From ANME-2 cluster archaeon (GTDB taxonomy: Archaea > Halobacteriota > Methanosarcinia > Methanosarcinales > Methanocomedenaceae), in the NCBI GenBank assembly GCA_019429385.1, contig JAHYIS010000020.1, forward strand, positions 1 through 44,405: DNA of 44,405 nucleotides, given 5' to 3'. Positions within the stretch are counted from its first letter, which is position 1; the number at the start of each line of letters is the position of its first letter. Below, piece after piece: positions 1-44,405 of this stretch. The position numbers and the translations under genes are program-made. The notes beneath the pieces were generated by a model. The model saw nothing but the letters and a program-made list of their open reading frames with translations, did no database searches and was not told where the DNA came from.

Positions 1-27
1 TCAATTGACTTTGTCGCCATCTCTTTT

Positions 28-1209
28 TTATTTAGTGTACCCATGTACTGCCTCTATCAGGACGTTTTCGAAATCTGAACATATCTTTTGCCAGCTATAA
101 TTTTCGTTTACGAATTCCATCCCTTCATAACTCATTTTTTCCCTCATTTCTTTATTATTAAAGAGATGGATCACTGCCTGTTCTATCTCATCGCTGATTG
201 CGGTATATATTACCTTATCCTCAGCTATTTCCCTGACACCTTTTAAATCTGTAGAAATTACAGGTTTCCTGCATGCCATATATTCAAGTAATTTTAACGG
301 GAATGAATTTTGACTATCTCCAGTGGTTTTTCGTGAGACCATACACACATCCATGCAGGAGATATAATTAGGCAATTCACGGGTCAGGACACTTCCCACA
401 AAAATAACATTTCCCGCAATCCCCAGTTGTTGTGCTGATTTTTTTAATTGGAATGACCTGTCGCCGTCTCCAATAATTACCATCTTAACATGGTAACCAG
501 AACTGACCAATCGTTTTATTGCAGCAAAAGTCTGTTCAAGCTCAACCCACTCACTTAATACACCAACAAATCCCAGGATAAAATCGCGTTCTATTCCTAA
601 TTTTCTCTTCAGATTCCCGGAATCCCGGGGATAAAATAATTCAGTATCCACGCCGTTAGGTATTATTCTTGATGTATCAGGGGGAAAGCAGTAGGAATTT
701 AATAGTGAATCTGTTACCAAAGTTATCTTATCAGATGTTTCCAGAGATTTATTAAACATATATTTCCCGGCAGAATGCCCGATATTCTTGAACACACGTG
801 GGATTTGTGGGGATGTCTTAATCGCTTCAGGCAAGTCATCAGCCACATCAAATACCGTCGGAATATCATAAGACTTTACCTTTTTACCCACATAATAACC
901 TGCGATGAGACTATTAAAATTGATATGAACATCATAGTCACTGAAATGCAGTTTTTCATCAAACAAGTCGAAATTTTTTATTAACAATAATTCCTGTAAC
1001 ACAGGATTTATGTGCCTCTCGGTGATATAATGTAACCTGGCATCTTTCAGACACTCTTCCAGATACTCATCATGCTTCTCCTCTAACCACCAGGCTTTAA
1101 CACTCAAAATCGTGATCTCATGGTTCCGGGACAGGTGCTTGATAATATGATGCGGTCTCTGGGGATTGATGCGTTTTACGTCAGGCAGTGAAGTGATCAG
1201 AATTTTCAT
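28..1209 (-). CDS. GT4 family glycosyltransferase (paralog 1)
   Basis: This is a cytoplasmic GT-B fold glycosyltransferase of about 393 residues, expected to add a sugar to a surface glycan or lipid-linked oligosaccharide. The C-terminal half carries the GT4 donor-site pattern: a FVGVLSEW segment, a GDGD loop and an LKLLEYMACRKPVIST block, in which the second Glu of the EX7E motif is kept and the first is not. The start at 1209 is chosen because its ATG overlaps the stop of the upstream gene as ATGA; a longer reading from 1290 would overlap that gene by 85 bases. It is clearly a paralog of the next gene (similar N-terminus with RPH and WW signatures), so the pair arose by tandem duplication. 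Acceptor and sugar cannot be read from sequence. Confidence 0.88.
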   Translation of the reverse strand: MKILITSLPDVKRINPQRPHHIIKHLSRNHEITILSVKAWWLEEKHDEYLEECLKDARLHYITERHINPVLQELLLIKNFDLFDEKLHFSDYDVHINFNSLIAGYYVGKKVKSYDIPTVFDVADDLPEAIKTSPQIPRVFKNIGHSAGKYMFNKSLETSDKITLVTDSLLNSYCFPPDTSRIIPNGVDTELFYPRDSGNLKRKLGIERDFILGFVGVLSEWVELEQTFAAIKRLVSSGYHVKMVIIGDGDRSFQLKKSAQQLGIAGNVIFVGSVLTRELPNYISCMDVCMVSRKTTGDSQNSFPLKLLEYMACRKPVISTDLKGVREIAEDKVIYTAISDEIEQAVIHLFNNKEMREKMSYEGMEFVNENYSWQKICSDFENVLIEAVHGYTK

Positions 1210-2381
1210 GTGAGTTCCCTGTTCTCTTTTCTCTCCCCCATTGTCGTGCTGACCAACACCTCTTCCATTTGTCCCACTATCTTTGACCAATCATAATTCT
1301 CTTCCACAAACCTCCTGCCTTGCGCACCCAACCTTTTTCTAAGCCCCTCATCTTCATACAGTGCCAGTATCTTTTGCTTCAGTTCATCCCTGCCAGATGC
1401 ATAGAGTACTCGCTCTCCTGCAACCCCATGTATCCCCTGCAGCCTGGCTGAAAGTACCGGCTTCCCACATGCCATATACTCGAATAACTTCAAAGGAACC
1501 GCCATCTCAGAAATTGCCCCCTCCCTGAAAGGCATAATACAAACATCCATGGCTGAAATATACTTTGGCACTTCAGAATAGGGTACCATACCGGTAAATA
1601 TCACCTTCTTCTCAACTCCATACCTTTTTGCCAGTTCCACGTTCTCCCCGAACCTGCCCTCTTTCCCAACCACAACCAGCTTGACCTCATCATTCAACTC
1701 CTTTAACACAGAAAAGATCGGCTCAAGGTCTATCCATTCCCTCATCACACCCACATAACCAATAATAAAACCATCAAGACCAAAATCGTACCTCGCACCC
1801 ATACCATGATCCCTGAAAAGATCGGTATCCACTCCATTTGAGATTATGTCTGATTTACCTTCAGGGATATCATAAGCCGTTCTCAGTACCTCTGTGGTCA
1901 GGGTGATCCTCTCTGAGATACGAATGTTCTTTTTCAGCATCATATCTCCAAAAAAACCGCCAACCGGTCTTAATATTCCAGGGATTTGGGGTGAATGTCG
2001 TACCATTGCACCCAGGTCATCAGCAATATCATATACGGTTTTCAGTTTCCTGGCCGCAAAATAACCCGACACCAAGGTACTATAATTCAAATGAACGTCA
2101 AAGTCGTTTGTTTCCACAATTTCATTCACTTTGTTCCTTGACAATACTTCCTGAAGCACAGGACTCACTTTTCTATCAGTTAAATGGTAATAATCTATCC
2201 TGTCAAAAATATCATCGAAATCCCTTGAATACGATTCCAGGTCGCCCTGCCCACCTTTCCACCAGTCATTTATGCTGAGAACAGTTACGTCATGATCTTT
2301 CGAAAGATGCCTGACAAATTGATGGGGCCTGTTATGCTGGGATTTTTTCAAATCAACTATCGAAGTCACCAGGATGTTCAT
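1206..2381 (-). CDS. GT4 family glycosyltransferase (paralog 2)
   Basis: This 391-residue GT-B glycosyltransferase is the tandem paralog of the gene that follows it. It has an N-terminal Rossmann-like start (MNILVTSIVDLKKS), a central VYDIADDLG segment also present in its paralog, and the C-terminal GT4 donor site block VPLKLFEYMACGKPVLS. It overlaps the upstream epimerase gene by ATGA at 2378-2381 and the downstream paralog by ATGA at 1206-1209, so the three genes are translationally coupled. The epimerase next door suggests that UDP-ManNAc or a derivative could be one of the sugars used; this is inference. Confidence 0.88.
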   Translation of the reverse strand: MNILVTSIVDLKKSQHNRPHQFVRHLSKDHDVTVLSINDWWKGGQGDLESYSRDFDDIFDRIDYYHLTDRKVSPVLQEVLSRNKVNEIVETNDFDVHLNYSTLVSGYFAARKLKTVYDIADDLGAMVRHSPQIPGILRPVGGFFGDMMLKKNIRISERITLTTEVLRTAYDIPEGKSDIISNGVDTDLFRDHGMGARYDFGLDGFIIGYVGVMREWIDLEPIFSVLKELNDEVKLVVVGKEGRFGENVELAKRYGVEKKVIFTGMVPYSEVPKYISAMDVCIMPFREGAISEMAVPLKLFEYMACGKPVLSARLQGIHGVAGERVLYASGRDELKQKILALYEDEGLRKRLGAQGRRFVEENYDWSKIVGQMEEVLVSTTMGERKENRELT

Positions 2382-3454
2382 ACATGACGCTCCAGTATCC
2401 CAATTATCTTTTCTCCTGCCCTGCCATCCCCAAACGGATTAGTCCAATTTTTGTTGGTTTTTACCATTTTCCTGACAGAATCCAGAATCTTTTCAGGAGA
2501 TGTCCCTGCAATGATATTGGAACCTGCTTCAATGGTTTCTGGTCTTTCAGTATTATCCCTCAGAGTAACACACGGGACATTCAGGATACAGGTCTCCTCC
2601 TGCACACCGCCTGAATCCGTGAGTACCAATCGGGCATTACTTTCAAGTTGAAGGAAGCCTGGATAGTCCAGTGGATCAATGAATTCAATAGTATTTACCA
2701 CGATGTCGAATTCTTCCATTCTTTTTTTTGCTCTCGGATGAATTGGGTATATTACCGGTAACCCAAACATTTCAGCAACAAGTTCCAGTGCCTTAATAAT
2801 TCCCTCAAATATCTTTTTTTCATCCACATTTTCCTGTCTGTGTACTGTTGCAAGGAAATATTCTCCAGCTTTAAGATGAAGGTCATTGAGGATATCGACC
2901 CTATTATCTGCAATTTCCAGGTTTTGGAAGACTGCATCAACAATGGTATTGCCGGTTACAAAGATCATCTCAGCAGGGATCCCTTCTCCAATTAATGTCT
3001 CCCTTGACTTTTCAGTCGGGGAAAAAAGGTAATCTGAACAATGGTCAGTCAAAACACGGTTAATTTCCTCAGGCATTTTCCTGTCATAACTTCTAAGACC
3101 TGCTTCAACATGACCGACCCCTATGCCCAGCTTTGCAGCCACGATAGCACCGGCCAGTACAGTATTAGTATCCCCCTGCAACAACGCGATATCCGGGCTT
3201 TCTTTTATTAAGATCTCCTCAATACCCATCATCATCTTTCCCGTTTGTTCGCCGTGACTGGAAGACCCGATACAAAGGTTATACTTAGGTTCGGGTAGTT
3301 CAAGTTGCTCAAAAAAAATACGGTCCATATTACGTGAATAATGCTGGCCGGTATGAAGAATAAAATAATCTGTGCCTCTTTTTTCGCACTCCCTTATTAA
3401 AGGAGACAATTTGATAATTTCAGGCCTCGTTCCAAGAATAATTACAATTTTCAT
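2378..3454 (-). CDS. wecB: UDP-N-acetylglucosamine 2-epimerase (non-hydrolysing)
   Basis: The protein (358 residues, normal for the family) interconverts UDP-GlcNAc and UDP-ManNAc in the cytoplasm. Family hallmarks are visible: GTRPEIIKLSPL at the N-terminus, a GDTNT loop near residue 95, HVEAGLRS near 117, ATVHRQENVD near 205 and the TDSGGVQEE nucleotide-binding block near 280. The start at 3454 has an AGGAAA sequence upstream. It is the first gene of the three-gene glycan operon running leftwards. The product probably feeds synthesis of an N-acetylmannosamine-type sugar for the surface glycan made by the adjacent glycosyltransferases. Confidence 0.95.
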   Translation of the reverse strand: MKIVIILGTRPEIIKLSPLIRECEKRGTDYFILHTGQHYSRNMDRIFFEQLELPEPKYNLCIGSSSHGEQTGKMMMGIEEILIKESPDIALLQGDTNTVLAGAIVAAKLGIGVGHVEAGLRSYDRKMPEEINRVLTDHCSDYLFSPTEKSRETLIGEGIPAEMIFVTGNTIVDAVFQNLEIADNRVDILNDLHLKAGEYFLATVHRQENVDEKKIFEGIIKALELVAEMFGLPVIYPIHPRAKKRMEEFDIVVNTIEFIDPLDYPGFLQLESNARLVLTDSGGVQEETCILNVPCVTLRDNTERPETIEAGSNIIAGTSPEKILDSVRKMVKTNKNWTNPFGDGRAGEKIIGILERHV

Positions 3455-3502
3455 GAAGTCGACATTTCCTAACGCGTGTAAATATCTTTTTTATCTACCG
3501 TT

Positions 3503-4435
3503 TTATTTGTTTTTAGTCTCTCTTATCAACAATGACATAGTGTGTAGAATGATTCCGGTAAATGCTGAAAATGTTCCTATTAATGTTAACATTATCAAAA
3601 GCAAAGATGGTCCGAACGGCAACTGCCCTCCTGCTAAAAATAGTTTAATATAATGCAGCCCGATCCCAAATCCTGCCAGCATCAATGCTATTCCCGGCAC
3701 CGTAAAATAAAATAGCGGCCGATTCAGCTCCATATCATGCAGCACCTTCACCAGCACCCTCAACCCATGCCTCACCGGATTCGCAGTGGAACAATCAACA
3801 TCATACCGAACACTGATATCCACCTCTTTCACCCTCAGCTTTGCAAGAGCAGCATCCACCAGCATCTCGCTCTCTATCTCAAAACCGCTTTCCCTGAACC
3901 TGAAAGCTGGTATGGTATGTGCCGCAAAAGCACGAAAACCGCTCTGGCTATCGGTCACATCAAGCCCACTGCTAAAGTTCGTGGCCTTGTCCAGCACTTT
4001 CTGGCCCAGGCGGCGGTATCCAGGAGTATTCTTGCCGTGGCCGTTCATATAACGGCTGCCGTTCACAACATCTGCTTCCCCCTCCAGGATAGGAGCAATA
4101 AGTTTGGGTATTTCAGAAGGATGGTGCTGTCCGTCAGCATCCAATGTCACGATGATATCAGCCCCTTTGGCCGCTTTAAAACCACTCCTGAGCGCCGCAC
4201 CCTTCCCTCTGTTTATGGGATGCCGTATCACTTCGGCCCCGGCCAGTTCGGCTACCTCTGCGGTCCGGTCCGTACTACCGTCGTCGATAACAAGCACCCG
4301 GTCGACATACTGACGTGTGCGAAGGATCACGGAACCTATGCTGACCTCCTCATTGTAGGCGGAGAGGACGGCGGTTATGGTGGGCAGGTGGGCACCTCCG
4401 GGAAATGGGTTGGGTGAATATGGGTGGAGTACCAT
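3503..4435 (-). CDS. GT2 glycosyltransferase, polyprenyl-phosphate mannose/glucose synthase-like
   Basis: This 310-residue protein has a GT2 GT-A catalytic domain (about 17-240) and two C-terminal membrane helices (about 240-300). Visible motifs are AYNEE at the start of the fold, VIDDGSTDRT, NRGKGAALRSGF and the metal-binding TLDADGQHHP. This layout matches archaeal enzymes that transfer a hexose from a nucleotide sugar to dolichyl/polyprenyl phosphate. It sits 48 bp upstream of wecB in the same direction. No clear ribosome binding site precedes the ATG at 4435; the homologous part begins around residue 18, so a later start is possible. A decayed second copy of this gene lies just upstream at 4765-5130. 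Confidence 0.88.
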   Translation of the reverse strand: MVLHPYSPNPFPGGAHLPTITAVLSAYNEEVSIGSVILRTRQYVDRVLVIDDGSTDRTAEVAELAGAEVIRHPINRGKGAALRSGFKAAKGADIIVTLDADGQHHPSEIPKLIAPILEGEADVVNGSRYMNGHGKNTPGYRRLGQKVLDKATNFSSGLDVTDSQSGFRAFAAHTIPAFRFRESGFEIESEMLVDAALAKLRVKEVDISVRYDVDCSTANPVRHGLRVLVKVLHDMELNRPLFYFTVPGIALMLAGFGIGLHYIKLFLAGGQLPFGPSLLLIMLTLIGTFSAFTGIILHTMSLLIRETKNK

Positions 4436-4764
4436 GAGGGAAACATATGTAGAATGTCCTTCAATGTATCAAAATTCAGATCAAAGTTCACGTATAAAGC
4501 TCCGTTTTTTTTTTCCGTAAGAATTCATCAATCTAACGCTGCCTGCATATCTTTTTTATCAATCCTGTCTTTTTTAGAATAGGTTTTTCATGCTGGATTT
4601 CCGAGTTAATAATTACCCAATCTTCAAACATTATTTTCCTTCGGATATTTAATTGCACTCTATATACAAATTATCTCATTCCATTTATATAATTATGTAT
4701 AACATATTGTACTTAAACAATTGCCAGCGTCGCCAATCTATTTCTTCCCGGAACCATTTTTTCC
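4436..4764. other. Non-coding, AT-rich stretch upstream of the GT2 gene
   Basis: I see no gene here. The stretch is AT-rich and lies between the intact GT2 start and the GT2 remnant; it must hold the GT2 promoter. A short motif ATATCTTTTTTATC near 4546 resembles one near 3484 (ATATCTTTTTTATC) upstream of wecB, which may be coincidence or a shared promoter element. Confidence 0.4.
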
Positions 4765-5130
4765 CCAGCATGTCCCCTCCTAAAGCTATCAACGCGCCAA
4801 GTCTAGTAAAGGATAATAGCTGCTTGTTCAATCCCATATCAAAGAGCACCTTCGCCATCACCCCGAATCCATATCATACCGGATTGGCAAGAAAACGATC
4901 AATATCATACCGAACGCAAATATCAACCATCTTCTCTTGACTTATTAAGACCTGCATCTACCAGTATCTCGCTCCATAACTCAAAACCACGTTTCCTGAA
5001 TCTGAAAACTGGGTATTGAATATGCTGAAAAAAGCACACAAACCGTTCCTGGTTATCATAAAATCAAGCCTGAAGCTAGTATTTGTACCAACCAAAGTAC
5101 ATTCTTGCCCGGACATCGGTAGTTCCTGTA
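4765..5130 (-). pseudogene. Decayed second copy of the GT2 glycosyltransferase gene
   Basis: The DNA aligns over several hundred bases with the C-terminal half of the intact GT2 gene (its 3660-4045 part), in the same orientation. Translating the minus strand gives pieces such as RGFELWSEILVDAGL and VDICVRYDIDRFLANPV, which match the intact ESGFEIESEMLVDAAL and VDISVRYDVDCSTANPV. The copy has a frameshift between these two pieces and an in-frame TGA right after NPV, and its catalytic N-terminal half is gone. It is therefore a dead duplicate. The boundaries are approximate because the ends fade out. Confidence 0.82.
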
Positions 5131-5161
5131 AAAAAAGGGAAAGACCTCAGGACTGAACTGG

Positions 5162-6154
5162 CTACCAGGGTGCAAATATTCCAATCATACAAAAAATCCC
5201 CGTCAAAGCGAACATTGCCCAGGCCCCGTGCTTTTCGTTAACTCTGAAATAATAGGGCAATACCCACTTAAGGGTCAATGGATTGGGCACTTCAAGGGTT
5301 CCATCTGCCCTTGGGCCACCGAACTTGGCCACGGGAAATTTCCTCACTCTCCAGTATACATACATCAGGAAATTGACCGTATGGGGGATCAGCATGATAA
5401 ATCCGCTCACAATAAAACCCTGTATCACAATAATTGCCCCAATGGCCGAACCCACGGTCAGCGAACCGATATTGCCCCAGAATATCCTTGACGGATACCG
5501 TTCATAGAAATAAAAACCAAGAGTTGCACCGGTAATACTGACCACAGATAAAATATTATCCACATCTTCCATCACAATGCTCTTGATGATCAATGAGACC
5601 AGGACAATGATCGATAGACCTGAGGACATCCCATTATATCCGGAATGCATGTTGACCAGATTTGAAGCCACCAGGACATATGTGGGTACAATAAATTGAA
5701 GATAGAATATCCCCAGTTCCACGGACCCGATAGCCGGGAATACAATGGCCGTATGGGTTGCATATTGAATGAGGGGATATGAACAATAATACATCAAGAG
5801 GAGTTTTGACGTGCGGCCGATATCTATCATATCGTCCAGTACGCCAAATATACCGAACATTGCGATAACAATGAGCACCACATAATTCGTGGCCGAGAAC
5901 TTGAAGAACAGCGAGTTCAGGGACAGGGCAAGCATGGCAATGAGGAGGATGGCTATCCCGCCACCGGTTGGCACCATCTTTTCACCGGATTTGTAATAGT
6001 CTTTGACCACCATGCCCTTTTTTGTGAGTTTCCTTATAAAGTAAGGCATTGAAATGGCAACGGCGATCAGTGGGAGCAGGAGTACGCATAGTATTTCTAT
6101 GGTAATGAACTGCTGGTAGGTGAGGTGACTTATTATTTCGAAAAGCTGTATAAT
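5162..6154 (-). CDS. MraY/WecA-type polyprenyl-phosphate GlcNAc-1-phosphate transferase; start codon uncertain
   Basis: This polytopic membrane protein transfers a sugar-1-phosphate (probably GlcNAc-1-P) from UDP to a polyprenyl/dolichyl phosphate, the first membrane step of glycan assembly. Motifs seen are a GGIAILL segment, the FGVLDDMIDIGRTSKLL Asp cluster, the NLVNMHSGYNGMSSGLS block, and FWGNIGSLTVG. The first ATG in frame is at 6049, but it has no ribosome binding site, and reading upstream without a stop gives a strongly hydrophobic segment (CVLLLPLIAVAIS) exactly where the family has its first membrane helix. The upstream frame (back to a TAA at 6176-6178) has no ATG, GTG or TTG. A GGAG lies 9 bases before an ATT at 6152-6154, which I propose as start (about 330 residues). 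If only ATG is used, 5162-6049 is the gene. Confidence 0.8.
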   Translation of the reverse strand: MIQLFEIISHLTYQQFITIEILCVLLLPLIAVAISMPYFIRKLTKKGMVVKDYYKSGEKMVPTGGGIAILLIAMLALSLNSLFFKFSATNYVVLIVIAMFGIFGVLDDMIDIGRTSKLLLMYYCSYPLIQYATHTAIVFPAIGSVELGIFYLQFIVPTYVLVASNLVNMHSGYNGMSSGLSIIVLVSLIIKSIVMEDVDNILSVVSITGATLGFYFYERYPSRIFWGNIGSLTVGSAIGAIIVIQGFIVSGFIMLIPHTVNFLMYVYWRVRKFPVAKFGGPRADGTLEVPNPLTLKWVLPYYFRVNEKHGAWAMFALTGIFCMIGIFAPW

Positions 6155-6309
6155 GCGGACGGTCTCCTGGTTTATTTAATGGACTATTTCTGTTGTTTAT
6201 TCTTTTTTCAGAGGTTTAACTTTTGTGGTAAATTGTATTCAAAAGAATTAAAGTAACCTCAGTCGGATTTCCGAAGCGACCGAAAAAAAACAAACAAACA
6301 TTGAGACTT

Positions 6310-6361
6310 CATTGCAAAAAATAGAAAAAATAGAAAAAGGAGGAGGATTGTTTCAATCCTC
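6310..6361 (-). terminator. Hairpin plus U-tract terminator of the PEF-CTERM gene
   Basis: On the minus strand a perfect 8-bp stem, GAGGATTG-AAA-CAATCCTC (6343-6361), overlaps the TGA stop of the PEF-CTERM gene and is followed by U-rich runs (CTTTTTCTATTTTTTC). This is a convincing terminator for leftward transcription. Confidence 0.7.
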
Positions 6362-7042
6362 TTTTCCTTTCCTACTCTGCAATATGAACATTATTCCTAC
6401 AATAGCTGCTATTGGCAGGGCAATAGTCGGGAATTCCGGGATCTCGTTATTAAAATCATGTGAGGGCGGGACAAAGACTATTGCTTTATTATCGTCATCT
6501 GCTCCAACTCCATCACCATGGAATTTTATGGAGCTATCACCACCGGAAGTAACTATCGGGATTTCAATAGATTCATCACTGCAAAGGTTTGTACCGAGAT
6601 CGATTCTGGTAATACTATACCATGCCCCTGTTTGATAAATGCCATGCGTGGGGTATAAGAAATGATCATCAGTGGGAATCTCTGGTTTGGTACCATCTGC
6701 TGGTATCCAATTATTCACAGATATGCCATTTACGGTTAAACCTATTGAATTCATTGGATCATTTGGATCTGCATTTACCGCCATTAATAGATAAATAATG
6801 GATATACATTTATTCTGATTGTGATTCGTGATTGTAAGATTAAAAGAATCATCAGTAATAATCCATGACTCATCTCCCCAATCGTCAGTGTGATCAGGAT
6901 TATATGTTGAACCAAATGGTTCAAGCCAAAGCTGTCCGGTGACTCCTCCCCCCCCTCCACTTAGAGACGTTGGAGTTACAATAATTACGCAAATTAGTGC
7001 AAGAAATAGAAATTTTCCCCTCGCTTTAAATCTTCTTATCAT
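6353..7042 (-). CDS. Exported PEF-CTERM surface protein
   Basis: The 229-residue protein has an N-terminal signal peptide (MIRRFKARGKFLFLALICVI), a Gly-rich spacer, a beta-rich extracellular domain of about 170 residues with no family I recognise, and a C-terminal sorting tail: PEFPT, a hydrophobic helix of about 17 residues, then basic SRKGKED. This tripartite tail is the PEF-CTERM signal, processed by an archaeosortase in methanogens; the mature protein would be surface-attached. The start at 7042 is preferred over upstream ones because GGGGGAT lies just before it and because bases further upstream encode a separate small protein in another frame. It may be a substrate of the glycan machinery next door (inference). 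Confidence 0.85.
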   Translation of the reverse strand: MIRRFKARGKFLFLALICVIIVTPTSLSGGGGGVTGQLWLEPFGSTYNPDHTDDWGDESWIITDDSFNLTITNHNQNKCISIIYLLMAVNADPNDPMNSIGLTVNGISVNNWIPADGTKPEIPTDDHFLYPTHGIYQTGAWYSITRIDLGTNLCSDESIEIPIVTSGGDSSIKFHGDGVGADDDNKAIVFVPPSHDFNNEIPEFPTIALPIAAIVGIMFILQSRKGKED

Positions 7043-7046
7043 GTAT

Positions 7047-7196
7047 CTAATCCCCCTGTAACAGATTGATCCCAAATTCATCTTTTTCACTTTCATCCAT
7101 ACAACCCAATGTACAGAACATCGGTTCGCTAACATACTCATCAAAAACGAGTATTTCCTTGTGGCAATGACCACAATTGATCTTCATTAAGTTCAT
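7047..7196 (-). CDS. Small Cys-pair (zinc-ribbon-like) protein, 49 aa
   Basis: This short gene lies directly upstream of the PEF-CTERM gene, its TAG stop 4 bases before that gene's ATG. It encodes MNLMKINCGHCHKEILVF (start) and continues to a second Cys pair (FCTLGCMDE), ending in NLLQGD. The pattern Cys-X2-Cys, about 16-17 residues, Cys-X3-Cys fits a small metal-binding knuckle. A GGTGG lies upstream of the ATG at 7196; 7187 is an alternative in-frame ATG. Its terminal codons contain the GGGGGA ribosome binding site of the next gene, so the two are probably translationally coupled. The function is unknown; a regulatory or metal-handling role would be inference. Confidence 0.68.
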   Translation of the reverse strand: MNLMKINCGHCHKEILVFDEYVSEPMFCTLGCMDESEKDEFGINLLQGD

Positions 7197-7588
7197 TCCC
7201 AAAACCACCAACCCTTTATTTTCTTATAATATTTATTATCAATTCATAAGTATTTAATATTTTCCGGAAACTGTAAAAAACCCTGTGATAGTTGTACTCA
7301 TCATAATGAGTTGCTCAACGTATTTACTATGATGCCAGACCAAAGAAATAAACGGCAACCCGTATTTATATAATAAATATTTTTTGAAATTATAATAAGA
7401 TTTATTTAACTTCAGTGTTCATGAAATACACCATTTTGCATTCTCATTAGTCCTGCCCTTGGGAAGATATTCTTGTTATTTCCAAATCCCATAAAGAATA
7501 ACACAATTTCAGAAACCCTTATCAGTGCATCTCATATAATATGACATTTAATTAGGTCATCAGCATAAACGCACATGGCAGGTAACAC
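7197..7588. other. AT-rich divergent intergenic region
   Basis: This 390-bp stretch separates the minus-strand Cys-pair/PEF-CTERM pair from plus-strand uppP and must hold both promoters. It contains a perfect 6-bp dyad ACTCAT-CATA-ATGAGT at 7296-7311 and TATA-like runs (TTTATATAAT near 7364). No gene is seen. Confidence 0.45.
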
Positions 7589-8359
7589 ATGGACATCATC
7601 CAGGCAATAGTATTAGGCATCATCCAGGGCATCTTCGAATGGTTGCCTATCAGCAGTGAAGGCCAGTCCATGCTCATCCTGCTCAATGCCTTTCACATGA
7701 ATGTGAATGAAGCGTTATCATTAGCAATTTTCATGCATCTTGGCACATCCTTTGCTGTGATGATAAAATTCAGGGAAGAGTTCAGAACAATAATAACAGG
7801 CAAAGACCGTGAACTTACCCGGATCATAGTGATCAGCACCGTATGCACCGGACTAACCGGTCTGCCGCTATATTTCCTCTTAAAAAGCACCTTTACTGGC
7901 GGTATTGCCGCTACACTCCTTATCGGAGTCCTGCTCATTCTAACCGGCGTAATTCTTGGCCTGAATAAAGGGAAAGGGCACAAATCAAGAGGTTCTATCA
8001 CCCGTTCTGATATGATACTCCTGGGACTGGTACAGGGATTTGCCATTCTCCCGGGAATATCCCGCTCGGGTGTAACGCTGACAACCTTGCTTCTTCGAAA
8101 TGTTGAACAAAAGACCGCCCTGGTGATTTCATTCCTCATCAGTGTTCCGGTTGTACTGGGTGCAGTTGCCCTGGACGCCGATATGGTCTTCACCCTTGAC
8201 CCTGTACAGGGGCTTGCATTGTTCTTGTCATCACTTCTGGTGGGATATATAATGATGGATTTTCTCCTGCAATATGCCGACAGGGTGGATTTCTCCCTCT
8301 TTTGTATATCCCTGGGAGTGCTGACCATCATCCTCTCAGCCGGGCATTATGTGTTATAA
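7589..8359 (+). CDS. uppP: Undecaprenyl/polyprenyl-diphosphatase UppP (BacA family)
   Basis: This 256-residue polytopic membrane enzyme removes a phosphate from polyprenyl diphosphate and so recycles the lipid carrier used in glycan assembly. The family motifs are present: a first EG-type motif in GIFEWLPISSEGQS (about residues 16-29, catalytic Glu retained) and the PGISRSGVT motif near residue 155, both on membrane-facing loops. The length is normal. A GGCAGGT lies before the ATG. In this neighbourhood it would act on the dolichyl/polyprenyl diphosphate released by the glycosylation pathway encoded to the left. Confidence 0.93.
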   Translation: MDIIQAIVLGIIQGIFEWLPISSEGQSMLILLNAFHMNVNEALSLAIFMHLGTSFAVMIKFREEFRTIITGKDRELTRIIVISTVCTGLTGLPLYFLLKSTFTGGIAATLLIGVLLILTGVILGLNKGKGHKSRGSITRSDMILLGLVQGFAILPGISRSGVTLTTLLLRNVEQKTALVISFLISVPVVLGAVALDADMVFTLDPVQGLALFLSSLLVGYIMMDFLLQYADRVDFSLFCISLGVLTIILSAGHYVL

Positions 8360-8436
8360 ACCCGGACATTCGAGACCAACAGAACATCTCCGGAAATTCG
8401 GAAAATGTTTAACCTACGAATGATGTATAATCGGCA

Positions 8437-8949
8437 ATGGCAAGATATCTGCGGCCTGTAAATATTTTCACATTTTTCCTGATATCCAGCATAGTATATG
8501 CACTGTTCATATTCTATCTCTCTGCACAAAGTGATGTATCCTCACATCTGGGTTTTATCAAAAAGCAATACCTTCTGGACATTCTCTCCTTTTTAGAAGG
8601 GTCCGGATTGGGTATTAGCAAAGAGATCTCGTATTTTGCGTATAACAACCAGGATAAAGCCATGCATTTCATTCTTTACACAGGATTCGGTATCTTACTT
8701 TACCTGACTATGCACTTTTCAAGGAACGCTCAATTGCGAAGATATGCTGTATTGCTCGCTCTGGTAATAGGGGTATCATATGCAATAACTGACGAAATAC
8801 ACCAGTCCTTTGTTCCGGGCCGAACCTCATCTCAGGCCGATGTTATAGCAGACACAGCAGGTCTTGTTTTTTCCCTCATCATAACTCCGTGTTTTGTCGC
8901 TATGGTAAGATTGATAAACAAATGGTTTCGCAGAGGCCACGCGCAATAG
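8437..8949 (+). CDS. VanZ-like family membrane protein
   Basis: The 170-residue protein has about four membrane helices and the VanZ-like signature blocks: FYLSAQS after helix 1, DKAMHFILYTGFGILL in helix 2, and the ITDEIHQSFVPGRTSSQADVIADTAG block near residues 115-140. The biochemical role of VanZ-like proteins in archaea is not settled. It lies 77 bp after uppP on the same strand and may be co-transcribed, which suggests an envelope role. Confidence 0.85.
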   Translation: MARYLRPVNIFTFFLISSIVYALFIFYLSAQSDVSSHLGFIKKQYLLDILSFLEGSGLGISKEISYFAYNNQDKAMHFILYTGFGILLYLTMHFSRNAQLRRYAVLLALVIGVSYAITDEIHQSFVPGRTSSQADVIADTAGLVFSLIITPCFVAMVRLINKWFRRGHAQ

Positions 8950-8952
8950 CCA

Positions 8953-9891
8953 TCAACATATCTCATATTTCCTGTAACTCATAGCATCCATCCGGTTCGT
9001 GTCCAGTACATCCACCAGCAGTTTCAGGTCACCATCGGATGGCTGGCACTGCCTGGCCGGTGGTATCACCTTCACCTCCCGCTTCGCGAACACAGCCCCG
9101 CCCCGCATATTGGCGCACAGGTACCCCCGGGACCTGCCCGTGATAATCAGGTTGCCCGCCCGCATATCTGCAGCCGCGAACTCACCTACATCTCCCCGTA
9201 CCACCACAGTGCCCCCAGCCAGCAGCGTACCCGTGTTCATACCCGCATTTCCATCCACATAGATTGTGCCTTTTCTCATCAGGATGCCAGTGCTCAGACT
9301 AACGTCACCTTCCACCATCACCCTGGCATCCCGCTCACACCGGGCGCCCACCGTATCCCTGAGCACGCTATCTGCCAGCACCAGGCATGGTACGTCCCTA
9401 TCCTGGAAAGAATTCCTGCCGTCAATGAACGTATCCACGCCCATCCCGTGGTGCAGGATATCTGTGATGGACCTGAAACAATGATAACCATCCCGGCCAG
9501 ATACCACCTCGACCACATTCCCCAAGGGTTGCGCCACGCTGCCTGAAACATATATCCGGCCCGATACCATGCTGATACCCATGCGGGTGCCAACATCTCC
9601 ATCCACGAATATGCTGCCTACATCCAGTGCATGCCCACTTCCACCGAAATATTTCAGGTCAACACCCAGGCTGGAAGCCAGTCTGCTGCCCGCATTGCCT
9701 ATGATATGCACATCACCGCCCGACCGCAGGTGTTCCACCAGGTTACGGTGGGTATATTCACTACCTCGCTGGTTGTCAATAGGAGCATCAGGGTCGAGTT
9801 CAGTGCCTTCGTGCTGCCAGTAGAAATTGTATGTGAAGTCACACAGGCAGTTTGTTAGAGATTGTATATCTAATGTCAGTGTGTCATTCAT
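8953..9891 (-). CDS. GXGXG-motif beta-helix protein (FwdC/GltB C-terminal domain-like)
   Basis: This 312-residue protein consists mainly of repeated Gly-rich strands such as GSIFVDGDVGTRMGI, GRIYVSGSVAQPLG, GTIYVDGNAGMNTGT and GTVVVRGDVGEFAA, the pattern of the GXGXG right-handed beta helix found in glutamate synthase and in formylmethanofuran dehydrogenase subunit C. Here it is free-standing and not next to glutamate synthase or fwd genes, so neither enzyme role can be assigned; methanogens carry several such stand-alone copies. It converges on the VanZ gene with a 3-bp gap. Its GC content is visibly higher than its neighbours. Confidence 0.78.
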   Translation of the reverse strand: MNDTLTLDIQSLTNCLCDFTYNFYWQHEGTELDPDAPIDNQRGSEYTHRNLVEHLRSGGDVHIIGNAGSRLASSLGVDLKYFGGSGHALDVGSIFVDGDVGTRMGISMVSGRIYVSGSVAQPLGNVVEVVSGRDGYHCFRSITDILHHGMGVDTFIDGRNSFQDRDVPCLVLADSVLRDTVGARCERDARVMVEGDVSLSTGILMRKGTIYVDGNAGMNTGTLLAGGTVVVRGDVGEFAAADMRAGNLIITGRSRGYLCANMRGGAVFAKREVKVIPPARQCQPSDGDLKLLVDVLDTNRMDAMSYRKYEIC

Positions 9892-10010
9892 TGCGACTTA
9901 ATTATCTGGTATGTTTAATTATTTATCGGGATTTATTTGCTCTGAAGATTAACAGGTAGAGTGGGATGCATACATTTAAAGTGGCGACTTAAAACCATTG
10001 AACCAACAGA

Positions 10011-10020
10011 TTATATATAT
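10011..10020 (+). promoter_or_regulatory. TATA box for the toxin-antitoxin operon
   Basis: A TTATATATAT run lies about 50 bases before the antitoxin ATG, with an AGGA ribosome binding site between them. It is a plausible archaeal TATA element. Confidence 0.45.
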
Positions 10021-10066
10021 TGAAATGTAATGTTAATTATTAACACAAAAGGAATTAAAGAGTATT

Positions 10067-10285
10067 ATGACAAAGGCTATAGAAGTTGTTTATGAGGATA
10101 ACGTTTTTAAGCCTATTGGCCCAGTTGAAGGTCTTAGGGAACATGAAAGGATGGTAGCGATTTTTTCTCGGCGTCCTTCCAAAAAAGGTTTGCGTGAAGT
10201 AGCTGGAACAATGACACATGACGAAGCTATGGCAATGCAGAAACTTATTGATGAGGAGTTCGAAAAAATTGAAGGCGAGTGGTAG
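10067..10285 (+). CDS. DUF104/AF2212-like antitoxin
   Basis: The 72-residue protein begins MTKAIEVVYEDNVFKPI, the typical start of the archaeal DUF104 antitoxins (a short beta-hairpin domain of the form 'yEnGvlkPl'), followed by a helical C-terminal part (HDEAMAMQKLIDEEFEKIEGEW) that would wrap the toxin. It is the first gene of a two-gene operon and its 3' end overlaps the PIN toxin gene, the usual arrangement for VapBC-type pairs. Confidence 0.85.
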   Translation: MTKAIEVVYEDNVFKPIGPVEGLREHERMVAIFSRRPSKKGLREVAGTMTHDEAMAMQKLIDEEFEKIEGEW

Positions 10286-10664
10286 GTTAGCTGTTGATAC
10301 TAACGCTGTAATCGCCTACAGAGAAGGTATTTCTGAAGTATGTACATTGATTGATGATGCAGACGTAATTATTTTACCAGTTACTGTTCTGGGTGAACTA
10401 CTTTATGGTGCTTTAAATAGTGCTAAAAAAGAACAGAATGAACATGTTATTCAACAATTTGCAGAGTATTCTCTTATCATGCAGGTTGATGAATCAGTTG
10501 CTAAACGTTACGCTGAAGTGCGTTTAAATCTTAAAAAAAACGGAACTCCAATTCCTGAAAATGACATATGGGTTGCTGCAGCATGTTTGGAGCTCGAAGT
10601 TCCACTTCTGACCCAGGATGGTCACTTTAAGTTTGTTGAAAGATTAGACATTTTTAACTGGTAA
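10269..10664 (+). CDS. vapC: PIN-domain toxin ribonuclease (VapC family)
   Basis: This is a 131-residue PIN nuclease, expected to cleave RNA when freed from its antitoxin. The acidic active-site residues are all there: VDTN near the N-terminus, the Glu of LGELLYGA, the Asp of ENDIWVAA and the Asp of LLTQDGHF. The start is a TTG at 10269, chosen because GAGGAG (10253-10258) sits ten bases upstream and the PIN fold begins immediately after; it overlaps the antitoxin by 17 bases. The active site is intact, so the toxin is probably functional. Confidence 0.87.
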   Translation: MKASGRLAVDTNAVIAYREGISEVCTLIDDADVIILPVTVLGELLYGALNSAKKEQNEHVIQQFAEYSLIMQVDESVAKRYAEVRLNLKKNGTPIPENDIWVAAACLELEVPLLTQDGHFKFVERLDIFNW

Positions 10665-10819
10665 ATTACTTTGTTTTTGTACATAAAGTATAACTTTTTG
10701 TATTCAAGTTAATCCGACCGTAGGGAGGATTTTCTTGTTCTTTTATTAGGGTGTTCAATTGAATAATTTCATTTTCATTTATCTAAACCCTTTTATCGTG
10801 CCAGGACATTGTAAATCCC

Positions 10820-11851
10820 ATGAAACTATGGGCCATCAGGGTACCCAGAAAACTGGCAGAGGATACACGAAGGCTGTTGCTGCAGGCAGGCAACATCCAC
10901 CCGGAAGCCCAGTTGCGCAGGGACAATGAATATATCCTTATTCCTGTGAACAGCAAACCTGACCCTGACGAACTGTTAGAACGAATCGGTTTAGAGACAG
11001 ATGATAATCTCACCATCATAGAAGCCGAATTTGAAACAAAACCGAAAAAACCATCACTCGAAGACATACTGGGCTTCACACCCACCTTTGACGTGGTTGG
11101 AGATATCGCCATCATTGACGCCGATGACCCTGACGCTCCCCGTATCGCCAGTGCATTGATGGAGTTTCGTAAAAGTCTCAAGGTGGTACTGGGGGCGGTA
11201 AGCCATGTTGAAGGCGAGTTCAGGACCCGGCAGTTTGTGGTACTGGCAGGTGAGGACAGAACCCATACCGTGCATAAGGAATACGGGTGCCGGTATAAGG
11301 TGGACCTTGCCGGAGCCTATTTTTCAGGCCGCCTGGGGAGCGAGCGCCAACGGGTGGCCGAAACGGTGAAACCGGGGCAGTGTGTAGTGGACCTGTTCGC
11401 AGGTGTCGGCCCTTTTAGCATACTTATCGGCAGGACCGTGCCCGGCGCCAGCGTGGTGGCCATTGATAAGAATCCAGTCGCTGTAGAGTTATTGAGGGAG
11501 AACATCCTGTTGAATAAAGTGAATAATGTGCGTGCGAGGGAAGATGATGCCAGGGATGCGGCCGCAAAGTTGGAACACCGGGCAGACCATATAATCATGA
11601 ACCTGCCCCAGTCTGCCAGGGAATTCCTGGACAGCGGAATACGTGTGGCCAGGGATGGGGGCATGGTGCATTTTTATGACATCACGCACGAGGATGATCT
11701 GTATCGAAGCTCCTGGGAATTGATACGGGGTGCTGCGGTGCGACAGGGGAGAGGGGTGGAGTGTGTTGAAAAGAGGATTGTGCGATCGTATGCACCGTAT
11801 CAATATAATGTGTGCATTGAGTTTCGGGTTACTGAAAATGAACAAATGTGA
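10820..11851 (+). CDS. trm5: tRNA (guanine37-N1)-methyltransferase Trm5
   Basis: The 343-residue enzyme methylates G37 of tRNAs using S-adenosylmethionine. It has an N-terminal D1-like domain (residues about 1-70), a middle FTPTFDVVGDIAII segment, and a class I methyltransferase domain with VVDLFAGVGPFSILIG (SAM site), VAIDKNP and the catalytic MNLPQSA. The length and layout fit archaeal Trm5. The last 30 codons and the following 40 bases are duplicated 2.7 kb downstream (14486-14609). Confidence 0.93.
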   Translation: MKLWAIRVPRKLAEDTRRLLLQAGNIHPEAQLRRDNEYILIPVNSKPDPDELLERIGLETDDNLTIIEAEFETKPKKPSLEDILGFTPTFDVVGDIAIIDADDPDAPRIASALMEFRKSLKVVLGAVSHVEGEFRTRQFVVLAGEDRTHTVHKEYGCRYKVDLAGAYFSGRLGSERQRVAETVKPGQCVVDLFAGVGPFSILIGRTVPGASVVAIDKNPVAVELLRENILLNKVNNVRAREDDARDAAAKLEHRADHIIMNLPQSAREFLDSGIRVARDGGMVHFYDITHEDDLYRSSWELIRGAAVRQGRGVECVEKRIVRSYAPYQYNVCIEFRVTENEQM

Positions 11852-11890
11852 TCATGATATCTCATGACTGGTTTATAATTTACTTTACAC
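11765..11890 (+). repeat. Direct repeat copy A (3' end of trm5)
   Basis: About 126 bases, covering the last codons and stop of trm5 and the first 40 bases beyond, recur at 14486-14609 in the same orientation. The core 11822-11872 is identical over 51 bases to 14541-14591; the flanks carry scattered changes. Confidence 0.93.
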
Positions 11891-12019
11891 CGCCATTGAC
11901 ATTATCAGTATATTGCATCTTTAATGGCTGACTGGAGGCTACAGGGTAAGAATGGATTTGAAGAACTGGAGGAATTACTCAGGCGAGAGTTGTATATGGG
12001 CTAAACAAATACCTTTTTT

Positions 12020-12469
12020 TTACCCATTTATAGTAATTATTGTGCTGCTTGAAGTGTTAAACCCGCCCCCCGTACGGACCATTGCAACAACCCTGTACGT
12101 CCCTTCCTTTTGTGGTCCCACATCCTCCAAACCAGTGTGGGTATATATTTTAGAGGGATCCCAGATTGTATGATGAGGTAGGCCAAAATACCCTTGCGGC
12201 CATATATATTCAGGACCTTTAATTTCATTCCAAAAAACTAATGTCTCATTGTGGTCGTTGATTTTATATATCTCCCATTTTGGAACCCCAGCCAGAAGCG
12301 TTATTCCGCTGTTTTTAATATTGATGGTTATTTTTTCACCGACCTCATATTCTTTTTTATCGGTATAAACGCTGAGAACTCCCATACTAAAGAATCCTAA
12401 TACCGTTGCAATGATATATAAAATAACAATTGAAATGCTGATTGCAATAGCAATATTTTTTTTATTCAT
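12020..12469 (-). CDS. Secreted/membrane-anchored BsuPI-like beta-sandwich protein
   Basis: The 149-residue protein has an N-terminal hydrophobic anchor (about residues 8-28) and an extracellular domain with a LSVYTDKKEYEVGEKITINI start, then a WEIYKI strand and a closing GTYRVVAMVRTG. This resembles the intracellular proteinase inhibitor (BsuPI) / bacterial Ig-like folds found on archaeal cell surfaces; a precise function cannot be given. The start at 12469 is preferred because GAGGTG precedes it by seven bases. It is the last gene of a three-gene minus-strand cluster of exported proteins. Confidence 0.65.
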   Translation of the reverse strand: MNKKNIAIAISISIVILYIIATVLGFFSMGVLSVYTDKKEYEVGEKITINIKNSGITLLAGVPKWEIYKINDHNETLVFWNEIKGPEYIWPQGYFGLPHHTIWDPSKIYTHTGLEDVGPQKEGTYRVVAMVRTGGGFNTSSSTIITING

Positions 12470-12504
12470 ACTCACTCACCTCAAAAAATAAAAAATTGGA
12501 GGTT

Positions 12505-13371
12505 TTATTTGCACCTGTCCCCTCCAATTACTTCTCCTGTATGACCATCCATCCAAGCCTGCACTATGGCACCATCTCCCCTTGTTTCATCTTCAAATGT
12601 TATAATCCATGCTAAGGTATAGCTGCCGGTAGGATTTGTATTGCGCGTATTAGCCCAATCATTTGGTTTTCTGATTTCCAGAGATGAACTCATTAGTTTC
12701 GAATCATGTGGGAGTCCGTAGCTCTTATTCAGGAATTCATTTGCAGCCTTGATCGCATCTTCTCTGATAATTTCGGGGGTTGTATCGATGGCAGCCATGC
12801 TCGATTCATCGGCAATTTTCTCAACAAATGAGATTAATTCGCCGGTATTTGCATCGATTCTTACAGAAATAAAATTTCCGTATACCGGCACTCCATTCTT
12901 CTGCTGTGTCCATACAATGGCATACATTTTTTCATGTGGATATTCGATCAGCTCTACAGAAGCCTGGAGAACTTCCAACGAATCGATATCAATTGCATAT
13001 TCTACCAGTTGAGTTTTTGCCATCATAAGTGCTTTATTCGATGTTATCGATGTTTTATTGCCAGCTCTAGAAGAGTTAAAATAACCTATCGTCTGCCCGG
13101 CATTTGCATCTATATCAATGATGGTCACATCTTTTCCATCAATATAGTCAAACTCCCAATATATATTCGTGTCATCGCTCCGTAAGTTTATCTGTGATTT
13201 GTCTACAGGAAGCGATTTTGCTGCAATATTACTTGCTTGTTCCTTAGTAATCGGGTTTTTCACATTGTTAAAATTGAGGCCATCCATACCAGAATTCTGA
13301 CTTGCCATTGCAATCGCGATTAATCCGATAACAATTAAGCATATTGATACTATTACAAACTTATTTTTCAT
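12505..13371 (-). CDS. Exported PepSY-domain protein
   Basis: This 288-residue protein has a signal peptide or anchor (VIVSICLIVIGLIAIAMA) and two or more PepSY-like units of the form 'ITKEQASNIA...WEFDYI...DIDANAGQTIGY' and 'VPVYGNFISVRIDANTGELISFV', closing with AWMDGHTGEVIGG. PepSY domains accompany extracellular proteases and are thought to inhibit or modulate them. GAGGTG precedes the ATG. The neighbours are a caspase-like peptidase gene (upstream) and a BsuPI-like gene (downstream), so a protease/inhibitor set is plausible. Confidence 0.78.
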   Translation of the reverse strand: MKNKFVIVSICLIVIGLIAIAMASQNSGMDGLNFNNVKNPITKEQASNIAAKSLPVDKSQINLRSDDTNIYWEFDYIDGKDVTIIDIDANAGQTIGYFNSSRAGNKTSITSNKALMMAKTQLVEYAIDIDSLEVLQASVELIEYPHEKMYAIVWTQQKNGVPVYGNFISVRIDANTGELISFVEKIADESSMAAIDTTPEIIREDAIKAANEFLNKSYGLPHDSKLMSSSLEIRKPNDWANTRNTNPTGSYTLAWIITFEDETRGDGAIVQAWMDGHTGEVIGGDRCK

Positions 13372-13386
13372 TTATCCCACCTCTTC

Positions 13387-14004
13387 TTAAATTGTTATGC
13401 TATCGTCACCATAAATGGTGTAATCGCTTCCAATAGTTGTTCGCTGACCTGCCCATAGAGCTGAATTGTGTACTGTATTTCCATGTATCAGTAAATATCC
13501 GAATTCATCTGTGAAATTTTCTGATTCACCGATATTTACAGTTCTGGTGAATCCTATGTAAGCCGTCGTTCCTTGATTTATGAAACCTTCGCTTACATCA
13601 TACATTCCCCAATGCCGTACTGAGGATTTGCAGGCATCAGCATATGCCAGTTTTATTGTGCTTGATGGTACATCGCCACCCGCAATATATGATAAAGGAT
13701 TGTAAGGCTCGTCAAAATACAATCGTGTTGCACCTACTCCACTTAAATCTCCGCCATGACCTGAAAACATCCATATGGTATCAGATGGTATTCTCCCAAG
13801 AACATTACTTTTACTATCTTGGTGATTATATACAGTCGCGTATCCTTTCTGACTCATATAATTGTTCCAGATATTGGCATCTGTTTCTTAATCCATTTGC
13901 TTATCTGAATCTGCGATTGCCGCAGCAGCAATACCTGTTGCCGAGAATGTAAGCATAACGATAAAGCAAATAGATGCTAACATTTTCAATTTATTTCGTT
14001 TCAT
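13387..14004 (-). pseudogene. Exported caspase-like (clan CD) protein interrupted by an in-frame TAA
   Basis: A perfect ribosome binding site (GGAGGTATATA) precedes an ATG at 14004 that opens a signal peptide (MKRNKLKMLASICF, ending GIAAAAIA). After 38 codons the frame hits TAA (13888-13890), then continues without further stops in the same frame to 13387. The downstream part looks like the core of a clan CD cysteine peptidase: SDTIWMFSGHGGD supplies a His and KLAYADACKSS a Cys, as in caspase/gingipain-like folds. As written, the product would be only the signal peptide, so this is most likely a recent nonsense mutation, or a short downstream protein starting at 13857 without signal peptide. 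The whole is about 204 codons, short for such peptidases. Confidence 0.72.
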
Positions 14005-14067
14005 TATATACCTCCATCTATATTTTTCCTCTATCGAAGGCGAAACCAGCAAGCTTTAAATAACTTC

Positions 14068-14107
14068 AAATCCCACCAATACTATGCCTTCGGGTATAGT
14101 GGGATTT
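14068..14107. promoter_or_regulatory. Inverted repeat upstream of the caspase-like gene
   Basis: The arms AAATCCC and GGGATTT flank an inner stem ACTATGCC/GGGTATAGT with a three-base loop. The structure lies 60-100 bases before the ATG at 14004, so it is either an operator or a 5'-leader hairpin. Confidence 0.5.
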
Positions 14108-14247
14108 CAGCCTATTTCTTAATCTCAACATGTCGAAACTCCCACATCTTATATTTATTGCACGAAATTATTTTATTTGTGCAATGATGAGAATAATACA
14201 CAACTGTATATAAAACCATTGCAATTATCTTAATATTCGGTGGCAAG

Positions 14248-14271
14248 ATATATATATATATATATATATAA
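14248..14271. repeat. (AT)12 microsatellite
   Basis: Twenty-four bases of alternating A and T. It lies in the gene-free part of the islet bounded by the trm5 repeats. Confidence 0.9.
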
Positions 14272-14485
14272 TTAGAAATGTTTTTAATAATTCACGGAAA
14301 TTATTTTATCGTACCATACATCCAGTATCCATTCAACTATAGGAAATCAGAGTACACGATGCTGGATTATTCAGAACTGTGTGATATGATTCCGCAGCTA
14401 TAGTGTTACTATAGAGAACATCCGGCTGAATCAGGCATATCATGTCACTATAAACATGCCTCATTTAGCAATGAATGGGTGGTGG

Positions 14486-14609
14486 GTGGAAAAAGGATTG
14501 TGCGATCGTATGAACATACCAATATAACATGTGCATTGAATTTCGGGTTACTGAAAATGAACAAATGTGATCATGATATCTCATGACTGGTAATTATTTT
14601 ACTTTACAC
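14486..14609 (+). pseudogene. trm5 3'-end fragment (direct repeat copy B)
   Basis: This fragment duplicates the last 30 codons of trm5 and the 40 bases after its stop. It reads GTG GAA AAA AGG ATT GTG CGA like the parent, then a one-base deletion shifts the frame. The 51 bases at 14541-14591 are identical to 11822-11872. No upstream part of trm5 accompanies it. It ends inside the 3' end of the small membrane protein gene on the other strand. Confidence 0.9.
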
Positions 14610-14823
14610 TCCTCATCCCTTCCTGGAATCGCTTTATTGATGCGTAAATGATGGTGATGAATCCCGCCTGGAACATTAAGAATGCACCAGAATAATCTAT
14701 TTTTGGACTCGAACCAGCTAAAAAAATACTTATCCAGGAGACGAGGGCAACAATCAATGGAGTAAATATGAGAATTTTACCCATAGCTTCCACAGCGCGT
14801 AACCAATCATTGTGTGTATTCAT
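14599..14823 (-). CDS. Small two-helix membrane protein
   Basis: The 74-residue protein has two predicted membrane helices (about 15-36 and 45-62) joined by a short loop SSPKIDYSG and ends with a basic tail KRFQEGMRSVK. I do not recognise a family. The start at 14823 is chosen because GAGGT lies about ten bases upstream; a reading from 14856 would add 11 residues. The stop codon lies inside the trm5-derived repeat B. Confidence 0.6.
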   Translation of the reverse strand: MNTHNDWLRAVEAMGKILIFTPLIVALVSWISIFLAGSSPKIDYSGAFLMFQAGFITIIYASIKRFQEGMRSVK

Positions 14824-14899
14824 TTTATTGAACCTCATGTTAAATAATGTGACCATTTACCTTACCTTAATAGCATGCATCTTCAATGTTTTTATCTGA

Positions 14900-15538
14900 T
14901 CAAAGCAATCCTGACAATTTTCCCAGATCCACCTGGCTGGTCATGAACCACACCCCAAATATCATCAGGAACACACCGCATCCCATCAATACCCGCCGGT
15001 ACAGCACCTCGGACATCAGCGATCTCCCACGGCTCATTGCAGTAGACACCAGCGTGTACCAGCCCAGGTCCGCCATCAGGTGACCTACCAGGAATATTGA
15101 AGCCGCAAACAGGCTAGCCTCAAGCCCCATCAGTATCAGTCCTGCCCCCGCAGTCAGCCACCACAGCCAGAAATACGGGTGGGATACGGATGTGATTATA
15201 CCTGCCAAAAACGGACTTTTGAAAACGGTGCTACCACCCGAGAGTGTGGCAGTCTTGCCTTCCTTAAAGGTCATGACCCCGAATATCACCAGTACGGCAC
15301 CCCCGATAATCGAAATCCACAGGATGACACCATGACTGGCCAGCGCAGAAAAACCTGTAACTATAAAAACAAACACCAGCAACTCTACCAATGCATGTCC
15401 CGATACCACCCTGGGTCCGCTGGTCCAGCCCCTGGTCAGTGACGTTTCAATGGTAGCAAACAGCATAGGTCCGGGCACAAGAGCACCAGTAAGACCAACA
15501 CTGAATCCTATGAACAGCATTGTTGAGATATCTATCAT
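14900..15538 (-). CDS. LysE family exporter
   Basis: The 212-residue membrane protein has six predicted helices and the LysE/RhtB family start FSVGLTGALVPGPMLFATI with the conserved GPM motif, followed by SGHALVELL and the SHPYFWLWW block in helix 4. Such proteins export amino acids or similar small molecules by proton exchange; the substrate is unknown. Confidence 0.85.
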   Translation of the reverse strand: MIDISTMLFIGFSVGLTGALVPGPMLFATIETSLTRGWTSGPRVVSGHALVELLVFVFIVTGFSALASHGVILWISIIGGAVLVIFGVMTFKEGKTATLSGGSTVFKSPFLAGIITSVSHPYFWLWWLTAGAGLILMGLEASLFAASIFLVGHLMADLGWYTLVSTAMSRGRSLMSEVLYRRVLMGCGVFLMIFGVWFMTSQVDLGKLSGLL

Positions 15539-15565
15539 TATCCAGGAACCCTGAATGAAAAAAGC

Positions 15566-15781
15566 CTATTCTTCTGATTTGAACATCAATATCTCATCGT
15601 CTAGATATTCAAGGATTTTCATAAGTTTTTCATGAAGCAAAGTGTCATCTTCACACAACGAGAGGTGGGTCTCTATGGCTTCTTTATTGCCATAGAGGCG
15701 CTGGAGTATCATCTCCTTGCGTATCTGTGCCTCTATGATTGAATCCTTAACATATATTTGACTCAATATATCAACATCCAT
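15566..15781 (-). CDS. Small acidic helical protein downstream of TFB
   Basis: The 71-residue protein is acidic and probably all helical (MDVDILSQIYVKDSIIEAQI to a Glu-rich LDDEILMFKSEE). I do not recognise a family. It follows the TFB gene by 30 bases that form a hairpin, so its translation may depend on readthrough of that structure. No ribosome binding site is visible because the hairpin ends seven bases before the ATG. Confidence 0.6.
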   Translation of the reverse strand: MDVDILSQIYVKDSIIEAQIRKEMILQRLYGNKEAIETHLSLCEDDTLLHEKLMKILEYLDDEILMFKSEE

Positions 15782-15785
15782 TTTT

Positions 15786-15811
15786 TGAGGGGCATAAAAA
15801 TATGCCCCTTT
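15786..15811 (-). terminator. Hairpin between TFB and the small acidic gene
   Basis: A stem GGGGCATA-TTTTT-(T)ATGCCCC lies directly after the TFB stop codon. On the plus strand it is followed by TTTTTA, on the minus strand by a short A-run, so it may be an mRNA 3'-end or processing element rather than a strict terminator for TFB. Confidence 0.5.
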
Positions 15812-16819
15812 TTATAGAATAATTTCTATATCCAACTGTTCAGCCAATTCCTTATATCTGTTTCGTATGGTAACCTCAGTGACACCTGCCACTTCAGCCA
15901 CCTCACGCTGGGTCCTGCGGTCTCCACACAGGATACTCGATATATAGATAGCCGCTGCCGCAACACCGGTAGGGCCCCTGCCAGACGTAAGTTCCTTCTC
16001 TGCGGCCTGTCTCAGGATTTCCACACCCTTGGACTGCACTTCACCCTTCAGGTTCAGGCCCGAGCAGAACCGTGGGATATAGTCAATGGGTGATGTGGGC
16101 ATGAGTTTCAGGCCCAGTTCCCTGGAAATGAACCGGTATGTCCTGCCAATCTCCTTGCGGCTGACCCTGGATACTTCGGCAATCTCGTCCAGCGTCCGTG
16201 GCACGCTGCACTGGCGGCAAGCTGCATACAACGCCGAGGCAGCCACACCTTCAATACTGCGACCCCGTATCAGGTTCATATCCACAGCTTTACGGTACAC
16301 CACAGCTGCGGTTTCCCTCACATTCCTGGAAAGACCCAGTGCACTGGCCATCCTGTCCAGTTCTGACAGAGCAAAAGCCAGGTTTCGTTCAGTAGCATTA
16401 CTGACCCTTATCCGGCGCTGCCATTTACGCAGCCGGTACAACTGGGCCCTGCTCTTGGATGAAATGGATTTGCCATAGGAATCACGGTTACGCCAGTCAA
16501 TCATTGTGGACAGGCCCTTATCGTGAATGGTGTAGGTCATGGGCGCCCCTACCCTGCTCCTCTTCATGCGCTGGTCATGGTCAAATGCCCTCCATTCCGG
16601 TCCCTGGTCGATGAACTCGGAATCCACTACCAGGCCACATTCGTTGCACACCAGTTCTGCCCGTTCATAGTCCTGTACAAGGCTGCGGCTGCCGCACTCA
16701 GGGCATTCAACCTTAGGCTTTTCAAACGAACCGACTTTCTCTTTATCCTGCCGTATCTTCTCGCGGAGCTTACTTCTCTGGGGTCTTTCGACCTCCCTCT
16801 CTTTTTCTAGTTCAGGCAT
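15812..16819 (-). CDS. tfb: Transcription initiation factor TFB
   Basis: The 335-residue protein recruits RNA polymerase to TBP-bound promoters. It has an N-terminal zinc ribbon with Cys39, Cys42, Cys58 and Cys61 (CPEC...CNEC), a B-reader region around [16 protein letters not shown], and two cyclin-like repeats, the second including the C-terminal helix-turn-helix [16 protein letters not shown] that contacts the BRE element. The length is typical, perhaps with a slightly long charged N-terminus. GAGGAAAT lies upstream of the ATG. Its neighbour Gar1 is the conserved partner in many Methanomicrobia. Confidence 0.97.
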
Positions 16820-16913
16820 TTTATCTCATTTCCTCAATAAAAATCATCGTTCTGTTCATAATCATAGATATATATCAAATGTATCGCTATCAACCCGGTT
16901 GTATTTTCACCAG

Positions 16914-17168
16914 CTATCTCACATAAACGTGCTTGTGCTTGAGCTTGAGAAGTTCCTCGTTAGCCACATTACTGAAAAGTCTAACTGAAAAATAAGGATG
17001 GTCGACCGGACCGAACACATCATTTACCTTGCCGAGCTTTTTCATTTTACGGTTCATGACCACATTGTTCATCCTGGGCAATAATGTATTCTTGTTATTG
17101 TTTTCATCCCCTCTGACAATCAGGTTTTTATGGCTGGAAGTGTGTAGTACAGTTCCCAATGTTTTCAA
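16914..17168 (-). CDS. gar1: H/ACA ribonucleoprotein subunit Gar1
   Basis: This 84-residue RNA-binding protein belongs to the Gar1 beta-barrel family (LGTVLHTSSHKNLIVRG at the N-terminus, then KLGKVNDVFGPVDHPYFSVRL). Gar1 completes the archaeal H/ACA complex with Cbf5, Nop10 and L7Ae, which makes pseudouridine in rRNA. The start is a TTG at 17168 with GAGGTG five bases upstream. It lies just upstream of tfb. Confidence 0.9.
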   Translation of the reverse strand: MKTLGTVLHTSSHKNLIVRGDENNNKNTLLPRMNNVVMNRKMKKLGKVNDVFGPVDHPYFSVRLFSNVANEELLKLKHKHVYVR

Positions 17169-17233
17169 ATATGCACCTCTATGAAAGTATTATATATACT
17201 AAAACGATTGTATATAAGCTTATCGTAAAAGGT

Positions 17234-17881
17234 TTATTTATGTGCATTAATCAGATTTAAAGGTTGTGAAATAAGGGCATCATTAGCACGTTTTTCACTT
17301 AACCCTGCACCAAGTGCGACCTTACGTGCCTGTTCATCAGTAAGCAGGTCGCCAGGTGAATGGGAATCGGTACCCACCACCAGTGCTGCACCAACCTCTT
17401 CTGCCACTCTGGCCACATGACCGTTGGCCCGGTTATGCCCGCAACGAGACGTAATTTCCAGACAGACACCCTGTTCTGCAGCAAGGACGGCATCGTCTCT
17501 TGATATGAGTCCCGGATGTGCCAGAATATCAGCACCTGCTTCGATAGCTGCACGGTTGGTCCCCGGAATCACAGGCTCGGCCAGGGTCTCCCCGTGCACA
17601 ACCACTATCCTGGCGCCCAGTTTCCTTGCCAGGGATACCATTTCAGCTATCTTTTGTGGTGGAACGTGGGTAATCTCCACACCTGGCAGTACCTGTATAT
17701 CCCAGACCTCTTCAAGGTACGCAGCTTTCTTAATACCGTCCAGCACATGCCCGATATTGGTAAAATCAACGTGGTCGGTAATAGCTATTGCCGTGTATCC
17801 GTGAACCACTGCTCTTCGTACAAGTTCACTGGGAAGCAGTTCTCCGTCACTGAATATTGAATGGGTATGAAGGTCGATCAT
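17234..17881 (-). CDS. PHP-domain metal-dependent phosphoesterase
   Basis: The 215-residue protein has the PHP fold: MIDLHTHSIFSDGE with the two metal-binding His, AITDHVDFTN, PGVEITH, VVVHGETL, LAHPGL and a final GTDSHSPGD. The metal ligands appear complete. Archaeal members of this size are annotated as histidinol-phosphatase-like or as nucleic-acid phosphoesterases; which applies cannot be decided from sequence, and no histidine genes are nearby. Confidence 0.85.
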   Translation of the reverse strand: MIDLHTHSIFSDGELLPSELVRRAVVHGYTAIAITDHVDFTNIGHVLDGIKKAAYLEEVWDIQVLPGVEITHVPPQKIAEMVSLARKLGARIVVVHGETLAEPVIPGTNRAAIEAGADILAHPGLISRDDAVLAAEQGVCLEITSRCGHNRANGHVARVAEEVGAALVVGTDSHSPGDLLTDEQARKVALGAGLSEKRANDALISQPLNLINAHK

Positions 17882-17978
17882 GGTTCAGGTTCATTATCAC
17901 GGTAATAGATATTATAATTAACGTACCATAAAAAAAATAGTAGAAACACTTTTGAATGGATAAAATAATTTTGATGGT

Positions 17979-19133
17979 ATGACCGGACCCCTTGAACGTA
18001 AACATTTCACGATCATTGCAGGTATAATTGTCGTGTCAGCAGCCCTGTTAGTAACATACCTGTCATGGGTCTTTGTGAATGTCATAATTTTGAGCATGCT
18101 TGGTGCATATGTATTGCATCCCCTGGACGTGAAGCTGGGGCAGGTCACAAAGATAAAGAACCGGCGTATCACTGCTATTTTAACCATAGTTTTAGTTGTA
18201 CTAATTTTTTCTGCTTTGTTTGTAAATATCATCTTCATCCTGGGCTCGGAACTGGCAAAACTCCAGCCGGCTGTGCTGGAAACGGATGTGAACTCTTTGA
18301 TAGATTACGGCATAGGACTGATGGGGGATTACATCCCTGATACCGTGCAGCAGAATATGAAAGAGAACTTTGCAGGTTCTGCATCTTCAGCCATATTGTC
18401 AGCCATCAGCCTGCTCCAGCGTGTGGTACTTGGCTTCATATCAAATATTGCACTCTTTGCCATGGAACTGGCAGTCGTCATCTTCATGGTATATTACCTG
18501 CTCATTGACAGGGATAACATCGTACAGACCCTCATCGATGTCCTGCCGTCCAACCGTGTGGAGATCGTCAGGGAATTCCTGTATCACCTGGACAGCATTT
18601 ACAACAGCCTGTTCAATGTCTATTTGTTAGTATGCGTGCTCACAGGTATTATCGGCGGTATCGGACTGATGCTTATCGGTGTTCCTTATCCGGTGATGTG
18701 GGGTGCCATCATTGCAATCCTGGCACTGCTGCCAATCGTGGGACCGGGTGCCTTCTATGTACCAGCCTCCATTTACTATGTTATAGTGGATGAACCGGTC
18801 CGGGCAGTAATTCTGTTACTATTCGGCTGGCTGTTCCTTGAGACCATTCCCGGTAATGTTATCAGACCCAGACTGATGATGAAAAAGGGGCAGATACATC
18901 CCGTCATCACTTTGCTTTCATTCACAGCTCCATTGTTCGTGGTTGGCGCAATGGGAATTATTGTAGGTCCTGCAGCATTCGGTTTCATGCTGGCGCTCTA
19001 CAGGACATACATTGGAACTCAACCCGGAAAACCATCAGATATCGGAAATCATGACAGAGAGGTTTCATTGGTTGAGCAAAAAGAACTGGCAGATGTTATT
19101 GGGAAAGAACCTGTAGAAGAACCCATTGATTAG
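17979..19133 (+). CDS. AI-2E family (PerM-like) transporter
   Basis: This 384-residue membrane protein has paired N-terminal helices, a long soluble loop (about 90-150), and further helices including GVPYPVMWGAIIAILALLPI and a LIGVPYP/VGPGAFYVP region typical of the AI-2E/PerM family. In characterised members the transport is of autoinducer-2 or of sodium ions; the substrate here is unknown. It converges on the FAH gene with 27 bases between stops. Confidence 0.85.
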   Translation: MTGPLERKHFTIIAGIIVVSAALLVTYLSWVFVNVIILSMLGAYVLHPLDVKLGQVTKIKNRRITAILTIVLVVLIFSALFVNIIFILGSELAKLQPAVLETDVNSLIDYGIGLMGDYIPDTVQQNMKENFAGSASSAILSAISLLQRVVLGFISNIALFAMELAVVIFMVYYLLIDRDNIVQTLIDVLPSNRVEIVREFLYHLDSIYNSLFNVYLLVCVLTGIIGGIGLMLIGVPYPVMWGAIIAILALLPIVGPGAFYVPASIYYVIVDEPVRAVILLLFGWLFLETIPGNVIRPRLMMKKGQIHPVITLLSFTAPLFVVGAMGIIVGPAAFGFMLALYRTYIGTQPGKPSDIGNHDREVSLVEQKELADVIGKEPVEEPID

Positions 19134-19160
19134 TCGTATCGACGAATCCGTAAGAAATAT

Positions 19161-19907
19161 TCAAGAGTTTGCTTTTGCCACCTGGTTCTTCAGGATGCCG
19201 ATACCTTCTATTTCTACTTCAATAGTATCCCCGGGCCGCAGTTCTCCAACACCTGCCGGAGTACCGGTGGCGATCACATCACCTTTATTCAGGGTCATGA
19301 TATGGGATATGAACTCAACAAGGGCTGCTGGATCAAATATCATATTACTGACATTGGAGTCCTGTGTTACCTCTCCGTTAACGCGTGAACGGATGAACGC
19401 ATCTGACAGGTCGATCTCCCCCGGTTCGAGAATATAGGGGCCAAGGGGTGCAAAAGTGTCAAAACTCTTGGCCCGGGTCCACTGGTTATCTATCTTCTGG
19501 ATATCACGGGCAGTAACGTCATTAAAGCAGGTATATCCCATTATCACATCATCGACACGACGTGCCGCAATGTTCCTGCAACGTTTGCCAATTATAACCG
19601 CCAGCTCGGCCTCGTAATCAACCTGGTTGCTCTCAGGTGGATACAGGATCTTGTCTCCATTACCGATTACGGCCGAGGGGGGTTTCAGGAATATTATGGG
19701 GTGGTCCGGCAGTTCCATATCCAGTTCCAGAGCATGGTCTACATAGTTCAATCCCACACAAATTATCTTGCCAGGTGCAACAGGCGGGAGTGATACAAGT
19801 TCTCCAATTTCGTACGAGTCATTATACAGGTCCTTTTCCACTATTACCCTGGTACCCTGTATGGTTCCGGTAAAAGCTTCATCATCAAGTTTGAATCTAC
19901 CTATCAT
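19161..19907 (-). CDS. Fumarylacetoacetate hydrolase (FAH) family protein
   Basis: The 248-residue protein has the FAH-fold active-site blocks: ICVGLNYVDHALEL, PIIFLKPPSAVIGNGD, the metal-binding VDYEAELAVIIGKR, GYTCFNDVTARDIQ and TGTPAGVG. Family members hydrolyse or decarboxylate acylpyruvate-type compounds. Its ATG follows the TAG of pyrK with no gap, so it is the last gene of the pyrD-pyrK unit. An oxaloacetate- or acylpyruvate-related activity is likely but unproven; no pyrimidine role is known to me. Confidence 0.88.
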   Translation of the reverse strand: MIGRFKLDDEAFTGTIQGTRVIVEKDLYNDSYEIGELVSLPPVAPGKIICVGLNYVDHALELDMELPDHPIIFLKPPSAVIGNGDKILYPPESNQVDYEAELAVIIGKRCRNIAARRVDDVIMGYTCFNDVTARDIQKIDNQWTRAKSFDTFAPLGPYILEPGEIDLSDAFIRSRVNGEVTQDSNVSNMIFDPAALVEFISHIMTLNKGDVIATGTPAGVGELRPGDTIEVEIEGIGILKNQVAKANS

Positions 19908-20699
19908 CTATAAACTATCCTCAAATCTTTCCTGAACAATTTTTTTCCCGGTCGCATCCCTATGATATTTCCCCAGTTCACTATATATAAGCATGTCGCC
20001 TTTGAACACAGGTCCATCCTTGCAGACCCTCTGGCCGGATGGGTCAATTGTGCACGCACCACATACCCCTATTCCGCATTTGAAATACCTGTGAAGACTG
20101 AACTGTGAGCGGGCTTCAATCGCCTGTGCCTGAAGAATATCAAGCACACCTTTCATCATCAGTTCGGGGCCGCAGACATAGAGCTGGTCAAAGCTTTCCA
20201 GGTCAAACTGGTTAACGAGTTCGGTAACAAACCCATGATATCCCTTGCTCCCGTCATCGGTGGCAACACTGACACGACCGCACTGTGAGAACTGTTGTTC
20301 GAACAGCAGTTCATCCCCTGTCCTTGCACCAACTATCGTTGTCATGTCCAGCCCCTTTGCATATGCCAGCCGTGCCAGCGGCAGCAAGGGTGCACCACCT
20401 ACACCACCTGCAATGAGCATTATCCTGGTGCCTTCCAGTTCAAACCCGTTCCCGAAAGGACCCCTGATGCCGATACTGTCGCCCACCTGCATACCTGACA
20501 GCACATTTGTGGCTTCGCCCACCCTCTGCACCGTGATAGCGTCCGGATGCGACAATGCCATGGGCACCTCATCCAGTCCCCTGACCCAGACCATAACGAA
20601 CTGGCCAGGCAATGCTTCCAGCTTGAGATCCATTTTCAGTGTGGTAATGGTAGGCGTTTCGTGGATAACTTCGGTAATAATGGCATTTCGTGGTTTCAC
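19908..20699 (-). CDS. pyrK: Dihydroorotate dehydrogenase electron transfer subunit PyrK
   Basis: The 263-residue iron-sulfur flavoprotein passes electrons from PyrD to NAD. It has an N-terminal FAD-binding barrel (PGQFVMVWVRGLDEVPMALS), an NAD-binding domain (GGVGGAPLLPLA, YVCGPELMM) and a C-terminal [2Fe-2S] site formed by CGIGVCGACTIDPSGQRVC. It overlaps pyrD by four bases. Confidence 0.95.
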   Translation of the reverse strand: MKPRNAIITEVIHETPTITTLKMDLKLEALPGQFVMVWVRGLDEVPMALSHPDAITVQRVGEATNVLSGMQVGDSIGIRGPFGNGFELEGTRIMLIAGGVGGAPLLPLARLAYAKGLDMTTIVGARTGDELLFEQQFSQCGRVSVATDDGSKGYHGFVTELVNQFDLESFDQLYVCGPELMMKGVLDILQAQAIEARSQFSLHRYFKCGIGVCGACTIDPSGQRVCKDGPVFKGDMLIYSELGKYHRDATGKKIVQERFEDSL

Positions 20700-21610
20700 C
20701 TTCCCACCTTCCTGTGAGCCATTCCAATAATGTCATCAAGCTCCATACTGTTGTCTGCCAGGTATCGGGCCAACCCGGCGGTTACCTCGTTGAATATATT
20801 AATACTGTCATAGACCGCAGACCCTATCTGTACCGCACATGCCCCTGCCATCATCATCTCCACAACGTCCTGGTAATTCGCAATACCACCCACGCCTATC
20901 ACCGGTATATCCAGTGCCTGGTACAGGTCATAGACACACTTTACAGCCACCGGGTGTATGGCAGCCCCTGACAGCCCGCCAAAACGGTTGCCCAGAATAG
21001 GATAGCCGCTGTGGATATCTATGGCCATTCCCCGTACAGTATTGATGGCCACCACTGCATCAGCACCACCTTTTTGGGCAGCCTCACCAATCTCAACGAT
21101 ATCTGTCACATTGGGAGTGAGTTTTACCCATACGGGCGCATTTGCGGCCTGTTTAGCTGCCTTCGTGATTTCTGTTACCAGTACCGGGTCCGTACCGACC
21201 GCTGCACCATATCCACTTGCATGGGGGCAGCTTACATTCAATTCATAAGCATCAGCACCGTCCAGTCCTGTGATAATTTGAGAGAATTCGTCAGGGTGAG
21301 CACCGAACACACTGGCAATCACAGGAACGCCACCTTCCCTGGCAGTAATCAGTTCACCTCTGAACTCCTTATAAGAAGGGTTTGGCAGACCCATGGCATT
21401 CAAAAATCCACATCCCAGTTTGAACATGGTGGGATTAGGATGGCCCGGTTTTGGTTCAATACCGATCGACTTGGTCACAACAGCACCGGCACCAGAATCT
21501 GCAATCCGTTTAAGGGATGAACCCGTGGTACCCAGTACGCCCGCCGCCAGTATGGCCGGGTTTTCCAGGGCAAGGCCGGTAAGTTCTATGGAAAGGTCTG
21601 TTCTGGCCAT
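20696..21610 (-). CDS. pyrD: Dihydroorotate dehydrogenase catalytic subunit PyrD (class 1B)
   Basis: This FMN enzyme oxidises dihydroorotate to orotate in pyrimidine synthesis. Visible blocks are NPAILAAGVLGTTG, KSIGIEPKPGHPNPTMF, LNVSCPHA, VWVKLTPNV, AINTVRGM, GGLSGAAIHPVA and GVGGIANYQDV. I start it at 21610 (MARTDL), one base after the stop of the upstream gene; 21619 is also possible. The class 1B type, with Cys of LNVSCPHA as active-site base, fits the PyrK partner. Confidence 0.94.
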   Translation of the reverse strand: MARTDLSIELTGLALENPAILAAGVLGTTGSSLKRIADSGAGAVVTKSIGIEPKPGHPNPTMFKLGCGFLNAMGLPNPSYKEFRGELITAREGGVPVIASVFGAHPDEFSQIITGLDGADAYELNVSCPHASGYGAAVGTDPVLVTEITKAAKQAANAPVWVKLTPNVTDIVEIGEAAQKGGADAVVAINTVRGMAIDIHSGYPILGNRFGGLSGAAIHPVAVKCVYDLYQALDIPVIGVGGIANYQDVVEMMMAGACAVQIGSAVYDSINIFNEVTAGLARYLADNSMELDDIIGMAHRKVGR

Positions 21611-21611
21611 A

Positions 21612-22421
21612 TTATCCATAGACCTCATCCACTGAAAAATCCTCATGCACTATCTTTGCGATTTTTGAAACGATAGCAACGGGGTCCTCGGCCTGGAACA
21701 CGTTTCGTCCTATTGCCACACCCTTTCCTCCGGCATGGACCGAATCATATACCACCTGCATCAGGTCCATTTCGGTTTCCATTCTCGGTCCTCCGGCTAC
21801 AACAACAGGGACAGGACATCCTTTCACCACTTCACGAAACGAGTCCGGATCACCGGTATAATTGGTTTTGATTATGTCTGCACCCAGTTCAGCTCCTACA
21901 CGGGCAGCATGTTTCACATATTCTACATCATGTTCAGAATCAACTTTTGGTCCCCTGGGATACATCATTGCCAGCAGGGGGATACCCCACTCATCACATT
22001 TACTTGCAACCATACCAAGGTCCTCAAGCATCTTTGCCTCGTCGTGGGCACCTACATTTACGTGGACTGACACGCAGTCAGCTCCCACCTTGATGGCATC
22101 TTCTACAGAAGTGACCAGTACTTTATGATTGGGGTCTGGACCCAGGGACGTTGATGCCGATAAATGGATGATCAACCCCACATCCTTACCATAACCCCGG
22201 TGACCGTATTTTGGAAGACCCATGTGTCCCAGCACAGCATTGGCACCACCTTCTGCAACTTTGTTCACCATAGACGACAGGTCAACCAATCCCTGAATGG
22301 GGCCGGCCCCTACACCGTGGTCCATGGGTATAATAATCGTTCTGCCAGTTTTCCGGTTAATAATACGCTCTATTCTGACAGATTTGCCTATATTCCCTGA
22401 CTGCAGGATATTGTTGTGCAT
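21612..22421 (-). CDS. 2-amino-3,7-dideoxy-D-threo-hept-6-ulosonate (ADH) synthase / class I aldolase
   Basis: This 269-residue DhnA-type TIM-barrel aldolase shows the family signature [15 protein letters not shown], the [10 protein letters not shown] segment and the Schiff-base Lys in [11 protein letters not shown]. Archaea use one such enzyme (MJ0400 type) to open the alternative aromatic amino acid pathway; close relatives are fructose-bisphosphate aldolases. The MDHGVGAGP wording fits the ADH synthase branch better, but the assignment between the two is inferred. It is the first gene of the operon with pyrD, pyrK and FAH. Confidence 0.85.
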
Positions 22422-22597
22422 AACTTTCCACCTGAATCCATTGAAGGGTTATAATGGTACTTATTTATTTAGCCATGGATAATTTCACCTTAATTATTTA
22501 CATAATATATATTTATATATTGCAAAAAGGTTCATATCCATTGAGTGCTTAAATTAGTATGGGGTAATAATATTTGACAAATGGATGTGGATCAAAA

Positions 22598-23005
22598 ATG
22601 AATTTAGAAAATATATTACTGAAAGATGTTATGACCAGAGGCGTTATGACCGTTTCTATGGATATTCCTGTAAAAGAAGTGGCATACCTTATGTCAAATC
22701 AGCACGTGTCCGGTATAGCCGTCGTAGACCATACCGGTGAGATTATGGGGGTAATCTCAGAAATGGATATTCTAAAAACGGTAAATAACGAATCTTTGCT
22801 GGATGAACCAGCCGAGTCGATCATGAATTACTATGTCCAGTCTGTTAAACCCACGACGTCATTAAAAGTAGCGGCTGAGATGATGATGAAACATGGTTAT
22901 CACAGGTTGATCGTCCTTTCGGAATCAGGGGTTGGCGCATCAAATCGCCCTATTGGGATATTAAGTGCCAGTGATATTGTCAGAACAATATCACACGCCA
23001 GGTAA
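22598..23005 (+). CDS. CBS-domain pair protein
   Basis: The 135-residue protein consists of two CBS domains (LKDVMTRGVMTVSMDIPVKE, HVSGIAVVDHTGEIMGVISE; then a second ending PIGILSASDIVRTI). Such Bateman modules bind adenine nucleotides and regulate partner proteins. The ATG at 22598 is preferred; a TTG at 22574 in frame, preceded by GGGG, would add eight residues. The divergent ADH synthase shares the promoter region, which holds an ATATATTTATATATT run near 22505. Confidence 0.85.
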   Translation: MNLENILLKDVMTRGVMTVSMDIPVKEVAYLMSNQHVSGIAVVDHTGEIMGVISEMDILKTVNNESLLDEPAESIMNYYVQSVKPTTSLKVAAEMMMKHGYHRLIVLSESGVGASNRPIGILSASDIVRTISHAR

Positions 23006-23024
23006 CAAATATATCATAACGTCA

Positions 23025-24818
23025 CTACCTTCTGCCAGCAGGTGGGACCCGGCAGAACTTTGAGCTTAGCTGGGCGTGTTCCCTGATAATATCTGACTTG
23101 GTCAACAGGCCAAGCATCCTGGTGTGGTCGTCCCGTTCCACAACAGGTAACCGACCGATATTATTCTCAAGCAGTTTGCGGAGTGCGTATTCAAGGTTCT
23201 CATCTTCATATGTTACCACCAGTGAACGGGTCATAATATCTCCCACCAGTACAACATCCCGTTCATCAAGAGGTACTTTTTCCGCATCCTCGAAGGTGAC
23301 TATGCCTACCAGTTTCAGGTTGTCAAGTACGGGATAACCTATATGGCGGTATTTGTGTATGAGGTTCAATACGGTCTGTACCTTCGTAGCCGGGCTAACG
23401 GTAATAATGTCGGTGCTCATTACATCTTTCACCGTGACCAGTTCCAGTACATCTATGGTCATCTCGCGACGGTGGGCCGGAGAGTCCATCCGGGTAGGGA
23501 CCTGCTTTTCATAAATGGACCATTTACCTGACATAACGTATGAAAGTGTTGAAGCCAGCATCAGAGGCGGCAGCAGGTTATAATTCCCGGTCAGTTCTGA
23601 CACCATGATTATTGCAGCAATGGGTGTTTTTGCAACACCGGCCAGCAGTGCCGCCATCCCCACAAGTACGAAGGTAGAATATTCGACCACTATGGAAGGG
23701 AACAGAGTATGGAAGGTAACCCCTAAAACACCGCCCAGCATTGCACCAACTACCAGGGTGGGGCCGAACACACCACCACTGCCACCACTACTGATACTGA
23801 ATGACGTGGCAATGATCTTTGCGAGCAGGAGCAACAACAACAGTCCCAGGGCAAGTTTCTGGTCAATAGCCATCTGGATAAGCCCGTATCCTACTCCCAG
23901 GCTCTGGGGTATGAAATACGCCATCATACCAAGCATGAAACCGCCGACTGCTGGCTTGACATGTTTGGGTATGGCAAGTCTTTTGAAGAAATCCCTCATT
24001 CCGTAGAATATATGAATATAAAATATACCTACGGCTGCGGCTGCAATACCCAGCAGGGCATAGAATATGAGTTCGTTAGGATGGGTAAAATGGTAATTCG
24101 GCATTGAGAACAGGGAACCCCAGCCAAAGAAGGAACAGTATATCGAGTATGCAACGGTTGACGAAATAAAGGCAGGCACAATACCCTCTGATTCCGAACC
24201 CTGCCGGTAAAATACTTCGATCGCAAAGATCGCACCGCCCAGGGGTGCCTTGAATATACTACCGATACCCGCAGCCATTCCACAGATTATCATTATACGC
24301 CGGTCCCTGTCAGTCAGTTTTAGCTTGGTGGCAAGTACTGAGCCGAAGCCTGCGCTGATCTGGGCTATGGGTCCTTCCCTGCCTGCACTCCCTCCTGAAC
24401 CTATGGTTATCATGGATGCAACAGCTTTGACGAATGGTACGCGTGCGCGTATTATGCCACGCTTCTGGTGGTATGCTTCTATCACCGAGTCGGTACCGTG
24501 ACCTTCTGTTTCAGGGGCGAAGCGATAGACCAGGTAACCTGCAATAAGGCCGCCAACCATTGGCAGGAGTATGAGTAGCAAGCGGTGAGGGTCCGAAGGA
24601 GGAACGTTCAACAGGTCTACATCGCCGCCGGGTGAGGCTGGGTAGTATCCGCCAATACCTCCCAGCAGGTAATATGTGGAATAGTAAAGGCCTGAATAAA
24701 ATAGCACGGCAACCAGCCCGCCAACCACACCGACCAGTGTGCTGAGCAATGTCCATCTCTGGACTTCTTTCAGATCGAGTTCAATGATGATTTTTTTTAT
24801 TTTGTCAGCAAAATCCAT
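23025..24818 (-). CDS. ClC family chloride channel/antiporter with C-terminal CBS pair
   Basis: The 597-residue protein has a ClC membrane domain (about 1-430) followed by two CBS domains (about 455-590). ClC motifs are GSGGSAGREGP (with the gating Glu of GREGP), GMAAGIGSIFKAPLGGAIFAIEVFYR, and SSGGSGGVFGPTLV. In the FAIEV motif the position of the 'proton glutamate' of ClC antiporters carries Val, which is typical of channel-type members. The start at 24818 has AGGTG upstream. The CBS region may respond to ATP or ionic strength. It converges with the CBS gene. Confidence 0.9.
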   Translation of the reverse strand: MDFADKIKKIIIELDLKEVQRWTLLSTLVGVVGGLVAVLFYSGLYYSTYYLLGGIGGYYPASPGGDVDLLNVPPSDPHRLLLILLPMVGGLIAGYLVYRFAPETEGHGTDSVIEAYHQKRGIIRARVPFVKAVASMITIGSGGSAGREGPIAQISAGFGSVLATKLKLTDRDRRIMIICGMAAGIGSIFKAPLGGAIFAIEVFYRQGSESEGIVPAFISSTVAYSIYCSFFGWGSLFSMPNYHFTHPNELIFYALLGIAAAAVGIFYIHIFYGMRDFFKRLAIPKHVKPAVGGFMLGMMAYFIPQSLGVGYGLIQMAIDQKLALGLLLLLLLAKIIATSFSISSGGSGGVFGPTLVVGAMLGGVLGVTFHTLFPSIVVEYSTFVLVGMAALLAGVAKTPIAAIIMVSELTGNYNLLPPLMLASTLSYVMSGKWSIYEKQVPTRMDSPAHRREMTIDVLELVTVKDVMSTDIITVSPATKVQTVLNLIHKYRHIGYPVLDNLKLVGIVTFEDAEKVPLDERDVVLVGDIMTRSLVVTYEDENLEYALRKLLENNIGRLPVVERDDHTRMLGLLTKSDIIREHAQLSSKFCRVPPAGRR

Positions 24819-25118
24819 CCTCAACACCTGCTAACTGAGAAGAATGGTCTAACCAGTAATCGAAAAATAGTGAAATGGGAATTATCTGATACTGATAATT
24901 GTTTTTGAGGTGAATGATGAAAAATCCATGATGCAAGTATAGTATCAGTACCCGTGTCTTTGACCCTCTTTAAATTTTGGGTCTATTTCGTGCTCCATGA
25001 TAAATAAGGTTAATGTTAGTTCAAATGGAAGATATCCAGGATTTCTTTATTGAAGAGAACCACAAAAATTAATCTATGATTGAATGTTACTTAACTTAAA
25101 ATGATTTCTGGAGAAATA
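24819..25118. other. Intergenic region between ClC and hypD remnant
   Basis: This 300-bp stretch is AT-rich and holds the divergent promoters. I see no gene or strong dyad. Confidence 0.4.
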
Positions 25119-25718
25119 ATGGAGGATAAGGAACTTATCAAGGAACATGTCACGAATATTATAACTATCGCAAAAGAGATATCCAGGGATATCACCATTA
25201 TGGAAATATGCGGCGGGCATACCAACGTGATCATGAAGTATGGTATAAGGGAAATACTGCCTGGAAATGTCAAACTGATCTCAGGACCTGGTTGTCCGGT
25301 ATGTGTAAGTTCCCAACATGACATTGATTGTGTCGTTGAACTGGCACTCAACGGAATCCCCATTGCGACGTACGGAGATATGCTTAAGGTCCCGGGAAGT
25401 ACCAGCAGTCTTGATGATATAAGGGCTAAGGGCGGGAAGATATTTGAGATATATTCCACGTCTGAAGTAATTAAATTACAGGAAAAATATCCTGATATTG
25501 TTTTTTTTGGAATCGGATTTGAGACCACGGCTCCTATGACCACATATCTACTCGAGAGAGGAGTATGTTGTTATTCTGTCCACAAATTGGTACCTCCGGC
25601 ACTGCAAATTCTTGCTTCAGGGGATGTACATATAGATGGATTCTTAGACCCGGGTCATGTTTCAACAATGACCAGGATGACTCCACATAGACCAATCCCC
25701 ATCAAATTACAATGGTAA
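25119..25718 (+). pseudogene. hypD: Truncated hydrogenase maturation protein HypD
   Basis: The frame matches the first 190 or so residues of HypD (normally about 350-370), which helps to build the Fe(CN)2CO cofactor of [NiFe] hydrogenases. Seen are MEICGGHT (with Asn where the family usually has the next His), ISGPGCPVCVSS with two Cys, TYGDMLKVPGS and GFETTAPMTT. Homology ends at DPGHVST, where the family continues with a GxxPYE block; here a 16-residue unrelated tail and a stop follow, so the C-terminal domain with the [4Fe-4S] Cys is missing. The start at 25119 has TGGAG upstream. It is surely non-functional as HypD. Confidence 0.85.
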
Positions 25719-26156
25719 TTATTTATTTTATATATGTTTTTTGGTTCTCTTTGAAATGTGGGACATATCTTAACCAGGCGATTGGATTCGTCGTGATTTT
25801 GCAGAATTAAGGAGAACGATTACTTCGCCTCCATTTTTTAGCGAGGATAAGCATTGATGCTATTCTCTGTGCCTGCCCCCATCTTACCACCCACCCTCGT
25901 GGTGAGGATACGGTCACGGGCTTTTCTGTTGTTCTGGCAAACCAGGGGGTACAGCCATGAATAGATTTATCTCCCATCAACCACCAGCACCCAGCCCCCA
26001 TATTATGGCAGAATATCCTGCGGTCAAAAAGAAATGGTAAAGCGTACCGTATGAATGTCCAGGAATTCCCTGAATACTTTCACCCCGCTCTATGCTCGGC
26101 TTATTACCCCAATATCCCCTCCCTGTCATTATCCAATATTCGAGCGTGCCATAGAG
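25719..26156. other. Gene-free region after the hypD break
   Basis: This 438-bp region begins AT-rich and becomes GC-rich towards the polymerase cassette. Several frames are open for 60-90 codons on the minus strand and one of 46 codons on plus (26051-26191), but none resembles a known protein and they overlap each other. No continuation of hypD is recognisable. It may hold the remnant of whatever interrupted hypD. Confidence 0.4.
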
Positions 26157-26786
26157 ATGAACGAACCATCCCCTCTCGCCTGTGGCCTTGACCCCGGAAG
26201 CTTCAAACCCTCCACCATAATTCTGGTGGAAGGGGCCTCGCGCTTCGTGCCCGACCTGCTGCTCTCCCTGTGTGCCCATACCACCGGGCTGCAGCAGCAG
26301 GACGTGGTCTTCGTGGACGGGGGCAACAGCTTCAACCCGTACACGTTACGAAGCATTGCAAAAGTGCTGCAGGCAGACACCAAGACCGTTATGACAAAGA
26401 CCCATGTAGCCCGTGCTTTCACTGAATACCAGATGAACGACCTGCTCACCCAGCAGCTGCCGCACGCACTCGTAAAATGGCAGCCGGGCATGCTGGCAGT
26501 AGCATACCTGCCCTACCTCTTCGGCAGCGTCCACACCCGAAAACTGCTGGAACAGGCACTTGAGCACCTGGAGGAATACACCCGCACCCACGGCCTGACC
26601 ACCATCATTACCAGCTATGGTGGGACCTGGTGGGGCTCCAGGCTGGTGGAGGAGCGTGCCGGCAGGGTCATCAGGGTGGTACAGCACCATAAACTGCTCA
26701 GGATACTGGACGAGAACGACGTGCTGGAATTCATGCCCGTCCCGCCCGGCCAGATGCAACTGGGCGCCTATACGGCGGTGGTGTGA
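26157..26786 (+). CDS. RecA/KaiC-like P-loop-fold protein with degenerate Walker A, partner of PolB
   Basis: The 209-residue protein has the layout of a RecA-fold domain: strand plus loop TIILVEGASRFVPDLLLSLC in the Walker A position, without the GxxxxGK[ST] Lys, then a DVVFVDGGNSFNPYTL strand, a helix with THVARAFTEYQ, and AVAYLPYLF and ITSYGG strands. It looks like a catalytically dead recombinase paralog of the kind found with inactivated or special polymerases. The start at 26157 is inferred from homology-like onset; the ribosome binding site is weak. Its TGA is directly followed by the ATG of the next gene. Confidence 0.7.
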   Translation: MNEPSPLACGLDPGSFKPSTIILVEGASRFVPDLLLSLCAHTTGLQQQDVVFVDGGNSFNPYTLRSIAKVLQADTKTVMTKTHVARAFTEYQMNDLLTQQLPHALVKWQPGMLAVAYLPYLFGSVHTRKLLEQALEHLEEYTRTHGLTTIITSYGGTWWGSRLVEERAGRVIRVVQHHKLLRILDENDVLEFMPVPPGQMQLGAYTAVV

Positions 26787-27041
26787 ATGGGCAGGACCGT
26801 GCCCAGTTTCAGGATGCTGCTCGACAGTATCATCATGGAGCTCGGGAATTTCAGGAGGGCGCTGCGCCGGACCGACCAGGAGGTCTTTGACCGTGTCATG
26901 GACATGGCGCGTGAACACGCCTCCGCATCCGCAGTGGCGGCAGCCCTGGACCCCATGGACACCATTGTGCTGTCCATCCTTATCGAGCAGCAAAAACAGA
27001 TAGACCGCCTGAAGGAGGACAGCCATGCCCCATCTCCTTGA
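26787..27041 (+). CDS. Small helical protein of the PolB cassette
   Basis: The 84-residue protein is probably all helical (FRMLLDSIIMELGNFRRALR, then EVFDRVMDMAREHASASAVA, then IVLSILIEQQKQIDRLKED). I do not recognise a family. It sits between the RecA-like gene (no gap) and polB (17-bp overlap), so it is translated in step with both and most likely forms part of the same complex. A GGTGG precedes the ATG. Confidence 0.7.
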   Translation: MGRTVPSFRMLLDSIIMELGNFRRALRRTDQEVFDRVMDMAREHASASAVAAALDPMDTIVLSILIEQQKQIDRLKEDSHAPSP

Positions 27042-29178
27042 TATCGATTACCGGGACGGATGTATCATCCTCTGGATCATGCACGCCGGCAGGTGCACAC
27101 CCCACTACCAGCGGTATTATCCCCGCATATACCTGGAATGTCCTGTCCGCAACAGGCATCTTATCTCCACCCTGCCCCAGGTTCGGCAGGTCAGGGTCGA
27201 ACAGAAGATAACCTCCCTGGGTCAGGAGCCGCAGGACGTGCTGTCCCTGTCCCTGGATAACTGGAGCGACGTATTTGGCCTGGCCGACATGCTGGAGCAG
27301 CGTGGCTGGAAAGCATACAACGTGGACCTGCCTCCCCCACGGCAGTTCCTGCTCGAGCGGGGCCTGTTCCCGATGGCACGGCTGGACCGGCACCTGCACC
27401 TTGATGACGACCAGCAGACCACCAGCTACACGAACCCTGAATTGCGCACCATGCACCTGAACGTTACCCCGCGGTCCGTGAAGAACCCCTGCTTCAGTGA
27501 CCCGGTAAAGGAGATACAGCTTGGAGAGCACACCCTCGAAGGCATGCCTGAAGCCGATATCATAGAGGGCCTGTCCTCCCTGGTCGCAAAAACAGACCCG
27601 GACGTGATACTGACACGCGGCGGTGACAGTTTCCAGCTTCCTTACCTGTACCACAGGGCACAGGAAGCGGGAGCCTCCCTCCGGCTGGGCCGTGAAAAGG
27701 ACGACCCGCCCCGGCAGAATAAAGGCAGGTCTTATTTCAGCTATGGCCGCATCATCTACAAACCAGGCGGCTTCCCGCTCAGGGGCAGGCTGCACATCGA
27801 CGAGCAGACGTTCATCGTCCGTGAAGGCGGGATGCGCGGCCTCATCGACCTGGGCAGGATAACGGGTATCCCCCTCCAGCAATTATCCAGGCTCAGCCCC
27901 GGCAGCGCGGTCACAGCCCTGCAGGTTGACCGTGCGCTCAAGGACAGCGTACTGGTTCCCTGGCGGCGCAACCTGTCAGAGAACTTCAAGACCGCAGAAG
28001 AACTGCTGCGAGCGGACAGGGGAGCGCTGATACTGGAACCCAGGGTGGGCATCTACGGAAATACGGCTGAGATGGACTTTACCAGCCTGTTCCCCCACAT
28101 CATGGTCACAAAGAACATCTCTCCCGAGACCGTGCTGTGCGACTGCTGCCCTGACTCGCCTGCAAAGGTGCCCTTTACCGGATACAATATCTGCCAGCAG
28201 CGTCTGGGGTTGATACCCAGGGTCATCGGCCCCCTTATCGAGCGGCGCATGACCTACAAGAGAATGGCCGAAGGCGGCAGCGAAGAACACCGGATGATGC
28301 AAAACGTCCTGAAATGGCTGCTCGTCACCAGTTTCGGTTACATGGGGTTCAACAAGGCCAGGTTCGGGCGGATAGAGTGCCACGAATCCATCACCGCCTA
28401 TGCCAGGGAGATATTGCTCCAGACCATGGAACTCGCCCAGGGTATGGGATTTGAGATACTCCACGGCATCGTGGACAGCCTGTGGGTCAGGGGCAGCGGC
28501 GATCCGCAGGAGTTATGCGACCTTGTGAGCGGGACCGTGGGAATCCCCCTGGAACTCAAGGGGCACTACCACTGGATAGTGTTCCCGTCCAACCGCCACA
28601 ACCGTGCCGGTGCCATGAACCGGTACTTCGGCCTGATGACGGACGGAAAGCTGAAGGTCAGGGGGATCGAACTGCGTCGCAGGGATACGCCCGAATTTGT
28701 CAGACGGTTACAGCGGGATATCCTTGAAAAGATGAAATGTGCCCACACTGTGGATGAACTGTACGATACCATCCCCTGCGTGCTGGATGTGGTGCGCCAC
28801 TATGCCGCCGAGATAACAGGCGGCGATGCCGACCCCGGAGAACTGGTGTTCACCACCCATACAAGGCACAGGCTGGAAGATTACCGGCAAAAAGGGAGCC
28901 AGGCCGCGGCCCTGTACCAGTTAAGGGAAGAAGGCGTGGAGGTGCAGCCCGGACAGGCTGTACAGTACATACACACCGACCACAGGTCACGGTATTTCTA
29001 TAATAGGGTGAAGGCTGCTGAACTGATCGACCCTGATACGGCATATGACAAAAAAAAGTATTATGATATTACACTCAGGGCCGCAGAGAGCATACTGCGG
29101 CCTTTCGGGTATGACAGGGATGTGCTGGATGATGTGGTGACGGGTAGTGCACAGATGAGAGTAGAGGATTTTTGTTAG
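27025..29178 (+). CDS. polB: Family B DNA polymerase with inactivated exonuclease domain
   Basis: The 717-residue protein is a divergent family B polymerase. Palm motif A is EMDFTSLFPHIM (Asp351), motif B is LKWLLVTSFGYMGF (Lys430, with Thr in place of Asn of NS), and motif C is HGIVDSLWV (Asp484, with Ile where the first Asp of DTDS belongs). A thumb-side block VRGIELRRRDTPEF matches the family. In the exonuclease domain the expected DIE (near 143-150), ND (near 200-210, here GGDSFQLPYL) and YxxxD motifs lack their acidic residues. So it has no proofreading and possibly altered or lost synthesis; whether it polymerises cannot be told by eye. A strong GGAGG lies before the ATG. Lesion bypass is an inference. 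Confidence 0.85.
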   Translation: MPHLLDIDYRDGCIILWIMHAGRCTPHYQRYYPRIYLECPVRNRHLISTLPQVRQVRVEQKITSLGQEPQDVLSLSLDNWSDVFGLADMLEQRGWKAYNVDLPPPRQFLLERGLFPMARLDRHLHLDDDQQTTSYTNPELRTMHLNVTPRSVKNPCFSDPVKEIQLGEHTLEGMPEADIIEGLSSLVAKTDPDVILTRGGDSFQLPYLYHRAQEAGASLRLGREKDDPPRQNKGRSYFSYGRIIYKPGGFPLRGRLHIDEQTFIVREGGMRGLIDLGRITGIPLQQLSRLSPGSAVTALQVDRALKDSVLVPWRRNLSENFKTAEELLRADRGALILEPRVGIYGNTAEMDFTSLFPHIMVTKNISPETVLCDCCPDSPAKVPFTGYNICQQRLGLIPRVIGPLIERRMTYKRMAEGGSEEHRMMQNVLKWLLVTSFGYMGFNKARFGRIECHESITAYAREILLQTMELAQGMGFEILHGIVDSLWVRGSGDPQELCDLVSGTVGIPLELKGHYHWIVFPSNRHNRAGAMNRYFGLMTDGKLKVRGIELRRRDTPEFVRRLQRDILEKMKCAHTVDELYDTIPCVLDVVRHYAAEITGGDADPGELVFTTHTRHRLEDYRQKGSQAAALYQLREEGVEVQPGQAVQYIHTDHRSRYFYNRVKAAELIDPDTAYDKKKYYDITLRAAESILRPFGYDRDVLDDVVTGSAQMRVEDFC

Positions 29179-29185
29179 ATTTGAG

Positions 29186-29245
29186 TCGAATATAATTATT
29201 AATTATACTCGATTTAAAGTGACTATAAATAGTAATTATACTCGA
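29186..29245. promoter_or_regulatory. Palindromic operator with extra half-site upstream of ATPase 1
   Basis: TCGAATATAATTA (29186-29198) and TAATTATACTCGA (29200-29212) form a 27-bp palindrome with one mismatch. The same 13-mer TAATTATACTCGA recurs in direct orientation at 29233-29245, 33 bases away (about three helical turns). A TATA-like CTATAAATAG (29223-29232) lies between them and another ATATATATAT run is at 29260. A regulator that binds in repeated units is likely. Confidence 0.75.
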
Positions 29246-29292
29246 GCTCAGTCGAACCATATATATATCTTCATAACATAAACATAACATAC

Positions 29293-30579
29293 ATGTTAGA
29301 ACAATCGATACGTTTGTGGAATCCCTGGTGGGCAGAAAAAAAGATGCCTCAGAATCTTACAGGAATAAAACGAGATGTAACAGATTCGATAATAACATCC
29401 CTTGATGCACCACATATAAAAGACGTTATCGGGGTCAGGCGTTCGGGTAAGACCACGGTACTCTACCAGACAGCAGCATACCTGATGGACATTGGCGTGG
29501 CACCAGAGCATATCGTGTTCCTGAATTTCGATGACCCGGCAATAAATGCTGCACCGCTTGATGATATATTTAGCAGCATCTACAAGATCAATCTAGAAAT
29601 CTCGCATATATTCCTTGATGAGATTCAGCAAAAAAAAGGTTGGGAGCGTTGGGTAAGAACCTTATATGACACAAAACGATTCAGCCAGATATTCCTGTCC
29701 GGGTCATCATCAAGTCTGCTTACACAAGATCTGGGCCGTGTGTTGTCAGGCAGACACATCACATTTAACATAATGCCGTTCTCTTTTCGTGAATACCTGA
29801 AAAAAAATGGATGGGAAAATTTTGAAACAGAATATCTAATCTACAAGAGAAAAGAGATACTATATTACCAGAAAAAATACCTTGAAGATGGTGGTTTTCC
29901 CGAAACTATCGGGATGAATGAGTTCAATCAAAAAAAGATACTGACATCTCTTTATGGTGATATAATTGCAAGGGATATCCTGGCAAGGTTCGGTGCATCC
30001 TATGAAGTTGCGGCGAAGATTTGTCTGTTAATGATCACAAATTCAACACGTGAGTACTCATTCAATAGTGTGGCAAAGGCGACCCATATAGCACTTGAAA
30101 CAGCCGAAAAATATATTGGATATCTCAAAGAATCACTGCTGATAAATGATCTGTCTGTATTTTCCTATAAACTCAAAAGCCAGTTCAATCAAAATAAAAA
30201 GACATATGCAGTGGATACAGGGCTCAGGAATGCCGTATCGTTCAGGATTACCTCGGACCTGGGCAAACTTGCCGAGAATGCAGTATTCCTTGAACATAAA
30301 AGACGTAGCAATGAAGTATATTACTGGAAAAGCAAAGGTGGCTATGAAGTTGATTTTGTGCAAAAGATAGGCCAGAATGTACAGGTATTATTGCAGGTTT
30401 CATGGGATGTGAGAAACGATAAGACCCGCAAACGTGAAGAGCGATCACTCTGTCATGCATGTGAAGAATTCGGAATTGATATCGCATTGATATTGACAGA
30501 GGATACTGAAGATATTGTAGAACGAAATGGAGTGAAGATTACTTATTATCCACTCTGGAAATGGCTGCTTGATATCTAA
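29293..30579 (+). CDS. DUF4143-type AAA+ ATPase (1)
   Basis: The 428-residue protein belongs to the large prokaryotic AAA/DUF4143 ATPase family. It has Walker A GVRRSGKTT near residue 48, Walker B HIFLDEIQ, a sensor-like FLSGSSSSLL, an arginine-rich LSGRHITF, and the C-terminal DUF4143 domain with YWKSKGGYEVDFVQ, which resembles a PD-(D/E)XK nuclease-like core. The function is unknown for the family; members spread between genomes and are common in archaea. A palindromic operator precedes it, and the leader is very short. Confidence 0.85.
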   Translation: MLEQSIRLWNPWWAEKKMPQNLTGIKRDVTDSIITSLDAPHIKDVIGVRRSGKTTVLYQTAAYLMDIGVAPEHIVFLNFDDPAINAAPLDDIFSSIYKINLEISHIFLDEIQQKKGWERWVRTLYDTKRFSQIFLSGSSSSLLTQDLGRVLSGRHITFNIMPFSFREYLKKNGWENFETEYLIYKRKEILYYQKKYLEDGGFPETIGMNEFNQKKILTSLYGDIIARDILARFGASYEVAAKICLLMITNSTREYSFNSVAKATHIALETAEKYIGYLKESLLINDLSVFSYKLKSQFNQNKKTYAVDTGLRNAVSFRITSDLGKLAENAVFLEHKRRSNEVYYWKSKGGYEVDFVQKIGQNVQVLLQVSWDVRNDKTRKREERSLCHACEEFGIDIALILTEDTEDIVERNGVKITYYPLWKWLLDI

Positions 30580-30626
30580 CCTGTGTAAGTATAGTAAGAG
30601 AGGCGTTATGGATTTACTGATCAGGC

Positions 30627-30974
30627 TCATGCCCGGAGCATGGTCAACAACATCTTGAACTGCTGCTTTGCCTGCAGAGCATGAGGAACATTCGCGGGCA
30701 TTACTACCATCTGGCCGGACGTTGCATTTACGTTCTCGCCGCCGATAGTAAGTTCGACCTCTCCATCCAGTACCAGTACCACTGCATCAAAAGGGGCCGA
30801 ATGTTCGCTGAGCCCCTGGCCCGCATCAAAGGCGAACAGGGTGATAGTACCTGCCTTGTTCTCGATAAGGGTGCGGCTGACCACTGAATCTGCAGAGTAT
30901 TCTACGGAATCGGCAAGGTCGAGAGGTTTTGCTGCAGGTATGCGGGTTCTTGGTTCAAGATTAATGTCCTTCAT
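30627..30974 (-). CDS. Small cupin-domain protein
   Basis: The 115-residue protein has the single cupin barrel: GQGLSEHSAPFDAVVLVLDGEVEL (motif 1, with His and Glu-like ligands) and MPANVPHALQA (motif 2, with the metal His). Proteins of this size may bind a small molecule or metal and often serve as sensors; no substrate is evident. The ATG at 30974 is used because GGAG lies eight bases upstream; a GTG at 30983 is also in frame. It lies between the two ATPase genes on the opposite strand. Confidence 0.82.
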   Translation of the reverse strand: MKDINLEPRTRIPAAKPLDLADSVEYSADSVVSRTLIENKAGTITLFAFDAGQGLSEHSAPFDAVVLVLDGEVELTIGGENVNATSGQMVVMPANVPHALQAKQQFKMLLTMLRA

Positions 30975-31012
30975 GGGAGCCACTCCTGAACATCTGATAA
31001 GAGTACATTTAT

Positions 31013-31153
31013 TTAAGGTTGGTGTTCTACTTTAGCCCGCCCTATCTTCTCAGCCAGGTTCGGCAGCACTTCCTTGCGCAATCCGCCAACGAATTTGATG
31101 CTGTCCCTATCAGGCAGGAGAAGGTAGATACAATAAGCGGTCTTGATTGTCAT
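31013..31153 (-). pseudogene. Fragment of the recJ-like gene 3' end
   Basis: The minus strand here encodes DSIKFVGGLRKEVLPNLAEK and a few more residues, matching the last 28 residues of the DHH protein encoded at 32511-34634 (GSIKFVGGLRKEVLAKLAEK...). The DNA match is 31031-31106 against 32523-32598, about 75 bases at close to 90% identity. The upstream part of the gene is absent. The second ATPase gene lies between the fragment and the intact gene. Confidence 0.88.
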
Positions 31154-31192
31154 GTCAAATAAATCATAAATTGGTCGTTCATATAAGTACAA

Positions 31193-31225
31193 ATTTATAT
31201 ATGTTTAGTCTTATATACGAGACTA
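31193..31225 (+). promoter_or_regulatory. TATA box and dyad at the start of ATPase 2
   Basis: TTTATATATG (31194-31203) is a good TATA box lying about 25-30 bases before the ATG at 31225, which suggests a leaderless or nearly leaderless transcript. The dyad TAGTCT (31206-31211) / AGACTA (31220-31225) flanks the predicted transcription start and may be an operator. Confidence 0.6.
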
Positions 31226-32499
31226 TGACTAAAATAGAATTATTCAAATATATAATTAAAGAGTTCCATGAATTACGATTACCTGAGACTTATAATCGAA
31301 CCCTTTCAATACCCGAAACACAAAAAATAATCAGCCTTATAGGCCCAAGAAGAGTTGGAAAAACATTTTACTTTTATCAGTTACTAAATAACCTGATTAA
31401 AAACGGCATAAACCCGAGCAGGATAGTATACATCAACTTTGAAGATGACAGGATCCTGCCATTAAACGTAAAAGATTTAAATTCGATATTAGAAGCTTAT
31501 TATGAGCTTTATCCGGAAAATACTGACGAAATGCTTTACCTTTTCTTTGATGAGATACAGAATATCAACAACTGGGAATTGTTCGTAAGAAGGGTGTACG
31601 ATAAGAAAAATACAAGGATGTATATTACTGGTTCAAGCTCAAAATTGCTCAGTAAAGAAATTGCAACAAGCCTGAGGGGTAGAACTCTTTCATATTACCT
31701 GTTCCCGTTAAGTTTTGAAGAGTTCTTAAAATTCAATCAGGTCACATTAAACAAGGATTTTGAATATACAAATGCGAGATTCAAGGTTAAGCAACTATTC
31801 AATAAATATCTTTATAGTGGTGGTTTTCCTGAAGTGGTGCTGGAGGCTGAAGAACTTACACAGGATATTCTTCAAAACTATTTTGAAATGTTTATCTACA
31901 GGGACCTTGTTGAAAGATTTTCCATAAGGAATACATCATTGTTGAAAAGCCTTGTTAAATTCTTAATAACAAATATAGGTACGACTTTTAGTGTAAATTC
32001 TTATTATAATAATATCAAACAGGAAATCCCAGTTGGAAAAGATACATTGCTGGAATACCTATCATATCTTGAAGATATCAACCTGATATATCTGGTTCCC
32101 ATATTCAGCTATTCACTAAAAAAACAGCAGGTAAATCCCCGCAAAGTTTATTGTATCGACAATGGGCTACGAAATGCCGTATCGTTCATGTTTTCAAAAG
32201 ATGAAGGCAGATTAGCCGAAAACCTGGCATTCCTTGAGCTTAAAAGAAGAGGCAAAGAGCCATATTACTGGAAAAAGAATGGCGAAATTGATTTTATCAT
32301 AAAGGATAGGGACAGTTCATTGACCGCCATAAATGTTTCATATACAGATGAAATTGATGACAGGGAGACTAAAGTACTGCTGGAATTCGCAGACGAATTT
32401 TCTCCCAAGATCAAGGAATTGATTTTATTAACAAAAGACCTGGAGAATACCGACGGCATGATTAAATTCATACCTTTGTGGAAATGGCTTATTCACTAA
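31225..32499 (+). CDS. DUF4143-type AAA+ ATPase (2)
   Basis: The 424-residue protein is a second, distant member of the family of the ATPase at 29293. It has Walker A LIGPRRVGKTFYF, Walker B LFFDEIQN, sensor MYITGSSSKLL, SLRGRTLSYYLFPLSFEEF, and the DUF4143 end with YWKKNGEIDFIIK and the shared PLWKWLIH terminus. The two ATPases are clearly related but not recent duplicates. I start it at 31225; earlier starts (31147 or 31201) would overlap the TATA box. It is flanked by direct repeats of the recJ-like gene end. Confidence 0.85.
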   Translation: MTKIELFKYIIKEFHELRLPETYNRTLSIPETQKIISLIGPRRVGKTFYFYQLLNNLIKNGINPSRIVYINFEDDRILPLNVKDLNSILEAYYELYPENTDEMLYLFFDEIQNINNWELFVRRVYDKKNTRMYITGSSSKLLSKEIATSLRGRTLSYYLFPLSFEEFLKFNQVTLNKDFEYTNARFKVKQLFNKYLYSGGFPEVVLEAEELTQDILQNYFEMFIYRDLVERFSIRNTSLLKSLVKFLITNIGTTFSVNSYYNNIKQEIPVGKDTLLEYLSYLEDINLIYLVPIFSYSLKKQQVNPRKVYCIDNGLRNAVSFMFSKDEGRLAENLAFLELKRRGKEPYYWKKNGEIDFIIKDRDSSLTAINVSYTDEIDDRETKVLLEFADEFSPKIKELILLTKDLENTDGMIKFIPLWKWLIH

Positions 32500-32510
32500 T
32501 GCAAAATCCA

Positions 32511-34634
32511 TCAAAATTCGGTTTTAGCCCGTCCTATCTTCTCAGCCAGTTTCGCCAGCACTTCCTTGCGCAATCCGCCAACGAACTTAATACTGCCTAC
32601 AACCAGGTGCCCGCCACCATTGATACTGGCTTCGGGTATCTCCTCATGCAACTCCCGCACCATTTGCGGGATGTTCATAAGCACACCCCTGCTGCGAAGC
32701 ACAACAAAATCCGGGCCGTACCCCAACGTGACAATTGGCTTATCAGGATACTTATGGCATAATGTATCATGCACCTCACCACTGGTCTTACCCGGTGGCG
32801 GGAATGTGAACTTATGAGCAAAATTCTCCACATCCAGAACATGCAGGAGTGCCCCGCTCGGCAACTCCCGTGATTTCACCGATGGCAGCGATGCTTCCAG
32901 CTGGGTCTTGATAGCATCGTTAGCCTGCTTCACCAAAAGAGGCACCAATTCCCGATGCCGCTTCAGATTACCCATATTTAAAATGTCATAGGTAATACCC
33001 CTGCCTTCACTGAAACGCAACCAGAACGCTTCATAATCCAGTGCCAGAGCCATATCCTTCAAATCGCTCAAACGGTATCGCGACGCAACCAGTTCAATAT
33101 ACTGTGCAGCCTCCGGTGCTTCCGAGCGGTCGCCTACAGCCGAAACCGCAGGAAGGTGGCGTATCTCTTCTGTCACCTCAGGATTTATCATCCTGGCGAT
33201 CTCGGTACCCAGCATGCCCGTAGTTATCCCGAAATCCCCGCCCGCATGGGCCGGGTTCACATGGGCCAGCAGGTACTGGTCAACAATGTCATCGGGATGA
33301 TGATGGTCCACAACCACCATATCCATACCATAGACCTTTGCCTGTAGCATTGCGGGCACATCCTCCTCAGTAGAGCCATTATCCATCAACAGGACCAGTG
33401 GCATTTTCTGGCCATGTCTTGCATTATCATCCAGTGCGAACGATATATCCCTGGTAATATCCACCATCTCGTAGAACGGTGCCTTGCTGGGTGAGCGCCG
33501 GTAAAAATGATATCCTGCATCAGTCCCGCCGACCTCATTTATGAGTGGTAGCACCGCTTTCTCAATAGCAATGGCTGAAGTGATACCATCAGCATCGGCA
33601 TGGTGGCGTAGCACGATAGGCCTTGAATGGAATATTGCCTTGCGTATTTCCTTGGCAACCTGGCGCATCTTGGGCTTCAACGCCTCAAGGATCGGGCTCT
33701 TAACCAGGAATTCAACATCATGAGGCTCAGACCGTGTGTCCAGCGCATTCTCTATCTCGTCCCTGATAGCAGCCGAATCCGCACCCCACATCTGCCTTAT
33801 TTCACGTATCTCAATCTGCAGTTCATTGTTCCGGGTATTCAGTTCACCTAAAACCTTAACTATCATATCGGATTCAATTTCAGGATACGAGCGCTGCCCT
33901 GCTTTTTCGAACGCAGCACATGGCACCGTACCCGTTTCATCAGCCAGCGTGAATATGGTCGGGCCGCCGGTCTGCTTTATCTGGATGACCTCACCCGAAA
34001 TATGCACCAGTTTACTGATATGGCCTCTAAGAGCAGATATCTGGGTGCGGGGTATATCCTTCTCTACCTCGATTATCTGGTACTCCGGGAGGAGTACCGG
34101 CACAAGGTCAATGTTCCCGTTTGAAGCAATGTTCTTCACCTGTACAAAGATAGTCTCACCCACGTCCGGGGTCCTGGTCAGGTGCTTCTGGTGCGCAAGG
34201 CCACGCGTGCGGGAGTTCAGGTTCACAAAGGCACCGAAATTGGCAAGGCTGTCCACCACCCCCTCATACGTCATATCGACCTCAAGGTCTGAGGTATCAC
34301 AGGCAGGACTCAATTTTCCGACCAGCGGTTTTTTGGCACACGAAGCACACATATCCCCTTTCATATCACCGCCAAGTGGCTGCCCGCATATACGACAGGT
34401 TATCATCTCACCCCGGCCGCCGCAGACTTTGCATTTTGTCTCCACTCTAACGGTACCGGACCCGCCGCACGTGTGGCAAACGGACCCACCTTTGAGCAGG
34501 CTGCCCAGGTCTTTCTCGGTCATCCTGGTCAGGTCAATAGTTTTGGGTTTTCCAGAACCCTTGCATCCAGGACATTGTTGCTGCGAAACATCAGTAATTC
34601 CTGTGCCATCGCAAGCCTTGCATTGTTCAGCCAT
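32511..34634 (-). CDS. RecJ-like DHH phosphoesterase with DnaJ-type zinc fingers, S1 and OB domains
   Basis: The 707-residue protein begins with DnaJ-like CxxCxGxG zinc motifs (CKACDGTG, CPGCKGSG, CHTCGGSG, CKVCGGRG), then a CRICGQ/CASC ribbon, an S1-like domain (about 120-180), an OB-fold (about 205-290), and the DHH domain from about 340 (HHADADGITSAI, VLLMDNGS, VVVDHHHPDD) ending in a DHHA1-type NGGGH motif near 680. The euryarchaeal family acts on single-stranded nucleic acid; RecJ-like exonuclease roles in replication or repair are known for relatives. Its last 28 codons are duplicated at 31013-31153. Confidence 0.9.
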   Translation of the reverse strand: MAEQCKACDGTGITDVSQQQCPGCKGSGKPKTIDLTRMTEKDLGSLLKGGSVCHTCGGSGTVRVETKCKVCGGRGEMITCRICGQPLGGDMKGDMCASCAKKPLVGKLSPACDTSDLEVDMTYEGVVDSLANFGAFVNLNSRTRGLAHQKHLTRTPDVGETIFVQVKNIASNGNIDLVPVLLPEYQIIEVEKDIPRTQISALRGHISKLVHISGEVIQIKQTGGPTIFTLADETGTVPCAAFEKAGQRSYPEIESDMIVKVLGELNTRNNELQIEIREIRQMWGADSAAIRDEIENALDTRSEPHDVEFLVKSPILEALKPKMRQVAKEIRKAIFHSRPIVLRHHADADGITSAIAIEKAVLPLINEVGGTDAGYHFYRRSPSKAPFYEMVDITRDISFALDDNARHGQKMPLVLLMDNGSTEEDVPAMLQAKVYGMDMVVVDHHHPDDIVDQYLLAHVNPAHAGGDFGITTGMLGTEIARMINPEVTEEIRHLPAVSAVGDRSEAPEAAQYIELVASRYRLSDLKDMALALDYEAFWLRFSEGRGITYDILNMGNLKRHRELVPLLVKQANDAIKTQLEASLPSVKSRELPSGALLHVLDVENFAHKFTFPPPGKTSGEVHDTLCHKYPDKPIVTLGYGPDFVVLRSRGVLMNIPQMVRELHEEIPEASINGGGHLVVGSIKFVGGLRKEVLAKLAEKIGRAKTEF

Positions 34635-34669
34635 GGTTATTGAAAATAATAAATTATAAGACCAGGTAT

Positions 34670-35635
34670 TCAGAATTTGCGCTCGATCATGTAATCCGCA
34701 AGTGCCAGCATGATATCCTTTGCCTCGCTTTCGGGTAATATGTCAAGTTTTTCTTTCCCCTCAGCCACAAAATTCAGGGCCTTGTCCTGGACATAGTCAA
34801 TCGAACCTGATTCTTTTAACTTCTCCAGGGCGTCATCAATTTCCTCCCTGGTAGCATCTCTCTTGCCAAAGACATCAAGTTTCACATTATGGTCCCTTGC
34901 ATGGACTGCTATCAGGGTTTGCTTGCCTTCCATAATGTCGCTTCCCCTGATCTTCCCCAGCACATCTTCGGGTGTGACCAGGTCAAGTACATCATCAAAT
35001 ATCTGGAAACCCACACCAGTCAGACGTCCAAAATCCCACAATGCCTGTGCCTGTTCAGGTGTACCGCCTCCAAGTATAGCCCCCATCTTGCAGGATGCCG
35101 CATACAGTATGGCAGTCTTTTTCGTCACCATATCCATATATTCGGCTTCGGATACATCATTCCTTTTCTCAAAACTAATATCAGTCCACTGTCCTTCGCA
35201 TATTTCAGTGCAGGTGATGGACATCAGTGTCAGGCACTCGACCATCCTGGCCGCATCAGCTCTGGTCTGGCTGAGAATGTGGAATGACTTGGAATACAGC
35301 GTATCACCTGCCAGTATGGCACCAGACAGACCCCATTTAATGTGGACTGCCGGTATCCCCCGCCTGAGACTATCCTGGTCCATGATATCATCATGGATGA
35401 GGGTGAAGTTATGGACCAGTTCAACAGCGGTGGCTGCAGGAATAACATCCTTCGGATTTCCGCCAACAGCTTCCGTGGAAAGGATGAGAGCCGCAGGTCT
35501 TAAACGTTTTCCACCTGCATCAAAAAGGTATCGCATAGCACGATAGAGTTCATCAGGCTCTCCGATAGGCATCAGGTTCTGTATAGACCCATCCACCATT
35601 GAGCCTCTTTTTCTTATTTCTTCAAGCAAATCCAT
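34670..35635 (-). CDS. idsA: Geranylgeranyl diphosphate synthase (trans-prenyltransferase)
   Basis: The 321-residue enzyme condenses IPP with allylic diphosphates to make GGPP for archaeal ether lipids. It has the first Asp-rich motif DDIMD within VHNFTLIHDDIMDQDSLRRG, the second motif FQIFDDVLDL, the GGKRLRPA start, and KKTAILY. All are typical; the length is normal. It belongs to the isoprenoid cluster with RNase J, IDI-2, IPK and mevalonate kinase. Confidence 0.95.
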   Translation of the reverse strand: MDLLEEIRKRGSMVDGSIQNLMPIGEPDELYRAMRYLFDAGGKRLRPAALILSTEAVGGNPKDVIPAATAVELVHNFTLIHDDIMDQDSLRRGIPAVHIKWGLSGAILAGDTLYSKSFHILSQTRADAARMVECLTLMSITCTEICEGQWTDISFEKRNDVSEAEYMDMVTKKTAILYAASCKMGAILGGGTPEQAQALWDFGRLTGVGFQIFDDVLDLVTPEDVLGKIRGSDIMEGKQTLIAVHARDHNVKLDVFGKRDATREEIDDALEKLKESGSIDYVQDKALNFVAEGKEKLDILPESEAKDIMLALADYMIERKF

Positions 35636-35659
35636 AGAATCCCTCTATCCAATGTTAAA

Positions 35660-37000
35660 TTATTCTATAAGTATCTCTTCACCGTTTCGCATAATATGTA
35701 CATTCTCGCCGAAAACATATCCTGCATCTTCGGCCATTTCCATATAATTGCCATGCATCTCAATATATCCGTGCGCAGGTATCACGTGTTCAGGATTTAT
35801 CAACCTTAGCAACTCCCAGTGGTCTTCTTTGTACGCATGACCTGAAACATGGACATTTTCATAAATTCGTGCTCCACTCATTCCAAGTTTTGTTTCAAGC
35901 GAATAACGGTTGGCCCGTGTCAGGGGATTGGGTATCACATTAGCAGAAAATACTACTTTATCACCACTTTCTATCTTATAATCAGTCCCTTTTGAAGCTA
36001 TCCTTGGCAGTATTGAGCCAGGTTCACCCTGGTGACCTGTGACGATGGGCAGGTACTTCTCCTTCCCATCATCGTTGATGCGTTTCAGGGCCTTATCGAT
36101 TGACTTCCGGTGTCCGTATATCTCAAGATTTTCAGGGAATTTCAAAAACCCCATCTTCGCAGCAGTGCCCACATATTTTTCCATGGAACGACCCAGCAAT
36201 ACAGGGATGCGCCCCATTTCAGCGGCGGAATCAATAATTGACTTTATCCTGGCTATATGGGATGAGAATGTAGTGACTATCACTCCGGATTTTGTTTCCT
36301 CAGTACCCAGCAGCACATCAGATACCATATCCGCTGCAATTTTCTCAGACGGGGTCTTTCCCTTACGGTCAGAATTGGTACTTTCCGTTATCATCAGGCT
36401 TACACCTTCTTTCCCTATCTGCCGCAGCCGTTCAAAATCAGGAGCCTCGCCAATAGTTGGTGTACGGTCTATCTTGAAATCATTAGCATACAGAATAATA
36501 CCCTCAGGTGTGTGGATGGCGGCAAAGGCCGCGTCAATGATACTATGCTGTACCCGTATAAGCTCGATCGATACCTGGGGGCTCACTTCATATATCTGGC
36601 CAGTAGGAAGGCTTTCAACCTTGTTCTTGACCAGATATTTCTTTTCATTACTTATCTGTTGCCTGATGAGCTCTGTCGTATATGGTGTGGACAGGATAGG
36701 TGCATCATACCTGTGCGCCAGTTTAGGGATAGCACCAATATGGTCCAGGTGCCCGTGTGTGCACACGATAGCCTTTACTTTTCCTCCTATCTGTTTCATC
36801 ACCATGTCATCGGGTATTACACCCATATTGATAAGGTCACGGGAATTTTTCTTGTCAAGTTCCACATCTTCATGTATCTGGACCCTGTCAAGACGAAGTC
36901 CCATATCCATAATGATTATCTCTTCACCCACTCGTATCGCGGTCATGTTGCGACCCATTTCATTGTAGCCGCCTACCGCTGTAATGCCTATTTCTGTCAT
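35660..37000 (-). CDS. rnj: Archaeal RNase J (beta-CASP metallo-beta-lactamase)
   Basis: The 446-residue RNA 5'-3' exonuclease has the zinc site THGHLDHIGAIP, a first Asp in MDMGLRLD, a β-CASP insert (TFSSHIARIKSII; VTGHQGEPGS), and the C-terminal HVSGHAYKEDH and PAHGYIEMH with the last metal His. Compared with bacterial RNase J it lacks the long C-terminal domain, as archaeal ones do. It lies inside the isoprenoid cluster, as in many Methanosarcinales. AGGAGA lies upstream of the ATG. Confidence 0.93.
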   Translation of the reverse strand: MTEIGITAVGGYNEMGRNMTAIRVGEEIIIMDMGLRLDRVQIHEDVELDKKNSRDLINMGVIPDDMVMKQIGGKVKAIVCTHGHLDHIGAIPKLAHRYDAPILSTPYTTELIRQQISNEKKYLVKNKVESLPTGQIYEVSPQVSIELIRVQHSIIDAAFAAIHTPEGIILYANDFKIDRTPTIGEAPDFERLRQIGKEGVSLMITESTNSDRKGKTPSEKIAADMVSDVLLGTEETKSGVIVTTFSSHIARIKSIIDSAAEMGRIPVLLGRSMEKYVGTAAKMGFLKFPENLEIYGHRKSIDKALKRINDDGKEKYLPIVTGHQGEPGSILPRIASKGTDYKIESGDKVVFSANVIPNPLTRANRYSLETKLGMSGARIYENVHVSGHAYKEDHWELLRLINPEHVIPAHGYIEMHGNYMEMAEDAGYVFGENVHIMRNGEEILIE

Positions 37001-37054
37001 AAAAATCCTTTCTCCTGATATACGTATAATCTTTTCATTTTCTCTTGTTATTTT

Positions 37055-38149
37055 CTAACGCCGTGCAAAGCGGGATGTATCAAATCCTCGCTCTTTAAGA
37101 TATTCTCCCGTCCTTCCGGTTATCACAAGCTGTGCACGCACAAGGTCTGCAACTGTCGCACTACCTGTCAGGAACATGGCAGCTTTCAATTCTGCCTGGA
37201 AATATTCTAATTTCGTCCTGACATCCTGTGGTCCTTTCATCGCAGGTCTAACCAGTGGAAGTGCAGTCGCACATGCACTGGCTCCTAGTGCGAGCGATTT
37301 AGCTATATCCAGGCCGGTACGTATACCGCCCGTAGCTATCACCGGTACGGATAAATTACTTTCAATTACGCTCACTGCTGTTGGAATACCCCAGTCCCAG
37401 AACAGGTTGCCCAGGTGTTCACCCATGAGCTCATCCTTATTACGCGCCCGGTAAACTTCGACACCTGCCCAGCTGGTACCTCCCACGCCACCCACATCTA
37501 TAGCAGACACACCAGCTTTACACAGTTTCTGGGCGACTTCACGACTGATACCTGCCCCCGTCTCTTTCACGATCACCGGTATCTTGAGTTTTCTGCAAAC
37601 CTCTTCGATCAGTTCCAGTCCCTCTGTTGCATCAGTATTACCTTCAGGCTGAATGGCTTCCTGCAGGAAGTTCAGGTGTATGGCCATTGCATTGGCATCT
37701 ATCATGTCAACCGCCTGCCTGACACCTTCTACCCCATATTCCTTGAGCTGGGCAACACCCAGGTTCCCGAACACGAACGCATCCGGTGCTGCGTCCCTGA
37801 CCACCCTGAACGAATCTTCCAGGCCAGGGTCTTCAAGTGCAGCTCTCTGGCTGCCCACACCCAAACCAATACCCAACTCCTGTGCTGCAATTGCGAGGGA
37901 TTCATTCACCTGTTTTGTTTCAGGATGACCTCCGGTCATGGAGGCTATCAATAACGGGAATGCCAGGTTGTATCCAAGCAGTTGCGTTGAAGTGTTAATG
38001 TCCTGAATGTTGATTCCGGGCAGGGCATTGTGCACCATTGTGATATCATCAAATCCGGTGCGTTTCAGGTTATGCTCGTCCCTGTGGCTTTCAACATCCT
38101 GGTTAGCACACAGGTCAAGGTGCTCTACTTTTCGGTTCGATGTACTCAT
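37055..38149 (-). CDS. fni: Type 2 isopentenyl-diphosphate isomerase
   Basis: The 364-residue FMN enzyme interconverts IPP and DMAPP. Family blocks: RKVEHLDL at the start, LLIASMTGGHPE, GVGSQRAALEDP, HLNFLQEAIQPEGNT, VIVKETGAGIS, DVGGVGGTSWAGVE and ATGGIRTGLDIAKSLALGA. The length is typical. It is the isomerase used by most archaea. Confidence 0.95.
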   Translation of the reverse strand: MSTSNRKVEHLDLCANQDVESHRDEHNLKRTGFDDITMVHNALPGINIQDINTSTQLLGYNLAFPLLIASMTGGHPETKQVNESLAIAAQELGIGLGVGSQRAALEDPGLEDSFRVVRDAAPDAFVFGNLGVAQLKEYGVEGVRQAVDMIDANAMAIHLNFLQEAIQPEGNTDATEGLELIEEVCRKLKIPVIVKETGAGISREVAQKLCKAGVSAIDVGGVGGTSWAGVEVYRARNKDELMGEHLGNLFWDWGIPTAVSVIESNLSVPVIATGGIRTGLDIAKSLALGASACATALPLVRPAMKGPQDVRTKLEYFQAELKAAMFLTGSATVADLVRAQLVITGRTGEYLKERGFDTSRFARR

Positions 38150-38175
38150 TTTTCTATACCATTATTGTAAAAGAT

Positions 38176-38949
38176 TCACTTATTCTTTTGTATAAGTGTG
38201 CCCATTGTCTCCCCTTGTAAGAACCGGGTAATACTTCCGGTTGCCGATGCATCAAATATCCTGCTGCTGATGCCTGATCTGTCTGCCAGTTCTACCAGTT
38301 CCTGCACCTTGCCCAGCATACCGCCGGTAACATCGGTATGTGATGACCCGCCTATATATTTACGTATCCCGTCAAATGTGGCAGGCGTGACCTCAGGGAT
38401 GTTCTTCTCCTCACTGTCAAGCACTCCATTAATGTTGCTGCCTATACCGATCAGTCCGGCACCCATTTTCCGGGCAATATAGGGTACTATCTGGTCACCG
38501 CTTAAAATGTCAGCCCCTCGCACTGAATCCATCGCTACATCACCATGCAGCACAGGTACCAGGCCACGATTCAGCATTTCCCTCAGGGGAGCAATCTGCA
38601 TATCACTGATACGCCCTTCCCTGAGCATAGTACAGCTCAACGGATGCACAGGTACTGCCGGTACACCGGCTGAAACGAAAGCATCCACGACCATTGCGTT
38701 GAGGGTCTTGACACTCCGGTGAGTTTCGATCAATCCTTTGGTGTCGAATTGTTCTATGAGTTTGAACTGTCTGGCAAGAGGATGCCCGAAAGAACCCGCG
38801 CCATGTACCAGTATGAGGGGATTGTCTGCACCTGTTGCGGCCACTTCTCTGGCTATGCGCTCAATGGTGCCGGGTATCGCTTTCGGGACGGCGCTGGACT
38901 TGTCAGTAATAATACTGCCGCCGATTTTTAGCACGACAGGACGGTTCAT
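38176..38949 (-). CDS. ipk: Isopentenyl phosphate kinase
   Basis: The 257-residue amino-acid-kinase-fold enzyme phosphorylates isopentenyl phosphate to IPP, the last step of the archaeal mevalonate route. Seen are LKIGGSIITDKS at the N-terminus, VHGAGSFGHPLA with the catalytic His, ILSGDQIVPYIAR and SHTDVTGGMLGKVQEL. It overlaps mevalonate kinase by ATGA. Confidence 0.95.
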   Translation of the reverse strand: MNRPVVLKIGGSIITDKSSAVPKAIPGTIERIAREVAATGADNPLILVHGAGSFGHPLARQFKLIEQFDTKGLIETHRSVKTLNAMVVDAFVSAGVPAVPVHPLSCTMLREGRISDMQIAPLREMLNRGLVPVLHGDVAMDSVRGADILSGDQIVPYIARKMGAGLIGIGSNINGVLDSEEKNIPEVTPATFDGIRKYIGGSSHTDVTGGMLGKVQELVELADRSGISSRIFDASATGSITRFLQGETMGTLIQKNK

Positions 38950-39848
38950 TCTACTTTCACTCCATAGGGAGTTGCACTGGTGATCATAGCCTGTCCACCG
39001 GCAGATGTTATAGCAGCAGCCACTTCATCAGGCCGGTCGGTGATGGCAACCATGCACCCGCCTCCACCCGCACCTGTGGTCTTGGCGCCCCACGCGCCTG
39101 CATGACGGCTGGCCCATACCAGATTTGAAAGTTCAGGCGAACCCACACCCAGAGTGTCCAGCAGTCCGTGATTGATATCCATGAGGTGTCCCAGTGCCTG
39201 GTAGTCCCGTCCCTCGATGAATGCTTCACCTTCACCAGAAAGCCTGCCAATGGTACTGATTACCGGTCCTATGACCTGCGGATATCTTTTCCTGAGTTCG
39301 CCCACACTCGCCACCAGTTCACGGGTGGAAGAGAACCTGCCCGTATAACCAATAACTATGGGGCATTCCGGCAGGTTGAGCCGCTTTTTGGCAGGTATGG
39401 TGACCACGCCGCCCATGGTGGATACGAACGTATCGGCCGGACTGGCTGCACCCTGCACCGCGCGTTCGATATCATGTCCTATTGACGCGATATCGTCGAG
39501 TGAATGACCGGTATCGAACTGGATGCTCAGAGCATGCAAGGTCGCAATGGTCACCGCTGCCGACGAGCCAAGTCCTGAACCAACGGGAAGCTCGGATGAT
39601 ATATCTATCCTGACCCCGTCAGGAATGAACGGTTCCATTTCCCTGATACACCGGGTTACATAGGGATGCTTGTGCATATCCAGTCCGGTAATTCCGATAC
39701 TGGAATGGATAATATGTTCAGTATCAGGACGGACTGTTGCCTTTGTGCGGATATCCACGGCACATGCTGTGGCCGGCTCACCATATACTACGGCATGTTC
39801 GCCAAAGAAGTATATTTTACCCGGTGCACTACACGTGGTCATCGTCAT
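38946..39848 (-). CDS. mvk: Mevalonate kinase
   Basis: The 300-residue GHMP kinase phosphorylates mevalonate. Motifs: SAPGKIYFFGEHAVVYG, the ATP-binding ELPVGSGLGSSAA, and the C-terminal KTTGAGGGGCMVA. I start it at 39848 because GGGGA lies five bases upstream; the longer reading from 39881 would begin with TTG and overlap the MEMO gene. Confidence 0.94.
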   Translation of the reverse strand: MTMTTCSAPGKIYFFGEHAVVYGEPATACAVDIRTKATVRPDTEHIIHSSIGITGLDMHKHPYVTRCIREMEPFIPDGVRIDISSELPVGSGLGSSAAVTIATLHALSIQFDTGHSLDDIASIGHDIERAVQGAASPADTFVSTMGGVVTIPAKKRLNLPECPIVIGYTGRFSSTRELVASVGELRKRYPQVIGPVISTIGRLSGEGEAFIEGRDYQALGHLMDINHGLLDTLGVGSPELSNLVWASRHAGAWGAKTTGAGGGGCMVAITDRPDEVAAAITSAGGQAMITSATPYGVKVE

Positions 39849-39870
39849 ATCAATGTCCCCAATATCATTA

Positions 39871-40680
39871 TCATTCAACAATTATGCCTGCATATCCCAC
39901 AACTGCCAGGAGATCCCCGGTAACATCCCCGCTGGTCGAATAATCAAGCAGGGTTCCCCTGGTCGCACCAAGTTGTGCTGATGCTGCAAGCATGGCAGTT
40001 ATTGGGCCATACCCGCATGCTGATGCATTCCTTTCAGCCAGCCGGGCATAGAATTCATCCACATCCAGGGAAAGTACGGATTCAATAAGATAATTATCAG
40101 TATCCCTGGCCACGTTATCAGGTACATAATGGCTGAAGTCACTTGATGCGATGATAACCACTTTTTTATTACTGTTCCTGATCACCTGTGCCAGCTGGTC
40201 CCCGACTTCCATGGCTGTCTGTTCATCCTGCATGCCCATGCAAATGGGTACTATCGCGAACCGGTGAGAAAACCGGTACTGCAGAAATGGAAGCTGCACT
40301 TCGATGGAATGTTCATACCTATGCGCGTTCTCATCAAGATCGATTATACCGCCGGCAAGTTGTTTTGCAAACTCTTTATCTGCAGGTACTTCACCCAGCG
40401 GTGTCTCCCAGGATTCCTGCGAGACAGCCACCAGTGAGCCAACACCAGTATGGTTAGGACCAAGGATCACATACGTATCAGCCTGTGGCAGGGTAGCATA
40501 CACATGGGCCGCTGTAGGTCCCGAATACGTATATCCTGCATGGGGCACTACGGCTCCTATCACCTGCCTTGACTGGTCCACAATTGCAGCAAAACATCTA
40601 TTCAGTTCGCGTTTCAACTGTTTTTGTGTGCCGGGATAGAACTGGCCTGCTACTGCCGAACGTCTCACATACTCCACCAC
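39871..40680 (-). CDS. MEMO1 family protein (AmmeMemoRadiSam system protein B)
   Basis: The 269-residue protein has the MEMO fold related to extradiol dioxygenases: VRRSAVAGQFYPG at the start, VVPHAGYTYSGPTAAHVYA, VILGPNHTG, HSIEVQLPFLQY, ASSDFSHYVP and the CGYGPITAML block. In archaea it lies in the uS2-mevalonate kinase cluster, as here. Its biochemical function is not established. The start is GTG. Confidence 0.92.
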   Translation of the reverse strand: MVEYVRRSAVAGQFYPGTQKQLKRELNRCFAAIVDQSRQVIGAVVPHAGYTYSGPTAAHVYATLPQADTYVILGPNHTGVGSLVAVSQESWETPLGEVPADKEFAKQLAGGIIDLDENAHRYEHSIEVQLPFLQYRFSHRFAIVPICMGMQDEQTAMEVGDQLAQVIRNSNKKVVIIASSDFSHYVPDNVARDTDNYLIESVLSLDVDEFYARLAERNASACGYGPITAMLAASAQLGATRGTLLDYSTSGDVTGDLLAVVGYAGIIVE

Positions 40681-40709
40681 CTTATCTATAGGAAATTGGA
40701 CTTTCTCAT

Positions 40710-41327
40710 TTAAATTTCTGTCTCAAAATCTTCCAGACTCATGTTGAACTGAATACCCTTGATCTCTGTGATCTTCTTTGCCAGCAGCCAGTAGACCAGG
40801 GAAAGGGCTTTTCGTCCTTTATTGTTCGTGGGTATTACCAGGTCCACGTTTGAAGTGGAGTTATTCGTATCACAAAGACCGATTACCGGAATTCCTATAC
40901 TGACTGCTTCTTTTACCAGCTGGCTATCCCCATGTGGGTCTGTTACCAATACAACATCTGGTTCAAAGAATATATCCAGATTAGGGTTGGTAAGTGTTCC
41001 TGGTATGAACCGGCCTATCATGGCTTTTGCACCCAGGGTTTTGGCAAGCATCTTAACAGGATGGTGGCCATACTGCCTGGCAGAAACTATCAATATCTTT
41101 GTCGGGTCATATTTTGCCAGCAATGCTGCAGCCAGCCGTATCCTCTGGTCGGTAGCCTGAATATCCAGGACGTAAAGTCCATCTGTCCTGACCCTGTAGA
41201 CGAATTTCATCATATCACTTGTTTTTTGCTGGGTTCCGATGTGGATACCTGCAGCCAGGAATTCGTCCAGGGGGATGATGGATTCATAACCTGCATCTTT
41301 TATTTCACTTTCATTTTCAATTTCCAT
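40710..41327 (-). CDS. rps2: 30S ribosomal protein uS2
   Basis: The 205-residue small-subunit protein shows the uS2 signatures [55 protein letters not shown] and [16 protein letters not shown] lies five bases before the ATG. Confidence 0.97.
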
Positions 41328-41362
41328 TCACTTCACCTTTGAATCAATATGATTTATTATTA

Positions 41363-41551
41363 TTATGCTGTTTTTTTGTCGGTCAACCTTTTGACTGTGA
41401 TAGGGATGACACCCATTTCCAATTCTCTGAATGCGATATCGATGGGTTCGCCAGAATCATCTTCCAGAAGTACAGGTGCTCCCATAGATATCTGTAATGC
41501 CCGTGCACCGATAATTCGGGCACGCTCATAACGGGTTAATTTAATAGTATT
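41363..41551 (-). CDS. rpoK: DNA-directed RNA polymerase subunit RpoK (Rpb6)
   Basis: The protein is the archaeal omega/Rpb6 homolog, which helps assemble RNA polymerase. Its core is [21 protein letters not shown], followed by APVLL and the [17 protein letters not shown] end. I place the start at a TTG (41551), five bases after GAGGTGA, giving 62 residues as usual for the family; an ATG at 41602 would add 17 residues unlike the family. Confidence 0.92.
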
Positions 41552-41664
41552 CAACAATTTCACCTCAAAAACAATACGGTCCTGTGACCGCCAGACTAAC
41601 AAGTATTAATACATACAGCTAAAATTGATACAGCTAAAATCTATTTCCATTCAATACTTGTGCA

Positions 41665-41681
41665 CCCGGAGTCCCTCCGGG
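41665..41681 (-). terminator. Perfect 7-bp hairpin downstream of tRNA-Pro
   Basis: CCCGGAG-GGA-CTCCGGG lies between the tRNA 3' end and rpoK. It may terminate or process the tRNA transcript. No strong U-tract follows, so a processing role is as likely. Confidence 0.45.
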
Positions 41682-41757
41682 AATGGTTCCAATTCGATAC
41701 ATGATATTATTTTGATTTTACCAGTAACACCTAAGGAGTTTCATTGAAAGGGTAGAG

Positions 41758-41832
41758 TGGGGTTGCTGAGATTTGAACTCAGGTTACGGCGTCCCGAACG
41801 CCGCAGGATGGTCCAGGCTACCCTACAACCCC
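41758..41832 (-). tRNA. tRNA-Pro (anticodon CGG)
   Basis: The minus strand folds as a tRNA: acceptor GGGGTTG/CAACCCC, a D-arm, an anticodon stem CGGCG/CGCCG with the loop TTCGGGA (anticodon CGG), T-arm CTGAG-TTCAAAT-CTCAG and discriminator A. No CCA is encoded. Its first base is also the first base of the reverse-complemented rpoN stop codon, so the tRNA begins right inside the ribosomal/RNA polymerase operon and must be cut from that transcript or have its own promoter inside rpoN. Confidence 0.95.
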
Positions 41833-42020
41833 TACTGGTATGGTGCAAACGAATCCAGCAGTTTGATGTGTGTTAGCAGCATCCTGCGACAGCAATATCT
41901 TTCAACGCCCAGATCATCCAGTACCGTACCGGGTTCTTCCAATTCAGCTACACGCTTCTCGAAATCTTCCCAAAGGCTGGAAATGACCTTTCCACAGGTG
42001 AAACATCGTACAGGTATCAT
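41832..42020 (-). CDS. rpoN: DNA-directed RNA polymerase subunit RpoN (Rpb10)
   Basis: The 62-residue zinc-binding subunit starts MIPVRCFTCGKVI and carries the later RYCCRRMLLTH pair, the four Cys ligands of the family. The stop codon TAG shares one base with the tRNA-Pro gene. Confidence 0.97.
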   Translation of the reverse strand: MIPVRCFTCGKVISSLWEDFEKRVAELEEPGTVLDDLGVERYCCRRMLLTHIKLLDSFAPYQ

Positions 42021-42029
42021 TGTATTAAC

Positions 42030-42434
42030 TCATCTATATGATTTCTGGGTCTTTGCCCTTGCACCGGATCCGCCGAACTTTTTCGTTTCCTTCTGCCTTG
42101 AATCGTTAACCAGCAGGTTCCTGTCATAGCTGAGCATAGTATCCTTCAGTGCAAGGTCACCACTCCATTCAACAAGGCCTTTGCCGATTGCGGTCCTGGC
42201 AGCATCTGCCTGTCCCATTATACCGCCGCCATTTACATTTACATCAATATCGATCTTTGAAGTTATCTTGTCCCCTGCTAAAGTAATAGGTTCCATCATC
42301 TTAAGCCTTACCAGATCAGGTTTGAATATTTCCAGAGGCTTTTTATTGATCCTTACACGGCCAACGCCATCTTTAATTGTAGCTCTGGCAATGGCGGTCT
42401 TTTTCTTTCCGGATGTATTGATAATCTTGACCAT
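42030..42434 (-). CDS. rps9: 30S ribosomal protein uS9
   Basis: The 134-residue protein has the uS9 start [20 protein letters not shown], the [21 protein letters not shown] block and the basic end [15 protein letters not shown], which reaches the P-site tRNA. GGAGG lies seven bases before the ATG. Confidence 0.97.
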
Positions 42435-42449
42435 TTATATTCCTCCAGA

Positions 42450-42869
42450 TTATAATTTGGCTCCCAGTTTCGTGCTGAGCTCTCCAAGCCTGATATATTT
42501 TACCGAACTCAACCGGTTCATATTTGCACCTTCAATGGATACAGCCTCTTCACGCCTCAGTTCCTCAGGCACTCCAATGTAGGTTTTGAGTCTGTCCATA
42601 GCATCCCTGCCCCGTGCTCTCTTATAGGGTAACATGCCACGGATGGTCCTTTTTACGATATGGTCGGGTCGCTTTGGGTAATACGGGCCGAATTCCCGGT
42701 TTCCGCGGTCTACCGACTGTTTATATTCAGTAAATGTAGTAACCTTATCACCGGAAATAACGATCTTCTCGGCATTTACTATTTGAATCTCTTCACCTGC
42801 AAGCAATCTTTTTGCCAGGATACTGGCAAGCCGTCCCAGTATCATCCCATCTGCATTAATAACTGTCAT
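42450..42869 (-). CDS. rpl13: 50S ribosomal protein uL13
   Basis: The protein (139 residues from 42869) has [41 protein letters not shown] and YIGVPEELR, the uL13 signatures. The ATG at 42869 is preferred to 42884 because GAGGTG sits upstream of it. Confidence 0.96.
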
Positions 42870-42880
42870 TTCATTACACC

Positions 42881-43246
42881 TCACTGCATGATCCTAACAT
42901 TCGAGCCGCCTGGATTTTCCTTGACCAGTTGCTCTATAGTGAGGCATAAGCCCCCTTTTTCTACAATCTTTTCTTTTGCAGTTCCACTGAAACCCAGCGC
43001 AACTACATTTACCTTGTGTTCAAGGGTACCTGATGCCAGCACTTTTCCCGGCACTATGATAGTCTCATCCTCACTGGAATGCCTGTTTATCTTGCTCAGG
43101 TTAACTTCAGAGTAATTCCTGGTCGGACGTGACAGGCGCAGTGCAATATCCCGCCAGATCTTCACGTCATTCTCACGGGATGCGGTTTTAAGGTCATTGA
43201 TCAGACCTGATACGCGCAGATTTGTCTTTTTGATATTTTTACTCAC
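42881..43246 (-). CDS. rpl18e: 50S ribosomal protein eL18 (L18e)
   Basis: The 121-residue protein has the eL18 pattern: [47 protein letters not shown] and [14 protein letters not shown]. It starts with GTG at 43246 behind GGAGG. It is the first gene of the operon running left to uS2. Confidence 0.95.
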
Positions 43247-43598
43247 TATTGTTCCTCCGTATGACCACCTGCGAGGTGGCCTGACTCACACAGTCTTTCT
43301 GCGTTCGGACAAACTATGCCCATGTGCCACAGGATGTTGTAATCCCTACGGTTTTGTTAATTGGAAATGAAAACCACATTAACACGTATGTATGCATCTC
43401 ACATGCATTTTGCATAAAATATGCTGTATGCTCTGATATATGCGTGGCCTTCATTCTACCTGTCAATATAAATAATTTGTTATGATGAGAATGGGATTTT
43501 TGCACAACGTGCATTCTAACTGGTGTAAAAATACCGGTAACTTCAGGGATGAATAAAAGATAAAATTTTTATACATATCAAAATATCAGGTGTAGGTA
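43247..43598. other. Divergent promoter region of the ribosomal operon and the lipoprotein
   Basis: Apart from the leader hairpin, this 350-bp stretch holds repeated ATGCA elements (ATGCATCTCACATGCAT at about 43391-43407 and GCATAAAATATGC near 43412). No gene is evident. Confidence 0.45.
43265..43279 (-). promoter_or_regulatory. Leader hairpin upstream of the eL18 ribosome binding site
   Basis: CCACCT-CGC-AGGTGG on the minus strand lies about 6 bases before the GGAGG of rpl18e, so it would form in the 5' leader of the ribosomal operon mRNA. A role in autogenous control is a guess. Confidence 0.5.
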
Positions 43599-44123
43599 AT
43601 GCGAAATAAAAGACCTTTCCTGTTGATACTATTAACTCTTGTTTTAGTGCTTGTTTCAGCCGGGTGTCTGGAAAAACGAGGTCCTCAAGATCCGGATGTC
43701 AGCATGTTCGAGCTGTATGTATCTGACCCTGGTGATGTAAGAGTTGATGACCAGGTATATTCAAAAGGGGACAAGGTTTTATTTGTGCTAAAATACCATG
43801 ATGTAGAGAACTTTAATCCTATTGAGATCAGTACTATCCAGTACGAATTTTCAAGGTTAAAGCCAGTGGATATGGATGTACACCAGGGATTTGAACTTCA
43901 TGGAATAGCTTTTCTTGATAACGATGGAAATTCCCTGGATACTGTTACCCTGAATCCCGGCGAGTCAGTGTTTCTGAGCCTGGCCATACCTGATACGCAG
44001 GAAAAATGGGATGAGATAACGGCACGATTCGCCTCGAACGAGTCAGTACAGTTCGAACTTGTGCTTAAGATACGTGACCTTGCAGTTCCCCTGCAAAGCA
44101 ATGAACTGACAGTATCTTTGTAA
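43599..44123 (+). CDS. Exported lipoprotein of unknown function
   Basis: The 174-residue protein has a lipoprotein signal peptide with lipobox LVSAGC (Cys23), so it is anchored outside the membrane. The mature part is a beta-rich domain (FELYVSDPGDVRVDDQVY; VTLNPGESVFLSL) resembling Ig-like or CARDB-type sandwich folds. I do not recognise a precise family. It may be leaderless, with a TTTTTATACAT TATA-like box near 43566. Confidence 0.75.
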   Translation: MRNKRPFLLILLTLVLVLVSAGCLEKRGPQDPDVSMFELYVSDPGDVRVDDQVYSKGDKVLFVLKYHDVENFNPIEISTIQYEFSRLKPVDMDVHQGFELHGIAFLDNDGNSLDTVTLNPGESVFLSLAIPDTQEKWDEITARFASNESVQFELVLKIRDLAVPLQSNELTVSL

Positions 44124-44176
44124 GCCCTTTCAACAGAGTACGTATTTAACCAAACCACGAATTAAAATTACCCTGT

Positions 44177-44405
44177 ATGTTAGATAAGTGTGCCTTTGAT
44201 GTACCTGAAGGGAAAGGGACATATTCCATTATCCTGGCACTGGATTACGATACTGACATAACGGTCGGTGCACTCGGAGCAAGGTATTTTCCTGCAGGGC
44301 ATTATTCATACACAGGTTCTGCCAGGGGTACGGGCGGGTTTGCCAGGGTGATACGACACCTGGGCGTGGCAGCCGGCAACAATTCTACCCGACACTGGCA
44401 TATTG
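44177..44405 (+). CDS. DUF123 (GIY-YIG-like) protein, truncated by the window end
   Basis: The frame opens at 44177 and runs off the window. The 76 visible residues include KGTYSIILALDYDTDITVGA, GHYSYTGSARG and RVIRHL, the start of the DUF123 family of GIY-YIG-related nucleases. The full protein normally has about 150 residues. Confidence 0.82.
   Translation, partial: MLDKCAFDVPEGKGTYSIILALDYDTDITVGALGARYFPAGHYSYTGSARGTGGFARVIRHLGVAAGNNSTRHWHI

Follow-up and report, generated by a model that had tools for sequence, protein, structure and literature searches.

The T6SS immunity-gene arrays of Vibrio cholerae are formed by homology-facilitated illegitimate recombination (HFIR), and the same work discusses Rhs orphan modules and likens module displacement to integron gene-cassette arrays (Kirchberger 2017, PMC5361080). 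Integron arrays consist of single-gene cassettes, often toxin-antitoxin genes, which are stacked behind a fixed point with a repeated element between them. In Escherichia coli K-12, prophage e14 lies in icd with a 165-bp duplication that carries 12 nucleotide changes (PMC11148124). Here we describe a recJ-like locus in the window, a 44,405-nt contig of an ANME-2 cluster archaeon (JAHYIS010000020.1), at which each of these systems finds a partial counterpart. As in the T6SS and Rhs arrays, a new module stands beside an intact anchor, with the old 3′ end and the old module pushed downstream (recJ, serS and methylase arrays), and as in the T6SS arrays the units stack, one end appears to be anchored by homology and no integrase is invoked. 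In the T6SS arrays the toxin locus itself serves as anchor, and only one or a few such loci are involved. In this archaeon, by contrast, anchoring is by many housekeeping genes that are unrelated to one another, and toxin-antitoxin and candidate defence genes make up the cargo. Set against HFIR, switch points on the homologous side are variable, and the edges on the other side are recurrent within a target rather than variable. The likeness to integrons lies in cassettes of a single gene, often a toxin-antitoxin one, that pile up behind a fixed point with repeats between them; unlike in integrons, an integrase is lacking, host-gene tails serve as the repeats and differ from locus to locus, and many loci are involved instead of one.

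RESULTS

The recJ-like gene carries a new tail and its original 3′ end is displaced

A repeat search of the window gave a direct repeat of 73 nt at 92% identity (31031–31103 and 32523–32595) on either side of the ATPase2 gene, in agreement with a first-pass annotation that had reported about 75 bases at about 90% identity bracketing this gene (Table 1). The copy at 31031–31103 encodes, in frame, the last 26 amino acids of the recJ-like protein at 88% identity (tblastn; E 1e-5 in the whole genome, E 2.6e-9 in a self-search), and these E-values together with the kept reading frame indicate that the match is not due to chance. The intact gene, which is conserved throughout the order, is convergent with ATPase2, with 11 nt between their stop codons. 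In a relative of the same genus (G007), recJ lacks the insert, and both the tail of the fragment and its cupin neighbour are present there. The fragment is the original 3′ end of the gene, and the tail of the intact recJ arrived with the cargo. The first-pass annotation had named, as a finding that would refute its reading, a fragment belonging to a full recJ paralogue lost in this lineage; this origin is rejected, as the ancestral tail lies beside its ancestral neighbour.

Across several genomes, the intact recJ tail tracks the neighbouring cargo (ATPase2, an acylphosphatase-like gene, ATPase3 or cupin), and the 3′ flank of the new tail is common to the recJ of G014 and the fragment of G012, each of which adjoins ATPase2. 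The cargo-linked identity is limited to the final ∼15–80 nt of the gene, and a longer donor tract in recJ, sought by pairwise identities and sliding windows, was not found beyond the last ∼80 nt. The switch points differ (G001 versus G002), as is expected for crossovers rather than for a single att core. From the alignments we infer that the fragment formerly started at about codon 610, as it does in relatives, and was later shortened by an internal deletion; the sequence TTCTCCTGCCTGATAGG (sense of recJ), which adjoins the fragment within 31104–31224, is likely to be the remnant of this edge, again as inferred from alignment.

Table 1. Features of the recJ-like and trm5 loci (positions in the window)
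Feature	Position	Strand	Evidence and remarks
trm5, second host gene of the window	10820–11851	+	Pfam
trm5 insert: PepSY-domain gene (12505–13371) and two ORFs without Pfam match	11891–14476	-	Pfam
Displaced trm5 3′ end with original flank	14477–14609	+	Flank matches trm5 of G004
ATPase1, second AAA_14 + DUF4143 gene, beyond cupin	29293–30579	+	Pfam; present in G007 and G006 too
Cupin gene, which originally adjoined the recJ 3′ end	30627–30983	-	Pfam; 29 nt after recJ in G007
Displaced original recJ 3′ end: repeat copy 2 (31031–31103), then VEHQP and stop	31013–31103	-	In frame; tail and neighbour match the G007 empty site
Distal cassette end, ATPase2 upstream region	31104–31224	.	Upstream region common to G014 and G015; alignment with G015, G014 and G001
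ATPase2, cargo, AAA_14 + DUF4143, 424 aa	31225–32499	+	Pfam; PADLOC candidate PDC-S01; AlphaFold pLDDT 84
Intact recJ-like gene, host of the duplicated tail	32511–34634	-	707 aa; DnaJ-type zinc fingers, S1, OB fold, DHH (Pfam)
New recJ tail, ending in codons TEF and stop; ATPase2 3′ flank follows immediately	32511–32522	-	Flank comparison among relatives
Repeat copy 1, within intact recJ	32523–32595	-	Repeat search

The ATPase2 cargo is a candidate defence gene

The start of ATPase2 is likely the ATG at 31225, because homologues begin MTK.EMFKYIIKEFHE. The PADLOC profile PDC-S01 covers the protein over its full length (E 4.9e-113, residues 23–423 of 424), which makes it a member of a family that is itself only a candidate for defence, anti-phage activity being inferred. 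Comparison with PDB sequences yielded no more than P-loop matches and short matches to helicases, and the fold comparison only an AAA+ core resembling Orc1/Cdc6 and RFC. In DUF4143 proteins a P-loop ATPase is fused to a C-terminal region that bears PD-(D/E)XK-like motifs and is taken to be a nuclease. The one paper found to name DUF4143 deals with another topic, and further literature searches returned nothing or general papers only. No repeats were found at the flanks of ATPase1.

The same anatomy recurs at unrelated gene 3′ ends

The pattern had been claimed for trm5 as well, and this also held: a 137-nt match at 88% identity (11754–11890 versus 14477–14609; core of 93 nt at 91%) runs 39 nt past the stop codon. 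The trm5 insert is missing in G002, where trm5 abuts a LysE gene. From these two cases the first-pass annotation had suggested a shared mechanism of gene gain at gene 3′ ends, to be checked by a genome-wide search for duplicated 3′ ends and by the empty site in relatives, and to be refuted if no other cases existed in the genome. The search, run over 2.23 of 2.40 Mb (contigs C52–C70 left out) at ≥60% identity, gave eight 3′ gene fragments downstream of their own gene, seven of them outside a repeat cluster, and no 5′ (N-terminal) fragment upstream of its own gene. The anatomy is found at at least five more loci (a T2SSE-type ATPase with HicBA, serS with PIN, PEBP with UPF0175 and PIN-like genes, dapB with HicBA, and a dockerin-type gene) and, beyond those, in arrays behind a DNA methylase and an HD gene. 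Gene gain at 3′ ends is thus supported well past two cases and the refutation fails, the biochemical mechanism remaining only inferred; that the fragment is the old tail, that the intact tail came with the cargo, that units stack and that the cargo is biased had all gone unseen. The anchors are varied (recJ-like, trm5, serS, dapB, T2SSE-type ATPase, PEBP, HD gene and DNA methylase; the identity of serS was assigned by eye), and tail arrays are present behind recJ, serS, the HD gene and the DNA methylase. Besides the recJ empty site in G007, relatives show empty sites or ancestral flanks for dapB, serS and trm5, and at these four genes the displaced fragment bears the ancestral flank in 4/4.

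Cassette cargo includes HicBA, PIN/UPF0175 and DUF4143 genes. Direct repeats flank 12/28 of the HicA, PIN and DUF4143 genes versus 69/1950 other genes (p 1.8e-10), and the bias persists with three repeat clusters removed (7/22 versus 51/1919, p 1.8e-6). The left edges of the fragments recur: the ATPase2 and acylphosphatase units both begin at about recJ nt 1830, two methylase fragments begin at one same site, and four HD-gene fragments have a common edge and a ∼40-nt leader, while in the C3 array whole repeat units are copied together with the leader. In the PEBP repeats the last ∼190 nt are 100% identical versus ∼75% upstream, and such near-identical stretches inside repeats suggest that gene conversion between tails is ongoing.

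No tyrosine recombinase above cut-off and no resolvase in the genome

No tyrosine recombinase (PF00589) was found above cut-off in the genome, with one partial match below it, and no resolvase (PF00239); the genome is 100% complete, and control genomes give matches in the same searches. With no tyrosine recombinase above the cut-off, an integron integrase is lacking, and the repeats that separate the units are gene tails. Rfam gave no match across the window or at five gene-end loci. A ∼50-nt hairpin repeat after the serS and dapB stops was considered as an attC-like site and dropped, since it is found behind other genes too.

DISCUSSION

Tail-anchored recombination as the proposed mechanism

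The anatomy, the direction of displacement, the cargo-linked tails, the arrays, the cargo bias and the absence of an integrase are shown. With moderate confidence we favour the reading that ATPase2 belongs to a large set of cassettes gained at the 3′ ends of housekeeping genes via tail-anchored recombination; its recombination steps, the biochemistry of insertion and the addiction argument are inferred, without an observed excised circle or insertion event. In this proposal, incoming DNA from a relative would bring a recJ end together with an accessory gene, and homologous recombination within the recJ end would join it to the resident gene, leaving recJ intact with a new tail. The other end of the cassette would be connected on the upstream side of the resident tail, and this old tail would remain as the displaced fragment. 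A cassette so formed, with a gene-tail copy at each side, could then be moved by ordinary homologous recombination between tails to the empty sites of relatives, swapped, stacked into arrays or cleanly deleted. Since repeat-flanked DNA should be easily lost and the surviving cargo is mostly of toxin-antitoxin or defence type, we propose that addictive cargo would persist because its loss is punished.

Several observations weigh against this model. The left edges of the fragments show a regularity that random end-joining would not give, and that would be explained equally well by a site-specific step or by the copying of units together with the leader. The missing 5′-end counterparts might reflect selection, not mechanism. 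Some cargo (PepSY and acylphosphatase-like genes) is not known to be addictive, and the DUF4143 genes are themselves seldom flanked by direct repeats (1/7 in this genome).

Alternative explanations

The strongest rival, although unlikely, is site-specific integration of the e14/icd type, in which an element carrying the target 3′ end beside att integrates at a fixed core, restores the gene with its own copy and pushes the old end aside, while the integrase acts in trans or has been lost. In its favour, left edges are fixed within a target even with different cargo, only 3′ ends are affected, and the anatomy is that of e14 in icd: at recJ, dapB, serS and trm5 a replacement 3′ end restores the target and the old end is displaced, with similar length and divergence. 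However, prophage e14 brings its own integrase and has a single target, whereas the units here are of one or two genes without integrase, at many unrelated targets and in stacked arrays. The lack of a recombinase in a complete genome, with positive controls, and the varying switch points near the recJ stop also speak against it.

Intragenomic tandem duplication of the 3′ part of a gene, after which unrelated genes entered between the two copies and the second one decayed, is likewise improbable. It predicts the original flank on the second copy, as observed, and the C3 array does copy whole repeat units including the leader, but it leaves unexplained why the tail and flank of the intact gene are common to other genomes with the same cargo, why the same cassette stands behind the same gene across different genera, and the cargo bias.

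A transposition event that duplicated a long target site, or mobilisation by the ATPase itself, is very unlikely. The P-loop ATPase and nuclease-like motifs of DUF4143 proteins would suit a mobiliser, but HicBA or PIN cargo shows the same anatomy, and the ATPase is rejected in this role owing to the absence of a flanking repeat from 25 of the 31 DUF4143 loci of the order with both flanks readable. A transposon test (terminal inverted repeats with a short target duplication) is unmet, as no inverted repeats sought at the cassette ends were obvious and the duplications, from 73 to ∼800 nt, are far above those of transposons.

An assembly artefact, in which repeats of a metagenome-assembled genome were collapsed or joined chimerically, is all but excluded: nearly all pattern-bearing genomes are draft assemblies and some fragments lie at contig ends, but the present case is internal to a contig of 44 kb, the same units with diverged sequences occur in independent assemblies from different projects, and repeat copies that differ by 3–20% are not the product of collapse.

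Implications

If tail-anchored recombination is correct, it would mean that small defence and toxin-antitoxin genes can enter and accumulate in uncultured archaeal chromosomes without an integrase, and the displaced gene tail would be a sequence mark that identifies each gain and reveals the original state. It would also offer a testable reason for the frequency of toxin-antitoxin genes in repeat-flanked DNA, namely the instability of such inserts, which leaves only the addictive ones in place. A bolder reading, which is no more than possible, is that ANME-2 archaea have an integron-like, integrase-free cassette system in which the tails of housekeeping genes are portable recombination sites, so that toxin-antitoxin and defence units may stack at many genomic places, locked in by lethal loss. 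In the host, a methane-oxidising ANME-2 archaeon, toxin-antitoxin and candidate anti-virus genes lie directly behind ordinary genes, each enclosed by a broken second copy of the tail of that gene.

The displaced recJ tail

The repeat search of the window placed ATPase2 between direct copies of 73 nt with 92% identity, which upholds the first-pass annotation's claim of ~75 bases at ~90% around this gene; the stop codons of ATPase2 and recJ lie 11 nt apart. A check of relatives for the empty site, proposed in that annotation, found it in G007 (same genus), which has no insert and carries the cupin gene 29 nt past the recJ stop, followed by ATPase1 (the second AAA_14+DUF4143 gene) and polB; the window has these same neighbours. 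The recJ protein ends in VEHQP in both G007 and the window fragment and in TEF in the window's intact recJ, whose 3′ flank (AAGCCATTTCCACAAAGG...) is that of the G014 recJ and of the G012 recJ fragment, both of which adjoin ATPase2. In G012, G010, G002 and G001 the recJ tail reads AEVxMG, with an intact or decayed acylphosphatase-like gene after it. Thus, the last recJ codons and their flank are tied to the adjacent cargo, and the older tail has been shifted downstream; the window fragment is the old recJ tail.

PADLOC assigns the DUF4143 ATPases to candidate family PDC-S01 (ATPase2, E 4.9e-113). In its DUF4143 C-terminal part, at residues 345-372, ATPase2 retains the EIDF motif and reads INVSY where some paralogues read IEVKYGK; its nuclease site, if ever present, is therefore probably degenerate, as inferred from sequence alone.

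Locations of features in the window and in its genome, G000 (C, contigs; L, loci)
Feature	Location	Strand	Remark
recJ-like gene, intact	window 32511-34634	minus	holds repeat copy 32523-32595
recJ 3′ fragment (repeat copy)	window 31031-31103	minus	in-frame last 26 codons
ATPase2, AAA_14+DUF4143	window 31225-32499	plus	sole gene between copies
PIN-domain gene	window 10218-10664		directly upstream of trm5; no flanking repeats
73% direct repeat	window 3702-3966 / 4806-5070		part of gene 3503-4435, just upstream of gene
DNA methylase array (L235)	C30:4302-11979		
HD-domain gene fragments (L175, L176)	C3:97500-107500		
Second trm5 3′ part, broken (L255)	C54:3648-4274		aa 119-336, ~70-74% identity; separate from window copy
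HicBA between 137-nt direct repeats	C1:54642-56568		88% identity
Hairpin repeat AAAACGCTATATACAGGCCCGGTACATTTGTACGGGGTATACCGGTGACT	C1:26936, C1:134676, C16:35864, C17:20523, C25:7715, others; also L303, L284, L288, L306		

recJ arrays in relatives

The genome of the window, a 100%-complete assembly of 2.40 Mb in 70 contigs, is from the Methanosarcinales, and the closest recJ among named relatives is that of ANME-2 cluster archaea (e.g. B4-03, B4-08, HMMV-459A3, HR1); from the relatives' names we take its family to be ANME-2a/b and the neighbouring family ANME-2c. Gene orders are recJ, acylphosphatase-like gene, recJ fragment (~96 aa), ATPase2 in G012; recJ, remnant of the acylphosphatase-like gene, recJ fragment and a flank resembling that of ATPase3 in G010; ATPase2, recJ fragment, ATPase3 in G015; and recJ, ATPase3, cupin, ATPase1 in G006. 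The order agrees between genomes, as last-in-nearest stacking with losses would predict. In the neighbouring family, G043 carries a displaced recJ 3′ fragment ~1 kb downstream of recJ (94% identity), and others occur in G032, G058, G055, G020, G036 and G028, as well as in one Methanothrix (L093); none was found in the other 30 searched genomes of the order. Some of these fragments sit at contig ends. Two genes adjoining recJ or its fragment in relatives match the HerA and BrxHI-like models of PADLOC.

The same anatomy at other genes

Same-strand fragments within 12 kb of each protein's gene were sought across 51 contigs of G000 (2.23 Mb, 2117 ORFs). At ≥60% identity, no N-terminal fragment lies upstream, against eight C-terminal fragments downstream (seven if the C3 repeat cluster is left out). 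The shared pattern that the first-pass annotation had drawn from recJ and trm5 alone thus extends to further genes. Host genes (cargo in brackets) are a T2SSE-type ATPase (HicB/HicA), serS (small ORF and PIN), PEBP (UPF0175 and a PIN-like protein), dapB (HicB/HicA), a long dockerin-type gene (ORF of unknown family and acylphosphatase), trm5 (PepSY) and recJ (DUF4143); the UPF0175 partner matches PADLOC PDC-S70. Fragment flanks are ancestral for dapB (as in G004, G007 and G002), serS and trm5 (both as in G004), and the G002 trm5 directly abuts LysE. Stacks of serS fragments occur in relatives (three fragments in G012, two in G014); their cargo is HicBA, PIN, DUF4143 or PDDEXK-like.

The methylase array runs methylase, PIN, fragment (95%), PIN and DUF4258, fragment (88%), NTP_transf_2/HepT; both fragments are long, have a common left edge and separate toxin-antitoxin-type cassettes. 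On C3, HicBA, a DUF4143 gene, and a DUF6036 nucleotidyltransferase together with its winged-helix partner sit among HD-gene fragments, most of which have one left edge and a ~40-nt leader in common. Some of these fragments lie upstream of the fullest copy and are not accounted for by simple stacking.

Genes for HicA, PIN or DUF4143 lie between direct repeats in 12/28 cases versus 69/1950 other genes (assembled G000 contigs; odds ratio 20, p 1.8e-10), and in 7/22 versus 51/1919 with the C3, C30 and C7 clusters left out (p 1.8e-6). Shares range from 5/7 for HicA to 1/7 for DUF4143. Since not every gene represents an independent event, the p-values are only indicative.

Several further repeats were observed. 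The 73% window repeat is probably a decayed paralogue, with no open gene copy there. The ORF adjoining the C1 HicBA is, by eye and without a profile, what we take to be an IS200/IS605-type transposase. At L329 (G047, family code of Candidatus Methanoperedens genomes), the last 257 nt of a sensor-kinase gene recur at 75% across a DUF4143 gene; the pattern may conceivably reach another family, or these may be kinase paralogues. The ~50-nt hairpin repeat has ~11 copies in G000 and no Rfam match. Most copies follow a gene on its sense strand, some of them just 1-50 nt past the stop codon.

Discussion

Serial displacement leaving orphan 3′ ends, via homology-facilitated illegitimate recombination, was proposed for Vibrio cholerae T6SS arrays and likened to Rhs loci (PMC5361080), and in e14 at icd the gene end is replaced and the old one left as a displaced fragment (165-bp duplication, 12 changes; PMC11148124). 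Our loci resemble both precedents. The literature searched, subscription journals mostly excluded, yielded no account of toxin-antitoxin cassettes set between the duplicated tails of numerous housekeeping genes, and none from ANME-2 either. We therefore rate the pattern a variant on a known phenomenon, in which such cassettes at many housekeeping-gene tails, and in ANME-2, are probably new.

As to mechanism, inverted repeats are not obvious at the cassette ends, and the start of the recJ sequence linked to acylphosphatase-like cargo varies, G001 resembling the other genus over the ~80 nt before the stop and G002 in the last codons only; homologous recombination in the gene tail is thus favoured. 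A site-specific mechanism, though unlikely, is kept in play mainly because left edges recur: at ~nt 1830 of recJ with two different cargos, at nt 168-174 of the methylase in two units, and at one edge with the common ~40-nt leader in four HD-gene units. Against it, profile searches of G000 found no resolvase and a single sub-threshold tyrosine recombinase match, whereas control genomes gave matches. Either copying of units together with their leader or a preferred break site would account for the recurrent edges. Several edges lie within C-rich stretches (TTCCCGCCGCCGGG, CGCCCCCGCCGC); no core sequence common to the edges of all target genes was established.

Under homologous recombination, tail-tail exchange would also excise cassettes cleanly, and G007 may have become empty in this way or stayed empty. 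Repeat copies seem likely to convert each other, an inference from the PEBP pair, whose last ~190 nt are identical and whose preceding part is ~75% identical. In such an unstable, repeat-flanked setting, addictive cargo would be what survives.
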